DNA of 64,000 nt from Gammaproteobacteria bacterium (GTDB lineage Bacteria; Pseudomonadota; Gammaproteobacteria; Nitrosococcales; Methylophagaceae): contig JARGFJ010000003.1 in assembly GCA_029210875.1 (NCBI GenBank), forward strand, positions 1-64,000, read 5' to 3'. The notes under the pieces were generated by a model. That model was not told the origin of the DNA and did no database searches. It saw only the letters and a program-made list of their open reading frames with translations. Positions 1 to 64,000 of the stretch are shown piece by piece (position 1 is the first letter of the stretch; each line of letters starts with the position of its first letter). The translations under genes and the position numbers were made by a program.

Positions 1-77
1 TAAAAGGTCGTCATAATTGCCCAAGGGGGTCAATTTTACTACGGTGCTAGGGGGTCAGTTTTGCAGTGTTGGTGACA
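1..77. mobile_element. Probable terminus of an IS21-family-like insertion sequence (partial, runs off window)
   Basis: Two tandem copies of AGGGGGTCA[A/G]TTTT[A/G] at 24-38 and 49-63, 25 bp apart, ending ..GGTGACA at 77. Repeated GGGGTCA-type motifs and a terminal CA are typical of IS21-family ends. No transposase ORF in window. Confidence 0.4.
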
Positions 78-1130
78 ACCACGTTTTTTAGCTGTATAAC
101 AGGCTTGGTTAGCATGCGCTAAAATGTCACCAGCCATGAGCTTATTACTATCTGACGAAATCAATTTGACCCCGATACTCGCTGATAAATGATACTGATT
201 ACCCATATGCTCAAAGCTATAGCCGTCAAGCATAAAACGTAACTCTTCCGCTTTTTTAATTGCCTGGCTACCATCAATATTATCGATCAAGATTGCAAAT
301 TCATCTGAACCAATTCGAACCAAGGTATCTTGTGGCGAAAAGAAACCGCGAAATGTATTCGAAATCTGGACTAATAACGAGTCACCAACAACATGACCTT
401 CGGCATCATTGAGCACTTTAAAACGATCAAGATCGACATAAAGCAAGACCCCATTTACACCAAAGTTACGGGCTTGAATTAGACTAATATCCAGTGCTTG
501 TTCAAGTTTTCGACGATTAGATAAGCCTGTTAAATCATCATGCTCAACCGAAAACTGTAGACGCGCTTCCATCATTTTTAAACTGGCAACCTCGTCTTTT
601 AGCTGTTGCTGTTCCTGATATGTTTTATCGCGTTCTTTTTTAACTGCAAGTGCAGTCATGACGGATGGCGGAAAGGATTCCGCAGTGAGTGGGTTATAAA
701 GTAAGGTTGTCACACCGTGACCTAGATCGGTTAACGCTTGAGCATGATCCCATCGTGATTCCTGAGTAAGAGAAATAATAGGGATCAATCGCCATTCATC
801 GAATCTATCCATAATCGATCTTAATGATTGGGCATTAATATCAGTCAAATTGCTATCAAGAATAACCAGATCGACATCGCACAACTCATCCTGGATACCA
901 TGTCGAAGATGATCCATGACACCCTCACCGGAATGTGCCGATAAAATAGTGGTAAAGCCACTGATTTGAAGCATTGTTTTCATAAATGCAACATCAGATT
1001 CTTTGGCACCGGCAATAATAATTTTCGAATGTAGCAACACATCAACCGTCGAACCGACCAGGGGATCGCCTTGTTGTATATGTGGAACACCAAATGGGTG
1101 CTCAAACTGTTTTGCGTCAATTATCGTCAC
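39..1130 (-). CDS. Receiver-like + degenerate GGDEF protein, probably C-terminally truncated by IS end
   Basis: N-terminal REC-like segment (DLVILDSNLTDINAQ), then DDLTGLSNRRKLEQAL...RIGSDEF...SIGV GGDEF domain; the last ~11 aa (HQHCKTDPLAP) are encoded by the GGGGTCA repeat region. Confidence 0.8.
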   Translation of the reverse strand: MTIIDAKQFEHPFGVPHIQQGDPLVGSTVDVLLHSKIIIAGAKESDVAFMKTMLQISGFTTILSAHSGEGVMDHLRHGIQDELCDVDLVILDSNLTDINAQSLRSIMDRFDEWRLIPIISLTQESRWDHAQALTDLGHGVTTLLYNPLTAESFPPSVMTALAVKKERDKTYQEQQQLKDEVASLKMMEARLQFSVEHDDLTGLSNRRKLEQALDISLIQARNFGVNGVLLYVDLDRFKVLNDAEGHVVGDSLLVQISNTFRGFFSPQDTLVRIGSDEFAILIDNIDGSQAIKKAEELRFMLDGYSFEHMGNQYHLSASIGVKLISSDSNKLMAGDILAHANQACYTAKKRGCHQHCKTDPLAP

Positions 1131-1295
1131 GGATCTCGTTCACTATTATTACTAACGTTACGTTTAGTTATAAAAAACAATATCCGTTTTATTCATTAAA
1201 ATCAATACTTAATGTTATTTTTATAATGCAATTTATAAAGTATTGTATTTTTGACACTACTCTCCACTGCAAAGCTAGCCTAGATAATTGAATAA

Positions 1296-1583
1296 TTAGG
1301 ATTTATTTTTTTGTTGAATAACAGGGACTTTACCTGAAATCAGGTAAGCATAAGCTATCACTTCCGCAATAATTCGATAGAGATGTTCGGGAATTTCATC
1401 ACCCAACTCCAAATCACTTAATAATGCGGCTAAAGAGGCATCTTCACGTAACGGAACACCATGTTCCCTGGCAATTCGTATAATTTCTTCGGCGATGGCA
1501 CCCTCGCCGGCTGCCGTTACTATCGGAGCATTTTCACCATCATATTGCAGTGCAATTGCTTTTAATGGCTCATCATCAGTCAT
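1296..1583 (-). CDS. Standalone FlhB/EscU C-terminal-domain-like protein
   Basis: ALQYDGENAPIVTAAGEGAIAEEIIRIAREHGVPLREDASLAALLSDLELGDEIPEHLYRIIAEVIAYAY matches the cytosolic domain of type III export switch proteins downstream of the NPTH cleavage site. Confidence 0.85.
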   Translation of the reverse strand: MTDDEPLKAIALQYDGENAPIVTAAGEGAIAEEIIRIAREHGVPLREDASLAALLSDLELGDEIPEHLYRIIAEVIAYAYLISGKVPVIQQKNKS

Positions 1584-1630
1584 ACTGATACATGTAAGTC
1601 ATTGTATTTAATGTTAAATTACTAATTTCA

Positions 1631-1708
1631 GTCATTCCCGAAAAAGCGGGAATCCAACGATAGCGACCAGGTTCACTGCCTATGGATCGCTGCATTTGCG
1701 AAGATGAC
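1631..1708. repeat. 78-bp MITE-like repeat with imperfect 26-bp terminal inverted repeats and an internal dRS3-type core
   Basis: GTCATTCCCGAAAAAGCGGGAATCCA ... TGGATCGCTGCATTTGCGAAGATGAC, 18/26 TIR match; 1634-1653 is ATTCCC-N8-GGGAAT. Confidence 0.7.
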
Positions 1709-1747
1709 AAAAGATGATTTTCTGCAAATTGAACTATCATAGATATA

Positions 1748-2518
1748 TTAGTCATGATCCCGAATGAATACCCAATCATCACCTTTTGATTGTTCTGCAC
1801 TAAAACGATAACCTTCCCGATCAAATGTTTTAATCTTGTCAACATCTGTAATTTGATTATCGATAATAAAACGACTCATCAGACCACGGGCTTTCTTGGC
1901 ATAAAAACTAATCATTTTATACTGACCATTTTTCCAATCTTTAAAAATGGGGGTAATAATGCGTGCATGCAATTTTTTAGCGTGTAAGGCTTTGAAATAT
2001 TCATTTGACGCAAGGTTAATAAGGATGCCATCAGCTAATGCCGGCTCGGCTTCAATTGCGTCTTTTAACCGTTCACCCCAAAACGCGTACAGATCCTTGC
2101 CTCGAGGATTTGTTAATTTTGTCCCCATTTCCAGGCGATAAGGTTGTATTAAGTCCAATGGTTTAAGCACCCCATATAAACCAGACAAAATTCTTAAATG
2201 CTGCTGGGCATAATCAAAACCTTGCTGATCAAGCGTATCAGCGTCTAATCCGGTGTAGACATCGCCTTTAAACGCCAATATGGCTTGTTTAGCATTATCG
2301 GAGTTAAATGGCGTAGACCATGATTCAAATCTAGCCAGATTTAACCCTGCTAATTTATCACTTAATGTCATCAATGACGCAATGTCATTTACGGAAAATT
2401 GTCTTAATCGTTCAATTAAGATGGCTGATTGCTCTAAATAAGCAGCTTGGCTTGCTGTTTCAACCACAGCTGGCGTTTCAAAGTCTAGAGTTTTAGCCGG
2501 TGATATTACTAGCAGCAT
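1748..2518 (-). CDS. yaaA: Peroxide stress protein YaaA (DUF328/UPF0246)
   Basis: [16 protein letters not shown]... [21 protein letters not shown]; start trimmed to the internal ATG. Confidence 0.93.
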
Positions 2519-2543
2519 GTATTGATTTTCCTGGCGATAAGCT

Positions 2544-2915
2544 TTATTTAGTATCAGTGTCTTTAGGATCGATAACAATTACGTGTATGTCTTCTTCAAC
2601 ACTGTCTGCATCATTGCTTTCTGATTCTTCATCAGCTGATGCTTGCCCCCATCGACTAAACGGAAATGGTTTTGCCTCCAGATTATAAGTAAGAAACATC
2701 ACAATGTGACTAATATAGTGTGATAGATCGTTCGAAAATGGAGCAAGATTTTCGTTTGTTTTTCCAGTGACCAAGGCAAAAATGGCTTGAACAACAACCA
2801 CAACCCACATTACCATCATGACAAAATACAGAATAAAGCCAAATAGCAACATATACGCTATGCGCAGCCATTGATTTACATTGCTTAAATTACTTTTTAT
2901 TTCGTGTGTTTCCAT
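2544..2915 (-). CDS. DUF4389 family membrane protein
   Basis: Hydrophobic N-terminal half ([35 protein letters not shown]) followed by [23 protein letters not shown], typical of DUF4389. Confidence 0.75.
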
Positions 2916-3060
2916 AGCTGTGCCCTTAGAAAAGAATCATGGCTACTTTAGCATTTCACTTTGGTTTGGGCTAACTATTTTAGGTGTTAGTAGTGGAGCT
3001 GAATCTGCTTTTATGGGAAACTTCACGTCTATTTAACATCTTAATAAATTTAGAAATCAC

Positions 3061-3588
3061 ATGATTAAGCACTGCAAACTCATAATCAAACATATCGACA
3101 AGTTCAATGAACGGACAGGTATGCTTGCTTCATGGTTTGTATTAGCTCTGGTTTTTCTAATTTGTTATGACGTTATGATGCGCTATGTTTTTCAACAAGG
3201 ATCAATAGCCTTACAAGAATTGGAATGGCATTTATTTGCTTTAATATTTTTGCTTGGTTCGGCTTACACCTTAAAGCATGACGAACATGTTCGGGTTGAT
3301 ATCTTGTTTAAAAGTCGATTTGTATCGGCAAGACAACGGGCATGGATCAACCTGATTGGTACCCTATTTCTACTCGTGCCTTTTTGTATATTAATTTTAG
3401 TCACAGCTTGGCCCTTTGTTGAAAATGCTTTTTATTACAATGAAGGTTCACCCGATCCTGGCGGTCTGCCTTATCGTTTTATTTTAAAAGGAAGTATTCT
3501 CGTTGCGTTTAGCCTGCTTATTTTGCAAGGCATTGCTGAACTTATCCGAAACATGTTGATCCTTTTTTTGCCTACGGAGTCTAACTAA
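3061..3588 (+). CDS. TRAP transporter small permease (DctQ-like)
   Basis: Four-TM small protein, ALQELEWHLFALIFLLGSAYTLKHDEHVRVDIL; overlaps a DctM gene. Confidence 0.92.
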   Translation: MIKHCKLIIKHIDKFNERTGMLASWFVLALVFLICYDVMMRYVFQQGSIALQELEWHLFALIFLLGSAYTLKHDEHVRVDILFKSRFVSARQRAWINLIGTLFLLVPFCILILVTAWPFVENAFYYNEGSPDPGGLPYRFILKGSILVAFSLLILQGIAELIRNMLILFLPTESN

Positions 3589-4889
3589 TGGAAATGTGGG
3601 CATTAGTCATGTTTGCGGTCTTGTTTGTATTGTTACTGGCAGGCTATCCCGTTGCATTTACACTGGGTGCCGTAGCATTTGGATTTGGTAGTGTTTTCCT
3701 GGGCTTGGATTTCTTCGATTTATTGCCCTTGCGTATATGGGGCATCATGACCAATTTTACCTTGTTGGCCGTGCCATTATTTGTATTTATGGGTGTTATC
3801 TTAGAAAAATCAGGCATTGCTGAAGCCTTGCTTGATACGATGGGACGCTTATTTGGACGAGTTAGAGGGGGTCTTGCGATATCTGTTGTGGTCGTCGGTG
3901 CATTATTAGCAGCAACCACCGGCGTAGTTGGTGCATCGGTTGTCACTATGGCGGTAATCGCCTTACCCTCTATGCTCAAACGTAACTATGATCCTGCCTT
4001 GGCAGGCGGCACCATTGCCGCTTCTGGCACACTCGGGCAAATCATTCCTCCCAGCATTATTTTGATTTTATTAGGTGATGTAATCGGTGTTCCTGTTGGT
4101 CAATTATTTATTGGTGCAATAGTACCGGGCACCATACTTGTTATTGCCTATATCTTATATATCGCCTTGATTGCGTGGAAAAATCCAACCATTGCTCCAG
4201 CGATTGTTGCTGATCCAGATAATGATGAACACCTAGGCTTAACTGTAATTAAAAGCATGTTGCCACCGTTGTTATTGATGTTGGCCGTGTTAGGTTCTAT
4301 CTTCTTCGGTATCGCCTCTCCTACCGAATCTGCTGCTGTTGGCGCATTGGGTGCTATTGTACTAGCGGCATTACATCGCAAATTAGATCGTACTAATTTA
4401 CAAGATGCATTAAGTCAAACTACACGTTTAACCAGCATGGTATTCTTAATTTTAATTGGTGCGACCGCATTTGGCCTTGTCTTTGTAGGTATGGGCGGTA
4501 GCCAGGTAATCTTTGATATTTTTAATACCCTTCCGGGTGGAAAATGGACCTTCCTAATCCTGAGTATGGTGCTGATATTTATTTTGGGCTTGTTCTTAGA
4601 CTTTATTGAAATTAGTTTTATCGTTGTCCCAATCATTGCACCTGTTGCCATTCATATGGGACTTGATCCCTTATGGTTTGCACTACTGATAGCACTGAAC
4701 TTACAAACATCATTCTTAACACCGCCATTTGGCTTTTCACTATTCTATTTAAAAGCCAGTGCGCCAACATTAAAACTAAACGATATTTATCGTGGTATTG
4801 TGCCGTTTATTTTGATTCAAATAATCGTATTGGGACTGATCATTAGCTTCCCTGCCATCAGCTTGTGGTTACCGACCCTTATGGGCTAA
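3588..4889 (+). CDS. TRAP transporter large permease (DctM-like)
   Basis: Multi-TM 433 aa; GTLGQIIPPSIILILLGD, ASPTESAAVGALGA, LQTSFLTPPFGFSLFYLK. Confidence 0.95.
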   Translation: MEMWALVMFAVLFVLLLAGYPVAFTLGAVAFGFGSVFLGLDFFDLLPLRIWGIMTNFTLLAVPLFVFMGVILEKSGIAEALLDTMGRLFGRVRGGLAISVVVVGALLAATTGVVGASVVTMAVIALPSMLKRNYDPALAGGTIAASGTLGQIIPPSIILILLGDVIGVPVGQLFIGAIVPGTILVIAYILYIALIAWKNPTIAPAIVADPDNDEHLGLTVIKSMLPPLLLMLAVLGSIFFGIASPTESAAVGALGAIVLAALHRKLDRTNLQDALSQTTRLTSMVFLILIGATAFGLVFVGMGGSQVIFDIFNTLPGGKWTFLILSMVLIFILGLFLDFIEISFIVVPIIAPVAIHMGLDPLWFALLIALNLQTSFLTPPFGFSLFYLKASAPTLKLNDIYRGIVPFILIQIIVLGLIISFPAISLWLPTLMG

Positions 4890-4890
4890 G

Positions 4891-5871
4891 TTAGACACGT
4901 TCAAAACTAAAACTTTGAACGTCAGCGATCTGTATTTTATTCATGGCAAGCATCATCAAGCGATCAATGCCTAACGCTACACCTGTACAGCTTGGCAGTC
5001 CAGATGACATTGCTGCTAAAAGGTGTCCATCCATTGGCATTTGGTCTAAACCCAATGTTTTGCGTTGCTGGTTATCAGATTCGAATCGACGCTGTAATTC
5101 ATTGGCATCAAGCACTTCATCGTAACCATTGGCTAATTCGATACCGTCAATATAGAGTTCAAAACGTGCAGCCACATCATTACCTGCATTATCTTGAATC
5201 ACTTTGGCTAATTGGGCTTGTGATGCTGGAAAATCATAGATAAATAACGGCATGTTCAAATCAGCCAATTTAGGCTCAATGACGTGACTCATCAATAATG
5301 CTAGCCAACCATCTCGATCTAAATCCAACTCTGGCGGTAATCCACCAATACGCTCCTTGGCACAGGCAATAATATCGTCATCACTACATGTCAACACATT
5401 AAATTTGAACAAAAACTCAAACACACCACGATAGCTCAAGCGAATAATAGGTGCAAACCCAAACACCTGTTGCAACAGGGCATTAATTTCATCCATCAAC
5501 TGATGCAAACTCAGTTCAGGACGATACCATTCCAGCATCGTGAATTCAGGTGAATGTAGTCTGCCTTGTTCGCCATTTCTAAAAACATGAGCAATTTGAT
5601 AGATAGAGCCTGAGCCGGCAGCCAACAGTCGTTTCATAGCGAACTCAGGCGATGTTTGTAGATAATAATGCTGTTTCGATGAACCAGATAAAGGCTGATA
5701 GTCTGTTACAAAACTGGTCAAATACGGTGCTGTTGGCGCAGCAGCAGACAGGATGGGCGTTTCAACTTCCAACACATTATGTTGGGCAAAAAAAACACGG
5801 ACATCAGCTAAAAACTGTGCCCGCTTTTTTAATGTATCTATGTCGGCAGTTGGCCGCCAATTGTTTTCCAT
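4891..5871 (-). CDS. epmA: EF-P--(R)-beta-lysine ligase EpmA
   Basis: Class II LysRS-like: FRNGEQGRLHSPEFTMLEWYRP, ELANGYDEVLDANELQRRF, GVALGIDRLMMLAM; next to efp. Confidence 0.93.
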   Translation of the reverse strand: MENNWRPTADIDTLKKRAQFLADVRVFFAQHNVLEVETPILSAAAPTAPYLTSFVTDYQPLSGSSKQHYYLQTSPEFAMKRLLAAGSGSIYQIAHVFRNGEQGRLHSPEFTMLEWYRPELSLHQLMDEINALLQQVFGFAPIIRLSYRGVFEFLFKFNVLTCSDDDIIACAKERIGGLPPELDLDRDGWLALLMSHVIEPKLADLNMPLFIYDFPASQAQLAKVIQDNAGNDVAARFELYIDGIELANGYDEVLDANELQRRFESDNQQRKTLGLDQMPMDGHLLAAMSSGLPSCTGVALGIDRLMMLAMNKIQIADVQSFSFERV

Positions 5872-5890
5872 AGCGTGATATTTACTGGGA

Positions 5891-6463
5891 TTAAATATCC
5901 TTCGCACGCTCTACATATTCACCACTACGGGTATCGATACGTAATACATCACCAACATTCATAAATAAAGGTACACGCACGACGGCACCTGTTTCTAACG
6001 TTGCTGGTTTTCCGCCTGTTCCTGCTGTGTCGCCTTTTAGACCAGGATCAGTTTCAGTAACGGCCAGGTTAACAAAGTTAGGTGGAGACACTAATAACGG
6101 GGTGCCATTCCATAATGTCACCGTGTAAACGTATTGTTCTTTTAACCATTTTTTGCAATCAGCAATCGCATTGGCATCAGCAGCATGTTGCTCAAATGTA
6201 ACGGGATCCATGAAATACCAAAATTCGCCATCTGTGTATGAATATTCTAAATCGATATCCGTTACATCCGCACCTTCAACACTTTCATTTGATTTGAATG
6301 TACGTTCGTTAACACGACCTGTTTTTAAGTTACGGTATTTAACGCGATTAAATGCTTGGCCTTTACCTGGTTTAACAAGTTCGTTTTCAAGAATGCTGCA
6401 TGGGTCACCATCCAACATAAATTTAAGTCCGCCTTTAAATTCATTTGTACTAAAATTTGCCAT
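5891..6463 (-). CDS. efp: Elongation factor P
   Basis: [51 protein letters not shown]; Lys34 in PGKGQAF; start trimmed from the longer ORF. Confidence 0.97.
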
Positions 6464-6515
6464 AGCAACCTCTTTTGGGGGACGATCATCGTCTGTGAAA
6501 ATTACAAAGTCCGAT

Positions 6516-7523
6516 ATGATACCGCAATCACACCCCTTGGTGACAAAACAAGCTTGGCAAATTGAATTGGCAAACACGATTAAAGACCCGATAGATCTAC
6601 TTGCCAAACTAGGATTATCAGGCGAATTAGATGCTATTTCCCCCGATTTAATCATGGGCTTTCCCTTACGGGTACCGCAAAGTTATTTTGAGAAAATGCG
6701 CTACGGTGACAAGAATGATCCCTTGTTGCGCCAAGTATTCCCACTTATTGACGAATCTATTGAACAACAAGGCTTTGTCCACGATCCTGTCGGTGATCAC
6801 AATGCCATCACCTCACCTGGTATCTTGCAAAAATATAATGGCCGAGCCTTATTGCTCACCACTGGTGCCTGTGCGATTCATTGCCGCTATTGTTTTCGGC
6901 GTCATTTCTCTTATAGCGATAGCAATCCGCTCGCCAGCCAATGGCAAACAACTCTGGATGCGTTAAAATCTGATCTCTCAATTAATGAAGTCATATTCAG
7001 TGGTGGTGATCCACTCACATTAAGCGATGCTAAATTAGCAGCATTGGTTGAACAACTTGATGCTATTCCACATCTAAAACGACTACGCATTCATACGCGT
7101 TTACCGATTGTCATTCCAAGTCGGGTTGATCATGCATTATTAAAATGGATTAGTAGCTCCAGATTACATGTAGTAATGGTTATTCATAGCAACCATGCCA
7201 ACGAAATTGGTGATGATGTTGCAATCGCATTAGCCAAACTCGAGACTGCTGGTTGTCAGCTATTAAATCAAGCGGTATTACTTAAAGGCGTTAATGACAG
7301 TGCTGAAACCTTAGTTAAACTCAGTGAACGCTTAAGTGATGTTAAAGTCATGCCCTATTACTTACATCTGCTCGATCGTGTTGCTGGTGCCAGTCATTTT
7401 GATGTGTCAGAGCATGATGCTATTGAACTGACTGCCCAAATCAGAGCGATTCTTCCCGGTTATCTTGTACCGCGTTTAGTTCGAGAACAGCAAGGTGAAG
7501 TTAGTAAAACGGTGATTGCTTAA
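6516..7523 (+). CDS. epmB: EF-P beta-lysylation protein EpmB (radical SAM)
   Basis: [15 protein letters not shown] radical-SAM motif, [12 protein letters not shown]; divergent from efp with 52-bp spacer. Confidence 0.93.
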
Positions 7524-7584
7524 TGTAGATCTTGACCATGCCAGTTTCAGAGCCTCATTTTCCCGTTTATTGCCGCCAAAAACT

Positions 7585-7666
7585 AAACTGTTTTTGTGGA
7601 TGAAGTAGTCGAGTGTTTGAGCGTAGCGAGTTGTCGACTACGCCACAAAAGCAGTTTGTTTTTTTT
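7585..7666. terminator. Long imperfect inverted repeat between convergent epmB and gltA, probably bidirectional terminator
   Basis: AAACTGTTTTTGTGG (7585-7599) pairs 14/15 with CCACAAAAGCAGTTT (7643-7657); inner GTAGTCGA (7605-7612) pairs with TCGACTAC (7634-7641); followed by a T-tract on + strand. Confidence 0.6.
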
Positions 7667-7699
7667 GGAGATAAGGCAATTTTGGGTGTCCTTTGAATA

Positions 7700-7766
7700 A
7701 AATACATCCATGTATTTCACCCCTATCGGGGTTGCTCTGCATTTCAAATATGCTCCAGCATATTTG
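7700..7766 (-). other. Tandem hairpin cluster with GGA loops (on - strand), possible structured RNA / CsrA-RsmA binding element
   Basis: AAATACAT-GG-ATGTATTT (7700-7717), ACCCC-gata-GGGGT (7719-7732) and CAAATATGCT-GG-AGCATATTTG (7745-7766), all perfect stems, in a 450-bp gene-free gap. Confidence 0.45.
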
Positions 7767-7969
7767 TCTTTGGTTCGTTTTTTTGGGCACGTACAAATTC
7801 GTCTGGAACCAATTTGGATGCCGGAGGCGCCCGAAGGGTGAGTGGCTGGATGCCACGAATCAATAAAATGAACGAACAGCGGCGAGCATAGAACTTATGG
7901 GATAAAAAATATTAAAAACAAACACTTAAATTCATTGTAAAGATATATCTAATCCCAAATCAAGGTTAC

Positions 7970-9151
7970 TTAACCCCGCTCTGCTAAAGCAACATACTCT
8001 CTAACACCGCTACCCGTATAGATTTGAGTAGGACGATAAATACGGTTATTAGAAATTTGTTCACGCCAATGTGCTAACCAGCCCGCTGAACGCGCAACAG
8101 CAAAAATAGCGGTAAATTGATCTGCTGGAATCCCCATTTCTGCATATAAAATTCCAGAATAGAAATCGACATTAGGATAAACACCTTTGTGACCAAGTCG
8201 CTCTGCACAGATTTCTTCAACTTTCATTGCGGTTTCAAAGGCTTGGTCAAGACTTCCACCACGATCTTCCATCAACTCGGCTACCAGTTTATGCAAAATA
8301 GTTGCGCGTGGATCTTTAACTTTATATTCACGATGCCCCATACCCCAGATAACTTCTTTATTAGCTAATCGCTTATCAATCCATTTTTCTGCTTTTTTCG
8401 GGCTACCGATTTCTTTTAGCATATCAACAACATACGAATTAGCCCCACCATGTAATGGACCTGATAAGGTTCCAATTGCACCCGAAATAACGCTGTATGG
8501 TGTTGCCAAGGTTGAACCAGACACTAATGCTGAAAAGGTTGAGGCGTTTAAAGTATGTTCCGCATGAAGAATCAAACAGACATCCATGATTTTTGCCATC
8601 AATGGATCAGGCTCTTTGCCTGTGAACATATAAAGCAGGTTTTCGGCTACCGATAGATCTTGACGCGGTTCAATTGGGTCATAACCTTGGCGCATATGTT
8701 CCCACATCGCGACCAATGGAGCCATTTGAGCAATAATATTGACAGTCATATTACGAACGTAATTGAGATCCTCACACACCGCGGCATTGGTTAAACATTC
8801 TGTACCAGGGTAAAACATGCCCAAACTGGACACGGCTGTTTGCAACATATCCATGGGATGACCGGTTGATGGAAAGTGTCGCATCATTTCACGAATATGA
8901 TATTTAATTCGATAATGACTACGTAAATCGCTTGTAAACCCGTCAAGTTCTTTTGCTGAAGGTAATTCACCATCCAATAGCAATAAGGTTGTTTCTTCAA
9001 AACTGCTATTTGCAGCTAGTGTTTCAATAGGGTAACCACGATACGATAAGATACCTTTTTCACCATCTATATATGAAATTGCTGACTTTGTCGCAGCAAC
9101 ACCTTCCAAACCTGGTAAGAAATCACTCATTAAAAACCCCATTTTTTTCAA
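7970..9151 (-). CDS. gltA: Citrate synthase
   Basis: SGPLHGGANSYVVDML, WGMGHREYKVKDPRA, NVDFYSGILYAEMGIP, RSAGWLAHWREQ. Confidence 0.95.
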   Translation of the reverse strand: MKKMGFLMSDFLPGLEGVAATKSAISYIDGEKGILSYRGYPIETLAANSSFEETTLLLLDGELPSAKELDGFTSDLRSHYRIKYHIREMMRHFPSTGHPMDMLQTAVSSLGMFYPGTECLTNAAVCEDLNYVRNMTVNIIAQMAPLVAMWEHMRQGYDPIEPRQDLSVAENLLYMFTGKEPDPLMAKIMDVCLILHAEHTLNASTFSALVSGSTLATPYSVISGAIGTLSGPLHGGANSYVVDMLKEIGSPKKAEKWIDKRLANKEVIWGMGHREYKVKDPRATILHKLVAELMEDRGGSLDQAFETAMKVEEICAERLGHKGVYPNVDFYSGILYAEMGIPADQFTAIFAVARSAGWLAHWREQISNNRIYRPTQIYTGSGVREYVALAERG

Positions 9152-9216
9152 ATATTTATATTGTTATGATGACCAATAACAACAAGGTCTATCACATTTA
9201 GTCTTCGCTTAAGCGA

Positions 9217-10485
9217 TTAATTCAAAACATCGCTCCATATATTTTTAGCCCATGCATTAGCATAGACGCCTTCTAATTCACTTGCTTGGGCTGAGACGCC
9301 ACCACCCGGCATGGCTAACATGGTGGCATGTTCTTTACTGTAACGATAGACAGCGGCAACATGGCCAGCTTTATTATTGTCGATAAAACTATAACAGGTA
9401 TTGTTCAATAAAGGTTCCTGTTCTGGCTGTTGGTCGTTTAATAATGCCACTATTGCAGCTGCACATATTTTCGCCTGTGCATTTGCTATATGTCCTGATT
9501 TTGGTAATTTGGCATGTATCGCATCGCCAATAACGTGAATATAGTCAGTCACTTTAGACTCATAAGTCAGAAAATCAACCTCACACCATCGTTTATCAAT
9601 GTTGATGACACCTGCCAGTTCGGCCACTTTGCCGGCTTTTTGAGGTGGAATAACATTTAAAACATCAGCATTAAATGTATCAAATTCAGATTCAACCTGT
9701 AATGTTTTAAGGTCAACGTTTTCTATGATACTACTAGGCAGATACTCAATTAAACCCGGGTAATACTGTTGCCATGATGATTTAAACAAGGCTTTTTTAG
9801 AAGCAACATCTCCATTTGCATCTAAAATCAATAATTTAGCTGTAGGATTGTGGTGCTTTAAATAATAGGCAATTTGGCAGGCACGTTCATACGGTCCGGG
9901 AGGACAACGAAATGGTGTTGCGGGTACGGTCATCACTACTCGACCACCTTGTTTCATCGTCATTATTTGTTGATATAAATTGACTGTTTGAGATCCAGCC
10001 TTCCATGCATGAGGTACCTTTTGTTGGGCTTGTTCTGTTGCCAGCATCGGTAACTGGTCATAGATAAAATCAACACCTGGTGCTATAACCAAACGGTCAT
10101 AATCCAAGACAACACCATCATGTAATGTTACTTGTTTATTTTCAGCATCAATCGCTATAACTTCAGCTTGGACTGTATCCACACCGTATTTAGATGATAA
10201 TTGATTATAACCATAAGTTAATTGCTGTAATGTTCGATTACCACCTAGCACCAGATTACTTTGCGGGCAAGAAACAAATTGAGCGTTGCGTTCAACTAAA
10301 ATTACATCAATATTACGTGACCACATTTTGATGTATTTGGCTGCCGTAGCTCCGGCAAAACCACCACCGACCACAACGACGCGTTGTCTTGCTTTTGACT
10401 GATTAGCCATGACTAGTTGAGGCATGGTTGCGATAGAACCTGCTACAAGCGCTGATTTTATAAAGCTACGTCGTTTTAGTGCCAT
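9217..10485 (-). CDS. fccB: Flavocytochrome c sulfide dehydrogenase-type flavoprotein (FccB-like)
   Basis: Tat-type leader MALKRRSFIKSALVAG; FAD site VVVVGGGFAGATAAKY; PFRCPPGPYERACQIAYYL and C-terminal NTCYSFI cysteine regions typical of FCSD. Confidence 0.88.
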   Translation of the reverse strand: MALKRRSFIKSALVAGSIATMPQLVMANQSKARQRVVVVGGGFAGATAAKYIKMWSRNIDVILVERNAQFVSCPQSNLVLGGNRTLQQLTYGYNQLSSKYGVDTVQAEVIAIDAENKQVTLHDGVVLDYDRLVIAPGVDFIYDQLPMLATEQAQQKVPHAWKAGSQTVNLYQQIMTMKQGGRVVMTVPATPFRCPPGPYERACQIAYYLKHHNPTAKLLILDANGDVASKKALFKSSWQQYYPGLIEYLPSSIIENVDLKTLQVESEFDTFNADVLNVIPPQKAGKVAELAGVINIDKRWCEVDFLTYESKVTDYIHVIGDAIHAKLPKSGHIANAQAKICAAAIVALLNDQQPEQEPLLNNTCYSFIDNNKAGHVAAVYRYSKEHATMLAMPGGGVSAQASELEGVYANAWAKNIWSDVLN

Positions 10486-10536
10486 AAAGTGCCTCTTCCT
10501 CAACTTTGCTCTGGTTTTAGCGCATGAATCACTTAA

Positions 10537-11493
10537 TTACGAAACATGCTCGCCTTGTGCTTGTAAGTCGGCATGATATGACGATCTTACCATTGGGCCA
10601 CTTGCAACATGCTCAAAGCCCATCTCCTTAGCTGTTATAGCTAATTGATCAAACTCTGCCGGTGTCACAAATCGTTCTACTGCAAGATGATGGCGACTTG
10701 GTTGTAAATATTGACCTAGGGTTAGCATACGACAGCCATGATCACGCAAGTCTTGCATGACTTGTTTAACTTCATCTATGGTTTCACCCAAACCGAGCAT
10801 CAAACCAGATTTAGTCGGAACATCAGGGTGTAAAGCCTGAAAGTTTTTAATCAAATCAAGTGACCATTGATAATCAGAGCCAGGTCTCACCGCTTTATAA
10901 AGCCTTGGAATACTTTCAAGATTGTGGTTAAAAATATCCGGTGGATTATTAGACAGTTGTTCTAATGCCACTTCCATACGCCCACGAAAATCGGGCACTA
11001 AGATTTCGATCCGGGTTTGCGGTGATTGCTTGCGAATTTCAGCAATACAAAGTCCAAAATGGCTTGCACCACCATCCCGTAAATCATCTCGATCAACTGA
11101 TGTTACCACTACATGTTTTAAGTTCATTGCCGCGATGGTTTTGGCTAAATGTGCCGGTTCATTGGCATCAAGCGGATCAGGTCGACCATGTGCGACATCA
11201 CAGAAAGGACAGCGACGTGTACAAATATTGCCCATAATCAAAAACGTCGCTGTTCCGTGTGTAAAACATTCACCTAAATTAGGGCATGCCGCTTCTTCAC
11301 ACACAGTATGAAGATTATGATCACGTAGTAATTTCTTAATGCGCCCTACTTCAGGATGACTGGGTGCTTTCATCCGAATCCATTCTGGTTTACGTTTAGG
11401 ATCAGTAGGTTCGATTTTAATTGGAATACGAGATACTTTGGACGCACCTTTCAGTGCGGTTACATCTCGTTTGATGTGTATCGTTTCAGTCAT
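10537..11493 (-). CDS. lipA: Lipoyl synthase
   Basis: [13 protein letters not shown] and [13 protein letters not shown] Fe-S motifs. Confidence 0.97.
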
Positions 11494-12103
11494 GTTTACC
11501 CTTGTTTTGTATCTGTGTTTGTAACGCAGATACAAACCGTTGTTTTATCTGTGCCATAGTTAAATCTACCCCTAACCCGGCCAGGTCAATCACCTTCATA
11601 TTGGCATAACCGCAGGGGTTAATATAACCAAATGGTGTGAGATCCATAGCCACATTTAAACTGATGCCATGATAACAACACCCCCGCTTAACCCGTAAAC
11701 CAAGAGATGCGATTTTTTTATTGTCAACATAAACACCAGGTGCATCTTTACGTGCATAACTGTCAATATTACTTTGTTTAAGTAGATCAATGACGCTATT
11801 TTCAAGACTTGTCACCATATCTCGTACACCAAGATTTAATCGTCGCAAATCAAATAAGGTATAAGCAATAAGTTGTCCGGGGCCATGATAGGTTACTTGT
11901 CCCCCTCTATCTGTTTGGACTACAGGGATAGTATTTGGATTAAGAATATGTTCTGCTCTACCGTTTAAACCTTGTGTAAAAACAGAAGGATGCTCAACTA
12001 ACCATAGTTGATCAGGGCTATTTTGATCACGCTGTGTCGTATAGGACTGCATCGCAGACCATATTGGTTGATATTCAACCAGACCTAACTCTTTGACGAT
12101 CAT
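11486..12103 (-). CDS. lipB: Octanoyl-[ACP]:protein N-octanoyltransferase
   Basis: [43 protein letters not shown]; overlaps lipA. Confidence 0.96.
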
Positions 12104-12114
12104 TTTATCTGCGA

Positions 12115-12387
12115 TTACAGCACATATTTGACGAGTTCATGTCCACTCAGATCACGATAAATCGCATCTAACTGGGCTTTGCTCGTTGCGTTAATCGTCA
12201 CGGTTACTGAGGTGAATTTACCACCTGAACTTTGTTTGGTCGTAACCGCTCCCTCATCTAAATCATCAATATGACGACGAACAATAGACACTACAAGACT
12301 ATCAAACTCAACACTGGATTCGCCCATGGCTTTAATTGCAAAGTCACACGGAAACTCAAGTAATGTGTCTGTTTCTTGTTCCGCCAT
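12115..12387 (-). CDS. ybeD: YbeD/DUF493 family protein
   Basis: LLEFPCDFAIKAMG...TSVTVTINATSKAQLDAIYRDLSGHELVKYVL; position next to lipB. Confidence 0.92.
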   Translation of the reverse strand: MAEQETDTLLEFPCDFAIKAMGESSVEFDSLVVSIVRRHIDDLDEGAVTTKQSSGGKFTSVTVTINATSKAQLDAIYRDLSGHELVKYVL

Positions 12388-12389
12388 GA

Positions 12390-13235
12390 TTAACCTTTTG
12401 ATTTTTTATACTGCTGGTAAAGACTGTCTATCTGTTTCCAAACAGGACCAGGCTTGCCATCACCAACAGCGTCATTATCTAATTCAGTAATTGGCACTAC
12501 TTCTTTGGTTGAACTGCTCATCCAAATCTCATCAGCCTGTCTTAGTTGCTGCTCTGTCACCGCTTGTTCCAGCAGCGGTATGTCATTTTCCAAAGCCAGT
12601 TTTATGACTATCTCACGCGTGATGCCTGGCAAGACTTTTTCGTCCTTGGGAGAGGTGTAGATCGTACCATCTAATACAACATAGGCATTGCTAGCTGCAC
12701 CTTCGGTTAAATACCCATCACGGATTAACAGTGCTTCCTGAGCACCGGCTTCTTGTGCTTGCTGTTTCAATAAACTGTTTGGCAATAACGTAATCGCTTT
12801 AATATTGCAGTTTGCCCAACGAATATCAGCCAAAGTAATCGCTTTAATACCGTTTTGTTTGTACTTTTCTGGAACAGCTTGTAATGGATTACTCATTGCA
12901 AATGCAGTCGGTTCCACACCTGTTGGAAATAAGTGATCTCGTGGTGCTACACCACGCGTTACCTGCAAATAAAGTGATTGATCGCCACCACCATTACGGA
13001 CGACCAATTCCTCTATCATTATTTGCCACTGGCGCGGTGTCATAGGATTTTTCATCCTGACGCCATCTAAGCTGTACTGCAATCGATTCAAATGGGCTTC
13101 TAATTCAAAACAATGGCCATCATAAACAGGGATCACTTCATAAACGCCATCACCTAATAAAAACCCACGATCAAACACTGAAACCTGTGCCTGGTCTGCT
13201 GGTAAAAATTGACCGTTTAAATAAACATCTTTCAA
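12390..13235 (-). CDS. dat: D-amino-acid transaminase (class IV PLP)
   Basis: VFDRGFLLGDGVYEVIPVYDG, YLQVTRGVAPRDHLFP, LTEGAASNAYVV. Confidence 0.9.
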   Translation of the reverse strand: MKDVYLNGQFLPADQAQVSVFDRGFLLGDGVYEVIPVYDGHCFELEAHLNRLQYSLDGVRMKNPMTPRQWQIMIEELVVRNGGGDQSLYLQVTRGVAPRDHLFPTGVEPTAFAMSNPLQAVPEKYKQNGIKAITLADIRWANCNIKAITLLPNSLLKQQAQEAGAQEALLIRDGYLTEGAASNAYVVLDGTIYTSPKDEKVLPGITREIVIKLALENDIPLLEQAVTEQQLRQADEIWMSSSTKEVVPITELDNDAVGDGKPGPVWKQIDSLYQQYKKSKG

Positions 13236-13239
13236 AGAT

Positions 13240-14385
13240 TTAGCCCCAAATCAGTAACAAAATACTATCAATAAGACGGTGCCACCAGCTGCCCTGTTCG
13301 ACGGTGTGTAATGCAATTAAAGACTCCTGCGCAATAACGTCATCATCCAGACGTAGTTCAACCTGGCCTAACTGACTACCTGCTTCGATCGGTGCGACTA
13401 AAGGCTGCTGTATATTGGTTGATGCAACCAGGTCTTTATATCGACCTCTCGGCACAGTTACAGCTAAGGGCTTGGCCAATCCTAATTCAATTTGCCTGGT
13501 AGCACCTTTCCATACTTTAGTGTCAACCACTTTAGTTTGAGCCTGATACAGATCATGTGTTTCGAAAAAACGGAAACCATAATTAAATAATTTTTGTGTT
13601 TCCTGCGCTCGTGCATTTTCACTGCGTGTGCCTAATACCACTGAAATCAGGCGCATATCACTGCGTACAGCAGAAGCAGCTAAACAATAGCCGGCTTCTT
13701 CAGTATGACCCGTTTTCAAACCATCAACAGTCGTATCACGCCATAGCAATTTATTGCGGTTGTGTTGGGTGATACCGTTATAAGTGAATTCTTTTTCTGC
13801 ATACCACTTATAGTGGTCAGGAAAATCGCGAATAACCGCTGCTGATAAAATTGCAATGTCTTTTGCCGTTGTATAGTGATCAGGATCAGGTAAGCCGGTT
13901 GTATTGCGATAATTTGTATCAAACATGCCCAATTTTTGAGCATATTGGTTCATCATTTGAGCAAAGGTTTCCTCGCTACCAGCGATATGCTCAGCCAATG
14001 CAACTGCAGCATCATTGCCTGATTGAATGATCATGCCACGTAACAAAATTTCTACTGGTACTTTGGTATTGACTTCAATAAAGCTACGTGATCCCACCAT
14101 ACGCCATGCTTTTTCACTGATCAGCACGTCATCATCTAAAGCAATATTGCCGGCAGCAAGTTCATGAGAAACCACATAAGCTGTCATAAGTTTAGTAATA
14201 CTTGCTGGCGGCAATCGCTCTGTTGAATTTGATTCGGCAAGGACTCGACCACTGGCAAAATCCTGCAAAATATAAGCTTTAGCAGCAATTGATGGTGCTG
14301 AAGGGTTAGGTGTTATAGCCGCTTGCGACACTGATACAGCCATCACAAAACCAATTAAAACGATCCTCTTTAATTTTTTTAACAT
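13240..14385 (-). CDS. dacA: D-alanyl-D-alanine carboxypeptidase (PBP5/6 type)
   Basis: PPASITKLMTAYVV SxxK, SGNDAAVALAE SxN, DGLKTGHTEEAGY KTG. Confidence 0.94.
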   Translation of the reverse strand: MLKKLKRIVLIGFVMAVSVSQAAITPNPSAPSIAAKAYILQDFASGRVLAESNSTERLPPASITKLMTAYVVSHELAAGNIALDDDVLISEKAWRMVGSRSFIEVNTKVPVEILLRGMIIQSGNDAAVALAEHIAGSEETFAQMMNQYAQKLGMFDTNYRNTTGLPDPDHYTTAKDIAILSAAVIRDFPDHYKWYAEKEFTYNGITQHNRNKLLWRDTTVDGLKTGHTEEAGYCLAASAVRSDMRLISVVLGTRSENARAQETQKLFNYGFRFFETHDLYQAQTKVVDTKVWKGATRQIELGLAKPLAVTVPRGRYKDLVASTNIQQPLVAPIEAGSQLGQVELRLDDDVIAQESLIALHTVEQGSWWHRLIDSILLLIWG

Positions 14386-14405
14386 TGCAACTCTCAATAA
14401 ATTAT

Positions 14406-15212
14406 TTATTCAACAACAATGTGCACATCATTATAGCCAAGATCGACTAAACGATTGGCTAAGGTATCACCATATTCTACATTGGCTAATGGACCGACAC
14501 GCACTCGATACAAATTACCGTCAGGTTTATTGAGCGGTGCAATTAATACCGCATCACCAATAGCCTGTTGTAATTGCTTTTTTATTTGTTCAGCTCGCGA
14601 CGATGTACTAAAAGCACCAACTTGCAGATATAAGCCAACTAGCGCATTTGTTTCAGGATAGCTAACTTCGCTCACTACTGATGTTGGCGCTTGGCCAGCG
14701 CTAATAGCACGCACTTCAACCATGCCCGTACCTTTTGCCAAGATGCCAAGCTTTGATGCAGCACTATAAGATAAATCTATAATGCGATTGCTATGAAAGG
14801 GACCTCGATCATTCACCCTAACGATAACCTTTTTACCATTTTCCAAATTTGTCACTTCAACATAGGTCGGTAATGGCAGAGTTTTATGTGCAGCTGTCAT
14901 GGCATACATATCATAGGGTTCGCCACTTGATGTACGTTTGCCATGAAATTTAGTGCCGTACCAAGAGGCAACACCACGTTCAACATAGCCCGTACTATCA
15001 CTCATAGTGTAATAACGTTTTCCAAACACCTCATAGTGAGCTGGATTGCCATATTTACTGCGAGGCTCATCTCGAGGAACTGCATTTGGAATATGAGCTA
15101 CATCTGGTGCTGACTTGGGCGCACTATCCTGTTTATCACCCACACTACTACACGCTACTAATAACGCATAAAAAACAAATAATGCTAGTCGATTTAACCT
15201 GATTATTTTCAT
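14406..15212 (-). CDS. rlpA: Septal ring lytic transglycosylase RlpA with SPOR domain
   Basis: Lipoprotein signal LLVACSS; GVASWYGTKFHGKRTSSGEPYDMYAMTAAHKTLPLPTYVEVTN; C-terminal SPOR repeat. Confidence 0.94.
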   Translation of the reverse strand: MKIIRLNRLALFVFYALLVACSSVGDKQDSAPKSAPDVAHIPNAVPRDEPRSKYGNPAHYEVFGKRYYTMSDSTGYVERGVASWYGTKFHGKRTSSGEPYDMYAMTAAHKTLPLPTYVEVTNLENGKKVIVRVNDRGPFHSNRIIDLSYSAASKLGILAKGTGMVEVRAISAGQAPTSVVSEVSYPETNALVGLYLQVGAFSTSSRAEQIKKQLQQAIGDAVLIAPLNKPDGNLYRVRVGPLANVEYGDTLANRLVDLGYNDVHIVVE

Positions 15213-16186
15213 TTTGCTTGCTCATACTGTGTACGAATTAACTGTGCCAATTGGGTGACCGCCATAGCATACATTCGACTATGGTTATAGCGGGTAATGC
15301 TATAAAAATTTTGTCTGGCTAACCAATATTCTTCACCATCTTCCTGAGTTAGACTGATTAGAGCCAATACATCGTCACCGGCTGGCACCTCATCTAAACT
15401 AACACCGGCAGCACTAAGTTGTTCACGGTTAAGTGATGGTTTATAACCCAATGCAATCAGGTCTGCTGGCACGTCACCATGAAATTTAGTTCTATGAACA
15501 ATTGATTCATTCGCGATCCAACCATGTAGTTTTAGATAATTGGCAATACTGCCGATAGCATCAACCGGATTTTCCCAAATATCCCTATGGCCATCATGAT
15601 CAAAATCTACCGCATAACGTCGATAGCTACTTGGCATAAATTGACCCAAGCCCATAGCGCCTGCATAGGAACCTATCGGAGCTAATAACGATTTGTCCTC
15701 TTCTCTTGTCAGTAGCAAAAAGTGCTCTAATTCACTACGAAAAAAGGCACTACGTGGTGGATAACGAAACGCTAATGTTGATAAGGCGTCAACCACACGA
15801 TATTTTCCGACATTACCGCCATAACGTGTTTCAACACCTAAAATTGCTAAAATAATTTCAGCGGGAACACCATAGATTTTCTCTGCGTTTGCCAGCGTTT
15901 GCTGATGCTGCTTCCAAAAATCAACACCACCTTGAATACGCTGGTCCGTAATGAAAATTTTACGATAGTCGTACCATGGCTTGCTTTTTTCTGCCGGGCG
16001 AGAAATCGCATCTAAAATCGGTTGTTTTACCTCAACCCGCTCAAATAAATGCTGCAACTTGTCGCGCTCAAAATCATGCTTTTGATGCATTTCCTCAATA
16101 AATTCTTCCACACCCGGAAGTTTGTTATCTGCGTATGAAACAGAAGTCATTAACAAAATACTTAATAGTAGTGTGAGTTTTTTCAC
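15209..16186 (-). CDS. mltB: Lytic murein transglycosylase B
   Basis: ILGVETRYGGNVGKYRVVDALSTLAFRYPPRSAFFR, GAMGLGQFMPSSYRRYAVDFD. Confidence 0.95.
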   Translation of the reverse strand: MKKLTLLLSILLMTSVSYADNKLPGVEEFIEEMHQKHDFERDKLQHLFERVEVKQPILDAISRPAEKSKPWYDYRKIFITDQRIQGGVDFWKQHQQTLANAEKIYGVPAEIILAILGVETRYGGNVGKYRVVDALSTLAFRYPPRSAFFRSELEHFLLLTREEDKSLLAPIGSYAGAMGLGQFMPSSYRRYAVDFDHDGHRDIWENPVDAIGSIANYLKLHGWIANESIVHRTKFHGDVPADLIALGYKPSLNREQLSAAGVSLDEVPAGDDVLALISLTQEDGEEYWLARQNFYSITRYNHSRMYAMAVTQLAQLIRTQYEQAK

Positions 16187-17313
16187 GGTGACATCATCCT
16201 TCGGTGGGTATGAATAGACATCAGGATACCGAAGCCGGCTAATAAGGTCACCATTGATGTGCCACCATAACTGATTAATGGTAGTGGTACCCCTACGACA
16301 GGTAACAACCCGGTTACCATCCCGATATTAACAAAAACATAGACCAGAAAAGTTAAAGAAATACTCCCTGCTAATAATCGCGCAAAACTAGTTTGTGCCT
16401 GGCTGGCAATATAAACACCCCTTGCGGCCACTAATAAATAACATAAAATCAGCAGCCCAACACCAACCAGACCTAATTCTTCAGCAATAACCGCAAAAAT
16501 AAAATCTGTCGAACGTTCTGGTAAAAAGGCCAGTTGGGACTGGGTTCCTTCCATCCATCCACGTCCAAAAATACCACCAGAACCTATCGCAATCTTAGAT
16601 TGAATAATGTGATACCCGGTACCTAATGGATCAGATTCCGGATTTAAAAACGTTAATACTCGCTGACGTTGGTAATCATGCATGACATACCACAATACCG
16701 GTAATGCAGCTGCACAAAGACTTATAAAACTGATAATAAGGCGCCAACTAATGCCCGATAAAAAGATAACAATTAAACCTGAACTTGCAATAAGTAAGGC
16801 TGTGCCCAAATCAGGCTGTTTGGCAATGAGTACCGATGGCACGATGATCATAACTAAACCAATAAATATTCTGACAAATGTTGGTGGTAAGGGACGTTCT
16901 GCCAGATAAGTAGCGACAAGTAAAGGTACAGCAAGCTTCATTAATTCAGAAGGTTGGAAACGAAAAAAACCCAAGTCCAACCATCGTTGCGCACCTTTAC
17001 CCTCATGGCCAAACAGTAATACAGCAATCAATAATATTAAGCCTGCACCATAAAGCCAATAAGAGTAATCACGCATTCTATCTGGATGAATTTGAGCGAT
17101 AACGATTAACGCTGATAAAGCCATAGCCATGCGGATAAGTTGTCTGACAATTAAATCCGGATTTTGATTGCCTGCGCTATACAAAATCATTAGACCTGCT
17201 GACATTAGAGACAACAATAACAGTAACAACAATGCATCAATGTGTATGTGAGATAGAAGCCGTGTAAAGCTTATTTTGTGTTTTGCACTAGAATCACTAA
17301 TCAAACTAGTCAT
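16183..17313 (-). CDS. rodA: Rod-shape SEDS peptidoglycan polymerase RodA
   Basis: KQPDLGTALLIASSGL, FLPERSTDFIFAVIAEELGLVG, VVGVPLPLISYGGTSM. Confidence 0.96.
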   Translation of the reverse strand: MTSLISDSSAKHKISFTRLLSHIHIDALLLLLLLSLMSAGLMILYSAGNQNPDLIVRQLIRMAMALSALIVIAQIHPDRMRDYSYWLYGAGLILLIAVLLFGHEGKGAQRWLDLGFFRFQPSELMKLAVPLLVATYLAERPLPPTFVRIFIGLVMIIVPSVLIAKQPDLGTALLIASSGLIVIFLSGISWRLIISFISLCAAALPVLWYVMHDYQRQRVLTFLNPESDPLGTGYHIIQSKIAIGSGGIFGRGWMEGTQSQLAFLPERSTDFIFAVIAEELGLVGVGLLILCYLLVAARGVYIASQAQTSFARLLAGSISLTFLVYVFVNIGMVTGLLPVVGVPLPLISYGGTSMVTLLAGFGILMSIHTHRRMMSP

Positions 17314-19159
17314 CACTAACAACCCCGAAATAGTGCTTGATCATTTTGCGCGCAATGGGTGCCGCTGTTTTACTGCCGCCGCCACCATGTTCTGCAACGA
17401 CGACGACGACAAATTCAGGATCATCAGCAGGTGCAAAAGCGATAAATAATGCATGATCATGTAATTTTTTGGCTAAGGTGTCAGCATCATATTTTTCATC
17501 TTGTTTAATGCCAAATACTTGAGCTGTTCCGGTTTTACCTGCAATTTTGAATGGCATATCTTTCGCTACAGGTCGCGCCGTTCCTCTCTTACCATGAACT
17601 ACTTCTACCATTGAGTCTATGACCGCTTCCCAGTTTCGACTACGTTCTATCGGCAGTGGTTCTGCAATGATTGCAGGTATTAACTCTAGCTCACTTTCCA
17701 CACTACTGCGTGTCGCTCTGGCAACCCTGGGCGTGATATTAATCCCTCGCATAGCCAATATTGCAGTGGCATGCGCTAACTGGATCGGTGTGGTTTGATT
17801 AAAGCCCTGACCAATGCCAGAAATCAATGTTTCTCCCGGATACCAGACCTGTCTGCGATTTTGCTGTTTCCACTCTTTTGATGGTGACAAACCTGCGCTT
17901 TCACTAGGAATATCAATACCCGATCGATGTCCAAAGTTAAATAAATCTAAAAAGCTATGAATGCGATCAATGCCTAAGGTATGAGCAAGATCATAAAAAT
18001 ACACATCACAGGACTGTGAAATTGCATCGTTCAAATCAACATGGCCATGACCATGTGATTTCCAGCAACGATAACGATGATCCTGTCCCGGCAAGGTATA
18101 CCAACCTGGACAAAATGATTTTGATTGTTCTGAAATAACGCCCATTTCCAGACCAGCCAAGGCAATAAATGGTTTTAAGGTTGAGCCAGGTGGATAATGA
18201 CCGCGTAATGCGCGATCAAATAAAGGTCTGTCTGGCGAATCACGTAACGCCGCATATTGTTTTGAACTGATACCAGATACAAATAAATTGGGATCAAATT
18301 CGGGTTTGCTGACCATCGCTAATATCGCGCCTGTTTTCGGGTCAAGTGCAATCACAGAACCGTTAAACTCACCTAAAGCATCAAAAGCGACACGTTGTAA
18401 ATTAGTATCTAAGTGCAAGAATAAATCACTACCTGAAACAGGCGCAGATCGAAATAGTTCTCTGACCACCCTACCTTGCACATTGGTTTCTACACGTTGA
18501 TAACCAACAGCCCCATGGAGCAGTTCTTCATAATATTTCTCAATACCAGTCTTACCAATTTGTAAGGTACCTTTATAATCCTGTTCATCAATGTATTGTT
18601 GTTCGCGCTCGTTAATACGACCAACATAACCTACGGTATGAGCAAATAACGCGCCTTGTGGATAGTGTCGAATTAGTCGACCAACGACATCAACACCAGT
18701 AAAGCGATGGCGATTGACTGAAAACATCGCCACTTCTTGTTGTGTTAAGCGCTCACGAACAATCACTTGTCTAAAACGACGCTGGTGTTTAATGCGCAAC
18801 TTAAGATCGTCAATTTCCTCATCCGACATCGCAAACATATCAGCCAGCTCGTTCAATGTTAGGTCAATATCTGGCACGTTTTCAGGAACAAGTTCTAAAC
18901 TGAAGGTCGGAATATTTTCTGCTAACACGATGCCATTACGATCATAAATCAGCCCACGTTGCGGTGGTAAAGGCTCAATGTCTACACGATTTCTATTTGA
19001 TAATGAATCAAAATATTCATGTTCAAAAACCTGAAGAAAAACCAATCGAATCATTATTATAATGAATAACAGACCTGTAAAAATTACAGAAAAAATAAGC
19101 CGATCATTGACTAATCGGCCTTCACGAAAGTGGTCTTTCAGGGCAAAGCGATTTGACAT
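17306..19159 (-). CDS. mrdA: Penicillin-binding protein 2
   Basis: GLIYDRNGIVLAENIPTFSLELVPE, YPPGSTLKPFIALAGLE, KIAGKTGTAQVF. Confidence 0.96.
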   Translation of the reverse strand: MSNRFALKDHFREGRLVNDRLIFSVIFTGLLFIIIMIRLVFLQVFEHEYFDSLSNRNRVDIEPLPPQRGLIYDRNGIVLAENIPTFSLELVPENVPDIDLTLNELADMFAMSDEEIDDLKLRIKHQRRFRQVIVRERLTQQEVAMFSVNRHRFTGVDVVGRLIRHYPQGALFAHTVGYVGRINEREQQYIDEQDYKGTLQIGKTGIEKYYEELLHGAVGYQRVETNVQGRVVRELFRSAPVSGSDLFLHLDTNLQRVAFDALGEFNGSVIALDPKTGAILAMVSKPEFDPNLFVSGISSKQYAALRDSPDRPLFDRALRGHYPPGSTLKPFIALAGLEMGVISEQSKSFCPGWYTLPGQDHRYRCWKSHGHGHVDLNDAISQSCDVYFYDLAHTLGIDRIHSFLDLFNFGHRSGIDIPSESAGLSPSKEWKQQNRRQVWYPGETLISGIGQGFNQTTPIQLAHATAILAMRGINITPRVARATRSSVESELELIPAIIAEPLPIERSRNWEAVIDSMVEVVHGKRGTARPVAKDMPFKIAGKTGTAQVFGIKQDEKYDADTLAKKLHDHALFIAFAPADDPEFVVVVVAEHGGGGSKTAAPIARKMIKHYFGVVSDD

Positions 19160-19166
19160 AGCTTAA

Positions 19167-19646
19167 TCAGTTAACATGGAAGTTTCGTCTAACACTACGA
19201 AGCAGCGCATACATTACAGGCCAAAGCACTGTACTCATTACAGCTGGCAACCATAATGTGAAATCAAAGGTACGTGATGAAACCAACATTGAAATAACGT
19301 TAACCAAAAATACCAATGCCATGATACTTAATGCCTGTTGCCATAGCGGGTATTGCCGTAATTGCAAATGAAAGCGTAAGACAAAATAGACAACCAGCGC
19401 ATAGGAAAAAGCCAAAATCCCTAATTGACCTCCCAAGGTTACATCCATAATCAACCCTGTGCACCAGGCAAAACCGACACCTACGCGCTTGGGTAAGGCC
19501 ATCGCCCAATAAATCAGGGTCATGACCACCCATTCTGGTCTAATAAAACGGATATTTTCAGGCAGAGGAACTAGCATCAAAATCATCGCGATAATGATCG
19601 AAATAACAATAAATATGTAGCCGTGTTGTTGTTTGTTATTGACCAT
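19167..19646 (-). CDS. mreD: Rod shape-determining protein MreD
   Basis: Small multi-TM protein immediately after mreC; RPEWVVMTLIYWAMALPKRVGVGFAWCTGLIMDVTLGGQLG; start trimmed to MVNNKQQ. Confidence 0.92.
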   Translation of the reverse strand: MVNNKQQHGYIFIVISIIIAMILMLVPLPENIRFIRPEWVVMTLIYWAMALPKRVGVGFAWCTGLIMDVTLGGQLGILAFSYALVVYFVLRFHLQLRQYPLWQQALSIMALVFLVNVISMLVSSRTFDFTLWLPAVMSTVLWPVMYALLRSVRRNFHVN

Positions 19647-20559
19647 CTTCAATTGGCTCCTGTTTCGCCACATCACCAGATGGTAGATCCTTTGCTGTTT
19701 CACCCTCCAACGGCTCACCATTTGTTGAAACAGTTAAATTTTGAGTGGGTAATACCAATAATACTTCACGACTTGTTTCTACTTTTGCTGCTGGTGTTAC
19801 CTGAATATCTGCAAATGCTTGCCCTTCCGGATAATTAATTGCTCTTACCGTTCCCACTGGGTAGCCATTGGGGAAACGCCCACCAAAACCAGATGTTACA
19901 ATTAAATCACCAACACGAACATCTGCACTATAGGGTAAATGTTCAAGTTGCAAAGGCTTGCCAAGTCCCCTGCCTGTTGCAATAGCACGTAGACCGTTTC
20001 GATTTATTTGCACAGGTATAGCATGGTTGGGATCTGTCAGTAAGATAGCACGACTGGAAAACGGACCCACTTCAATTACTTGCCCCATTACGCCTGTTGC
20101 ATCCAGGATCGCTTGCCCAGAAAAAACACCGTATTGTTTGCCTTTATCAATAACGACTTGTTGTGAAAAAGGGTCCATGTCAATCGTCAGCAATTCGGCA
20201 ACCAAAACACGTTCATTTAAGCGAAATGATGATCCTAATAGCTCTCTAAGACGCATATTTTCACGCTCTAACGCTTGCAGTTTTTGAAGACGGGCACTAT
20301 TGAGCAAATTGGTCGCTTCTAACACAGCAATTTTTTGTTTTAAGTCGTTACGATCTTGAAACAAAGTCTGAGCCCACTCTTTGATGCTGGTTGGCACCGT
20401 AGCAATCGTTTGAAAGGGATAAACAAGTGTGCTTAAAACAGCTCTCACCGGCACAAAATAATTAAGTCGTGTATCAGCAAAATACAATAACAACGACGCT
20501 ACTAACGCCAGCAGTAACCGGGCATTAAGTGATGGGATATGGGTAAATAGTGGTTTAAT
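19636..20559 (-). CDS. mreC: Rod shape-determining protein MreC, apparent ATT start codon
   Basis: VIDKGKQYGVFSGQAILDATGVMGQV, LEHLPYSADVRVGDLIVTSGFGGRFPNGYPVG. Translating upstream of the ORF-track start gives IKPLFTHIPSLNARLLLALVAS, matching the conserved MreC N-terminus. Confidence 0.9.
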   Translation of the reverse strand: MKPLFTHIPSLNARLLLALVASLLLYFADTRLNYFVPVRAVLSTLVYPFQTIATVPTSIKEWAQTLFQDRNDLKQKIAVLEATNLLNSARLQKLQALERENMRLRELLGSSFRLNERVLVAELLTIDMDPFSQQVVIDKGKQYGVFSGQAILDATGVMGQVIEVGPFSSRAILLTDPNHAIPVQINRNGLRAIATGRGLGKPLQLEHLPYSADVRVGDLIVTSGFGGRFPNGYPVGTVRAINYPEGQAFADIQVTPAAKVETSREVLLVLPTQNLTVSTNGEPLEGETAKDLPSGDVAKQEPIEDGQ

Positions 20560-20634
20560 AGTTTACGTTCCAAAAACTAAAAAACCTTTGTCGATACCAA
20601 TACCGACAAAGGTCGAAATGTCATTAGCAAAACA

Positions 20635-21714
<1,080 letters not shown>

Positions 21715-21802
21715 TTACTTTATCAATGCTGTGGGCTGTTGAGCAAGCGACGAATGATTTAAACTGCATACTTTATTGATAATAACCACCCTTGGAAGCG
21801 TA

Positions 21803-22090
21803 ATGAGTTTAGATAAAAGCGATGTAGAAAAAATAGCGCATTTAGCCCGTTTAGCGATTAATGAAAATGATATTCCTGACTATGTGCGGGATTTGACTAA
21901 TATCTTTGAACTAGTTGAACAGCTTAGTACAGCTGATACATCAGATATTTTACCAATGGCACATCCACTTGATGCTAACCAGCGTCTACGTGCAGACGAA
22001 GTAACAGAAACAAATCAACGTGATTTGTTCCAGTCTATTGCACCTAAAACTGAAGCCGGCGTTTACCTCGTCCCTCAAGTCATTGAATAA
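21803..22090 (+). CDS. gatC: Asp-tRNA(Asn)/Glu-tRNA(Gln) amidotransferase subunit C
   Basis: [21 protein letters not shown]; internal ATG preferred over TTG. Confidence 0.95.
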
Positions 22091-22101
22091 CAGGCACACT
22101 C

Positions 22102-23556
22102 ATGCATAATAAATCTCTTTCTGAACTTTCAACCTCATTACACAATGGTGAATTTAGCAGTGTTGAGTTAACCCAACACTATCTGGATCGTATTGCTGCG
22201 CATAATAGCTCACTTAATGCTTTTATTACTGTCACTGCTGACAGCGCACTTGAACAGGCACGCCTTGCTGACGTACGTTTACAACAAAAAACAGCAGGAA
22301 CACTTACAGGTATTGCGCTCGCCCACAAAGATATCTTTTGTACGCAAGGCATTCGTACCAGTTGTGCATCCAAAATGTTGGATAATTTTATTGCACCTTA
22401 CAATGCGACTGTTGTTGAAAAATTAAATGCTGCAGGCATGGTGACATTGGGCAAAACCAATATGGATGAATTTGCCATGGGCTCATCTAATGAAACCAGT
22501 TTTTATGGCGTTGTTAAAAACCCATGGGATACGGATCGCGTTCCTGGTGGTTCATCGGGTGGTTCAGCAGCGGCAATGGCAGCACGTTTAGCACCGATTG
22601 CAACAGGTACAGATACGGGTGGTTCAATACGTCAGCCAGCTTCTTTATGTAACTTAACCGGTTTAAAGCCTACTTATGGTCGTATCTCTCGTTATGGCAT
22701 GATTGCGTTTGCATCCAGCCTTGATCAAGCAGGACCTATGGCAAATAGTGCTGAAGATGCCGCTTTATTATTAAATGAAATGGCCGGTTTTGATCCGCGC
22801 GATTCAACCAGTGTTGAACGTGATGTGCCTGATTACACGGCATCGTTAACTGCTTCTCTTCAAGGCTTGAGAATAGGTTTACCTAAAGAATTTTTTGGTG
22901 AAGGTCTTGATCCTGATGTTGCCACGACTATTGAAGCTGCCATTAAGACTTATGAGTCATTGGGTGCAACGGTCAAAGAAATCAGCCTGCCCAATTCACA
23001 TCTATCAGTGCCAACATATTATGTCGTTGCTCCGGCTGAATGTTCATCAAATCTATCTCGGATGGACGGTGTTCGCTTCGGTCATCGTTGTGATGATCCA
23101 AAAGATTTGCTTGATCTTTACCAACGTTCTCGTGGTGAAGGTTTTGGTGAAGAAGTTAAACGCCGCATCATGATAGGTACCTATGCCCTATCTGCCGGTT
23201 ATTACGATGCGTATTATTTGAAAGCACAACAATGTCGTCGCCTGATTAGTGATGATTTTAAACAAGCATTTAACGATGTTGATGTCATCATGGGACCAAC
23301 AGCACCAACAACTGCCTTCAACTTGGGCGAAAAAAATGATGATCCGGTCGCGATGTATTTAGCCGACATTTATACCATCAGCACTAACTTGGCAGGATTA
23401 CCAGGCATGTCTATTCCTGCTGGTTTTGTGAATGGCTTACCCGTAGGTTTACAAATTATTGGTAACTATTTCGATGAAGCGCGTTTATTAAATGTGGCAC
23501 ACCGTTACCAACAAGCAACCGACTGGCATCAACAAACACCTGCCGATTTTAAATAA
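22102..23556 (+). CDS. gatA: Asp-tRNA(Asn)/Glu-tRNA(Gln) amidotransferase subunit A
   Basis: Amidase signature [37 protein letters not shown]. Confidence 0.97.
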
Positions 23557-23629
23557 TTGAGCATAGACACTGCGATAGCCTATGTTTGGGCTATCGCTCA
23601 ATTCTGCCAGTTTAAATTGAGGAATTGAA

Positions 23630-25261
23630 ATGAAGGCATCAGAACTCTTTATCCGCAGTCTCGAAAATGAAGGCGTAGAGTATATTTTTGGTATTCCCGG
23701 CGAAGAAAATCTGGATGTTATGGATGCCTTGCTTGATTCCAAAATCCAATTTATCACGACCCGTCATGAACAAGGTGCTGCCTTTATGGCGGATGTTTAT
23801 GGACGTGTCACCGGTCGTGCAGGCGTTTGTTTGGCGACATTAGGTCCGGGTGCAACTAACCTGATTACAGGTGTTGCCGATGCCAATATGGATCATGCAC
23901 CTTTAGTTGCAATTGCAGGTCAGGCAGCAACAAATCGTTTACATAAAGAATCACATCAAGTACTTGATCTTGAAGCGATGTTTTTGCCAATCACTAAATA
24001 CGCTACTCGTATATTAGAACCGGCTGTTATTCCTGAAATTGTGCGTAAAGCTTTTAAAGTAGCGCAAACTGAAAAAACCGGTGCCTGCTTTATCGAATTT
24101 CCTGAAAATATCGCTGAGATGGACTGTGATGATCTGCCACTTCGTGTTAAACACGCATCACCACCAGAACCAGCCATTGAACAGATTGAACGAGCTGCAC
24201 AACTGATTTCAGAAGCTGAAAATCCTATTATCCTTGCCGGTAATGGCGTTATTAGGGCTCACGCTTGTGCTGCCTTAGCTGATTTTGCATTGAAATTAGG
24301 CATTCCCGTGGCCAACACATTTATGGCAAAAGGAGTAATCCCATTTAACCATCCCATGGCCTTAGGCAGTGTTGGTCTGCAATCGGGTGATTATGTCAAT
24401 TGTGGTTTTGCTAATGCCGATGTGATTATCTGCATTGGTTATGACATGGTTGAATATCATCCTTATTTATGGCATCGATCTCGTGATCGTAAACTGATTC
24501 ATATTGATACCAGCCATGCCGAGGTTGATGCATTTTATAGTGTCTTAGTCGGCGTCGTTGGCAATATCAACCATAGTTTAAATCGTATTGCAGCCTTAAC
24601 AACACCGCATAAAGATAAAACTATGCGCACATTACGTGACAGCCTGGTTCAAGATATGAACCAACACCGTAATGATCTTGAATTTCCGGTCAAACCCCAA
24701 AAGATCATATGGGATTTGCGTACTGCAATGGACTTAAAGGATATTGTCATTTGTGATGTTGGTGCTCATAAAATGTGGATGTCCCGTATGTTTCGCTGTG
24801 AATATCCCAATACCTGCATTATTTCAAACGGTTTTGCCAGCATGGGTATTGCTGTACCGGGAGCAATTGCAGCAAAATTAGCCTACCCTGAACGTAAAGT
24901 GGTCGCTGTCACGGGTGATGCGGGTTTCTTGATGAATTCACAAGAAATCGAAACCGCGATGCGACTTAATATTGCGATCGTGATTTTGATTTGGAATGAT
25001 GCCAGTTATGGGCTGATTGAATGGAAACAACAAAATCAATTTGGTCGTACCAGTAATGTAAAATTTACCAATCCAGATTTTGTTCAATATGCACAGTCGT
25101 TTGGGGCAGAGGGTATAAGGATAGAATCAACCGAACAATTGATGCCAACCCTGAAAAAAGCATTACAGAGTGAAACTGTTACCATTATAGATTGTCCAGT
25201 TGATTATCGCGAAAATTTAAAATTAACCGAAGCCCTAGGGCAACTCACCTTGCCCAACTAA
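23630..25261 (+). CDS. Acetolactate synthase-like ThDP enzyme
   Basis: GVEYIFGIPGEENLDVMDAL, GVCLATLGPGATNLITGVADANMDHAPLVAIAGQ, GDAGFLMNSQEIETAMRLNI..IWNDASYG ThDP motif. Confidence 0.9.
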   Translation: MKASELFIRSLENEGVEYIFGIPGEENLDVMDALLDSKIQFITTRHEQGAAFMADVYGRVTGRAGVCLATLGPGATNLITGVADANMDHAPLVAIAGQAATNRLHKESHQVLDLEAMFLPITKYATRILEPAVIPEIVRKAFKVAQTEKTGACFIEFPENIAEMDCDDLPLRVKHASPPEPAIEQIERAAQLISEAENPIILAGNGVIRAHACAALADFALKLGIPVANTFMAKGVIPFNHPMALGSVGLQSGDYVNCGFANADVIICIGYDMVEYHPYLWHRSRDRKLIHIDTSHAEVDAFYSVLVGVVGNINHSLNRIAALTTPHKDKTMRTLRDSLVQDMNQHRNDLEFPVKPQKIIWDLRTAMDLKDIVICDVGAHKMWMSRMFRCEYPNTCIISNGFASMGIAVPGAIAAKLAYPERKVVAVTGDAGFLMNSQEIETAMRLNIAIVILIWNDASYGLIEWKQQNQFGRTSNVKFTNPDFVQYAQSFGAEGIRIESTEQLMPTLKKALQSETVTIIDCPVDYRENLKLTEALGQLTLPN

Positions 25262-25274
25262 TTTAGAGAAACTA

Positions 25275-25775
25275 ATGAAAACATATCAACAGCGCCTTAT
25301 TTTAGTTGCCATTGTATTGACAGCTTTGTTTGCCGTCTTTTGGCTTACAGCCAATAAGCAGTCTGTGTCAGCTGAACTATCATTTACAGATATTGATAAT
25401 CAAACTCACATTTTATCCGACTATCGAGGCCAACCGGTATTAGTTATATTTTGGGCAACAGATTGCCCTGGTTGCATTCAGGAAATGCCAGCGTTAATAC
25501 AATTACACCAGGCTTATGCAGATAAAGGTTTGATCATGATTGGCGTTGCAATGGCACATGATACGCCTGAGCAAATTCAGGCCATGCGCACAGCACGTAA
25601 TCTGCCCTACACTATTACTTGGGATAATAAAGGCGAAATCGCAACAGCGTTTAACAATGTTCGAGTTACTCCAACCCATTTTCTAATTGCGCCAGATGGT
25701 GAAATTATCATGCGCAAAATAGGCGCACTTAATATGGAACGTCTGACACAAGATCTACAGTCAATGGGGATCTAG
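25275..25775 (+). CDS. TlpA-family thiol:disulfide oxidoreductase
   Basis: N-terminal TM anchor; VLVIFWATDCPGCIQEMPAL CxxC; VTPTHFLIAPDGEI cis-Pro region. Confidence 0.9.
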   Translation: MKTYQQRLILVAIVLTALFAVFWLTANKQSVSAELSFTDIDNQTHILSDYRGQPVLVIFWATDCPGCIQEMPALIQLHQAYADKGLIMIGVAMAHDTPEQIQAMRTARNLPYTITWDNKGEIATAFNNVRVTPTHFLIAPDGEIIMRKIGALNMERLTQDLQSMGI

Positions 25776-25902
25776 TCAGATTATTTGTAAATCAACTACA
25801 CATTAAGCCACCTCTATGGTATAAAGTTCGGCTTTGTAGCTTTAATTGGGGCGCGCATTCGCACCCTGTGTAATAAAATGTTCATCAGGAGCAGGTTCTA
25901 AA

Positions 25903-26139
25903 ATGGCCAGAGTATGTCAGGTAACGGGTAAACGCCCTATGAGCGGTAACAATGTTTCTCACGCCCATAACAAAACAAAACGTCGCTTTCTTCCTAACCT
26001 TCACCCACATCGTTTTTGGGTTGAATCTGAAAATCGTTGGGTAAAATTGCGTGTGAGTAATCACGGTCTTCGTATTATCGATAAACGTGGGATTGATGCT
26101 GTATTAACTGACATCCGTGCCCGCGGCGAAAAAGTTTAG
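25903..26139 (+). CDS. rpmB: 50S ribosomal protein L28
   Basis: [34 protein letters not shown]. Confidence 0.98.
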
Positions 26140-26150
26140 GAGAATAGATC

Positions 26151-26306
26151 ATGCGCGATAAAATTAAATTAGTATCATCTGCAGGTACAGGTCACTACTA
26201 CACTACAGATAAAAACAAACGTACTATGCCTGAAAAATTGGAAATGAAAAAATTCGATCCAGTTGTTCGTCAACACGTTATGTATAAAGAAGCTAAGATT
26301 AAATAA
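26151..26306 (+). CDS. rpmG: 50S ribosomal protein L33 (zinc-free type)
   Basis: Not in ORF track (51 aa). Manual translation: [51 protein letters not shown]. Confidence 0.98.
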
Positions 26307-26324
26307 TCTGGTTTTAAATATAGT

Positions 26325-26354
26325 AAAAAAACCCGCTATTGCGGGTTTTTTTTT
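26325..26354 (+). terminator. Rho-independent terminator after rpmBG
   Basis: aaaaaaACCCGCtattGCGGGTttttttttt. Confidence 0.9.
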
Positions 26355-26531
26355 GCCTAAATACCACGCCACTTTATGTTATATTCGCTTTTTTAATTAC
26401 AACAAACAATTTATTCAAACGGAACTAATGATCATTTCGCCACCCAACCTATTTTTAATTTCTCTGCACCTTATTTTCGGTGGATATATAGCAGAGCACA
26501 ATCTGAAACAACCAACATTTCGTGGGATAAT

Positions 26532-27482
26532 ATGACAACGACAACCTTGCTTAAAGCGGATGGCATATCTCGCTACTATGGTTCACATCGTGCTGTCGAT
26601 AATGTCAGTTTTGAAATAAATAAAGGCGAAGTACTCGGCTTTCTAGGGCCTAATGGCGCTGGCAAGAGTACCACTATGAAAATACTTAGTGGCAACCTTT
26701 CACCTAATACCGGTGAAATTACTATTAATGGCTATGATTTACTGTCTCAACCCAAACAAGCAAAAGCGCATATTGGCTACTTGCCAGAGCAACCTCCTCT
26801 TTATAAAGAGTTAACGGTAATAGAATTCTTACGATTTTGTGCCCAAATCAATAACATTAGTCCATCAAAAAGATCTCAAGCTGTAAACACAGTGATTGAG
26901 CGTTGTGGTTTAACAGATGTCAGTAATCGCTTAATAGCTAATCTGTCGAAAGGTTATCAGCAACGTGTAGGCATTGCCCAAGCTATTATTCATACACCTG
27001 CTGTTGTCATCCTTGATGAACCTACTTCTGGCCTGGATCCAATTCAAATTAGGGAAATTCGACAGCTAATCAGAGATATAGCAACTGAGCACAGTGTGAT
27101 TTTATCCACACATATCTTGCCTGAAGTTCAAATGTTGTGTGATCGTGTCCAAATCATTAATCAGGGACAACTTATTTTCACTGATACTATTGCAACACTC
27201 AGTCAATATATGCAGGCTTCAAATCTATTAGTCACACTGGTTAATCCACCCAGCATTACTACATTACAAGAATTGGAAGGTGTGATTACTGCCGAACAAG
27301 TAAGTTCAAATCGTTTTAGACTACATTATCATCCCGAACACAATCCAACCGAAACCTTGCTTAATAAAGCCGTTTCATTGCAGTGGAAATTAACTGAATT
27401 GAGTCCAGAACATCATTCATTAGAAGATGTCTTTATGAATATAATTCAACATGAATCATCTGCCAAACCAGAGAGTATGTAA
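26532..27482 (+). CDS. ABC transporter ATP-binding protein, GldA-like
   Basis: Walker A GPNGAGKSTTMK, signature NLSKGYQQRVGIAQA, Walker B VVILDEPTSGLDP. Confidence 0.93.
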   Translation: MTTTTLLKADGISRYYGSHRAVDNVSFEINKGEVLGFLGPNGAGKSTTMKILSGNLSPNTGEITINGYDLLSQPKQAKAHIGYLPEQPPLYKELTVIEFLRFCAQINNISPSKRSQAVNTVIERCGLTDVSNRLIANLSKGYQQRVGIAQAIIHTPAVVILDEPTSGLDPIQIREIRQLIRDIATEHSVILSTHILPEVQMLCDRVQIINQGQLIFTDTIATLSQYMQASNLLVTLVNPPSITTLQELEGVITAEQVSSNRFRLHYHPEHNPTETLLNKAVSLQWKLTELSPEHHSLEDVFMNIIQHESSAKPESM

Positions 27483-28234
27483 TGTTTAACCTTGCTCGTA
27501 ACGAACTTTACCGTCTATTTTTATCGCCTCTCGCGTGGCTTATATTGGCATTGAGCACGCTAATCCTGGCCTATTTATTTTTAACTCACATTGATAATTT
27601 TGTTCAGATACAAGCAAAAATTTCCGCCATTGCTGGTGCTCCCGGTGTTACGGAACTGATTATAGTGCCCTTATTTAGTAATACCGCTACCATTTTGTTA
27701 TTAATTACACCACTCATCACCATGCGCCTCATTGCTGAAGAACGGCGTAATGACAGTTTGCCATTGTTACTGTCTGCACCATTATCTATCTACCAGATCG
27801 CATTTGGTAAATTCTTTGGAACCCTAGGCTTTTTCATCATACTGTTAGCGCTGATTTGTTTGATGCCATTATCTTTATCCATTGGTAGCGCTATCGACTA
27901 TGGTGTTATCAGTGCGGCTTTACTGGGTTTGGTATTATTAGTCGCCAGCTTTTCAGCGATTGGACTCTATCTATCTTCACTGACTAAACAACCAGCCATC
28001 GCAGCCATGACCACATTTAGTGGTTTATTCTTATTATGGATAATAGACTGGGCAGGAACAAATCAGATGGCTGGTGAAAGTTCAGGCCTATTTAACTGGT
28101 TATCACTGCTACGTCATTTTGAAACCTTGTTACAAGGTGAAGTAAATAGCAGTGATATTGCCTATTACCTGATCATTATCAGCCTGTTTCTTACTTTAAC
28201 AATTCGACATTTAGATTCTGAGCGCTTGAACTAA
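27482..28234 (+). CDS. ABC transporter permease, GldF-like
   Basis: Six-TM ABC-2 type; TLILAYLFL, LLITPLITMRLIAEERRNDSLPLLLSAPLS. Confidence 0.9.
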   Translation: MFNLARNELYRLFLSPLAWLILALSTLILAYLFLTHIDNFVQIQAKISAIAGAPGVTELIIVPLFSNTATILLLITPLITMRLIAEERRNDSLPLLLSAPLSIYQIAFGKFFGTLGFFIILLALICLMPLSLSIGSAIDYGVISAALLGLVLLVASFSAIGLYLSSLTKQPAIAAMTTFSGLFLLWIIDWAGTNQMAGESSGLFNWLSLLRHFETLLQGEVNSSDIAYYLIIISLFLTLTIRHLDSERLN

Positions 28235-28235
28235 G

Positions 28236-29609
28236 ATGAAGCTTAACTCGAACACAAAGCGTAAATTAAGCCTGCAAAATAGCATCTTTTATATTTTGCT
28301 GATTGCCGTAACAACGTTGTTCGCTCAACTGAGTTTGAACACAAATGTCAGTTCAGACTGGACAGCAAATAACCGCTATAGCCTGTCCGAAACAACATTA
28401 ACGTTATTAGGGCAATTAGATCAGACGATCAGCATCGAAGCATTTATCAGCCCTGATAATAGTGACTATTATCAGGCTCTTGATGCCTTGTTGGATCGCT
28501 ATCAACGTAATAGTGACAAGCTCAAAATCAACATCATTAATCCTGATTTTGAACCTGAAAAAACACGCCAACTTAATATCCAGCAGCAAGGTGAAATGGT
28601 TGTCTCCCTCGGAGATAAACAGCAACATGTCTTCGATTTATCTGAACAATCGCTGACGAATGCATTGATTACTGTTTCTCGACAACATGAACAATGGTTA
28701 ATCTTCATTGAAGGCCATGGTGAAAGAACACCACTCAATCAAGCTAACTTTAACCTGTCGGTGTGGGGAGAAAATTTAAAACAAAAAGGCTTTAAACTTT
28801 TAGGGTTAAATTTAGTTGAGAATAGCCAAATTCCAAGTAATACAGCAGCAATCGTTATAGCCAGCCCAGAACAAGCATGGCTGGACGGTGAAATTGCACT
28901 TATTCGAGACTACATTTCCAATGGTGGCAATGTTATCTGGTTAGCAGAACCCAATAATAACGCTCAATTAGATGCGATAGCTGAACAACTCGGGCTTGAA
29001 TTTATCAATGGCACCGTGATTGATCCTAATGCTGAAATGTTGGGAATTACTAACCCTGAATTTACACTTATTATTGACTATGCCAATCATCCTGTCGGCC
29101 TTGCAACCAAGGGCGTAACCTTATTTCCTCACGCAACGGCTATCGATGTAGTTAATGATGATTTATCATCCTGGCAGTACACACCGTTATTGATGACGCA
29201 AGACAATGCATGGGGTGAGGCCGTAGCAACTCAAGACAACGATATTCTTAGTTTTGATGAGGGCTTAGATACCGCTGGTCCGCTAACGCTTGGCTATTTA
29301 ATCACGCCAAAAATTGACAATACAATAACGTCAGCCAAACAACAACGTATTGCCGTTATAGGTGACGGCGACTTTCTATCAAACACATACATTGGTAATG
29401 GTTCAAACCTTGAATTAGGTATCGCCTTGGTCAATTGGGTTGTGGGTGATGACAGACTGGTTGAAATACCGGTAAAAACAACGATAGATAATACGCTGGA
29501 TTTAAGTCCCACCCAATCCTTAATTATCGGTTTAGGCTTTTTGATAGCTCTACCTCTTTTATTAGCCAGTATCGGCTTTGGACTATGGTGGATTAGAAGA
29601 AAACGATGA
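28236..29609 (+). CDS. GldG-like ABC transporter auxiliary protein
   Basis: N- and C-terminal TM with extracytoplasmic domain; SDWTANNRYSLSETTLTLLGQLDQTISIEAFIS, FIEGHGERTPLNQANFNLSVWGENLKQKGFKLLGLNL. Confidence 0.88.
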   Translation: MKLNSNTKRKLSLQNSIFYILLIAVTTLFAQLSLNTNVSSDWTANNRYSLSETTLTLLGQLDQTISIEAFISPDNSDYYQALDALLDRYQRNSDKLKINIINPDFEPEKTRQLNIQQQGEMVVSLGDKQQHVFDLSEQSLTNALITVSRQHEQWLIFIEGHGERTPLNQANFNLSVWGENLKQKGFKLLGLNLVENSQIPSNTAAIVIASPEQAWLDGEIALIRDYISNGGNVIWLAEPNNNAQLDAIAEQLGLEFINGTVIDPNAEMLGITNPEFTLIIDYANHPVGLATKGVTLFPHATAIDVVNDDLSSWQYTPLLMTQDNAWGEAVATQDNDILSFDEGLDTAGPLTLGYLITPKIDNTITSAKQQRIAVIGDGDFLSNTYIGNGSNLELGIALVNWVVGDDRLVEIPVKTTIDNTLDLSPTQSLIIGLGFLIALPLLLASIGFGLWWIRRKR

Positions 29610-30493
29610 AATCGCGCTATCTAATCAACTTGTTACTTGTCATTATTGTATTGGTGCTCTACTGGTTTAACAGCCAAACAGTACCAAGTAGTGATAACAG
29701 CTATTCTCCCCTAACATCTATTGCTAGAGAATCTATCACTAGCATTACAATTACCCGTTCAAATAACGATACTATCTTGCTTACAAAACAAGATAATGGC
29801 TGGCAGCTTATCCAACCCCTTACGGCTAAAGCGAACGACACTCGAATACAACTGATTTTATCGTTATTATCAACAGCCAGTTTTGCCCAACTTACGCCAA
29901 AAGATGACACTGAATTATCACGTTTTGAACTTAATGACTCGTCTCCTAGCGTCAGACTTAACGATCAGTTATTTCAATTTGGAGCAACAGAAACATTGAG
30001 CAAGCATCGTTATATTTTCTATAAAGACACGATTCATCTTATTGATGATCACATCAGTCCGTTACTTAATGCCAGTGCAAGCAGCTTCATTGAAAATCGT
30101 TTATTCGCGTTGAATAAAACGATTAAAACCTTGTCACTACCAACTTTAGATGCCGATAATCGACTATCCAAAGATACTATCACTGTGACTCAACACAATG
30201 GCCACTGGCAAACAAATGATGTAACGCTTAGTGCTGATGCCTTAACAAGCCTAATCCAAACCTGGCAACATGCTTATGCTACTCAAGTATTACCACTCAC
30301 TGACAAGGAACAAGCAGCTGCTATTCAACATACAGTAGAAATAACATTCAAAAATCAACCTGTGAAAATCAGCTTGTCGATACTAGTCAACGAAAATAGT
30401 CTTTCGATTATCGATGATCAATCTCAGCTAAAATATCAATTTCCGATTTCAATGTTGAATCAATTATTCGCTGTTACAGACCGTCCTCAATAA
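29606..30493 (+). CDS. DUF4340-type protein
   Basis: Signal/TM N-terminus; ITITRSNNDTILLTKQDNGWQLIQPLTAKAND; follows the GldG-like gene with 4-bp overlap. Confidence 0.78.
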   Translation: MKSRYLINLLLVIIVLVLYWFNSQTVPSSDNSYSPLTSIARESITSITITRSNNDTILLTKQDNGWQLIQPLTAKANDTRIQLILSLLSTASFAQLTPKDDTELSRFELNDSSPSVRLNDQLFQFGATETLSKHRYIFYKDTIHLIDDHISPLLNASASSFIENRLFALNKTIKTLSLPTLDADNRLSKDTITVTQHNGHWQTNDVTLSADALTSLIQTWQHAYATQVLPLTDKEQAAAIQHTVEITFKNQPVKISLSILVNENSLSIIDDQSQLKYQFPISMLNQLFAVTDRPQ

Positions 30494-31332
30494 TGCCCGA
30501 ATTACCTGAAGTAGAAACGACTAAACGCGGCATAGAAGCCTATGTTGTAGACAATAAAATAACCAAGGTCATTATTAGACATTTTTCACTACGTTGGCCT
30601 ATTGATCCTGATCTTGCTTCAATCCTTGATGGCAGAACAATCACTGGGCTGTCTCGAAGAGGTAAATACCTGCTATTTCAGACCGATAGTGGTTGCTTAA
30701 TCATACATCTTGGTATGTCTGGAAAATTACGCATATTACAAAAACAACAAGCCAAGACTGTTCTAAAACATGATCATGTTGATATCGAATTTAAAGATGG
30801 CTATGTCTTGCGATATAACGATCCTAGACGTTTTGGTGCAGTTTTGTGGATAGATAATGATCCTGAGCAGCATCAATTATTGAAGTATTTAGGACCAGAA
30901 CCCCTTACTGATGAATTTGATAAAGCCTATCTATGGCAACAAATTCAATCACGGTCGAGCAGCATTAAAACAGTGATCATGAATAGCAAGATTGTGGTAG
31001 GCGTTGGTAATATCTATGCAAATGAAGCGCTATTCTTAGCGGGCATTCATCCAAAAACAGTAGCAAACCAGCTTACAATACAACACTGTCAGCAATTAGT
31101 GGCACAGATCAAACTTGTCTTGGATAGAGCGATTCAAGCGGGTGGAACAACGTTAAAGGATTTTAGGAAAGCCGATGGAAAACCGGGCTATTTTGCACAA
31201 GAACTTAATGTGTATGGTCGGGAAGGTCGGGCTTGCTTCCATTGCGGAAGCGAGATAAAACATTTTAAAGAAACACAGAGAGCAACATTTTATTGCCCTC
31301 TGTGTCAGCTCAGCGATTCAACTAAAGCTTAG
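30493..31332 (+). CDS. mutM: Formamidopyrimidine-DNA glycosylase
   Basis: [18 protein letters not shown]-terminal zinc finger [25 protein letters not shown]. Confidence 0.97.
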
Positions 31333-31541
31333 TTTATAACGGTTACTTCTTCCGCTTGCCAACCTTTGTCGCCTTTAGTCACACTAAATTCAACACGTTG
31401 ACCTTCATCTAACGTTTTAAAACCATCACCTTGGATCGCACGGAAGTGAACAAATACATCATCGCCACCTTCACGCTCTAAAAAGCCGAAGCCTTTTGTT
31501 GCGTCAAACCACTTTACACTTCCTGTTACTTTTTCAGACAT
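31329..31541 (-). CDS. Cold-shock domain protein
   Basis: [31 protein letters not shown] (RNP1/RNP2). Confidence 0.97.
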
Positions 31542-31572
31542 ACAAATACTCTTAATTTAAAAATTTTAACTC

Positions 31573-31589
31573 GGTGAGTTCGACTCACC
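31573..31589 (-). promoter_or_regulatory. Short hairpin in cold-shock gene 5' leader
   Basis: GGTGAGT-TCG-ACTCACC, perfect 7-bp stem 32 bp upstream of the start codon. Confidence 0.4.
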
Positions 31590-31766
31590 TAAAACGGCTA
31601 TAAACATAATTCATAACCTCCAACAAACCGGTCGGAAACGGTACACTAACAGGATAATTATCAGATAGCAAACAATAACTTTTATTCGCTAAATTTATTA
31701 TTAGTCAATGACATACGCCATAGAAATGTCATCAGAATGTCATCTGTTTATGCTAATGACTTATCG

Positions 31767-32069
31767 TTATTTTTGTTTTGAAAAATAATCTGCTATAAGT
31801 TCAATTTCTTCTGTTGTATAGGCACTTGCATGATGCAACATCACTGTTGAAGGCCGTTCTCCACCAGTAAATTGTCGCATTTGTTCTATGATATGGGCTG
31901 AAGCCAATCCAGCTAAGCTTGGTGTACCACCGACACTGTGACCATTGGTGCCATGACATGCAGCACATGAAGATGCGAGTAATTCAACATTCCGCACACT
32001 ATCTTGTGCATGCGCATAAGGTAACGGTGTCACGACTAGAACTGACCATAATAGTGCTTTGCGTATCAT
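31767..32069 (-). CDS. Monoheme c-type cytochrome, FccA-like
   Basis: Sec leader MIRKALLWSVLVVTPLPYAHA; CAACH heme site; GTPSLAGLASAHIIEQMRQFTGGERPSTVMLHHASAYTTEEIELIADYFS. Confidence 0.85.
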   Translation of the reverse strand: MIRKALLWSVLVVTPLPYAHAQDSVRNVELLASSCAACHGTNGHSVGGTPSLAGLASAHIIEQMRQFTGGERPSTVMLHHASAYTTEEIELIADYFSKQK

Positions 32070-32154
32070 ATAAATCCCCCATTGACCTCAAACCAAGTTA
32101 TTACTTATAGCCTAGGCTATAATAGTTCGCTACATACAACTTAGATAGTGATTT

Positions 32155-33132
32155 ATGGCAGAACAATTACAACTTGAAGGCATCATACCAGATGAACTCG
32201 CAGGTATGCGCTTAGACCAAGCACTTGCCCAATTATTCCCGGATTTCTCGCGAGGTCGACTCACCAAGTGGATTAAATCGGGTGACGTATTAATCGATGG
32301 TATACAACTTCGCCCACGCGATGCCATTTCAGGTGGTGAAAGCGTTGTTATTTCAGCAGAAATAGAAGTTGTCGATGATAGCTGGTCTGCTGAAGCAATT
32401 GAACTAGATATTATTTATGAGGATGATTCCGTCATTATTCTCAATAAGCCTGCAGGTATGGTTGTTCATCCAGGGGCGGGGAATCATGAAGGTACATTGG
32501 TTAACGCCCTACTTCATCATTGCCCTCAATTAGAAGGCATTCCTCGTGCTGGTATCGTTCATCGTATTGATAAAGGTACGACCGGATTATTGATGATAGC
32601 CAAAACCCTACAGGCTCATAATTCTTTAGTCATACAGCTACAAGAACATACTGTGCTTCGTGAATATCAAGCAATTGCAATGGGAGTTATGACAGCCGGC
32701 GGTACGGTTGATGAACCCATTGGTCGTCACCCTATCGATCGTAAACGCCAAGCCGTCATAGGTTCAGGCAAACATGCTGTAACCCATTATCGTGTACAAC
32801 ACCGTTATCGTGCGCATACCCATATACGCTGTCAGCTAGAAACAGGGCGTACCCATCAAATTAGGGTACATATGGCACATATTCGTTATCCATTATTAGG
32901 TGATCCTGTTTATGGTGGACGTTTACGCCTACCAAAAGGTGCCAGCGAACAAATACAAGCTGCATTACAAGGTTTTAGACGACAAGCATTGCATGCAGGT
33001 TTATTGGGCTTTATTCATCCTGAAACGGGTGAAGAAGTATCATGGCAGGTAGATATGCCTGAAGATATGCAATATATCCTTGAGGTGTTAGCGCAAGACC
33101 AAAAAGAAAATACTGAAACAAAACTATATTAA
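32155..33132 (+). CDS. rluD: 23S rRNA pseudouridine synthase RluD
   Basis: S4 domain RGRLTKWIKSGDVLIDG; GIVHRIDKGTTGLLMIAKT; LETGRTHQIRVHMAH. Confidence 0.95.
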   Translation: MAEQLQLEGIIPDELAGMRLDQALAQLFPDFSRGRLTKWIKSGDVLIDGIQLRPRDAISGGESVVISAEIEVVDDSWSAEAIELDIIYEDDSVIILNKPAGMVVHPGAGNHEGTLVNALLHHCPQLEGIPRAGIVHRIDKGTTGLLMIAKTLQAHNSLVIQLQEHTVLREYQAIAMGVMTAGGTVDEPIGRHPIDRKRQAVIGSGKHAVTHYRVQHRYRAHTHIRCQLETGRTHQIRVHMAHIRYPLLGDPVYGGRLRLPKGASEQIQAALQGFRRQALHAGLLGFIHPETGEEVSWQVDMPEDMQYILEVLAQDQKENTETKLY

Positions 33133-33185
33133 TCAACAATACTAGTCAGGATTAAGCCTTACTCGCCAAACATAAAACATCAGAT

Positions 33186-33215
33186 AAAAAAAGGCCGGTA
33201 AAACCGGCCTTTTTA
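33186..33215. terminator. Bidirectional rho-independent terminator between rluD and fusA paralogue
   Basis: aaaaaaaGGCCGGTaaaACCGGCCttttt. Confidence 0.92.
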
Positions 33216-33232
33216 ATTTTATAACTAAGAAC

Positions 33233-35326
33233 TTATTTCTTGGCTTCCTCTGCGCGTTCTTTAGCGGCTTTAATAACGTCTTCAGACACGTTACGAGGAC
33301 ATGGACTGTAGTGTAAGAACTCCATTGAGAACTGACCACGACCAGATGTCATAGTACGTAAAGTACCGATGTAACCAAACATTTCACTTAATGGGACATC
33401 AGCTTTAATACGAACACCTGTTACACCTGCATCTTGAGATTTAATCATGCCGCGACGACGGTTAAGGTCACCGATAACGTCACCCACATGATCTTCAGGC
33501 GTGAACACGTCAACCTTCATGATTGGTTCCATCAATTGAGGACCTGCTTTAGGCATAGATTGACGGTACGCAGCCATCGCAGCTAATTCAAACGCAATTG
33601 CTGATGAGTCAACCGCATGGAAACTACCATCATATAATGTGACTTTAAAGTCTAAACATGGGTAACCAGCTAATACGCCACGATCCATCATTTTCTTGAA
33701 GCCGGATTCAACCGCTGGCCAGAATTCACGAGGAACTGTACCACCAGTAACCGTTGATTCGAATTCAAAACCACTACCTGGCTCACCCGGTTCGATAATG
33801 TAATCAATTTTACCGAATTGACCAGAACCACCAGATTGTTTCTTATGAGTGTAACTGTCTTCAATGCGTTGTGTGATTGTTTCACGGTAGGCAACTTGCG
33901 GTGCACCAACAGATACATCAACACCGTGAGTACGTTTCAAGATATCTACTTTGATATCAAGATGTAATTCACCCATACCTTTAATGATGGTTTCACCACT
34001 ATCAAGGTCAGTTTCAACGCGGAAAGAAGGATCTTCTTTAATCATTTTACCTAGAGCGATACCCAATTTTTCTGATGCCGCTTTATCTTTAGGCGCAATC
34101 GCAATTGAGATAACTGGATCTGGGAAAACCATAGGTTCTAATGTTGCTGGGTTTTTAGGATCACATAATGTATGTCCAGTTTGAACATCTTTCATACCAA
34201 CGATAGCGATGATATCACCAGCTTGCGCACTGTTTAATTCGTTACGATCGTCCGCATGCATTTCTACCATTCGACCAACACGTTCAGTTTTACCAGTAAA
34301 AGTATTAAGAACTGTATCACCTTTGTTTATGACACCTGAGTAGATACGGATAAAGGTTAATGCACCGAAACGGTCGTCCATAATTTTGAATGCAAGTGCA
34401 CGTAATGGTCTGTCTGTATCAACAATCGCAAATTTTCCTGTTTCGTTACCTTCCAAATCAACTTCAGGTTGTGGGTCAACTTCAGTTGGGTTAGGTAAGT
34501 AAGCAACAACTGCATCCAATACCAGTTGAATACCTTTATCTTTAAAGGCAGAACCACAGTATGTAGGGAAGAAATCCATTTTCAATGTACCTAAACGAAT
34601 ACATCTTTGTAAATCTTCAATCGATGGTTCTTCACCTTCAAGGTATTTTTCCATCAAATTATCATCTTGTTCAACCGCAGTTTCGATTAACATCTCACGA
34701 TATTCTTCGATTTGATCAGCCATATCTGCAGGTGGCTCTTCAATACGGAAAGCTGTTGTATCTGTTTCGTTATCCCATATCCATGCTTTACGTGTTAACA
34801 AGTCAACACAGCCTTTGAAGTCTTCTTCAATACCGATTGGTAAAACCATGACTAATGGAACAGCACCTAACACATCTTTTACTTGCTTAACAACACGGAA
34901 GAAATCAGCACCCATACGGTCTAATTTGTTCACGAAAATAATTCGTGAAACTTCAGAATCATTTGCATAACGCCAGTTAGTTTCTGATTGAGGTTCAACA
35001 CCACCGCTGCCACAGAACACACCAACACCACCATCTAATACTTTTAATGAACGATATACTTCGATTGTGAAGTCAACGTGTCCAGGAGTATCGATAACGT
35101 TTAAACGGTGACCATCCCACTCACAAGTAGTAGCCGCTGACTGGATAGTAATACCACGCTCAGCTTCTTGCTCCATGAAATCCATTGTTGATTCACCATC
35201 GTGAACTTCACCCGTTTTGTGGATTTTACCGGTCAGTTTCAAAATACGTTCAGTTGTGGTGGTTTTACCCGCATCTACGTGCGCGAAAATACCAATATTT
35301 CTGTACTTGGATAAGTCTGCAGCCAT
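33233..35326 (-). CDS. fusA: Elongation factor G, likely second (EF-G2-type) paralogue
   Basis: [27 protein letters not shown]; outside any str operon; C-terminus [30 protein letters not shown]. Confidence 0.95.
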
Positions 35327-35489
35327 TGTTTTGTCTCTAAAATTAGTAGGGTGTTATATAAACATGGAAATAAACCGATGCATTTTAAACTAATTTGCCG
35401 ATCTATGCACCTTTAGTATCAACGTAATTATTAAGTTTCTTTGCCGGCTGTATTTTTTAATTTTGTGTCACTTTATTTAAAGCTCAGGT

Positions 35490-35801
35490 TTATGTTTTTT
35501 TATCTTTGTTATTGACCGGAAGCCATTGATATCGATACACAATACCTGGTACAGCCAATACCAAGAACAGACTAAATGTTGTAACAAAAAATTCCCAACC
35601 TTGCTGATAGACCTCACCTGAGAATTGAGTTTCAAATGCGATTGCCACCAATAAACACACAAAGTAATACACGATTAATTCAATCAATCGTATCAATACT
35701 GATTTTACAGCGGCTAATTTATAGATCAGAAATACACGTTCTGTTAACCAGGGAAGGTTAGCTATAACAAAAAATACAACAATTAGAGTAGCAGGAGACA
35801 T
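35490..35801 (-). CDS. DUF2818 family protein
   Basis: Small three-TM protein directly after nuoN; FVIANLPWLTERVFLI. Confidence 0.8.
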   Translation of the reverse strand: MSPATLIVVFFVIANLPWLTERVFLIYKLAAVKSVLIRLIELIVYYFVCLLVAIAFETQFSGEVYQQGWEFFVTTFSLFLVLAVPGIVYRYQWLPVNNKDKKT

Positions 35802-35810
35802 AATAACAAC

Positions 35811-37247
35811 TTATGAAAAAGTGATGGTACAAATCGCCATTAAAGCACCAGGGGAAATACCCAAAGCCAAGACCAGTAATGCATTCACACTAATGGCGAT
35901 TTGCATATCTTTCGGTGCTTGTAAGGCATTTTGATCACTTGGTTTATCAAAATACATGACTTTAATTAAACGTAAATAATAAAACGCACCGATAACAGAC
36001 ATCACTACGGCAATGATGGCAATAGGAACAAGCCCAACTTCAACGACTGAATTGATGACCGCAAACTTGGCATAAAAACCAGCTAAAGGTGGAATACCCG
36101 CCATTGAGAACATTAAGATCAACATCATTAACGCAAACCATGGACTACGTTGACTAAGCCCCTTGAAATCATCAATATTGTCAGCCTCAAAGCCTTGGCG
36201 ACTCATTAGAATAATCATGCCAAAGCCGCCCAAACTCATTAGTGAATAGACCAATACATAAAACATTGCCGCACTATAACCTTGGGCAGTACCCGACAAC
36301 ACGCCTAATAGAATAAAGCCAACATGTGAAATCGTTGAATAAGCCAACATACGTTTTAAATTAGTTTGTGCAATGGCCACCACATTACCAATTATCATTG
36401 ATAATACTGACAGCATAATAGCCATATCTTGCCAATAGGCTTGGCTATCACCGAAACCATCGACTAATAACCTGATTGCCATCGCAAATGCAGCAATTTT
36501 GGGCGCAGTTGCAATAAACAAGGTCATTGCTGTCGGAGCACCATGATAAACATCGGGCAACCACATATGGAAAGGAACCGCCCCCAGTTTGAAACCAATA
36601 CCAATCAGTAGAAAAACCAAACCAAAACTTAATACTGTTTTATCAATCTGTTGAGTCTGTAGCACCTGTGCAATATCGGCAATGGCTAAACTGCCAGTCA
36701 CACCATAAATAATCGACATGCCGTATAGCAACATACCCGATGCCAATGCGCCTAATATGAAATACTTCATCGCCGCTTCAGTTGCCACAGCTGAATCACG
36801 CTGCATTGCGACCATTGCGTATAAACACAAAGACATCAGCTCCAAACCTAAATACAAGATTAAGAAATGATAAGCAGAAGCCATAATCATCATGCCCAGT
36901 GTTGAGAATAGCGCTAATACATAAAACTCACCCTTGAACAAAGAACGTGCTTTGAGATAACTGCTTGCATACAACAATACAAATACATTGATCAGGCATA
37001 TAGCTAATTTCAATACGTTACTCAAGGTATCTTTAATATATGTGCCATCAAAACTAAGCCCACCACCACTGCTAATACTTTGGTAGATAATGAGTGCTGT
37101 TGCAATCAAGCTTAATTGGCTTAGAACATAGATGCTATTTGTCCCTTTCTCGCCACGAATCGCCAAGACTAATAACATCACACAGGCCATTACCAACATA
37201 AACATTTCTGGTAATGCAAAAGACATATTCGATACTTCAAACATCAT
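35811..37247 (-). CDS. nuoN: NADH-quinone oxidoreductase subunit N
   Basis: Antiporter-like; [46 protein letters not shown]. Confidence 0.97.
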
Positions 37248-37263
37248 AGTGTTGTCTTCGCCC

Positions 37264-38775
37264 TTATAGTTTTGACTGTGAAATTTGAGTTAATAAATGT
37301 TCAACTGAACTATGCATGACGTCAGTCAGCGGTGCCGGCCATAAACCGATTGCCAGTACAATAACGGCTAATGATGCCAACATGATAAATTCACGCTGAT
37401 TTATATCTGTTAACTGAGCCACTTGATCATTAGTAACGTCACCAAACATCACGCGTTTAATCATCCACAAAGTATAGGCCGCACCTAAAATCAGGGTTGT
37501 TGCAGCCAAAAATGCAAACCAGAAATCAGCCTGAAATGCGGCTAAAATCACCATAAACTCTCCCACAAAACCTGATGTACCTGGCAAGCCAGCATTCGCC
37601 ATCGCAAAAAACACGGCAAAACCACCAAATACAGGCATGGTATTTATGACACCACCATAGGCACTAATTTCACGGGTATGCATCCGGTCATATAACACGC
37701 CAACCGATAAGAACATGGCTGCTGCAATAAAACCATGAGAAATCATTTGTACCATTGCACCCTCAATGGCTAATTCTGCTCCACTGCCAGTAGCTGAATT
37801 AGCAAAAATCCTGAATACAATAAATAAACCCAAGGTTACAAAACCCATATGAGCAATACTTGAATAAGCAATTAGCTTTTTAAGATCAGATTGCACCAAG
37901 GCAACTAAACCAATATAAACAACCGCAATCAACGATAAAGTAATAACAAACCAATCCAATGCCATGCTGGCATCCGGTGTGATCGGTAATGCAAATCGTA
38001 ACAGACCATAGCCACCAATTTTTAATGTAATGGCAGCCAAAATAACCGAACCGCCTGTCGGCGCTTCTACGTGGGCATCAGGCAACCATGTATGCACAGG
38101 CCACATTGGGATCTTAACGGCAAAAGCAATCAAAAAGGCTAAAAATAATAGCGTTTGTTGCGCCATCGATAAGCTAACATCATGAAAAGCAAGTATTGAA
38201 AAACTGCCTGATACATGCCGTAAATATAACAACGCAACCAGTAAAAACACCGATCCAAACAAGGTATATAAAAAGAATTTAATCGTTGCGTAAACTCGAT
38301 TGGGGCCGCCCCAGATACCGATCACCAAAAATAGCGGAATCAGCATTGCCTCAAAAAACACATAAAACAAGATGGCATCAAGTGCAGAGAAAACGGCAAT
38401 CATCAAGCCTTCCATGATCAGAAATGCCGCCATATAGTGACTGACACGATCTTTGATCACTTCCCAACCAGCTATCACAACTAACAACGTTGAAAATGAT
38501 GTGAGGATAATTAACGGCATTGAAAAGCCGTCTATTCCAACAAAATAGTTGATATCAAAGCTTGCAATCCACGGTACCTGCTCAACAAATTGCATATGAT
38601 AAGTGGCATTATCGAAGCCGACATATAAACCTAAAGAAGCAACAAAGGTGGCAGCTGAAACCAATAATGATAATGGTCTTGCCCATGGGTTGTTATCACC
38701 GTTAATTAATACCGCGATACCACCCAAAATAGGTAGCCAAATAATTAAGCTTAATAAAGGAAAGTCACTAAACAT
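37264..38775 (-). CDS. nuoM: NADH-quinone oxidoreductase subunit M
   Basis: [29 protein letters not shown]; gene order. Confidence 0.97.
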
Positions 38776-38796
38776 AAACGTTATATTTATCCTCTA

Positions 38797-40740
38797 TCAC
38801 GCAACAAAATAAGTAAGAAGCAGCCATAAACCCACAATCATGGCAAAGGCATAATGATACAAATAACCAGACTGAACTTGGCGTACCAGACTCGATATCA
38901 CGCCTACGGTTTTGGCAGTACCATTGACTAAGGCACCATCGATGATTTTAATATCACCCACTTTCCATAAAAAAGTACCCACAGCTCTGGCACCACCAGC
39001 AAACACAGTTTGATTAAAATTATCAAAGCCATATTTGTTATCTAATAAACGGTATATCCAATTAAATCGTTGCTGTAGTGTTGCTGGTATATCCGGACGC
39101 TTCAAATAAAGATAATAGGCGGTGCCTACACCAGCCATCGCTAACCAGAATGGCAAAGCCATCATGCCATGAATAATGAAACTAAAAGCGCCATCAAAAC
39201 TTTCAGCATGTTCTGCCAAGACATCATGCTCAGCATGCACCATAATCGCATTACCAAAAAAGTCGCCAAATACCATCGGGCCAATAAAATACCCTGCAAC
39301 AATCGATGGAATTGCTAATAGAATCAACGGCATCGTAACAACGTTTGCAGGTTCATGTGGCGGATGACCATGTGCATCAAATCGTTCCTTGCCATGGAAT
39401 ACAAGGAAAAACAGTCTAAAACTATATAATGCGGTTACAAATACACCTGTTACAACAGCAAAATAGGCAAAGCCACTGCCGGCTACGTGTGAAGCATGTA
39501 CCGCTTCAATAATGGAGTCTTTTGAAAAAAAGCCCGACAAGCCAGGAAAACCAATTAATGCCAATGAGCCAATTAAAGCAGTCCAATAGGTTATCGGCAT
39601 ATATTTTTTTAAGCCACCCATTTTACGAATATCTTGTTCATGGTGCATAGCGATGATTACAGAGCCTGCACCCAAGAATAATAACGCTTTGAAAAACGCA
39701 TGTGTCATCAAGTGAAAAACACCTGCAGAATAGGCAGAAACACCCAATGCCACCGTCATATAACCTAATTGTGACAAGGTTGAATATGCAATAACGCGTT
39801 TTATATCATTCTGAATTAAGCCCAGGAACCCCATAAATAAGGCTGTTATCGCACCAATAACCAATACAAATGTCAATGCCGTTTCTGAAAACTCAAATAA
39901 CGGTGACATTCGTGTCACCATAAAAATACCAGCTGTGACCATGGTTGCAGCATGAATCAAGGCTGAAATAGGTGTTGGACCTTCCATCGAATCAGGCAGC
40001 CAGACATGTAATGGCACTTGTGCTGATTTACCCATGGCGCCAATAAATAATAAAATACAAATTACAGACATGACCGACCAATCATGGCCCGCAAACAGTG
40101 TCATTGTTTTTTCTGATATCGCTGGTGCAAAATCAAACACTTGTTGGTAATCCAAACTTCCGGCATACATCAACACACCAGCAATCCCAAGTATAAAACC
40201 AAAGTCACCAACACGGTTGACTAAAAAGGCTTTTAAATTAGCATAAATCGCTGTTGGTTTTTTATACCAAAAACCGATCAGCAAATATGACACTAAACCG
40301 ACGGCTTCCCAGCCAAAAAATAGCTGCATGAAATTGTTGGCCATAACCAACATCAACATCGAAAAAGTGAACAGAGAAATATAACTAAAGAAGCGTGAAT
40401 AACCGTCGTCATCGTGCATATAACCAATGGTATAGATATGCACCATTAACGATACAAAGGTCACAACAACCATCATCATTGCAGTCAGTGCATCGATTAA
40501 GAATCCAACTTCAAGACTCAAAGAACCCGCTTGTAACCATTGATAAACCTGAGCATTGTAGGTTTGACCATCAACTACAACCAGCTTCAACACCCAGGCA
40601 GATAATGCAAAAGCAATAGCAACACCAGCAATCGCAGCACGATGAGACCAGACTCGCCCTACTTTTTTGCCAAAAAGCCCAGCAATGATACTGCCGATTA
40701 AAGGGGCAAGTACAATGCTGATAAGTAATGTTTGACTCAT
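38797..40740 (-). CDS. nuoL: NADH-quinone oxidoreductase subunit L
   Basis: GKSAQVPLHVWLPDSMEGPTPISALIHAATMVTAG. Confidence 0.98.
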   Translation of the reverse strand: MSQTLLISIVLAPLIGSIIAGLFGKKVGRVWSHRAAIAGVAIAFALSAWVLKLVVVDGQTYNAQVYQWLQAGSLSLEVGFLIDALTAMMMVVVTFVSLMVHIYTIGYMHDDDGYSRFFSYISLFTFSMLMLVMANNFMQLFFGWEAVGLVSYLLIGFWYKKPTAIYANLKAFLVNRVGDFGFILGIAGVLMYAGSLDYQQVFDFAPAISEKTMTLFAGHDWSVMSVICILLFIGAMGKSAQVPLHVWLPDSMEGPTPISALIHAATMVTAGIFMVTRMSPLFEFSETALTFVLVIGAITALFMGFLGLIQNDIKRVIAYSTLSQLGYMTVALGVSAYSAGVFHLMTHAFFKALLFLGAGSVIIAMHHEQDIRKMGGLKKYMPITYWTALIGSLALIGFPGLSGFFSKDSIIEAVHASHVAGSGFAYFAVVTGVFVTALYSFRLFFLVFHGKERFDAHGHPPHEPANVVTMPLILLAIPSIVAGYFIGPMVFGDFFGNAIMVHAEHDVLAEHAESFDGAFSFIIHGMMALPFWLAMAGVGTAYYLYLKRPDIPATLQQRFNWIYRLLDNKYGFDNFNQTVFAGGARAVGTFLWKVGDIKIIDGALVNGTAKTVGVISSLVRQVQSGYLYHYAFAMIVGLWLLLTYFVA

Positions 40741-40742
40741 CT

Positions 40743-41048
40743 TTACCCCTTCAATCTGTCAAGTTCGCTGACGTTGATGGTACTCAAGTTACGGAATAAC
40801 ACCACTAGAATAGCCAAACCAATCGCTGCTTCAGCCGCAGCCACTGTCAGGATAAAAAAGACAAATACTTGTCCGGCAATATCACCAGAGAAATGCGAAA
40901 ACGCAATAAAGTTAAGATTGACTGCAAGTAACATCAACTCGATACACATCAATAAAATAATAATGTTTTTTCGGTTAATAAAAATACCGGCAACTGACAA
41001 ACTAAATAATAATGCCCCCAGTATTAAACAATCAGATAAAGCAATCAT
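40743..41048 (-). CDS. nuoK: NADH-quinone oxidoreductase subunit K
   Basis: [24 protein letters not shown]; ~100 aa, position after nuoJ. Confidence 0.97.
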
Positions 41049-41665
41049 AGTTGCTCCCCTTGTTCTTTAGTTTTTCTTGGAGATGATTGCATTTTAACGA
41101 TTCGAACACGATCTTCACGACGCACCTTAACTTGCTGTGAAATATCCTGTGATTTACTGTTCTTCTGACGCAATGTCAGGGTAATAGCCGCCACAATGGC
41201 CACAGTTAGGATTACAGAAGCAATTTCAAATGGATAGACATACACCGTATACAGCAACAAGCCAATTTCCTTGGTATTGCTGTAGTCTGCCGGGTGTGGG
41301 CTAGGTGATGGTACGATATCCAAACCAAAGTGATTCGCCCCCAATACCGCAATCATTTCAATGGTGATCAGTGCAGCCACAAACATACCTAAGGGTAAAT
41401 ATTTTGTGAAGCCTTCTTGTAACGGTGCAAGATCAATATCCAACATCATCACCACAAACAGGAATAACACCATTACAGCACCGACATAAACCAACACTAA
41501 GGTTAATGCCAAAAATTCAGCTTCCAAAAGTAACCACACGCCCGCACTGGTAAAAAAGGCTAAAATTAAAAATAGCGCTGCCCGCACAGGATTACGAACG
41601 GTCACTACCATCGTTGCAGCAAACAACAATATCGCAGCTAAACAGTAAAAAATAATGTGTTCCAT
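41045..41665 (-). CDS. nuoJ: NADH-quinone oxidoreductase subunit J
   Basis: [52 protein letters not shown]. Confidence 0.97.
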
Positions 41666-41668
41666 AAC

Positions 41669-42157
41669 CTAGCGATACTCCGCATCAACAGCACGATCAG
41701 CTGCTATTTGATTTTCGTATTTATCACCGATTGCTAGTAACTTGTCTTTTGACATGATATTTTCACCCCGATTTTCAAAGTGATAATCAAATACACGTGT
41801 TTCAACAATAGAATCAACCGGACATGATTCTTCACAAAATCCGCAATAAATACATTTAAATAAATCTATTTCATAGCGTGTGGTACGACGCGAGCCATCA
41901 TCTCGCGGCTCCGTATCAATGGTTATGGCTAATGCCGGACACACTGCTTCACATAACTTACAGCCAATGCAACGTTCTTCGCCATTGGGATAACGTCGCA
42001 AGGCATGTAGGCCTCTAAATCGTGGCGATTGTGGTGTTTGTTCTTCTGGATATTGGACAGTAATTTTTTTAGCAAATAAATACCGTCCCGTCAGTTTCAA
42101 CCCTAACAACAATTCCCACAGAAAAAAGCTTTTGAAAAAATGACGAAGTGCATCCAT
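41669..42157 (-). CDS. nuoI: NADH-quinone oxidoreductase subunit I
   Basis: Two 4Fe-4S motifs [12 protein letters not shown] and [12 protein letters not shown]. Confidence 0.98.
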
Positions 42158-43233
42158 TAGTCAGTGCCCTCCATCAAAGCCACACTGTTGTGTGAAGCTG
42201 GCTCACTAAACCAAGGACCAATATCCATGACTTGTGCTGTTGCAACAACGATCAGCCAAACTAGCGTAACGGGAATAAATACTTTCCAGCCTAAACGCAT
42301 GATTTGATCATAACGATAGCGTGGGAAGGTTGCACGAAACCATAGATATAAAAATAAAAAGAATGATGTTTTTAATAATAGCCAGACGATGCCCGGCACC
42401 CATGAGAATAGGCTTTCCAGTCCAGGAATGCCTTGGAATGGCGACAACCAGCCGCCCATAAACATGACAGATGCCAGCATCGAAATTAAAATCATGTCAG
42501 CATATTCAGCAAGGAAAAAGACAGCAAAGGCCATCCCCGAATATTCAACGTGGAAACCGGCCACAATTTCAGATTCACCTTCAGATACATCAAAAGGCGC
42601 TCGGTTAGTTTCAGCAACACCAGAAATAAAATACACCACAAACAAAGGCAGTAAGGGCAGCCAATACCAGTGCCAGAAACCACCTTGTTGTCCAAGAACG
42701 ATTTGACCAAGATTTAAACTGCCGGCAGCAACCAATACACCAACCAAAGCAAAGCCCATTGCAATTTCATAAGAAACAACTTGCGCTGCTGAACGCAATG
42801 CCCCTAAAAACGCATAACGCGAATTTGATGCCCAGCCGGCAATAACAATACCGTAAACACCCATTGAGGTTATCGCCAAAATATACAGTAAACCGGCATC
42901 GATATTGGCCAAGGTCATCGTTGCATCAAACGGCATAACTGCCCATGCAGCAAGTGCAGGACCAATCGCCAAAACAGGTGCCACTAAAAATAAATATAAA
43001 TTTGATTTGGCAGGAAAAATAACTTCTTTCAGTGCCAGCTTCAAACCATCTGCAATCGGTTGTAATAAACCCCAAGGTCCAACGCGATTTGGACCAATCC
43101 TAACTTGAATATAGCCAATAATTTTACGTTCTGCATAGGTTAAATAAGCAACAGCCAGCATTAATGGCACAATAATCGCGACAATTTTTAAAATAGTAAA
43201 AACCACCGGAGTAGAAACAATCCAATCAATCAT
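42157..43233 (-). CDS. nuoH: NADH-quinone oxidoreductase subunit H
   Basis: [34 protein letters not shown]. Confidence 0.98.
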
Positions 43234-45589
43234 GGTTTGCTCCTTGTGCTATTTCTACCGTGACCGGAGCAAATGCTGCGCCTAATTCTGCCGTCGCACT
43301 CGTTCCACCCGCCCAATAAACGCAATTCTCGGCAATCTTATCATCACGTTTATATGCAACCGTTAATGATTTATCACCCTGATGAAGCGTGATAAATGCT
43401 ACATCACTAACACCCACTTTCTCAGCCGTAGCTGAACACATTCGTGCTATTGATAAATCCTGACTTTCAGGCGTATTTTGCAAGGCAACACTTCGTCTGA
43501 CTATTGCGTCGGTCTGATACATGGGTATTTCTGAAATCAGCATGACATTATCGAATTTTGCATCAATACTTGCTGGAGCAGTGGGTGTTTTTATAGTCGC
43601 TTTTGAACGCAACTTAATCTCATCACGTACCTCATCACAAATATCGGATGAAGAGACATAATCAAAACTATCGAGTTTGGCAATATTGCCTAATACACGC
43701 AGTATTTTCCAGCCAGGACGACTTTCTGCAAGCCCAGGAACAGCGCCGGTAAAACTTTGCCATTGATTATCAATATTGACAAAGGTGCCTGATGTTTCTG
43801 CAAAACCGGCTAAAGGTAAGATCACATCACTGTAACTAAGCATTGTGTCGGTAACATAACTGTTAATTGAAACCACAAAACTGGCTTGTTGCAAGGCTGA
43901 TTGAGCTGATACAGGATCAGCACAATCATATTCTGGCTCAATACCAAACAGCAGATATGAACGACATGAGTTTTGCCACATTTGCTGTGCATTTAAACCA
44001 CATTCATCACTATTAGCCTGATACGGCAGTGCTTGTGCTACTGTCATTGCCTGTGAATTAGATTCTGGCAACACGATAAGTTTCGCTGAACTGAGATCAG
44101 CGATCAGATGACATAATGCTCTAATTTTTGATGCTTGAGGGTGGTTATTAACTAAAGCCCCCAACATCACTGTAGATGTCATCGCATTTGATAAATGCAT
44201 GGCAATGGTTTGATCTTCAGCCGTTGGCCTGACTAAATCCAGTAGTTCATCCCATTCTTTTGCATGTTTTTTAAGACCAAGTAATGCTTTTGCTACACCT
44301 GATAGTGTTTTCATCAACATATTGACATCAACTGTCACTTGCTTCTCTACCGGCATCAAAAAGTCTGATTCAAAGAAATTGATACTGGTTACAGAGGTAC
44401 CATCAATTGCTGCCTGACGAATGCGATGGGCAATAATCGGTTGTTCAGAGCGAATATTACACCCTACCAATAAAATTGCATCGTTATTTTCGATGTCGGT
44501 TAATGACCAGTCACTGCTTGAATAAAGCACACCATCGTCAGAAAAATCTTGTTGTCTTAGCCTATGGTCAATGTTATTTGAGCCTAAACCACGCACCAGT
44601 TTCTGAAATAAATAGGCTTCTTCCAGTGTCGCTGTTGGCGCAATTAAACTCGCAACTTGTTCAGCGCCGTGTTTTGTTTTAATTGCTTTCAAGCCATCAA
44701 TTGCCGCTTGTAACGCTGTTTGCCAATCCGTGTTTTGCCACTCACCATTACGTTTAATCATCGGTTGAGTTGCACGTTGCTCATGATTAAAGCCTAGATA
44801 ACTAAAACGGTCGCGATCAGACAACCATGTTTCATTGATCTGTTCATTATCTCTAGGAACAACCCGTAAAACCTTGCCCCTGCTGGTGTGAAACTCAATA
44901 TTCGAACCAACAGCATCATGACGGGCAACGGATGGATGAGCGCTTAGCTCCCAAGCTCGCGCTTTATATCGAAATGGTTTTGAGGTTAAAGCGCCTACTG
45001 GACATAAATCGATAATATTGCCCGATAATTCTGACGCTAAACTATGCTCAATATAGGTACCAATTTCCATATGCTCACCACGGCCGGTGGCACCTAATTC
45101 TTTAATTCCAGCAATCTCTTGTCCAAATCGTACACAGCGTGTGCAATGAATACATCGTGTCATGTCGGTTTGAATTAATGGACCGATATTTTTATCTTTT
45201 ACAACACGTTTTCTTTCGCTGAAACGACCTACGCCATCACCATAGCCAACAGATAAATCTTGCAGTTCACATTCACCACCTTGATCGCAGATCGGGCAAT
45301 CAAGTGGATGGTTGATTAACAGAAACTCCATAACGCCACGCTGTGCTAACACGGCTGTTTCTGAATGTGTAAACACCTTCATACCTTCGGTAACAGGCGT
45401 TGCACATGCAGGTAATGCTTTACGCGCTTTATCAACTTCAACCAGACACATCCGGCAGTTTGCCGCTATTGATAGTTTTTTATGGTAACAAAAGCGTGGA
45501 ATATCAATGCCCGCTTCATCAGCAGCCTGAATAATCATTTTTGATGAATCCACAGATAGTGGAATGCCGTCAATTTCTATATTAACCAT
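43226..45589 (-). CDS. nuoG: NADH-quinone oxidoreductase subunit G
   Basis: [47 protein letters not shown]. Confidence 0.97.
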
Positions 45590-46864
45590 CTATTTTTTCA
45601 CCTGACAGCAGCCATGATCGATATGGTATTGAAATTCATCTCGAAAATGTTTGATAAAACTGATTACCGGTGCGGCTGCGGCATCACCCAATGCACAAAT
45701 CGTATTGCCATTGATGTTATGGGCAACATCGACTAAACGATCAAGATCTTCCTGTTTGCCTTCACCGTGTTCGATCCGCTTAAGCACACGATACAACCAG
45801 CCTGTCCCTTCGCGACACGGCGTACATTGTCCACATGATTCTTCGTAATAAAATTCGGCAATGCGTTCCAATGCTTTGACCATGCACGTCGTTTCATCCA
45901 TGACAATAACAGAACCAGCACCTAACATTGAACCTGCACGACTAAGCCCATCATAGCTCATAGCAACATCCATCATTATGTCGCCAGGAATAACAGGCGT
46001 CGAGCTTCCACCAGGAATAACTGCTTTAATTTTATTGCCGTTTTTAATACCGCCTGCCAGTTCTAATAATTCTGAAAATGGCGTGCCCATCGGCACTTCA
46101 TAATTACCCGGTTTATTAACATGACCTGACACACTAAATATCTTGCTGCCGCCATTATTTGGCGTGCCTATTTCATGGAACCAATCGCCACCATTTTGCA
46201 AAATAACCGGTACAGAAGCTAATGTTTCAGTGTTATTGATGGTTGTTGGGCGACCGTATAAACCATAACCCGCTGGAAATGGGGGCTTGTAACGCGGCTG
46301 ACCCTTTTTACCTTCAATTGACTCTAATAATGCCGTTTCTTCACCACAAATATAGGCTCCAGCACCGGGTTGGGTATATAGTTCAAAATTAAAGTTTGAA
46401 CCCAAAATATTTTTACCTAAATAGCCCGCTTCTCTGGCTTCAGCAATCGCATTCTCAAACCGCTCAAACGGTTCAACAAATTCACCACGAATGTAGTTAT
46501 AGCCAGTTTGTGCACCGATGGTATAACCGGCAATGATCATACCTTCAATTACTTGGTGTGGGTTATATCGAAGTATGTCCCTATCTTTGCATGTGCCTGG
46601 TTCACCTTCATCAGAATTACATACAATATATTTTTCACCCGGCATCCGCCGTGGCATAAAACTCCACTTTAGCCCTGTAGGGAAACCAGCACCACCACGA
46701 CCCCGCAAAGCTGAGTTTTTAATTTCTTCAATAATATGTTCTGGACGGGTTTCGTTTTGCAGAATATCTTCTAGCACTTTATAACCGCCGACACTTCGAT
46801 AGGACTGAAGTGTCCATGGTTGATCAAGATGGCGAGTGCGAAAACAAACTTGATTCAATTTCAT
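45590..46864 (-). CDS. nuoF: NADH-quinone oxidoreductase subunit F
   Basis: [34 protein letters not shown]. Confidence 0.98.
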
Positions 46865-47373
46865 TGCTCGAGCCCATCCAAAATCTTATCGAGTTTCTCC
46901 GTCGTTAAATTTTCATGATAATCACGACCAATTTGCATCATCGGTGCACCACAACATGCACCTAAACATTCAACCTGACGTAATGTATATTTTCCATCTT
47001 GTGTTGTTTCACCTAAACCAATATTTAAACGCTGTTCAAGGTGGGCAACAATCTCCTCAGAACCATTTAACAGGCATGAGATATTAGTGCAGACATTGAG
47101 TTTATGTTTGCCCACGGGGTTCAAGTCAAACATGGTATAAAACGTCGCCACTTCATAAACACTGATTGCAGGCATATCAAGATATACTGCTAACGCATCC
47201 ATAATGGGTTCTGATAACCAGCCATCATTTTCAGCTTGCAAAATATGTAAGGCGGGAATCACTGCTGATTGACTTTGCCATGCAGGATATTTTGCCAGCC
47301 ATGAATCTAAACGCTGTCTAACATCGGCATTAAATAGGTGTTGTTTTGGACCTGTGAGTTGCATATCAGTCAT
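46861..47373 (-). CDS. nuoE: NADH-quinone oxidoreductase subunit E
   Basis: [47 protein letters not shown]. Confidence 0.97.
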
Positions 47374-48623
47374 CGATCTACCTCACCAAACACGATGTCC
47401 ATCGTACCAATCACAGCCACAACGTCAGCTAACATATGTCCTTTAATCATTTCATCCATTGCTGAAAGATGCACAAAACCAGGTGCACGAATTTTCACAC
47501 GATACGGTTTATTGGCACCATCAGAAATCATATAAATCCCAAACTCACCTTTTGGATGTTCAACAGCAGCATAAGCCTCACCTTCAGGTACACAATAACC
47601 CTCAGTGAATAATTTGAAATGATGGATTAATGATTCCATATTTTCTTTCATTTCAGCACGTTTAGGCGGAGCAATCTTGGTATCAGTTGTTATTACTGGG
47701 CCAGGATTTGCCCGCAACCAATCAACACATTGTTTAATAATACGATTTGATTGACGCATTTCTTCAACACGTACCAAATAACGATCGTAACAATCACCCT
47801 CAACACCAACAGGAATATCAAAATCCAGGCGATCATAGACTTCGTATGGCTGTTTCTTGCGTAAATCCCATTCAATACCTGAACCACGCAACATTGGACC
47901 TGTAAAACCTAATTGCAAGGCGCGCTCTGGCGACACCACACCAATACCAACAGTACGTTGTTTCCAGATCCGATTATCTGTCAGCAAAGTTTCATATTCA
48001 TCGACACAATTTGGAAAACGTTGGCTGAAGTCTTCAATAAAATCTAAGAGACTGCCTTCACGATTGGTATTTTTTAATTTAACTTCTTTTTCACTATGCC
48101 ATTTTGACGCTTTATACTTGGCCATCGTATTAGGAAGATCACGGTAGACACCGCCAGGACGATAATACGTTGCATGCATACGCGCACCTGAAACTGCCTC
48201 ATAACAGTCCATCAGATCTTCTCGCTCACGAAAACAATATAAAAATACCGTCATCGCGCCGATATCAAGTCCATGCGCACCTAACCACATCAAATGATTC
48301 AAAATTCGTGTAATTTCATCAAACATCACTCGAATATATTGGGCACGTTCTGGAACTTGAACTCCCAACAGCTTCTCAATCGCCATGACATAAGCATGTT
48401 CATTACACATCATCGAAACGTAATCGAGTCGATCCATATAACCTATACTTTGGTTATATGGCTTAGTTTCAGCTAATTTCTCAGTACCACGATGTAATAA
48501 GCCAATATGTGGATCGGCACGTTGCACTACCTCACCATCCATTTCCAAGATCAGGCGTAACACACCATGCGCAGCAGGGTGTTGTGGTCCAAAATTTAAG
48601 GTGTAGTTTTTAATTTCAGCCAT
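47370..48623 (-). CDS. nuoD: NADH-quinone oxidoreductase subunit D
   Basis: [34 protein letters not shown]. Confidence 0.98.
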
Positions 48624-49285
48624 TAACGTTTACTACCCTTATAACGATTATCATCTCGAATAACACGCGGTACTAATGTGCGCTCTACAATACTTACTGG
48701 TTCGTAAATAACACGTTTTTTATCAGCGTCGTAACGCATCTCAACATTACCAATCAATGGGAAATCTTTACGGAATGGATATCCGATAAAGCCATAATCC
48801 GTCAAAATGCGCCGCAAGTCATCGTGACCATCAAATAATATTCCGAAAAGATCAAAGGCTTCACGCTCAAACCAATCAGCACAGTTCCAAATTGAGGTCA
48901 CACTATCAATGATGGGTTGGTCTGCATCCAATCTAACTTTAATACGAAGACGAAGATTATGTTGTATTGAAAGCAAGTGGTAGACTACTGCAAAACGGTA
49001 GCCTTCTGACACAGGCTCGATATTACCAGCGCCATCAACAGCCCGGCTGAAACCATTTTCTGATGCAGCTTTAGTCTCCCAAGCACTGCCACCATATTGC
49101 GAATAATCAACACCACACAAATCAATTAACTGCTCAAAACCAAGCGTGTCATGTAACTTCCTACATACAGCCAAGATAGCATCGGCAGGAATATGAATCG
49201 TTATTTCATCATGTTCAAAGTCACAATCAAGCAACACATCAGACAAGTGATGTTCTAAGTTTTGTTTTAACTCATTCAACATCAT
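48623..49285 (-). CDS. nuoC: NADH-quinone oxidoreductase subunit C
   Basis: [42 protein letters not shown]. Confidence 0.97.
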
Positions 49286-49290
49286 AGTGA

Positions 49291-49779
49291 TTAAACGTTC
49301 TCTGTTCTTGCTATTGTATTAGTTCGACGAATTTTCTTTTGTAACTGAATGATGCCGTACAATAACGCTTCGGCCGTTGGAGGGCAGCCGGGTACATATA
49401 TATCGACTGGCACGATGCGATCACAACCACGTACGACAGAATAGGAATAATGGTAATAACCCCCACCATTAGCGCAAGAACCCATAGAAATAACCCAACG
49501 CGGTTCAGACATTTGGTCATAGACCTTGCGAAGTGCTGGTGCCATTTTATTCACTAATGTGCCAGCAACAATCATGACATCTGATTGGCGAGGACTCGGG
49601 CGAAAAACAACACCAAAGCGATCTAAATCGTAACGTGAGGCACCAGCTTGCATCATTTCAACAGCACAACATGCCAGTCCGAAAGTCATCGGCCATAATG
49701 AGCCTGTTCTAGCCCAATTGATGAGTTTATCCGCAGAGGTCGTGACAACACCTTGCTCAAGAATACCTTCTATTCCCAT
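49291..49779 (-). CDS. nuoB: NADH-quinone oxidoreductase subunit B
   Basis: [43 protein letters not shown]. Confidence 0.98.
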
Positions 49780-50126
49780 TCAAGCGCTCCCTTCTTCCAC
49801 TCATAGATAAAGCCGACAACCAAAATAGCTAAGAATATAAACATCGCCAATAGGCCAAAAACACCGATGTCATCTAGCACTACGGCCCATGGGAATAAAA
49901 AAGCAATTTCTAAATCAAAAATAATGAAGAGGATGGCAACTAAGTAGTAGCGCACATCAAATTTCATATGAGCGTCTTCAAAGGGTTCAAAGCCACACTC
50001 ATAAGCCGAACGCTTTTCATCATCAGGACGACGGGGCCCTAAAACAAAGCCTGCTACCAAAGGCATCACACCAAAGCTGATACCGATAATCACAAACAAT
50101 AAAATAGGGAGATAATTCTCCAACAT
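49770..50126 (-). CDS. nuoA: NADH-quinone oxidoreductase subunit A
   Basis: [41 protein letters not shown]. Confidence 0.98.
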
Positions 50127-50452
50127 ATAAATCTGTTCTCTTTGTTATTGATAATGCAGTTACACGATTGAAAATCGTGATCGGACATTGCATCAATGTT
50201 TAAATCCAAGACTATCTAAAGGCTATCTATTAGCCCCGATATTACACAGAAAGTGTGTCAATTAGAAGTCGAACTTAGTATTTTTTTAACTGGCTTTTAT
50301 TCAAGTCACGGCTTTTAGCCATAGTCTACTAATCTTTGTCTTGAAACAAGATAACTCAAAAATTAATAAAGCTCTTTGTTGTAGTTAAACCGTAACAATA
50401 GACATGTTTGATGGTCAGTTTGATTAAGGATTAGACAATCTAGGAGAGTAAT

Positions 50453-51316
50453 ATGTTTTCTGCTGGGAAATGGTTCATAAAAATAGTCACATCCTGGTTA
50501 ATTTACGAGCCAGATATCCCACCTAATGCCCCATCACTGACTAATTTTGAACGTCTATCTGATGAAATTCGTCCTGGTGATGTCATTCTGATTGAAGGTC
50601 GAAGTCGTGTCAGCAACATTATCAGGCAAATTACCCAAAGTCCCTGGACTCACTCAGCGCTGTATTTAGGAAATTATCATCAACTGAATGTCGCGGGTAT
50701 TGCATCTAAATCATTGGCGCACTTTGCTTCAACACCACATACGAATTTAATCATTGAAGCATTATTGGGTGAAGGAACAATTGTTGCTCCCTTAAGCAAG
50801 TACAGAAAAGAACACATACGGATTTGTCGACCTCGAACACTGACCATTAATGATCGTAATAAGGTTATTCAACATTTACTCAATAGACTAGGTAATCAAT
50901 ACAATATCAGGCAGTTACTGGATCTTGCCCGATTTTTATTTCCATACAGTCTTATTCCTCGCCGTTGGCGCTCAAGCTTATTTCTTTATCGCACTGGCGA
51001 ATCGACTAAAACTATTTGCTCGTCAATGCTGGCAGAAGCATTTATGTCTATACGTTATCCAGTCTTGCCAGTAGTAGCGCATACAGATGAAGGTTTACGG
51101 TTTTACCGACGCAATACCAAATTATTCACACCCAAGGATTTTGACTATTCACCTTATTTCGACATTATAAAATACCCATTTATAGGTCTGGATGAAGTCG
51201 CAGCTTATCGCACTTTGCCTTGGGATGAAGACGGTTATGTGTGTAATACACATGGAGATTGTTATATCCCCATTGCTAATTCAGACACTAAGTCTGTACC
51301 CACTCAAGGAGAATAA
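50453..51316 (+). CDS. Permuted NlpC/P60 (YiiX/YebB/LRAT-like) papain-fold protein
   Basis: IRPGDVILIEGRSRVSNIIRQITQSPWTHSALYLG (His-containing motif) and TKTICSSMLAEAF (Cys-containing motif) in permuted order. Confidence 0.8.
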   Translation: MFSAGKWFIKIVTSWLIYEPDIPPNAPSLTNFERLSDEIRPGDVILIEGRSRVSNIIRQITQSPWTHSALYLGNYHQLNVAGIASKSLAHFASTPHTNLIIEALLGEGTIVAPLSKYRKEHIRICRPRTLTINDRNKVIQHLLNRLGNQYNIRQLLDLARFLFPYSLIPRRWRSSLFLYRTGESTKTICSSMLAEAFMSIRYPVLPVVAHTDEGLRFYRRNTKLFTPKDFDYSPYFDIIKYPFIGLDEVAAYRTLPWDEDGYVCNTHGDCYIPIANSDTKSVPTQGE

Positions 51317-51317
51317 C

Positions 51318-53639
51318 ATGGCTCGTTTATGGATTTTACCCACTTTGTTTCTTGCGGCAATACTCTCTGCTGCTACTGGCTCTTGGTTAACGGCACTCGT
51401 ATTTATAATAAGCTGCCTAGCGATTTTATTAGCCACAGATGTACGCAAATCATTGCTTATCAAGCCTTTATTTTCAGCTTTTTCCCGTGCGATGCCGACA
51501 TTATCCGCCACTGAACGAGAAGCACTTGAATCAGGCACCGTGTGGTGGGATGGTCAGCTTTTTAGCGGCAAACCTGACTGGGAGCTATTGTTAAGCAGTG
51601 CTCGCCATAATTTAACCGCAGAAGAACAGGCTTTTCTCGATGGGCCAACAGAGCGTTTATGCGAGCAGCTAAATGATTGGCAAATTACTCATAAAAAAAG
51701 AGACTTACCTGAACATATTTGGGCATTTATTAAACAACAGCGGTTCTTTGGGCTGATTATTCCTAAAAAATATGGCGGTTTAGGTTTTTCACCTCTTGCG
51801 CATTCCCAAATGGTGATGAAAGTCGCCAGCCGTAGTTTGACTACTGCTGTCACCGTCATGGTTCCCAACTCGCTTGGCCCTGCCGAACTGTTGTTACATT
51901 ATGGTACCGAACAACAAAAAGACTACTATTTACCACGCTTGGCCAGTGGTGAAGAGATTCCTTGTTTTGCTTTAACAGGACCAGAAGCTGGCAGTGATGC
52001 GAGTAATTTACCTGATAAAGGCATCGTATGCCGTCAACTGTTTGAAGGCAAAGAGATAACCGGCATTGTTATCAACTGGGAAAAACGTTATATCACGCTC
52101 GGGCCGGTTGCTACCCTGCTAGGTCTGGCATTTCATCTTTATGATCCCGATCATTTACTTGGGGATAAAGAAGATATAGGCATTACGCTGGCGCTTATTC
52201 CAACTGATACCAAAGGCATCAATATCGGTCGTCGCCACTGGCCGATGGGTATGGCTTTTCAGAATGGTCCAAACTGGGGTAAAGACGTATTCATACCAAT
52301 GGACTGGGTTATCGGTGGTGAACAACGCATCGGTCAAGGCTGGCGGATGTTAATGGAATCATTGGCAGCAGGTCGCTCTATTTCATTACCGGCTTTAAGT
52401 GCTGGTGCGGCCAAATTAGCTGTTCAAACAAGCAGTGCGTATGCTCGAATTCGCCAACAATTTCATTTGCCTATTGGTCGTTTTGAAGGCATAGCCGATG
52501 TCCTTGGTAGAATGGTCGGCTTAACCTATATGATCGATGCTGTGCGCATTACAACTGCACAAGCGGTGACTGATGGCGAACGCCCTGCGGTATTATCTGC
52601 CATTGCTAAATACCATCTCACCGAAACGATGCGCCACATTATCAATGATGCGATGGATATTCATGGTGGCAAAGGTATCTGTTTAGGTCCTCGTAATGTT
52701 TTAGCGCATGCTTATCAGGCTATTCCAATCAGTATTACGGTCGAGGGTGCCAATATTTTAACCCGCAATTTGATTATATTTGGTCAAGGTTCTATTCGAG
52801 CACATCCTTATATCTTGCAAGAAATGGCTACATTGGAAATAACAGATCCTTCGCAAGCCATTGCCCAATTTGATTCACTCTTAACAGACCATATTAAACA
52901 TACTGTTGCCACCGCAAGTAGAAGCTTGATATTAGGCTTTAGCAAAGGTCGTTTGAGCACAGCCCCCGATTCATCATTACGCCGTTATTATCAGCAATTA
53001 AATCATCTTAGTGCTGCATTAGCTGTCGCAACCGATATCAGTCTTGCTTTATTAGGTGGTAGTTTAAAACGACGCGAATCACTATCGGCACGCTTGGGCG
53101 ATGTGTTGAGCCAGCTTTATCTTGCTTCCAGCACCTTAAGACAGTATGAGTTCAATGATCAGCAAGACGATCTCATCCTTGCACAATGGGCTTGTGAGCA
53201 CGCAATTTATCAAGCTCAACAAGCTCTGCTTGATCTGATGGATAATCTGCCTAATCGCTTGGTTTCATGGTTATTAAAACAATTTATTTTCCCATTAGGC
53301 CCGCGTTATAAAAAACCGGACGACAAGCTAACTCATGCACTCGCTGAGTTGGTGCTACAGCCCAACCCTGGTCGAGATCGTCTAACATCGGGGATTTATA
53401 AACCTGATGATACACAACACGTACTGGGGCAATTAGAGCAGGCCTTTACGCTGTGCGTCGCAGCCGAACCGATTGAGAAAAAACTGAAAAAATCCGCTTA
53501 TGATTCCGTAGAACATGCACTGGAAAATAAAGTGATAACAAACGATGAATATCAATTAGTGACTCATGCCAGAACAGCACGACGTCAGATCATCGACGTT
53601 GATCATTTTACATCCCAACTTGAGGAGGATGCGTCATGA
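51318..53639 (+). CDS. fadE: Acyl-CoA dehydrogenase, FadE-type
   Basis: N-terminal TM anchor; VPNSLGPAELLLHYGTEQQKDYYLPRLASGEEIPCFALTGPEAGSDA; DIHGGKGICLGPRN; SITVEGANILTRNLIIFGQGSIRAHPYILQEM. ATG at 51318 preferred over the upstream start inside the previous gene. Confidence 0.95.
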   Translation: MARLWILPTLFLAAILSAATGSWLTALVFIISCLAILLATDVRKSLLIKPLFSAFSRAMPTLSATEREALESGTVWWDGQLFSGKPDWELLLSSARHNLTAEEQAFLDGPTERLCEQLNDWQITHKKRDLPEHIWAFIKQQRFFGLIIPKKYGGLGFSPLAHSQMVMKVASRSLTTAVTVMVPNSLGPAELLLHYGTEQQKDYYLPRLASGEEIPCFALTGPEAGSDASNLPDKGIVCRQLFEGKEITGIVINWEKRYITLGPVATLLGLAFHLYDPDHLLGDKEDIGITLALIPTDTKGINIGRRHWPMGMAFQNGPNWGKDVFIPMDWVIGGEQRIGQGWRMLMESLAAGRSISLPALSAGAAKLAVQTSSAYARIRQQFHLPIGRFEGIADVLGRMVGLTYMIDAVRITTAQAVTDGERPAVLSAIAKYHLTETMRHIINDAMDIHGGKGICLGPRNVLAHAYQAIPISITVEGANILTRNLIIFGQGSIRAHPYILQEMATLEITDPSQAIAQFDSLLTDHIKHTVATASRSLILGFSKGRLSTAPDSSLRRYYQQLNHLSAALAVATDISLALLGGSLKRRESLSARLGDVLSQLYLASSTLRQYEFNDQQDDLILAQWACEHAIYQAQQALLDLMDNLPNRLVSWLLKQFIFPLGPRYKKPDDKLTHALAELVLQPNPGRDRLTSGIYKPDDTQHVLGQLEQAFTLCVAAEPIEKKLKKSAYDSVEHALENKVITNDEYQLVTHARTARRQIIDVDHFTSQLEEDAS

Positions 53640-54955
53640 AAAGGAATAATACACATTCAGCCTATCCTAAACGTAAGGTTTACATCGTGGATGGTAGCCG
53701 TACCCCCTTTCTCAAAGCGACCGGTAAGCCAGGTTTACTGACTAGCAGTGATCTTGCTGTTAATGCTGGTCGCCCCTTACTTAATCGACAAACTTTCTCA
53801 CCACAAGATCTTGATGAAGTTATTTTAGGTTGTGTCATGCCTGGACCAGAAGAAACGAATATTGCCCGGGTAGTATCGTTACGTCTTGGCTGTGGTCATG
53901 ATGTACCTGCCTGGACCGTGCAACGAAATTGTGCATCGGGTATGCAGGCATTGGATTGTGCTGCTAACAATATCAGTTCCGGCCGCAGTGATCTGATTTT
54001 AGCAGGGGGCAGTGAAGCCATGAGCCATGCCCCTGTTTTATTTAAACCTGACATGGTTGCATGGTTGGCACAATGGCAAAAAGCACGCACTGTCAAAGCA
54101 AAACTAAAAGCCATATCAACTTTACGTCCAGCACTGTTCTCGCCGGTTATTGGATTATTAAAAGGACTCACCGATCATAGTGTTGGTTTATCCATGGGAC
54201 AAACAGCTGAAATTCTCGCTCATCGTTTTAATATAAGTCGCGAGCAAATGGACGCCTTTGCCTTAGCCAGCCATCAGAAATTAACCTCTGCTATCGCTAA
54301 CAACTATTTAACTGAAATCGAACCTATTATTACCAATAACGGTTTTATATTTGAACAGGATAATGGTGTTAGAGCTGATAGCACAATGGCAGACCTGGCT
54401 AAACTCAGACCTGTTTTTGATCGACATGGCTTAGTTAGCGCTGGTAATAGCGCTCAGGTAACAGATGGTGCAGCATGGTTAATTCTTGCCTCTGATGAGG
54501 CTGTCAAACACTATCATTTACCGGTTTTAGGTCAAATTGTTGATTGCCAATGGTCGGGCTTGGATCCATCACAAATGGGACTCGGCCCCGCACATGCCGT
54601 TCCACCACTTTTACAACGTCATAATCTAAGCCTTGCTGATATTGATTATTGGGAAATTAACGAAGCATTTGCAGTACAGGTTCAAGCGTGTCTGGCAGCA
54701 TGGCAAGATGACGATTATTGTCGCAATGATCTTAATCTCAATGCTGCGTTGGGTACCATCGACAGTGCACGTTTAAATGTTGATGGCGGTGCGATTGCAC
54801 TTGGCCACCCTGTCGGTGCGACCGGTGCCAGATTAGTGTTACATCTCATTCAAGTATTAAAAAGACACAATGCTCAAACAGGCATTGCCACACTCTGCAT
54901 TGGTGGAGGACAAGGCGGTGCGATGCTGATATCCAGAGAAGGAGAAACATCATGA
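53636..54955 (+). CDS. fadI: Acetyl-CoA C-acyltransferase (thiolase, FadI-like)
   Basis: NCASGMQALDCAANNI active-site Cys, GGAIALGHPVGATGARLVLHL, CIGGGQGGAM. Confidence 0.9.
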   Translation: MKRNNTHSAYPKRKVYIVDGSRTPFLKATGKPGLLTSSDLAVNAGRPLLNRQTFSPQDLDEVILGCVMPGPEETNIARVVSLRLGCGHDVPAWTVQRNCASGMQALDCAANNISSGRSDLILAGGSEAMSHAPVLFKPDMVAWLAQWQKARTVKAKLKAISTLRPALFSPVIGLLKGLTDHSVGLSMGQTAEILAHRFNISREQMDAFALASHQKLTSAIANNYLTEIEPIITNNGFIFEQDNGVRADSTMADLAKLRPVFDRHGLVSAGNSAQVTDGAAWLILASDEAVKHYHLPVLGQIVDCQWSGLDPSQMGLGPAHAVPPLLQRHNLSLADIDYWEINEAFAVQVQACLAAWQDDDYCRNDLNLNAALGTIDSARLNVDGGAIALGHPVGATGARLVLHLIQVLKRHNAQTGIATLCIGGGQGGAMLISREGETS

Positions 54956-56982
54956 GCAACACAACTATTTGGCATAAAACTATCGATAGTGATGGCATTG
55001 TCTGGTTGGCACTTGATGTGCGTGGCAGTAAAACCAATACCTTAACATCTGATGTGCTTTTGGCTTTTTCTAAAGAGTTAGATGTGTTGGCCGAAACGCC
55101 ACCAACAGGACTGGTTATTCGCTCTGCCAAGAAAAACGGCTTTATTGCGGGTGCAGATATCAATACCTTTGCCGATCAACATTCAGTTGATGATACTTTT
55201 TATGCTATCACACAGGTACAAAATTTATTCACCCGTCTGGAAAATCTGGCTTGCCCCACCGTGGCACTGATCCACGGGTTTTGTTTAGGTGGTGGTCTTG
55301 AACTATCGCTTGCCTGTGATTATCGCTTGGCAGAAGATGATCCTAAAACACGCATTGGTTTACCTGAAGTCAAACTTGGCATTCATCCAGGTTATGGTGG
55401 CAGTGTAAGATTAATTGAATTAATCGGTGTCATACCTGCGATGAACACGATGTTGACCGGGCGCACATTGTCAGCACGTGCTGCACAAAAAATGGCTATT
55501 ATTGACCGCATTGCGCCGGCAAGACAACTTGAGATTATCGCTCGTGATTTAATCATCACATCGCCTGCAACAAAACAGGCTCCAACATTACAACAAGTGC
55601 TATCTTTTAAACCTTTACGACCACTAATTGCAGCACTCATCCGTAAACAAACTCGAAAACAAGCCAATCCAACATACTATCCAGCGCCTTTTGCCTTAAT
55701 TGAATGCTGGCAACATCAGCCGAGTAACCGTCAGGATTACTTTACATCTGAAGCTTTGTCAGTAGCCAATCTTATTCATACTGATACCGCTCAAAATCTG
55801 ATTCGCTTATTCTTTCTACAAGATCGTCTTAAAACCTTTGGAAAACAATCTGATTTTAAAGCGCAACATGTGCATGTTGTTGGTGCAGGCGTGATGGGCG
55901 GTGACATTGCTACCTGGTGCGCGTTACGTGGATTAAACGTGACATTGCAAGATTATTCTTATGATCGCATTGCCCCAGCTATAAAACGTGCCCACGTTCT
56001 TTTTAAACAACGTCTCAAAATTCCTCATCTGATACAAGCTGCCATGGATCGACTGGTTCCAGACATAACAGGTTCAGGTGTTGCAAAAGCAGATGTTGTG
56101 ATTGAAGCTATCTTCGAAAATTTAGACGCTAAGCATGATTTATTCAAAATAATTGAACCGCAATTACAAGAAAATGCCTTGCTCGCAACTAATACATCAA
56201 GCATTCCATTAGAACAATTGGCTGCATGTCTCACTCAGCCAAAACGCTTGGTAGGTTTACACTTTTTTAATCCGGTTGCCAAAATGCAATTAGTAGAAAT
56301 CGTGAGCAGTAAAACAACACTTAAAAAATGGCAAAAACAAGCGGCTGCATTTGCGCATCAAATTGGTCGTTTGCCGTTGCCCGTTAAAAGTTCACCCGGC
56401 TTTTTGGTTAATCGTATTTTAATGCCTTATTTACTCGAAGCCGTGCAAATGGAAAGTGAAGGCATTCCAATTCTGGTCATCGATAAAGCCGCCACTGATT
56501 TTGGTATGCCAATGGGGCCGATAGAGCTTGCCGATACGGTCGGTTTAGATATCTGTCACTCTGTTGCAACGATGCTGGCACCATCGCTCGGCATCGATAT
56601 TCCTGAAAGTTTGGCTCGATATATCTCACAAAATCATCTTGGTCGCAAAACTGGACAAGGATTTTATCGCTATGACAGTGATAACAAACGCATTACAACA
56701 TCATTATTGACTGATTATGCCGATACTGAAACGGTTCGCCAACGGCTGATCCTGAGACTGATTAATGAATGTGTTGCCTGCCTGGATGAAGGCATCGTTG
56801 AAGATAGTGACCTGCTGGATGCAGGTATGGTATTTGGTACTGGCTTCGCGCCATTTCGTGGCGGACCGATGCACTATTTGCACCAACATGGCAGTGATGT
56901 TCTACAAAAACAGTTGGAACAATTGACAACGACTATTGGTACACAATTTAAGCCACATCGTGGCTGGGAGCGTTTATCATGA
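54952..56982 (+). CDS. fadJ: Bifunctional enoyl-CoA hydratase/3-hydroxyacyl-CoA dehydrogenase (FadJ-like)
   Basis: ECH: FIAGADINTF, HGFCLGGGLELSLACDYRLA; HAD: VVGAGVMGGDIATWCALRG, LATNTSSIPLEQLA, VGLHFFNPVAKMQLVEIV. Confidence 0.92.
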   Translation: MSNTTIWHKTIDSDGIVWLALDVRGSKTNTLTSDVLLAFSKELDVLAETPPTGLVIRSAKKNGFIAGADINTFADQHSVDDTFYAITQVQNLFTRLENLACPTVALIHGFCLGGGLELSLACDYRLAEDDPKTRIGLPEVKLGIHPGYGGSVRLIELIGVIPAMNTMLTGRTLSARAAQKMAIIDRIAPARQLEIIARDLIITSPATKQAPTLQQVLSFKPLRPLIAALIRKQTRKQANPTYYPAPFALIECWQHQPSNRQDYFTSEALSVANLIHTDTAQNLIRLFFLQDRLKTFGKQSDFKAQHVHVVGAGVMGGDIATWCALRGLNVTLQDYSYDRIAPAIKRAHVLFKQRLKIPHLIQAAMDRLVPDITGSGVAKADVVIEAIFENLDAKHDLFKIIEPQLQENALLATNTSSIPLEQLAACLTQPKRLVGLHFFNPVAKMQLVEIVSSKTTLKKWQKQAAAFAHQIGRLPLPVKSSPGFLVNRILMPYLLEAVQMESEGIPILVIDKAATDFGMPMGPIELADTVGLDICHSVATMLAPSLGIDIPESLARYISQNHLGRKTGQGFYRYDSDNKRITTSLLTDYADTETVRQRLILRLINECVACLDEGIVEDSDLLDAGMVFGTGFAPFRGGPMHYLHQHGSDVLQKQLEQLTTTIGTQFKPHRGWERLS

Positions 56983-58787
56983 CAACTTATACAGACATTA
57001 TCCCGCTTGACGTCGCTCGACATCTTCCCGGCTTGTTTGCCGAACGTGTTAGACGTAGCCCGCAAGCGATTGCCTGCCGACAATTTAATGAACTATCACA
57101 ACAATGGCAACAACGAAGCTGGCAGGAAATGGAATACGCTGTTTCAAATTGGCGTGCAGCCTTTGCTCGTGAAGATTTGAAACCGGGTGATCGTGTTGCC
57201 ATCATGTTACGTAATTGCATGGAATGGGCTTTTTTTGACTTGGCAGCGCTCAGTCTTGGCTTAGTAAGCGTACCCTTATATCCAAATGACAGGGCCGATA
57301 GTGCAGCTTACATCTTGCATGATTCTGGTGCAAAACTAGTGTTTGCAGATAATTTATTTGAACAAGAACAATTAGCTCAGCATCAGGTGTTAACAGGGTT
57401 GCTTAGAATCGTTACTATTTGCAAAACACCGCCTTCTATTTTACTCGATAATTGGGTATCACTTGAGACCTGGTTAAGTGGTGCCGAGGATACGGTAGTA
57501 ACCTTACCTGAGATAGATCCACACTCACTCGCCTCTATTGTCTACACTTCGGGTACAACGGGGCATCCTAAAGGTGTGATGTTGAGCCATCATAATATGT
57601 TATGGAATGCATGGAGTGGCATGCAAAGTATAGCCATTTATCCTGATGATAATTTTCTCTCTTTTTTACCGCTGTCACACACACTGGAAAGAACCATCGG
57701 TTATTATCTGCCTATCATCGCTGGTGCGACCATTACCTACGCACGCTCGATTCCTCAACTAGCAGAAGATTTATTAGAACAACGTCCTAGCGTACTGATC
57801 AGTGTGCCGCGTATTTATGAACGTATCTATAACCGTGTTCAAGATCAGTTAAAACAAAAATCACCCTTTGCACGCAAACTGTTTCAAAAAGCAATTGATG
57901 TGGGTTGGCTCAATTTTGAATATCAACAACATCGAACTAAATGGCAAGCTACTTTGCTGTTACAGCCACTACTCAATCATCTCGTCGGCAAAAAAATCCA
58001 AAATAAAGTGGGCGGAAAATTACGCGTTGCTATCTGTGGTGGTGCGCCACTGGCTGAACAGGTGGCTAAAACCTTTATTGCACTTGGCCTACCGCTGTTA
58101 CAAGGCTATGGCCTAACCGAAACCAGCCCAGTCATCGGTGTGAACAAACTAGAGAAAAATTTACCGCGTAGCATTGGCTTGCCTTTGCAAGATGTATCAG
58201 TTCGATTCAGCTCAACGGGAGAATTACAGGTAAAAAGCCCTGGTGTCATGCTCGGTTATTGGAATAATCCGCAAGCCACTGCTAACACTATCGATCATGA
58301 TGGTTGGCTACATACAGGTGATTTAGGTATGCAAGATCCTGAAGGATTTATCCATATTACCGGTCGTTTAAAAGACATTATCGTATTGGCTAATGGTGAA
58401 AAAATACCACCCACCGACATGGAAATGGTAATAGCAAGCGATCCATTGATAGAACATGTATTGGTTATTGGTGAAGGTCGTCCGTTCTTAAGTGCACTCA
58501 TTGTTTTGACCGATGAGGCCTGGTCAATATTGTCTAAACAAGCAAGGCTACCTACCAATGATCCAGAAATACTCAAAGTACATCCATATATAGAGCAACT
58601 GCTACTGGCCAGAATTCAAACACAATTACACAACTTTCCAAGTTACGCACATATAATACGGCTTATTATTTCGTTGCATCCATGGACTGTTGAAAACGGT
58701 TTATCAACACCGACGCTAAAAGCGAAAAGACAACACATTCTGGCTCATTACACCGATGAAATCGACACACTTTATGAAGGACACTAA
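56979..58787 (+). CDS. Long-chain acyl-CoA synthetase (AMP-forming)
   Basis: IVYTSGTTGHPKGVMLSHHNML, LLQGYGLTETSPV, GWLHTGDLG. Confidence 0.93.
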   Translation: MTTYTDIIPLDVARHLPGLFAERVRRSPQAIACRQFNELSQQWQQRSWQEMEYAVSNWRAAFAREDLKPGDRVAIMLRNCMEWAFFDLAALSLGLVSVPLYPNDRADSAAYILHDSGAKLVFADNLFEQEQLAQHQVLTGLLRIVTICKTPPSILLDNWVSLETWLSGAEDTVVTLPEIDPHSLASIVYTSGTTGHPKGVMLSHHNMLWNAWSGMQSIAIYPDDNFLSFLPLSHTLERTIGYYLPIIAGATITYARSIPQLAEDLLEQRPSVLISVPRIYERIYNRVQDQLKQKSPFARKLFQKAIDVGWLNFEYQQHRTKWQATLLLQPLLNHLVGKKIQNKVGGKLRVAICGGAPLAEQVAKTFIALGLPLLQGYGLTETSPVIGVNKLEKNLPRSIGLPLQDVSVRFSSTGELQVKSPGVMLGYWNNPQATANTIDHDGWLHTGDLGMQDPEGFIHITGRLKDIIVLANGEKIPPTDMEMVIASDPLIEHVLVIGEGRPFLSALIVLTDEAWSILSKQARLPTNDPEILKVHPYIEQLLLARIQTQLHNFPSYAHIIRLIISLHPWTVENGLSTPTLKAKRQHILAHYTDEIDTLYEGH

Positions 58788-58789
58788 CT

Positions 58790-59179
58790 ATGTCACAACA
58801 GCTACCATCAGAACACGCTATTTTAAGAATTGTGGCTCGCCCAACCGATGTTAATGCTGATGGAGATATTTTTGGCGGCTGGTTAATGTCACAAGGCGAT
58901 ATTGCTGGCAGCATTGTCGCAACCCGATATGTCAAAGGCCATGTTGTTACCGTTGCCGCGACTAACTTTCGTTTCATTAAGCCAGTATTAGTCAGCGATA
59001 TCGTTAGCTTATATGGCAAAGTGAAACATGTTGGAACAACATCGATCACGATAAGCCTTGACGTCTATATCGAACGCAAAGCACATGACTACGACTTTAT
59101 CGACAAAGTTGCCGAAGCCGAATTTGTTTATGTCCATATTGACAAGCAAGGAAAGCCTATTCCAATTCAAGCAATCTAA
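58790..59179 (+). CDS. Acyl-CoA thioesterase (YciA-like hotdog fold)
   Basis: ILRIVARPTDVNADGDIFGGWLMSQGDIAGSIVA; ~129 aa. Confidence 0.92.
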   Translation: MSQQLPSEHAILRIVARPTDVNADGDIFGGWLMSQGDIAGSIVATRYVKGHVVTVAATNFRFIKPVLVSDIVSLYGKVKHVGTTSITISLDVYIERKAHDYDFIDKVAEAEFVYVHIDKQGKPIPIQAI

Positions 59180-59225
59180 TAAACATGTCAGAAACGGGTA
59201 AGGCCACAGTAGACACTTTTTATAA

Positions 59226-59260
59226 TAAAAAAACTCCAGTGATAGTACTATCACTGGAGT
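59226..59260 (-). terminator. Rho-independent terminator for pnp (- strand)
   Basis: 28-bp perfect palindrome ACTCCAGTGATAGTACTATCACTGGAGT (59233-59260) followed on - strand by TTTTTTT. Confidence 0.88.
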
Positions 59261-59342
59261 ATGATCTATTAACCAATTCAATCAAAACTAATCAGCATTG
59301 CCGACTACCCTAGATTTTAGGTTTACATTATTTTGCTAGTGA

Positions 59343-61439
59343 TTATTCAGCACTTGCTTCTTCTGTAACCGCTTTCATACTTAAACGAATGCGGCCCTGG
59401 CGATCAACCTCAAGTACTTTAACTTGAATTGTGTCACCTTCAGACAATTTATCGCTGACATTTTCAACACGTTCTTCAGAGATTTGAGAGATGTGTACTA
59501 GACCATCTTTACCTGGAAGAATCGTAACAAATGCACCGAAGTCCATCAATTTAGCCACACGACCTTCGTAGATTCTACCTACTTCAACTTCAGCTGTGAT
59601 TTGCTCAATACGATGCAAGGCATCTTGGCCCGCATTGTAATCAGATGAGAAGATCATGACTGTGCCATCGTCTTGAATATCGATAGTTGCGCCTGTTTCT
59701 TCAGTAAGTGCACGAATTGTTGCACCACCTTTACCGATAACGTCACGGATCTTATCTGCATTGATCTTGATGGTCATAATGCGTGGGGCAAATTCAGACA
59801 TTTCTTCACGGTGTGATGAAATGCTTGCATTCATTGTTTCAAGAATCGTTAAACGACCATCACGTGCTTGAGCTAATGCCGTACGCATGATTTCTTCGTT
59901 GATACCTTGGATTTTGATATCCATTTGAAGTGCAGTAACACCTTTTTCTGTACCTGCAACTTTAAAGTCCATATCGCCAAGATGATCTTCATCACCTAAG
60001 ATATCAGTTAATACCGCATAGCCATTTTCTTCTTTGATTAAGCCCATTGCGATACCAGCAACAGGGGCTTTAATCGGTACACCCGCATCCATCAACGCCA
60101 AACTTGTACCACAGACAGATGCCATAGAGCTTGAACCATTTGATTCTGTGATTTCAGACACAACACGCACCACGTATGGGAATTCTTCAGCAGAAGGCAT
60201 AACAGCCTGAATACCACGTTTTGCTAATTTACCATGGCCGATTTCACGACGTTTTGGCGTACCAACAAAACCCGTTTCACCAACACAGAATGGAGGGAAA
60301 TTGTAATGCAGCATAAAGCGATCACGGTATTCACCTTCAACTGCATCGATCATTTGTGCATCTCGTTCTGCACCTAATGTTGCTACGACAACTGCTTGTG
60401 TTTCTCCACGAGTGAACAAAGCCGAACCATGAACACGAGGTAGTACAGTTGTTTCAACCGTAACTGGGCGGACTGTTTTTGTATCACGACCATCAATACG
60501 AGGTTGACCAGCAATAATACGACCACGTACTAATTCTTTTTCTAATTTATAGAATGCGCCTTTTACATCTTCAGCAGATAATTCTGATCCTTCACTCACT
60601 AATGCCGCTACAGCCCCATCACGAATAGCAGCTAGTGCATCTTGGCGAGCTAATTTATCAGTGATTGTGTAGGCGTTTTCGATTGCAGATAATGCCTGTG
60701 CTTTAACAGCTTCATAGATTGATGGATCATTTACTTCAGCAGTCCAATCCCATGCTTCTTTACCTGCTTCTGCTTTTAAGTCATTGATTAATTTAATTGC
60801 AGTTTGTAATTGCTCATGACCAAACATGACTGAACCAAGCATGACTTCTTCTGGCAATTCAGATGCTTCTGATTCAACCATCAATACAGCACTTTCAGTA
60901 CCGGCAACGACTAAATCCAATTGACTAAATTCTAATTGGGCTTTGCTTGGATTTAAAACGTAATTACCATCAATATAACCAACTCGCGCACCAGCAATTG
61001 GACCATTGAATGGGATACCTGAAATAGCTAATGCAGCAGAAGCACCAATCATTGCAGGGATATCTGGATCAATTGCAGGATCTAACGCCACCACAGTTGC
61101 GATAACTTGTACTTCGTTTAAGAAGCCTTTTGGAAATAAAGGACGTAATGGACGGTCGATTAAACGTGATGTTAATGTTTCTTTTTCACTAGGACGGCCT
61201 TCACGTTTGAAAAAACCACCTGGAATTTTACCAGCAGCGTATGTACGCTCTTGGTAGTTTACTGTTAAAGGAAAAAAGTCTTGACCTGGTTGAACATTTT
61301 TCTTACCAACAACTGTCACCATTACAGAGGTTTCACCTAGGCTTGCTATGACGGCACCACCTGCTTGACGAGCAATTTTACCCGTTTCAAGACTTAAAAT
61401 ATGGTCGCCATATTGAACTGTCTTTTTTACTAAATTCAC
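59343..61439 (-). CDS. pnp: Polyribonucleotide nucleotidyltransferase
   Basis: [27 protein letters not shown] domain [22 protein letters not shown]1 domain at C-terminus. Confidence 0.98.
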
Positions 61440-61512
61440 TATTTCTTTTCCTTTATCTGGACTGACAAGCTAACGGCTTATTCCGTAGCTAAATTATTAA
61501 TTTCAAAACAAA

Positions 61513-61546
61513 TATGCCCCTGAAACCAGAAGGATTCAGGGGCATA
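61513..61546 (-). promoter_or_regulatory. rpsO-pnp intercistronic hairpin (terminator or RNase III-type processing site)
   Basis: TATGCCCCTGAA - 10 nt loop - TTCAGGGGCATA, perfect 12-bp stem between rpsO and pnp. Confidence 0.65.
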
Positions 61547-61621
61547 ATTTATGGTATCAACCTGTTGTCAATGAATGACGTTGACATGGTTTGATACATC
61601 GACTGTTATCACTAACAACGA

Positions 61622-61891
61622 TTAACGACGCAAGCCTAAGCTAGCAATCAATTCGCGGTAACGTACAACATCTTTCTTTTTCAAATAATCCAACATTTTA
61701 CGACGACCACTCACCATTTTTAAAAGACCTTGGCGTGAGTGATGATCATGAATATTTGTTTTAAAGTGTTCTGAAAGATTTAAAATACGTGCCGTTAACA
61801 AAGCAACTTGTACTTCAGCAGAACCAGTGTCACCTTCTGATCGCTGGTATTTGCTGATAATTTCTTGTGTTTGTTCTACTGTCAATGACAT
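61622..61891 (-). CDS. rpsO: 30S ribosomal protein S15
   Basis: [44 protein letters not shown]. Confidence 0.98.
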
Positions 61892-62024
61892 TTTTAATGC
61901 TCCAACTTTATGCGTAGCGTTTTGCTACTAGTTAAATTCTGGTCTATCTCAGCTCAAACATCACCGAATATAGCCAACGAAAAGGACGAGATTGTAACCA
62001 ATTTTTCTTGTATAAACAAGGCTT

Positions 62025-62951
62025 TTACGCTTGTTCTGATAAAACAAAAACGCGTTTTGGCGCGACACTGCCATCTGGTGACATTTCACCTAATCCAATG
62101 AAAGTTTGATTCAGATCAAACAGCCGAACGTTCGCGCTGTCAAATGTGCTAGTTGTTGAAATTTTCTGACCTTGCCGTAACGCTGTGACTTGAGATTCAG
62201 AAGCGATAATTGGTGGCCACTCAGGTAACGCATCTTCTGTAGGCAATAGAAGAGCATCTAACGATAAAAGTCCTTGCTGAGCATGACGTTCTAATTGTTC
62301 TAAAGTAAGTGCCCGTGTTATGTCATAACCCGCGGCTTTGATACGACGCAACATCGATACATGACCACCACAGCCTAGCGCAAAACTAATATCTTCAACC
62401 AGGGTACGAATATAGGTACCTTTGCTGCATGAGACCTCTAAGCTAAATGTACTCTCCGTCACTCCTAACAAACGAATATCATAGATGGTAATGCGGCGTG
62501 CCTTACGTTCTATTTCTATACCCTGACGTGCTAATTTATATAAAGGTTGCCCCTGATGTTTTAATGCAGAGAACATCGGAGGCACCTGGTCTTGCTCACC
62601 AATAAATTGGGGAATTAAACCCAGTAATGTTTGTTCAGTAAATTTAGGAATGGGTTTTGTGTCGATGATGTTGCCATCAGAATCACTGCTATCTGTTACC
62701 GTGCCAAGTTGACAGGTAACCTGATAATTTTTATCTGCATCCAATAGATAACTGGATACTTTAGTCGCTTCGCCTAAACAGATTGGAAGAACACCTGTAG
62801 CAAGAGGGTCTAAACTGCCAGTATGTCCGGCTTTTTTAGCATCAAACAAGCGTTTAACGTGCTGTAAAACATGATTTGAGCTTCGACCAGTTGGTTTATC
62901 AATAACGATAATACCCGTGATATCACGGCCTTTTTTATTGCGTCGCCCCAT
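62025..62951 (-). CDS. truB: tRNA pseudouridine(55) synthase
   Basis: GIIVIDKPTGRSSNHVLQHVKRLFDAKKAGHTGSLDPLATGVLPICLGEATK. Confidence 0.97.
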   Translation of the reverse strand: MGRRNKKGRDITGIIVIDKPTGRSSNHVLQHVKRLFDAKKAGHTGSLDPLATGVLPICLGEATKVSSYLLDADKNYQVTCQLGTVTDSSDSDGNIIDTKPIPKFTEQTLLGLIPQFIGEQDQVPPMFSALKHQGQPLYKLARQGIEIERKARRITIYDIRLLGVTESTFSLEVSCSKGTYIRTLVEDISFALGCGGHVSMLRRIKAAGYDITRALTLEQLERHAQQGLLSLDALLLPTEDALPEWPPIIASESQVTALRQGQKISTTSTFDSANVRLFDLNQTFIGLGEMSPDGSVAPKRVFVLSEQA

Positions 62952-62954
62952 CTT

Positions 62955-63335
62955 TTAAACTAAGTCGTCATCACTTAATTTAGCGTTTGCCTTTGCGATC
63001 AATTCATCCATATGGAAGCCATGTTCGAGTGATTTGTCATAAATAAAACGTAATTCGGGAATATTACGAAGCTCTACACGACCAGCTAGTCCTCGACGTA
63101 AAAAACCTGCTGCACGCGACAAACCTTGCAAACATTGTTTAATTTCTTGTTCTGAATTATCCGTTTTTAATCGTGTAACAAATACCTTGGCATATTTCAG
63201 GTCTGATGTAACATCAACATGAGATACCGTTACCATGCCCACGCGTGGGTCAGAAACCTCATGTTGAATCATCTGCGCGAGTTCGCGCATCAGCATTTCA
63301 CCGATTCGAGTGGTACGACTAAATTCTCTTGCCAT
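62955..63335 (-). CDS. rbfA: Ribosome-binding factor A
   Basis: RIGEMLMRELAQMIQHEVSDPRVGMVTVSHVDVTSDLKYAKVFV. Confidence 0.97.
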   Translation of the reverse strand: MAREFSRTTRIGEMLMRELAQMIQHEVSDPRVGMVTVSHVDVTSDLKYAKVFVTRLKTDNSEQEIKQCLQGLSRAAGFLRRGLAGRVELRNIPELRFIYDKSLEHGFHMDELIAKANAKLSDDDLV

Positions 63336-64000
63336 TATAGTTTTGCTTTTACCAACACACGGTCGAAGACTTCAATTTGATCACCTGCTTGTACGTCAGT
63401 GTAATTTTTGACACCGATACCACATTCCACGCCAGATTGGACTTCGTTGACATCATCTTTAAATCGACGTAATGATTCTAATTCACCTTCATAGATGACC
63501 ACGTTATTACGTAATACACGAATAGGGCTTGAACGTTTAACCGTACCTTCGATAACCAAACAACCGGCAATATCACCGAACTTAGGTGATCTAAACACAT
63601 CATCAACACGAGCAAGACCAATAATTTCATCACGATAAACCGGCTCTAACATACCTGTCATCGCTTGGGTTACCACATCAATCAAATCATAGATGATGCT
63701 GAAGTACTGTACATCTAAGCCTTTTTCAGCAATGACTTTACGTGCTGCATTATCTGCACGCACATTAAAACCAATCAGAATGGCATCAGATGCACCTGCT
63801 AACTGGGCGTCAGTTTCGTTAATTCCACCAACACCAGAAGCGACTATACGTACTTTAACTAAATCAGTTGACAGTTTAAGTAAGCCCTGACTAACCGCTT
63901 CAGCCGAACCATGAACGTCAGCTTTAACAACGACATTAAGTGTTTTAACATCGCCAGATTCCATTTTATTGAACATTTCGTCCAACTTGGCAGCCTGTTG
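63335..64000 (-). CDS. infB: Translation initiation factor IF-2, C-terminal part (5' end outside window)
   Basis: [69 protein letters not shown]; frame stays open to base 64000. Confidence 0.97.

Follow-up and report, generated by a model that had tools for sequence, protein, structure and literature searches.

As a rule, gene callers allow no start codons other than ATG, GTG and TTG. In E. coli the gene pcnB, which has no role in translation, starts with AUU, and this is thought to keep its expression low. Initiation factor IF3 destabilises initiation complexes unless they have formed on AUG, GUG or UUG (PMC5472188). The gene infC is autoregulated via its AUU start (AUC in Streptomyces). For sigR of Streptomyces, IF3 represses the GTC start and thereby determines the ratio of SigR to RsrA (PMC5472188). 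In a survey of annotated genes, one switch to AUU was found among 61,358 ancestral AUG starts (PMC5622118). For mreC, we found no report of a non-canonical start, of IF3 or of the Shine-Dalgarno sequence (SD) in the open-access literature, a scope in which work published in subscription journals could be missed.

The window, i.e. the whole stretch of 64,000 nucleotides analysed here, which is from a Methylophaga-like bacterium, contains a gene with a PF04085 domain, which is flanked by mreB and mreD. The following features are of relevance, each with the basis of its assignment.

20635..21681, minus strand: mreB, the upstream gene, with an ATG start (ORF list and mreB control)
20583..20614, minus strand: hairpin resembling an intrinsic terminator and then a T run, in the mreB-mreC spacer (covariation in the family)
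20569..20571, minus strand: GGA, a weak SD-like site 9 nt 5' of the ATT (sequence)
20563..20565, minus strand: stop codon TAA, in frame, two codons 5' of the ATT (sequence)
20560..20562, minus strand: ACT codon between the TAA and the ATT (sequence)
20557..20559, minus strand: ATT (AUU), putative initiation codon of mreC (aligned codon ATT or ATC in 29 of 29 Methylophagaceae sampled)
19636..20559, minus strand: predicted mreC coding sequence from the ATT, 307 amino acids (PF04085 and alignment with E. coli MreC from residue 1)
20491..20493, minus strand: internal TTG, the mreC start according to ORF callers, within the membrane helix (position not conserved in relatives)
19167..19646, minus strand: mreD, the downstream gene (sequence, ORF list and alignment of relatives)

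On the minus strand, the junction between mreB and mreC reads ...TTTTTGGAACG TAA ACT ATT AAA CCA CTA TTT ACC CAT ATC CCA TCA CTT AAT GCC CGG.... A sequence-only reading of this DNA had proposed that mreC starts at the ATT, and its description of the site was accurate. The ATT at 20559-20557 is in frame with the conserved MreC N-terminus, it is preceded by ACT and the stop TAA with no ATG, GTG or TTG in between, the GGA (20571-20569) lies at the spacing given, about 9 nt, and ORF callers indeed place the start at the TTG 20493. This TTG (20493-20491) is the first canonical in-frame codon of mreC, and the reading frame is open for 22 codons 5' of it, up to the ATT. A start further upstream in frame is excluded, since the TAA stands two codons before the ATT. 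When translated from the ATT, the protein matches PF04085 with an E-value of 6e-43 (146.6 bits, curated cut-off 28) and, as had been stated, it aligns with full-length E. coli MreC (MKPIFSRGPSL...) from residue 1. The probable ATG of mreD (19646-19644, minus strand) overlaps the mreC stop codon.

A comparison of this codon in close relatives had been proposed along with the AUU start. Using the MreC protein, we searched 59 related genomes and obtained 29 Methylophagaceae loci, in which the aligned codon is ATC (17 loci) or ATT (12 loci) and in no case ATG. The same ATT is found at locus L003, in an independent genome with 91% identity. As the window comes from a draft assembly (2.44 Mb in 93 contigs), an ATG read as ATT by error, or a mutation confined to this genome, had to be considered. 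The genome with 91% identity speaks against it, as do a further 28 relatives with ATT or ATC; we rejected this explanation and regard its probability as negligible. Chance is likewise excluded by the agreement of all 29 loci.

In the following, AUH denotes ATT, ATC or ATA (AUU, AUC or AUA). For a class-wide set, the results of a search of 276 genomes, a phylum search and fetched regions were aligned together, giving 215 rows (214 genomes and E. coli). Since only the best matches were listed, the sample favours genes resembling the query, and the AUH counts are not unbiased frequencies. Loci L032-L080 were left out of all counts, because they came from search patterns, including IKPLFTHI, that favour Ile at codon 1. 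Among the matches listed, AUH stands at mreC codon 1 in 133 of the 215 gammaproteobacterial rows and in 60 of 101 family codes. Within these listed matches, 119 of the 133 AUH rows have no canonical start up to 25 codons upstream, and 14 have some upstream canonical candidate. The other listed rows comprise 46 with ATG, GTG or TTG at codon 1, 26 with an upstream canonical start, 8 with another codon and 2 that are truncated. E. coli mreC has ATG at the same aligned position. The sequence-only reading had treated the AUU start as a peculiarity of one genome; in this it was mistaken, as the same codon class is spread across the Gammaproteobacteria. For alphaproteobacterial MreC N-termini, no reliable alignment was obtained.

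Some loci deviate from this pattern. Codon 1 of mreC at L143 (genome G149) is GTT, with a GGGAG SD; from the upstream stop as far as codon 14 there is no canonical start, which makes a GUU start possible. At L108, L112 (family f98) and L123 (f120), the apparent start is an ATC three codons further 5', which in L112 and L123 is preceded by a GAGG-like site. AUH seems to be retained at these loci despite a longer MreC N-terminus.

Is the AUH codon the true start, or does translation begin at an internal canonical codon, as ORF callers have it? Within families (511 pairs), codons 2-24 of mreC have a pN/pS of 0.285 and codons 25-60 one of 0.359, and the first region gives 0.774 and 3.408 in the shifted frames. 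By this measure, codons 2-24 evolve as protein. With an internal start, MreC would lose its cytoplasmic tail and some of its membrane helix, although these codons are constrained. Moreover, the first internal canonical codon varies among relatives (index 14, 15, 16, 18, 22, 25 and others), and no downstream canonical codon keeps its position across the aligned mreC relatives before the membrane helix. The same approach recovered the expected codons in control genes. In most of 30 infC loci, inspected by eye, ATC, ATT or ATA was found at the known start, and infC of the window's own genome (L268, G000:C30) starts with ATC. For mreB, ATG was found in 69 of 84 rows, the remainder being mainly imprecise local alignments; a canonical start lies nearby in 85 of 85 mreD loci. 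The start of pcnB in the window's own genome (L308, G000:C17) is ATG.

An internal start also underlies the published numbering of MreC from P. aeruginosa. In the genus of genome G365, AUH was found in 25 of 25 genomes (23 ATC, 1 ATA and 1 ATT; loci L310-L334). We take this genus to be Pseudomonas, because the MreC protein of G510, which belongs to the same genus, is 100% identical over 176 residues to P. aeruginosa MreC (PDB 6zlv). Residues of the P. aeruginosa protein have been numbered Pro114/Phe115, Arg175, Glu188 and Arg190, and its cytoplasmic part and membrane region were assigned to the first 14 residues (PMC8137920). When counted from the AUC in Pseudomonas, these residues come exactly 16 positions later, and on alignment the 97-258 construct (6zm0) has the same 16-residue offset. 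It follows from this offset that the first codon of the published protein is an in-frame GTG, located 16 codons 3' of the AUC. This GTG (index 16) falls within the membrane helix, and in the close Pseudomonas relatives L311, L315 and L318 the AUH codon is kept while this GTG is absent. Hence, the published P. aeruginosa MreC looks like a truncated annotation in which the cytoplasmic tail is missing and the membrane helix is incomplete. The structures of soluble P. aeruginosa MreC are unaffected by such a truncation.

The SD sites provide further evidence. In 89 of the 90 AUH rows with an SD core, this core is located 5-9 nt 5' of the AUH codon, with a peak at 6, a spacing that suits AUH instead of an internal codon. 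Given the shifting position of the internal canonical codon and the absence of the GTG in some Pseudomonas, we rejected an internal start (the TTG 20493 in the window), which we consider very improbable. From the conserved codon, the coding constraint from codon 2 onwards, the SD spacing in relatives and the infC control, AUH is almost certainly the start codon of mreC, and there is strong support for the earlier proposal that the AUU, as opposed to the internal TTG, is where translation of mreC begins in the window.

Outside the Methylophagaceae, a strong SD was found in 97 of 104 AUH rows vs 16 of 46 NUG rows, and the family medians of the SD duplex energy are -7.30 kcal/mol for AUH and -3.15 kcal/mol for NUG (p 2e-7). 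The same is seen within family f33, where the ATT member L144 has an SD and the ATG members L110 and L168 do not. A phylogeny-aware test of independent pairs for SD and start pointed in the same direction (3.4 vs 0.1 pairs), but its 5 supported pairs were too few for significance (median sign-test p 0.25). It is also a general tendency that weak start codons come with stronger SDs (PMC5622118). The overall picture is in keeping with selection for initiation at a low, set rate. Methylophagaceae mreC genes have a weak SD, with duplex energies averaging about -3.3 kcal/mol, and the window has the weak GGA only.

The hairpin between mreB and mreC is kept in nearly all Methylophagaceae sampled. RNAalifold gave 13 pairs, 7 of them with compensatory changes; by direct count, 95.7% of cells are paired and 8 of the 13 pairs are changed on both sides. 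The covariation score was 0.479, vs 0.271 after shuffling and at most 0.136 after sliding. The hairpin suggests that mreB is transcribed mostly alone. As it is kept and the SD is weak, MreC output in the Methylophagaceae seems to be restrained both at read-through and at initiation.

Changes of codon 1 were counted on a FastTree tree of MreC from which the N-terminus was left out. The third base changed at least 40 times among T, C and A, and 9 changes between AUH and AUG were counted, compared to a mean of about 37 with shuffled labels. It follows that the AUH trait is stable within clades while the exact codon drifts. Third-base changes to or from A (11) are about as frequent as those to or from G (9), and for this reason we do not claim selection against AUG as proven. 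The free interchange of T, C and A, together with the position of mreB just 5' of mreC, would also fit a neutral, tolerated AUH, where initiation is carried by the SD or by re-initiation from mreB. However, AUG is one mutation away and was not regained in most lineages, as the 9 changes indicate. The distance from the mreB stop to mreC codon 1 has a median of 76 nt and overlap occurs in none of the rows measured, which is a poor set-up for re-initiation; because of this distance we rejected re-initiation as the main route. Neutral drift is thus improbable in our view.

Comparison of genomes documents where mreC starts, how widely this start is conserved and how the SD is spaced, as well as the hairpin, and the following mechanism is proposed on this basis. 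Translation from the AUU at 20559-20557 would give a protein beginning with formyl-Met-Lys-Pro-Leu-Phe..., with its cytoplasmic tail and membrane helix complete. Initiation at AUU, AUC or AUA would be weak because IF3 discriminates against these codons, and synthesis of MreC would be slow relative to that of MreB from the same locus. In most other AUH families sampled, a strong SD 5-9 nt upstream would make the weak codon usable, and in the Methylophagaceae the weak SD and the conserved terminator hairpin would cut MreC output further. Through the overlap of its probable ATG with the stop codon of mreC, mreD may be coupled to mreC and would be throttled together with it. The level of MreC would go up with a shortage of free IF3 and go down with a surplus.

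We hold it likely that AUH serves to keep MreC low. As an overall explanation, a weak AUU start that is discriminated against by IF3 and keeps MreC, and the coupled MreD, below MreB is the one we favour with reasonable confidence; against it count the weak SDs of the Methylophagaceae, the small number of independent events behind the association of SD and start, and the fact that E. coli and other lineages do well with AUG at the aligned site, without AUH. The low expression of MreC, its IF3 dependence and the effects on MreD and wall growth are what we infer from the codon and its setting. Alternatively, AUH may be the true start and a fixed low-output setting, with cellular IF3 varying too little to regulate MreC. 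This agrees with the comparative support for AUH usage, with the trade-off between SD strength and start codon expected of a rate set-point, and with the finding that AUG lineages are mostly without a strong SD. GUG, UUG or a poor SD could have served as such a set-point, though, and IF3 generally represses non-canonical starts, with physiological relevance in infC and sigR (PMC5472188). We consider a purely fixed setting rather unlikely. A meaningful regulation of MreC by IF3 in vivo, to which we are led by the behaviour of the infC AUH and sigR GTC starts, is a tentative proposal about which we are somewhat doubtful. Equally tentative is the broader idea that mreC is, after infC, a second gene with an IF3-sensitive AUH kept across much of the Gammaproteobacteria, tying the supply of MreC and the coupled MreD to free IF3 and ribosome status.

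With AUH kept in 60 of the 101 families sampled, a core cell-shape gene would add a major new case to a class of starts regarded as very rare, and one that stayed hidden because of the codons that gene callers usually accept. If true, MreC proteins in databases are often truncated, as in the P. aeruginosa numbering, which is short of the first 16 residues. Moreover, wall growth would be linked to translation capacity through MreC, a scaffold of the elongation complex; such a direct connection between initiation of translation and growth of the wall lends itself to testing.

Compared with the known systems, mreC shares with infC a conserved AUH start without canonical alternative, and the same approach recovers both. 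The two differ in that the product of infC regulates its own gene, whereas mreC lies outside translation; any effect of IF3 on mreC would hence be a cross-link. With pcnB from E. coli, mreC has in common that a non-translation gene starts with AUU. Yet pcnB has ATG in the window's genome, whereas the AUH of mreC spans much of the class. The GTC start of sigR can be likened to mreC as well, as it is repressed by IF3, determines in what ratio one locus supplies two proteins, and was misannotated in genomes (PMC5472188). It is a different codon in Actinobacteria, and it has been proven experimentally, whereas the AUH of mreC in Gammaproteobacteria is supported by comparison. The mreBCD locus of E. 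coli has the same gene order and start codon position as that of the window; its mreC combines ATG with a poor SD, whereas most other gammaproteobacterial families sampled combine AUH with a strong SD. AUH starts are already known as a kind, and mreC is an unusually widespread example outside translation.
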